From positions 1-9,861 of the forward strand of contig JAISHZ010000109.1 of assembly GCA_031262285.1 (NCBI GenBank): a stretch of 9,861 bases of DNA. The letters are read 5' to 3'. Numbering within the stretch: position 1 is the stretch's first letter; every line of letters begins with the position of its first letter. Made by a program: the position numbers and the translations under genes. The notes beneath the pieces are model-generated. The model saw only the letters and a list, made by a program, of their open reading frames with translations. It was not told the DNA's origin and ran no database searches. Positions 1 to 9,861 of this stretch are shown here, in pieces. The DNA comes from Lachnospiraceae bacterium (GTDB lineage: Bacteria > Bacillota_A > Clostridia > Lachnospirales > Lachnospiraceae).

Positions 1-446
1 TGGTTTATTTTGCGCCGTTCTATCTTTTTCATCTCTCTGTGAGAGGGTATCGCTTTCCGGCAACGGTTGTAGCATTTTCTCTAAACTACGCTGCGTACTT
101 CGCGGAAATCTATCGTTCCGGAATAGAGTCGATGCCTGTTGGACAGTATGAAGCAGCACAGATCTTAGGCTATAGCAAAGCACAAACATTTTTTCGAATC
201 ATTTTGCCGCAGGTGATCAAAAGAGTGCTGCCGTCTATTACCAATGAAACCATTACCTTGGTGAAGGACACTTCTTTGGCGTTCACGATTGCAACAGTGG
301 AAATGTTCACCATTGCTAAGCAAATTAGTTCCGAGCAGACCAGTATGACAGCGCTGATTACAGCAGGATTGTTTTATTATATCTTCAATCTACTGGTTGC
401 TCGTGTTATGGAGTATGCGGAAAAGAGGTTTCGCTATTATCAATAA
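1..446 (+). CDS. Polar amino acid ABC transporter permease, 3' part
   Basis: This is the C-terminal part of an inner-membrane permease of the HisM/GlnP-type polar amino acid ABC importer family. The frame is open from base 3 and runs off the left edge, so the GTG at 39 is probably an internal Val codon, not the start. The visible protein (about 147 residues) has hydrophobic segments at both ends. It contains the cytoplasmic EAA loop, seen as YEAAQILGYSKAQTFFRIILPQ in two parts (EAA, then G, then I-LP), which docks on the ATPase subunit. The last membrane segment is near the C-terminus, followed by a short basic tail. The ATPase gene follows 139 bp downstream, so the two very likely form one importer. 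The substrate cannot be read from this fragment and no substrate-binding protein is in view. The family call is confident; the start lies outside the window. Confidence 0.9.
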   Translation, partial: VYFAPFYLFHLSVRGYRFPATVVAFSLNYAAYFAEIYRSGIESMPVGQYEAAQILGYSKAQTFFRIILPQVIKRVLPSITNETITLVKDTSLAFTIATVEMFTIAKQISSEQTSMTALITAGLFYYIFNLLVARVMEYAEKRFRYYQ

Positions 447-457
447 AACCGGGGTAA

Positions 458-483
458 GTTTGAAAGTAAGAGAACTTTCAAAC
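458..483 (+). terminator. Perfect 10-bp hairpin between permease and ATPase genes
   Basis: GTTTGAAAGT at 458-467 pairs perfectly with ACTTTCAAAC at 474-483 around a 6-nt loop (aagaga), and GTTTTG follows at once. The stem starts 11 nt after the permease stop codon. The short T run and AT-rich stem suggest a partial terminator, or a processing or stability element that lowers expression of the downstream ATPase gene. A second small hairpin, GTGCC-gat-GGCAC, lies at 500-512. The choice between terminator and stability element is inference. Confidence 0.45.
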
Positions 484-585
484 GTTTTGATTGATACGCG
501 TGCCGATGGCACACAGACGGGAATAAATATGGCTTTTGCAGACGAGTACAAACAAACGTGAACGGTTACGTAGGGTGGAGCGGAT

Positions 586-1359
586 ATGGAAACTTTATTA
601 GAGATCAATCATATGAAAAAATCATTCGCGGGACAGAATGTTTTAAAAGACATTTCGTTACGCGTCACAAAAGGAGAAGTCGTATCTGTTATCGGACCAT
701 CCGGATCGGGTAAATCTACGTTGTTGCGTTGTGCGACACTCTTAGAGAAAATGGACGGCGGGGAATTGCGTTACTTAGACAGGCAAGCAGTAATAGAAAA
801 GTCGGATCATAAAGGTCACTCCTTTTGTGTCTATCCAAAAGGTGAGGAATTACAAAAGATCAAACGTACTTTCGGCCTTGTGTTTCAAAATTTTAATTTG
901 TTCCCGCATTTTAGTGTGATGAAAAACATCATCGATGCATTAATTCACGTCGATAAGATTTCGAAAGAAGAAGCGCATAATCGAGGTTTGGCTCTTTTGG
1001 CGCAACTTGGCTTAGAAGACAAGGCAAATCAATACCCTTGTCAACTTTCGGGCGGACAGCAGCAGAGAGTGTCCATCGCCAGAGCACTCGCATTGCGACC
1101 GCAGATCCTATTCTTTGATGAACCAACATCCGCGCTAGATCCGGAGCTTACCGTCGAAGTGCTAAAAGTAATGAAAGAGTTGGCCAAGGAGCATATGACG
1201 ATGATCATCGTAACCCATGAAATGCAATTTGCCAAGGAAGTCTCCGACCGCATCTACTTCATGGAACAGGGAATGATACAAGCGCAAGGAAGCCCGGAAG
1301 AAATCTTCTCTTCTAATCATACTCGTGTTCGTGAATTTATTGGGAAGATGCATGGGTGA
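586..1359 (+). CDS. Polar amino acid ABC transporter ATP-binding protein
   Basis: This is the cytoplasmic ATPase subunit that powers the importer whose permease gene lies upstream. It has 257 residues, usual for the GlnQ/HisP family. Visible motifs are Walker A GPSGSGKST (37-45), Q-loop Gln101 in VFQNFNLFPH, signature LSGGQQQR (from 154), Walker B ending LFFDE with Asp178 and catalytic Glu179, a D-loop SALDPE, and switch His211. All catalytic residues are intact. The stretch between Walker A and the Q-loop is longer than in GlnQ (about residues 60-90, including DHKGHSFCVYPKGEEL), an insertion also seen in some clostridial members. The ATG is preceded by AGGGTGGAG at 572-580 with 5-nt spacing, a strong ribosome binding site. 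Amino acid specificity cannot be told from the ATPase. The family call is very confident; the substrate is unknown. Confidence 0.93.
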   Translation: METLLEINHMKKSFAGQNVLKDISLRVTKGEVVSVIGPSGSGKSTLLRCATLLEKMDGGELRYLDRQAVIEKSDHKGHSFCVYPKGEELQKIKRTFGLVFQNFNLFPHFSVMKNIIDALIHVDKISKEEAHNRGLALLAQLGLEDKANQYPCQLSGGQQQRVSIARALALRPQILFFDEPTSALDPELTVEVLKVMKELAKEHMTMIIVTHEMQFAKEVSDRIYFMEQGMIQAQGSPEEIFSSNHTRVREFIGKMHG

Positions 1360-1512
1360 GGGATGATGAAGAAATTGTGTTTTCCATAGAAACAAGATGT
1401 TGAGAGCTTCTTACACAGAAGTTCGCTCCATCATCCGGTTTGATATGTCGTGTGAACAGACAAATGATTACAATTCAAACGTTCACCTATCTACTTTCAA
1501 AGTCATTGTTTC

Positions 1513-1530
1513 CCGGACGAACCGCACAGA
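1513..1530 (+). repeat. 18-nt block, inverted copy at 5509-5526
   Basis: CCGGACGAACCGCACAGA here is the exact reverse complement of 5509-5526, which forms the outer right edge of the GGGGACAG palindrome. The match stops where the palindrome proper would continue (GTAGGGGACAG is absent here). This copy is therefore a solitary end fragment of the element, or a piece of a genomic repeat into which the other copy inserted. Confidence 0.7.
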
Positions 1531-1542
1531 TAAACGCTAAAC

Positions 1543-1557
1543 GTAGATCGGCGAACG
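1543..1557 (+). repeat. 15-nt block, direct copy at 5546-5560
   Basis: GTAGATCGGCGAACG is repeated exactly, in the same orientation, at 5546-5560. Both copies lie a short distance beyond a copy of the 18-nt block (12 nt at the left site, 19 nt at the right), but the 18-nt blocks face opposite ways at the two sites. The pairing points to a dispersed intergenic repeat family or a rearrangement around the cassette. Confidence 0.65.
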
Positions 1558-1653
1558 ATTGAAAAGTAACGATAAACGAGATCATTATATGCAAGAAAAA
1601 TGGAAAAAGAGCAATAAATGACAGATGAAATCATAAAAAATCGATAAAGTATA

Positions 1654-1682
1654 TTGAAAACATTAATTTTATATGGTAAAAT
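1654..1682 (+). promoter_or_regulatory. Strong vegetative promoter of the PRTase cassette
   Basis: The -35 hexamer TTGAAA (1654-1659) and the -10 hexamer TAAAAT (1677-1682) each match the sigma-A consensus at 5 of 6 positions. They are 17 bp apart, and TGG directly upstream gives an extended -10 (TGn). The expected transcription start is about 1688-1690, which leaves a leader of roughly 340 nt before the first gene. This is the best promoter in the window and suggests the leader is well transcribed. Confidence 0.72.
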
Positions 1683-1686
1683 ACGA

Positions 1687-2010
1687 ACGCTCTACTGATG
1701 GTTATTATGACAGTATTTATTAAAACACATACAGCAGAGCGTGTATAGAAAGCACAATTCCCCGAAGCTTCTTAATGAACACTTCGGAGTGTATTATGTA
1801 AATTTTGTTACGTAAAAATCTGAATCTGAATTATTGTTTTGGTGAGAGTTAGAGTAAGACTAACTCAAAAGAGAAATAGACTGCTTTTATGTTAGAACAG
1901 ATAAAACAAAGAGGCTTGATAACAAATTTCATTAGTATTAGATAGAGCAATTTCAAATTTTCTTATCGTGTAGACACAATAGACAAAGTACGCGAATAGG
2001 AATATAGAAG
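1687..2010 (+). ncRNA. Long structured leader, possible non-coding RNA
   Basis: The gene-free stretch between the promoter and the first cassette gene holds three hairpins. The first pairs 1687-1697 with 1732-1742 (ACGCTCT, an A-C mismatch, then CTG/CAG) and starts almost exactly at the predicted transcription start. The second pairs CCGAAG 1762-1767 with CTTCGG 1782-1787, with CAC/GTG able to extend it after a bulge. The third is a perfect 7-bp stem, GAGTTAG 1846-1852 with CTAACTC 1860-1866, around a 7-nt loop. None has a T tract, so they do not look like terminators. The RNA could be a regulatory leader, a separately processed RNA partner of the encoded proteins, or merely an untranslated region. 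I match it to no known riboswitch or T-box. The end point is arbitrary. Confidence 0.35.
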
Positions 2011-2031
2011 GGGACAGCGATGTTACCTTGA
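2006..2031 (+). promoter_or_regulatory. RBS with three-codon minicistron overlapping a TTG start
   Basis: AGAAGGGG (2006-2013) is a good Shine-Dalgarno sequence, but it sits 6 nt from an ATG at 2020 that opens only ATG-TTA-CCT-TGA. It lies 14 nt from the in-frame TTG at 2028. The stop of the minicistron overlaps the TTG as TTGA, the arrangement of stop-start translational coupling. Ribosomes may start at 2020, stop, and restart at 2028, which would keep expression of the large gene low. Alternatively the TTG is used directly with a loose spacer. Confidence 0.45.
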
Positions 2032-4040
2032 ACGAAAAACATGTCAACAACAACATCGTCGTAATGAAGCCAATGGAGACTCTTATGCCTACAGAGAAAA
2101 TGCTTAATACAAATCAAGAAAAGCGGATCGCAATGTTACAATCTGTTTTGGGGTGTGATCTATATCAAAGACTCTACTATGTTTTCACATTATTCAGAAA
2201 AGATAAGAATTACACTCACAAATTGTTGATGTCGCGCAAGTGCTTTTCCCTTTATAAGGCATTCGATCCAATATTAAACAATGATGGCTGTGAAATAGAA
2301 GGAACCATAACAAATGATAAGATGATTGGAGTATCCGGTATAACTAAAAGCTCGCAAGTGCTTGTGTTTGATGATACTGTGTTGTACGGACGAACCATCA
2401 TGACTTTTATCGAAACGCTTTTAAAAACATATCAGATTCCGATGTCAAACATATCAGTTTCTTCAGTTTTTGCATCGAGTGATCGATTACAAAATAATGA
2501 TATGAAATATCCTTATTTCACAAATGAATGGGAGATGTTCTTCTGCTTTGGAGAGATTAAAATAAACGTTTGGAAAGAAAGTCGAATTACTTTTTTGTCG
2601 ACTGAATCTGTGAGAGGGAATTCAGCAATTTTTTTGGATGCCATTCATTCTGTTTCTGCACCATATGTAGCGTATATACCGGCATTCGAAATCACGAAAG
2701 AGGAAGCAAAAGAAGCTATTCGTGAATCTCAAAAGAGTAGAACTGCATTTACCGATACGATCGATTTTCATTCTAGACAAGAGGAAGCTATGCTACCGGT
2801 TAAATGTGATTATCAGTTTTTTTTGTCCAATGAATTGAGCGAAAAGGTATCGGAACGGATTTATTCGTATATAAGGATATATGATAATCCTAATTTGGAT
2901 ATGCTGACTGTCATACCGCATATTATTTTCCCTATAGTCGAGGAGTGTGGTACAGATGAGTTACCGGGATTTGATATATATAATAAACAGTTTCCTAAAA
3001 CATCTAGGGAAGGTACAAATGATGCAGATCTCATGACAAGAGTAACTTTTCTTCGATTTGCATCCAGTTATTTATTAGGAAAGGAATTTTTCAAAAAGTT
3101 TAACATTAAAACAGGAGACTATCAATTACTAAACGAAGAAGGATACGGAAAAGAGGAATTTATAAACGGATTCAATAAGTTGGATCTATCTGTATTTAAT
3201 TTCTTTCAAGATGAAAAAACATTTCGGCTTTTAGAAGAGATACCTAAAAGTTATCAATTTAATTTAGATAATAGTACGAACGATGTTTTCGTATCAATTT
3301 TTAATACCAATAATTTATCGGTAGAGAGTGTGAATAGAATTAGCGATTCCTCTAGAAAAGCTGCAATTTTTGATACGCTTTCTAAATATTTTTATCGAAC
3401 TTTGATTGAAAATCGCGAAGCTAATCGCTTACCCGGAACTTGCTTGAATAGCATCATCAGTAAGTTCAAATGTGTAAAACCGTTAGAACTATTGCCTGCG
3501 ATGATTCGGATAGGAGAAATGGGACGCGCAAACATCAATACCTTTGTTCATCAAAAGAAGTTGGCGATATGTATTATGCAAGACGGAGAGCAAGCAGCTC
3601 AAGTCGCGAACGAATTTTGTGTAGGATTTACTTACGCTCTTTCAACAATTTACGAAACGCTCAAAAAACCTCATGGATTCGCCGCACAACCTGAACTATT
3701 ATCATCCGATAAAAACCTATGGGAAGAAAATAAGGATATTTTAAAGGTCTTATTATATCAACTTGTGAGTCAATATCGAGAAAAAGAAAACGCTTTTGCG
3801 ATCGATAAAAATGATATAGATATTATTATAGATTCAGATGATCCTTCGCAATGGCATTCGGATATTGTTCGCTATTATGTTCCTGCGAACTCGGAAATAG
3901 CCGAATTCATGGTTGATTTTGCATTCGCTTTTATTGATTGGGTAAGAAGAGAGGACTTAAGTGCTCCTATCATTACATTTTTGCCAGAGCAAAGTCAAAA
4001 CTATCTCGAAAGGAAAAACATCAATTTACGATCAGTTTGA
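2028..4040 (+). CDS. Phosphoribosyltransferase-domain protein, candidate conflict-system component
   Basis: This 670-residue protein has no signal peptide or membrane segment, so it is probably cytosolic. Near the N-terminus, VLVFDDTVLYGRT (residues 111-123) matches the PRPP-binding motif of type I phosphoribosyltransferases: a hydrophobic strand, two acidic residues (Asp115, Asp116), then Thr and GRT for the phosphate. The surrounding region (about 30-235) fits a single PRTase fold. The remaining 430 or so residues match no family I know. They include conserved-looking MGRAN (498-502) and QDGEQ (518-522) and an acidic stretch IDIIIDSDDP. The length far exceeds purine or pyrimidine salvage PRTases (about 170-230 residues), so a housekeeping salvage role is unlikely. 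PRTase-fold proteins are known among bacterial conflict systems, including some retron-associated effectors, but no reverse transcriptase is present here. The TTG at 2028 is the only standard start codon between the upstream in-frame stop (1980) and Met13 at 2064. The gene is AT-rich compared with the exporter genes, which suggests transfer. The PRTase motif is seen; the defence role is inferred. Confidence 0.72.
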   Translation: MNEKHVNNNIVVMKPMETLMPTEKMLNTNQEKRIAMLQSVLGCDLYQRLYYVFTLFRKDKNYTHKLLMSRKCFSLYKAFDPILNNDGCEIEGTITNDKMIGVSGITKSSQVLVFDDTVLYGRTIMTFIETLLKTYQIPMSNISVSSVFASSDRLQNNDMKYPYFTNEWEMFFCFGEIKINVWKESRITFLSTESVRGNSAIFLDAIHSVSAPYVAYIPAFEITKEEAKEAIRESQKSRTAFTDTIDFHSRQEEAMLPVKCDYQFFLSNELSEKVSERIYSYIRIYDNPNLDMLTVIPHIIFPIVEECGTDELPGFDIYNKQFPKTSREGTNDADLMTRVTFLRFASSYLLGKEFFKKFNIKTGDYQLLNEEGYGKEEFINGFNKLDLSVFNFFQDEKTFRLLEEIPKSYQFNLDNSTNDVFVSIFNTNNLSVESVNRISDSSRKAAIFDTLSKYFYRTLIENREANRLPGTCLNSIISKFKCVKPLELLPAMIRIGEMGRANINTFVHQKKLAICIMQDGEQAAQVANEFCVGFTYALSTIYETLKKPHGFAAQPELLSSDKNLWEENKDILKVLLYQLVSQYREKENAFAIDKNDIDIIIDSDDPSQWHSDIVRYYVPANSEIAEFMVDFAFAFIDWVRREDLSAPIITFLPEQSQNYLERKNINLRSV

Positions 4041-4060
4041 TTGAGAGGGAGAGTTTTGTG

Positions 4061-5146
4061 ATGCTTACTGCACAAGAGAGAGAGTATTTGCAATACTCAC
4101 ATATTGCATTGAGAATGTATAAAGAAGTATTGTATGGACCGGGTTCGGACGGATATGGGCGGGTATGTACAGATGATCTTGAAGACACCAAATCCTGTTT
4201 GAAGGGTTATGATTTATACTATTTCTTGATTTTGTTTCATGATTGGTACCAAGGAAAACCCGATAAATTGACGAATCCTTTACAGAGATTCGAATTTGAC
4301 GCACACGGTTTTTTTGATATTCGTGGAGATGATTCGATAGAAACTGCCGGATTGAGACCTTATAAGTTCCATTTAGGTAATGTGGGAACGAAGGGTACAT
4401 ATATTTTTGATTCAGACAAAAGGATATTTTTTTGTATTAATGATCAAACAGTTATAGGTCAAAAATATTGTGGAGGAGTGTATACATCGAAGGAAGAATA
4501 TAATAGTTTCTTTGTCAGTAAAAAAGAACAAGATGATCATGGAAAGTTGTGTGAAAAAATCAACATTATATTCCAAGCTATTCTAAGCGGTGCAGACGAA
4601 ATACGGAAGTATGTTTTATCGAGTTCTAATATGGATGAAACAAATCAAAAAATAATTCTTGATCATCGGCTGTTTTTGGCTTTATCTTATCTGAATCCTT
4701 TTTTGTTCCGCTCATGGGTAAGAAGCTCTTTGTGTTATCTTTTGGAACATTTCAAAGAAGATAATATGACGGAAAACCCAGAATCAAGAACTGTTATGCA
4801 ATTGAATGAAAATCATACATTTCTCGCGAAATCAAAAAGACTAAGAGTAGTATCAGCGTTTTACTATGATCATCACGATATTTTTGAATTAGTATGGGAT
4901 AAAATCGATCAACTTTCAAGAAAGATACGAGATAATCAAGTATTGCAATATCATCCCACAATGACAACTAAATATGAAGATGATTGTCAAAGAGACGCAA
5001 CAAAAGATTTAGTAGAATATTTCTACAAAGCAAGAGCCTGTCATAATGCTATTGAAGATGATAAAAACAAATTTAGAACACTTTATGATTTAGAAAAAAC
5101 GATGCCTTTATATAGACAAATAGCCAAACAAATTAACCAACATTAA
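4061..5146 (+). CDS. Hypothetical protein, partner of the PRTase-domain protein
   Basis: I do not recognise this 361-residue protein. It has no signal peptide and no clear membrane span, although LYYFLILFHDWY (about residues 52-63) is strongly hydrophobic. It is rich in aromatic and charged residues. The N-terminal half looks mixed alpha/beta and contains HGFFDIRGDD, GLRPYKFHLGNVGTKGTYIFD and FFCINDQT. The C-terminal half (about 165-361) looks helical, with FYYDHHDIFELVWDKI and a charged end. The gene starts 20 nt after the PRTase gene stops, so the two are one transcript and probably work together. I chose the ATG at 4061 because GAGAGGGAGAG (4043-4053) lies 7 nt upstream; the GTG at 4058 is an alternative. 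A start at 3938 would overlap the upstream gene by about 100 nt and has no good ribosome binding site. The gene is AT-rich like its neighbour. Immunity factor, effector or sensor are all possible. Confidence 0.8.
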   Translation: MLTAQEREYLQYSHIALRMYKEVLYGPGSDGYGRVCTDDLEDTKSCLKGYDLYYFLILFHDWYQGKPDKLTNPLQRFEFDAHGFFDIRGDDSIETAGLRPYKFHLGNVGTKGTYIFDSDKRIFFCINDQTVIGQKYCGGVYTSKEEYNSFFVSKKEQDDHGKLCEKINIIFQAILSGADEIRKYVLSSSNMDETNQKIILDHRLFLALSYLNPFLFRSWVRSSLCYLLEHFKEDNMTENPESRTVMQLNENHTFLAKSKRLRVVSAFYYDHHDIFELVWDKIDQLSRKIRDNQVLQYHPTMTTKYEDDCQRDATKDLVEYFYKARACHNAIEDDKNKFRTLYDLEKTMPLYRQIAKQINQH

Positions 5147-5160
5147 AAATAGTTAAACAA

Positions 5161-5213
5161 AACAGTAGTACATCCATTATCAGAGAGCGGAGGTATTACT
5201 GTTCCTTTATTTC
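5161..5213 (+). terminator. Likely rho-independent terminator of the cassette
   Basis: An inverted repeat of 15-nt arms (5161-5175 and 5189-5203) pairs at 13 positions, plus one G-U pair, around a 13-nt loop. The arm starts AACAGTA and the return ends TACTGTT. A T-rich tail, CCTTTATTTC, follows. It begins 14 nt after the stop codon of the second cassette gene. The T tract is broken, so strength is uncertain, but position and shape fit. Confidence 0.55.
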
Positions 5214-5230
5214 TGAAACAAGACGTTATT

Positions 5231-5359
5231 ATTCACGCGCAATGTCATTAATTGAAAGATTTTCTGCATTACTAAGACTGAAAGAAAGCTTATTTTTAAA
5301 CGCTTTGCATAGTTGACATTTGTTTCAGAAGTCTTTCAGTTATGACATTGATTCACGCG
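5231..5359. mobile_element. 111-bp MITE-like element with 9-bp target duplication
   Basis: The element spans 5240-5350. Its left end (5240-5266) and right end (5326-5350) are imperfect terminal inverted repeats: read inward both begin CAATGTCAT, then reach a shared TGAAAGA and then TTCTG. I count 23 matches over 25 right-end positions with two single-base gaps. The 9-bp sequence ATTCACGCG occurs at 5231-5239 and again at 5351-5359, directly abutting both ends, as expected of a target-site duplication. There is no coding capacity inside (59 bp between the ends), so it must have been mobilised in trans. The parent insertion sequence is not in the window; a 9-bp duplication narrows the family, but I do not assign one. 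Confidence 0.72.
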
Positions 5360-5398
5360 TTAGTCGCACTTCGTTTATAGCTTAACGATGCACAGGAA

Positions 5399-5516
5399 CG
5401 CACAGAGTAGGGGACAGTTTTGGGTGTTATACGTTCTGTGGAGATGGAGACCATGTTCTGGGCTCATCGGAACGCCCAGAGAGTCTAACACCAAAAACTG
5501 TCCCCTACTCTGTGCG
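5399..5516. repeat. Long palindromic GGGGACAG repeat, REP/RAYT-like
   Basis: Arms of 31 nt (5399-5429 and 5486-5516) are inverted copies with a single mismatch, and both contain CACAGAGTAGGGGACAG. With a 1-nt gap the pairing extends outward to GAA/TTC (5396 and 5520). The interior has a further 7-bp hairpin, TCTGGGC 5457-5463 with GCCCAGA 5474-5480. Palindromes carrying GGGGACAG-type ends are dispersed in many bacterial genomes, and in several lineages they are linked to REP-associated Y1 transposases (RAYT). None is encoded here, so this would be a non-autonomous copy. Family membership is inference; the palindrome is plain in the sequence. Confidence 0.7.
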
Positions 5517-5526
5517 GTTCGTCCGG
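5509..5526 (-). repeat. 18-nt block, inverted copy of 1513-1530
   Basis: This block begins inside the right arm of the palindrome (CTCTGTGCG) and continues 10 bp into its outer flank. It is the exact reverse complement of 1513-1530 on the other side of the cassette. Because the left copy lacks the palindrome core, the conserved unit is the end of the element plus its flank, not the palindrome itself. Confidence 0.68.
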
Positions 5527-5545
5527 TATACACTGCCTTTCAAAT

Positions 5546-5560
5546 GTAGATCGGCGAACG
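5546..5560 (+). repeat. 15-nt block, direct copy of 1543-1557
   Basis: GTAGATCGGCGAACG matches 1543-1557 exactly and in the same direction. It lies 19 bp beyond the 18-nt block and upstream of the exporter promoter. Confidence 0.65.
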
Positions 5561-5598
5561 CATAAATAGTATTTACGAATTAACACCATAATCCGTTC

Positions 5599-5627
5599 TT
5601 GCATTTTATTTACAACCAGTCTAAAAT
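5599..5627 (+). promoter_or_regulatory. Probable promoter of the ABC exporter genes
   Basis: TAAAAT at 5622-5627 matches the -10 consensus at 5 of 6 positions. TTGCAT at 5599-5604, 17 bp upstream, is a weaker -35 (3 of 6). The start would fall near 5634, giving a leader of about 64 nt before the ATG at 5698. No regulator gene (such as a MarR or TetR type) lies next to the operon. Confidence 0.45.
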
Positions 5628-5697
5628 AGGAAACATCGTGTAAAGCATCATCGTCAAGACAACAATCCCGACAGAACAGACAGGAGACCAATTTCAT

Positions 5698-7437
5698 ATG
5701 AAGCGCTACTGGAAATATATCAAACCATATCTTCCATACTTTATCATAGGACCGATCATGATGATTATAGAAGTCCTAGGGGAAGTACTCTTACCCAAAA
5801 TGATGGCGAATATCGCCAACAACGGTGTCGCAGCGGGCGATATCCCTTACATCATACAAACCGGCGCACAAATGATCGGATTAGCCTTGTGTATGCTTTT
5901 AGGAGGGGTAGGCGGTGCATACTTCGGATCCAAAGCGTCCGTTAATTTTGCCGCAGATCTGCGAGCAGATGTGTTTGCAAAGGTACAACAATTCTCTTTC
6001 TCCAATATCGACCACTTCAGCACCGGCTCATTGGTGACGCGACTGACCAACGACGTAACCCAAATGCAAAATCTCGTCATGATGTCACTACGCATTATGC
6101 TGCGAGCGCCAGGAATGTTGATTGGCGCGATTATCATGGCTTTTCTCATGAATGCACAATTAGCGACAGTTCTACTCATCGTGATGCCCATTCTTATTGT
6201 CGTAATCATCCTGGTCATGCGCGCCGCTTTTCCGCGCTTCCAACGGATGCAGCAGAAATTGGATCATTTAAACTCAACCGTTCAAGAAGCTTTGACCAAT
6301 GTACGCGTGATCAAATCCTTTGTGCGAGAAGATTTCGAAAAAGATCGATTTGGGCAAGCCAATGAAGATCTCAAAGACAACGCGTTAAAAGCATTTCGCG
6401 TAGTGATTATGAATATGCCCCTTATGATGCTTGCTATGAACGGAACTACTCTGGCGATCGTATGGTTTGGCGGCAATCAGATCTTGGATAATACCATGGC
6501 AATCGGAGATTTGTCTGCGTTTATTACCTATATCGTACAAGTCCTCATGTCGCTGATGATGGTAGCGTTTGTACTACTGCAGGTATCGCGAGCACTTGCC
6601 TCTTCAAAGCGTATTCGTGAAGTGTTAGACACGATAGTGGATATCGATGACACCAATGCCACCCAAAAGGATCAAATCGTCACGAAAGGGGAAATCGAAT
6701 TTCGCGATGTTTCTTTTCGATATTACAAAGATACGCAAGAATGGGTGCTTGATCATATATCGCTACGCATTGAACCCGGTTCTACGGTGGGGATCATCGG
6801 CTCTACCGGCTGTGGGAAGACGAGCTTGGTGCAGATGATTCCGCGTCTTTATGACGTTGACCAAGGAGAGGTTCTGGTCGATGGAGTGAATGTAAAAGAC
6901 TATTCGCTCAATCATTTGAGGGATCGCGTGGGTATGGTATTACAGAAAAATGTTCTGTTTTCCGGAACCATTCAAGAGAATCTGGAATGGGGAAAAGAAG
7001 ACGCTACCTTGGAGGAAATACGCGAAGAAGCACGCAAAGCACAAGCAGATCCGTTTATCGTTTCCTTTACCAATGGGTATGATACCGAGTTGGGACAAGG
7101 CGGTGTGAATGTCTCCGGCGGGCAAAAACAGAGACTCTGTATCGCCAGAGCATTATTAAAAAATCCAAAGATCTTGATCTTAGACGACTCGACAAGTGCG
7201 GTGGACACCGCCACAGAAGCGAAGATTCGAGAAGAACTTGCAACCTCCTTTGCCAAGACCACCACAATCGTGATCGCGCAGCGAATATCCTCAGTGATCG
7301 ACGCGGATAAAATTGTCGTGATGGACGAAGGCAAAATCGTTGGAGAGGGACAACATGATCAGCTGCTCAAGACCTGTGAAACCTATCAAGAAATTTACTA
7401 TTCTCAGATGGATAAAGAAGAGGAGGTATCTGCGTAA
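5698..7437 (+). CDS. Heterodimeric ABC exporter, degenerate-NBD half (YheI/BmrC-like)
   Basis: This 579-residue half-transporter has a six-helix membrane domain (about 10-300) followed by a nucleotide-binding domain. Walker A is GSTGCGKTS (368-376) and the signature is NVSGGQKQR (from 471). Walker B is LILDD: Asp496 is normal, but residue 497 is Asp where the catalytic Glu should be. The switch histidine is Gln528 in VIAQRIS. These two changes mark the degenerate-site subunit of heterodimeric exporters such as BmrC of BmrCD and TM287 of TM287/288. The next gene encodes the complementary half and overlaps by 1 nt. Family members export drugs or other amphipathic compounds; the substrate here is unknown. 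The ATG at 5698 follows AGGAGA (5682-5687) at 10 nt. The subunit assignment is confident; drug export as the true role is inferred. Confidence 0.93.
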   Translation: MKRYWKYIKPYLPYFIIGPIMMIIEVLGEVLLPKMMANIANNGVAAGDIPYIIQTGAQMIGLALCMLLGGVGGAYFGSKASVNFAADLRADVFAKVQQFSFSNIDHFSTGSLVTRLTNDVTQMQNLVMMSLRIMLRAPGMLIGAIIMAFLMNAQLATVLLIVMPILIVVIILVMRAAFPRFQRMQQKLDHLNSTVQEALTNVRVIKSFVREDFEKDRFGQANEDLKDNALKAFRVVIMNMPLMMLAMNGTTLAIVWFGGNQILDNTMAIGDLSAFITYIVQVLMSLMMVAFVLLQVSRALASSKRIREVLDTIVDIDDTNATQKDQIVTKGEIEFRDVSFRYYKDTQEWVLDHISLRIEPGSTVGIIGSTGCGKTSLVQMIPRLYDVDQGEVLVDGVNVKDYSLNHLRDRVGMVLQKNVLFSGTIQENLEWGKEDATLEEIREEARKAQADPFIVSFTNGYDTELGQGGVNVSGGQKQRLCIARALLKNPKILILDDSTSAVDTATEAKIREELATSFAKTTTIVIAQRISSVIDADKIVVMDEGKIVGEGQHDQLLKTCETYQEIYYSQMDKEEEVSA

Positions 7438-7439
7438 TG
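7421..7439 (+). promoter_or_regulatory. RBS inside upstream gene with TAATG stop-start overlap
   Basis: AGGAGGT (7421-7427) lies within the last codons of the first exporter gene, 9 nt before the ATG at 7437. The TAA stop of that gene shares its last A with the ATG. The arrangement supports coupled translation and equal amounts of the two subunits. Confidence 0.8.
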
Positions 7440-9305
7440 AATGAGATGCGTGCAGAAAGACTCCGCAAAAAATACGCGCTGCGGCAAGATATGAAACTGC
7501 AGCATAGAGGTCCAGGTGGACCGGGTCCTAGAGGTCCCAGAGGTATGATGCCGGGAGCTAAACCACAGAATGTCAAGAAATCACTGGGACGTCTGTGGGG
7601 ATATTTATCACAAGATGCATGGAAATTGGTAATCGTTTTCCTTTGTGTGATCATTTCGACCGTGAGTATGTTGGCAGCTTCCTATCTGTTACGACCGGTT
7701 ATCAATGACTTGATGGCAGGAGCGGGAGCAGGCGCATTGCTACGCGGGATCATAACCATGGCAGTGATTTACCTGTTTGGAATGGTCGCGCAATACTTCC
7801 AACAGCTGATTATGATCGGTGTGGCGCAAAAAGCACTGTTACAACTGCGCAATGATCTGTTTGCGAGTATTCAGAAGTTGCCGCTTAGGTTCTTTGACAC
7901 GAACAATCATGGCGATATTATGAGCCGTTTTACCAATGATGTGGACGCTGTCGGAGAGATGATGAACGGCACGGTAGTTCAGCTGATCTCAGCGACGATC
8001 AATATTGTAGGTACGTTGATTTTGATGATTTATACCAATCTGATCTTGACTGCCATTACGATTTTGATGGTGCCGCTTATGATGTTAGGAGCGCAAGGGG
8101 TAGCGAAACGCAGCCGCAAATTTTACAAAGGACAACAGGCTGCACTTGGTACATTGAACGGTTTTATGGAAGAAACAGTTACCGGGCAAAAGGTAGTGAA
8201 AGTATTCTGCCATGAGGAAACCGCGAAAGAAGAATTTGATTTTTTGAACAAAGATCTTCGAGAAAAACAAGTCAAAGCGCAATTTTTCGGTGGATTAATG
8301 GGTCCTGTGGTAGGGAATATCAGCCAGATCGGTTATGCGCTCACCGCAACGATCGGCGGGATTTTGTGTGTGACAAATGGGTTTGACTTTGGCGGACTTA
8401 CGATCTTCTTGGGCTACTCCAGACAATTTTCTCGCCCGCTCAATGAACTATCCATGCAGGTCAATACGATCTTTTCAGCCTTGGCAGGTGCTGAGCGAGT
8501 GTTTGATGTAATGGATCGTGATCCGGAACCAATTGACGCCCCGGATGCGATTCCTCTGGAACAAAAAGAAGTGACCGGAGCAGTCACCTTGAATCATGTA
8601 ACATTTGGCTATGATCCGGATAAAGTGATCTTGTCGGATGTCTCCCTGTACGCGAAGCCGGGACAAAAGATAGCCTTGGTGGGTTCTACGGGAGCAGGTA
8701 AAACGACGATTACCAATTTGATTACTCGTTTTTATGATATCGCGCAAGGAGAGATCACGATCGATGGTACGGATATTCGTAACATTCGCAGAGGGGATCT
8801 GCGCAAAAATATCGCGATCGTTTTACAGGATACCCATCTGTTTACAGGAACCGTCAAGGAAAACATTCGTTACGGAAGGTTGGACGCGACGGACGCCGAA
8901 GTGGAAAAGGCTGCGCGGACAGCCAGTGCACATTCGTTTATCATGAGATTAGAACATGGATATGATACCTTAATAGAGGGAGATGGCGCCAATTTAAGCC
9001 AAGGGCAGAGACAGCTTCTGAATATCGCAAGAGCTGCTATTTCGACCGCACCGATTCTGATCTTGGATGAAGCTACCAGCTCGGTAGATACGAGAACAGA
9101 GAAACATATCGAGCGAGGGATGGATCGTTTGATGGAAAGCAGAACGACGTTGGTCATCGCACATCGTCTTTCAACGGTACGCAATGCCAACGCCATCATC
9201 GTCTTGGAACATGGAGAAGTCATGGAACGAGGCAGCCACGAGGAGCTTTTGGCGGCAAAAGGGCGTTATTACAGTCTTTATACCGGGTTAGCACAACTCG
9301 ATTAG
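7437..9305 (+). CDS. Heterodimeric ABC exporter, catalytic half (YheH/BmrD-like)
   Basis: This 622-residue half-transporter partners with the preceding gene product in the cell membrane. After a cytoplasmic N-terminal extension come six membrane helices (about 62-350) and the NBD. Walker A is GSTGAGKTT (416-424), and Walker B LILDEATS has Asp544 and catalytic Glu545. Switch His576 (VIAHRLSTV) is intact. The signature is NLSQGQRQ (519-526), with Gln in place of the first Gly of LSGGQ. This is expected: the signature serves the degenerate site of the first subunit, while the catalytic site uses this Walker A/B with the NVSGGQ of the partner. The N-terminal extension carries basic residues and a Gly-Pro-Arg-rich run (residues 25-36). 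Length is slightly above the usual 580-600 because of this extension. No terminator is obvious; the convergent flavin reductase gene ends 16 bp away. Confidence 0.94.
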   Translation: MNEMRAERLRKKYALRQDMKLQHRGPGGPGPRGPRGMMPGAKPQNVKKSLGRLWGYLSQDAWKLVIVFLCVIISTVSMLAASYLLRPVINDLMAGAGAGALLRGIITMAVIYLFGMVAQYFQQLIMIGVAQKALLQLRNDLFASIQKLPLRFFDTNNHGDIMSRFTNDVDAVGEMMNGTVVQLISATINIVGTLILMIYTNLILTAITILMVPLMMLGAQGVAKRSRKFYKGQQAALGTLNGFMEETVTGQKVVKVFCHEETAKEEFDFLNKDLREKQVKAQFFGGLMGPVVGNISQIGYALTATIGGILCVTNGFDFGGLTIFLGYSRQFSRPLNELSMQVNTIFSALAGAERVFDVMDRDPEPIDAPDAIPLEQKEVTGAVTLNHVTFGYDPDKVILSDVSLYAKPGQKIALVGSTGAGKTTITNLITRFYDIAQGEITIDGTDIRNIRRGDLRKNIAIVLQDTHLFTGTVKENIRYGRLDATDAEVEKAARTASAHSFIMRLEHGYDTLIEGDGANLSQGQRQLLNIARAAISTAPILILDEATSSVDTRTEKHIERGMDRLMESRTTLVIAHRLSTVRNANAIIVLEHGEVMERGSHEELLAAKGRYYSLYTGLAQLD

Positions 9306-9321
9306 TTCCGAGGTGCCCGTG

Positions 9322-9825
9322 TCAGCGTACCAGTACTTTTTGAATTTCACAAATGTAGAGGGTATGGAAATCATCCTCGGGATACATTTCTTTCGCGAGA
9401 CCGGGTACCAAAAAGTCTTCTGCGCGGTATTCAGACGCATATAATTTTTTGGCAATCAATATCGTTTCGGCTTCTTCAAAGTAGGGTGTAGCGCCGTCAA
9501 AAGCGACGTGAAGCCCTGCTTTTGCAATTTTGTCCTCGTCTCTGCCGGAAGCGGTTCCTAAGTAGGTAAGTTCTTGCCGTAATTGCGGTGAGAAAAAGGT
9601 TAAGGACATCGTATCTTGTGCGTCCACAAATTCTTTGGTATATCGTTGGGGACGAATGACGACGAATGCAACGGGTTTTCCCCACATTTCTCCGAGTCCG
9701 CCCCATGAAGCAGTCATGGTATTGACTTGGTCGGGTGTCCCGGCGGTTACGAGCATCCAATCTCTTCCGATTAGTTTACATGCTCCTTCGTGTAGGTCAT
9801 AGGGGCTGATTTCTTGATAACTCAT
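9322..9825 (-). CDS. Flavin reductase family protein (FMN-binding split barrel)
   Basis: This 167-residue protein belongs to the flavin reductase-like FMN-binding family, cytosolic proteins that bind FMN in a split beta-barrel and often pass electrons from NAD(P)H or another donor to flavin or a partner enzyme. The N-terminal half has the family pattern: GRDWMLVTAG, then NTMTASWGGLGEMWGKPVAFVVIRPQRYTKEF (two pieces, TASWGG and IRPQRYT being the most typical), then MSLTFF. The length is normal. The ATG at 9825 (reading leftwards) follows AAGGAGGG (9833-9840) at 7 nt, an excellent ribosome binding site. The gene converges on the exporter genes and is not part of their operon. The promoter lies beyond the right edge. 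The natural substrate cannot be told from sequence. Confidence 0.92.
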   Translation of the reverse strand: MSYQEISPYDLHEGACKLIGRDWMLVTAGTPDQVNTMTASWGGLGEMWGKPVAFVVIRPQRYTKEFVDAQDTMSLTFFSPQLRQELTYLGTASGRDEDKIAKAGLHVAFDGATPYFEEAETILIAKKLYASEYRAEDFLVPGLAKEMYPEDDFHTLYICEIQKVLVR

Positions 9826-9861
9826 GTTTGTTCCCTCCTTGCGGTTTGGATTGACCAGTAT

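Follow-up and report, generated by a model that had tools for sequence, protein, structure and literature searches.

PRTase proteins are documented in conflict systems, as the initial annotation had stated. The toxicity of RqlH, which is reported to be genotoxic, is mapped in the cited text to its PRTase domain and is not seen with the substitution D663A in the pocket (PMC4670107). A DprA–PRTase pair is described as guarding E. coli against T7 and lambda, its PRTase being the proposed effector, and the same source states that it is not known how retron PRTases act (PMC9122126). Furthermore, type III retrons are described as combining a PRTase with DNA-binding or winged-helix genes (PMC12548924), and a figure legend in the DefensePredictor report names a PRTase (PMC13092281).

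In this study, a two-gene cassette located between ordinary transporter genes was analyzed in a window of 9,861 nucleotides, which is the whole stretch of DNA considered (Table 1). The window appears to be an entire contig, as the database places its gene 1 protein on a contig of equal length. Among the plasmid-borne matches listed for the first exporter, the best are ~50% identical and belong to Bacillota. No tRNA was found in the window and no Rfam family reached its gathering score anywhere along it. In addition, a Pfam scan of seven window proteins recognized no defence gene, no nucleotide-related gene and no reverse transcriptase.

Table 1. Features of the cassette and its surroundings (positions in the window).
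Feature	Position	Strand	Remarks
ABC permease	3-446		end only
ABC ATPase	586-1359		
Left non-coding repeat block	1495-1568		inverted and direct copies near right end
Promoter-like site	1654-1682	+	TTGAAA-17 nt-TAAAAT, extended -10
Leader	1689-2027	+	339 nt, weakly structured
Gene 1, PRTase-type protein	2028-4040	+	670 aa from TTG 2028; 658 aa from ATG 2064
Stretch aligning with pooled PRTase profile	2298-2534	+	gene 1 residues ~91-169
Variant PRPP-binding motif	2358-2396	+	VLVFDDTVLYGRT; gene 1 residues 111-123
Winged-helix-like segment, weak lead	3345-3575	+	gene 1 residues ~440-516; model pLDDT 24-46
Gene 2, partner	4061-5146	+	361 aa, no family match; predicted mostly helical, low confidence
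Terminator-like hairpin	5161-5203	+	followed by CCTTTATTT; 11-bp outer and 3-bp inner stem
Right non-coding repeat block	5509-5571		
Two ABC exporter genes	5698-7437, 7437-9305		3' of cassette
Flavin-reductase-like gene	9322-9825	opposite to cassette	

Both genes are real, since their frames are open far beyond chance (the stop-free probability in random sequence of gene 1 composition is ~5e-24 for 670 codons and ~3e-13 for 361 codons) and relatives exist. They lie on one strand with a gap of 20 nt, and the two frames and their spacing are as initially annotated. A GAGAGGGAGAG stretch is located 5' of the gene 2 ATG, and the two genes are probably co-transcribed. The length of 670 residues first given for gene 1 holds for the frame; however, its TTG start is doubtful because the called proteins of the relatives P0002 and P0003 begin at alignment residue 13, which corresponds to ATG 2064, and the database copy of gene 1 begins at residue 20 (651 aa). 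From these alignments, ATG 2064 appears to be the likelier start. A three-codon frame (ATG TTA CCT TGA, 2020-2031) with a purine-rich stretch 5' of it was also observed to overlap TTG 2028; it may be a leader, or may hint that the start of gene 1 is misplaced.

The regulatory signals described in the initial annotation are physically present but carry little weight as such. The window holds 31 promoter-like sites, compared with 26.1 ± 4.8 in shuffled sequences, and eight terminator-like sites, compared with 7.2 ± 3.0, and by count neither type of call is better than chance. The long leader exists, but it folds only marginally better than its shuffled versions, of which 3 in 100 did equally well (z -2.0); the sub-stretch 1689-1760, chosen from several stretches, gave z -3.1, with one of 200 shuffles as good. 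An RNA element in the leader was rejected, the Rfam gathering score not being reached, and the single Rfam match, to a snoRNA inside gene 1 (E 0.46), was taken as chance. The first terminator scan underrated the 3' hairpin, which is better drawn as in Table 1; the fold of the surrounding 96-nt stretch 5130-5225 beats 198 of 200 shuffles (z -2.7). Just 3' of the cassette, 5240-5350 forms a second long inverted repeat (z -5.0), which may be a non-coding element or a terminator acting in both directions. Farther on, 5399-5516 is a near-perfect palindrome of 118 nt, with 40-nt arms that are 90% complementary (-73 kcal/mol, z -11.6), and resembles a mobile or REP-type element of small size and without coding capacity. 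Viral contigs contained no exact copy of a 20-nt piece of this palindrome, and plasmids gave no match to 5380-5580.

The PRPP-binding motif lies in gene 1 exactly where it had been annotated. In type I PRTases PRPP binding is the role of the pattern hhhhDDxxxxGxT, which VLVFDDTVLYGRT fits, and residues L112, V113, D115, D116, T117, L119, G121, R122 and T123 are invariant in all three known sequences. Tyr precedes the motif glycine in gene 1, at a position held by T, S, A or G in 10 of 12 pooled PRTases. A profile of these 12 PRTases aligned with residues 91-169 with a probability of 90% and a score of 43.6, compared with 18.7 for the best of 100 column shuffles, 21.7 and 22.9 for ABC-ATPase decoys (22.9 being the Walker-B decoy, from which the one of seven ABC sequences lacking the Walker-B pattern was excluded) and 17.2 for DprA; dropping any one of the 12 PRTases left the score at 34.2-46.7. 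The pool was drawn from 15 of the 17 loci of one set (L016 and L020 were left out, L020 being the same gene as L024) together with L024; 16 loci were thus tried and 12 kept, L012, L014, L018 and L022 having been excluded because they showed no motif by pattern. The pool was therefore selected and centred by the motif, so that motif matches are favoured. Together, these alignments support a divergent PRTase-type domain at approximately residues 91-169 of gene 1.

When the motif was masked the profile signal was gone, and the domain call therefore leans on ~17 residues. This loss is what would be expected if the motif had arisen by chance or convergence and gene 1 had another alpha/beta fold, with the pair doing something else, a reading that we regard as rather improbable; the scores of the shuffles and of the ABC and DprA decoys are far below that of gene 1, and the non-significant alignments that persist when the motif is masked, or when residues 126-230 are used by themselves, still keep the PRTase register. 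The structural comparison lends some weight to that alternative, as the best Foldseek rows for gene 1 are peptidylarginine deiminases and not PRTases; the query model was poor, with a mean pLDDT of 41. With the same model, purine PRTases make up 39 of the 50 matches listed, at E values of at least 0.29, none of them significant, which speaks loosely for a PRTase-type domain. In the VIA-align comparison PRTases rank low for gene 1, which was not counted as evidence against the domain.

Family searches gave a similarly divided picture. Matches to UPRTase lie under the cut-off of 27 (16.6 bits for full-length gene 1, 19.3 for a trimmed segment and 17.3 for P0002), and P0003 has no UPRTase match in Pfam, another point for a chance motif. 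Gene 1 did not reach the Pfam gathering cut-offs of PF14681 or PF00156, nor that of any other family; five of six ShosT-type comparators are also below the PF00156 cut-off. No match to PRTase-CE (PF24390) emerged for gene 1, for its relatives P0002 and P0003 or for the trimmed segments, in a search whose HMMER filters may lose weak matches; none of the six ShosT-type comparators matched it either. The initial annotation had assumed a PRTase fold and had proposed profile and structure searches on both proteins. The profile signal, with the sub-cut-off UPRTase matches, favours a PRTase-type domain in gene 1, for which we infer such a fold; the structure models are poor and gave no significant fold match for either protein. 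Gene 2 indeed stands as an orphan, as first described, with no family found in Pfam, PADLOC or NCBIfam (E up to 1) or in PHROGs (E up to 5). Its structure model (pLDDT 49) gave no significant match in a fold search; the absence of a known fold was not counted as evidence against. The two proteins showed no kinship to each other (0.1%).

Like the cassette, ShosTA/DprA–PRTase consists of two genes, one with a weakly recognizable PRTase domain and a DD...G motif. However, its partner is DprA, and gene 2 is unlike DprA, with no Pfam match and 0.1% in comparison with a nine-sequence DprA profile; membership of the DprA pairs was rejected accordingly. The ShosT-type comparators, six proteins from phages and a plasmid, found in nine DprA neighbourhoods (L039, in which a RecQ helicase is cut by the edge, L040 and L041 gave none), measure 201-478 aa, compared with 658-670 aa for gene 1. 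Against the six of them gene 1 scored 27.6 (18%) by profile, lower than against metabolic PRTases. The PADLOC ShosT model matched all six DprA-neighbour proteins, one of them weakly (E 0.0007), and did not match gene 1, its relatives or the trimmed segments. In the record of the Pseudomonas filamentous phage PfAC02a (L038:818-4657), ShosT, ShosA, KwaB and KwaA are annotated side by side.

RqlHI resembles the cassette in having a PRTase domain inside a long protein and a counteracting partner gene (PMC4670107). In RqlH the PRTase forms the C-terminal part of a RecQ-like helicase, whereas the motif of gene 1 lies near the N terminus and no helicase match was found in full-length or trimmed gene 1 with Pfam, so that this RqlHI feature is absent. 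Retron III-A effectors combine a PRTase with a winged helix, for which gene 1 has a possible segment; of four overlapping segments trimmed around the motif, three matched PADLOC PRTase_III-A weakly (E 0.011-0.014), and the fourth, full-length gene 1, P0002 and P0003 did not. The retron III-A effector adjoins a retron reverse transcriptase, and retron membership was rejected because none was found among the seven window proteins scanned, a scan that reaches no farther than what appears to be the whole contig. A match of one trimmed gene 1 segment to PtuA (E 0.029) was taken as chance.

By profile score, the proteins nearest to gene 1 are PurR, PyrR and uracil PRTases, which are short proteins of common metabolism, unlike gene 1 at about 650-670 aa and very rare. 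The motif of the pool member L011, which we take to be PyrR, is VLVDDVLYTGRT, near the VLVFDDTVLYGRT of gene 1. Because of this motif and the closer profile match to metabolic PRTases, the main rival explanation is that gene 1 acts as a regulator that senses PRPP or a nucleotide, with a PRTase-type domain for the ligand and a winged helix for DNA as in Gram-positive PurR, gene 2 being its target or co-factor. We consider this unlikely: the winged-helix lead depends on a model of very low pLDDT in that segment (Table 1), the seven window proteins scanned include no nucleotide gene, the cassette is a low-GC island and gene 1 has as few as two relatives.

This rarity was observed when 5.8 billion proteins were searched by a word-based method. 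Besides its own row, gene 1 has two relatives, P0002 (73%) and P0003 (33%), the same by sequence and by alignment, and gene 2 has one, P0005 (46% over 83% of the query); as the scans depend on exact matches of short patterns or words, distant relatives can be missed. No relatives were found in genome contigs or viral contigs (protein scans), in plasmids or phages (tblastn) or in the PDB (sequence), and a profile scan of nine phage and plasmid records returned none, an empty answer that, as the tool itself warns, shows nothing. P0003 lies on a contig of 4,163 bases. P0002 and P0005 each occur on a single contig, in both cases 15,572 bases long, and from these equal sizes they are very probably neighbours, so that the pair very probably travels together, on the basis of one relative. 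Among the residues that align, identity to P0002 is 74% for gene 1 and identity to P0005 is 49% for gene 2, and gene 2 therefore seems to evolve faster; such faster change is often a habit of sensors and antitoxins.

GC content in sliding windows is 0.31-0.37 over the cassette, compared with 0.41-0.48 over the neighbouring genes, and third-position GC is 0.31 in gene 1 and 0.26 in gene 2, compared with 0.45-0.50 in four flanking genes. The non-coding repeat blocks at the two ends contain an inverted repeat, in which 1495-1530 pairs with 5509-5544 (86% complementary), and a direct repeat (1539-1568 and 5542-5571, 83%). Because the cassette is A+T-rich and bears such repeats at both ends, it is probably foreign DNA that was acquired horizontally. 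The flanking repeats, the weak PRTase_III-A matches of the trimmed segments and the lack of a reverse transcriptase among the seven proteins scanned would also suit a remnant, broken off or decayed, of some larger retron-type or mobile-element system, carried as cargo without a present function. This seems rather improbable, since both frames are intact and the relatives of gene 1, at 33% and 73% identity, retain the full length and the motif, which indicates selection.

The reading that we favour, although tentatively and with somewhat less than even confidence, is that the cassette is an acquired two-gene accessory module in which gene 1 would be a PRTase-type effector with an anti-phage or toxin action and gene 2 a sensor or restraint. 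These roles are assigned because of the analogy in architecture with DprA–PRTase and retron systems. Gene 1 would comprise a divergent PRTase-type domain near the N terminus, followed by ~440 residues that match no family. On a trigger, its PRPP-binding site may be used to act enzymatically on a nucleotide or nucleic acid, which would harm the cell or block an invader, and gene 2 would most likely sense the trigger or restrain gene 1. We know of no established reaction for PRTase-type effectors in conflict systems. The defence or toxin module proposed in the initial annotation gains from the probable foreign origin, the pairing and the PRTase-type domain, but no defence gene was recognized among the seven window proteins scanned. 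In the comparisons made, which covered the protein sequences of the relatives and a poor structure model, neither single-gene homologues in metabolic operons nor a structure lacking the PRTase fold came up. Possible, and held with somewhat less confidence, is the more specific proposal of a new two-gene defence or toxin module, with a long PRTase-type effector carrying an extra, perhaps DNA-binding, region and under the control of a partner unrelated to DprA, helicases and reverse transcriptases.

The cassette fits no catalogued family tested, and if the PRTase call holds it is plausibly a rare module of PRTase-effector type. Should it prove ordinary, it would be a very rare accessory gene pair of little wider meaning. 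If the proposed reading is true, the PRTase domain would be paired with a wider range of sensors than has been recorded, and the effector domain could be tested apart from DprA or reverse transcriptase partners.
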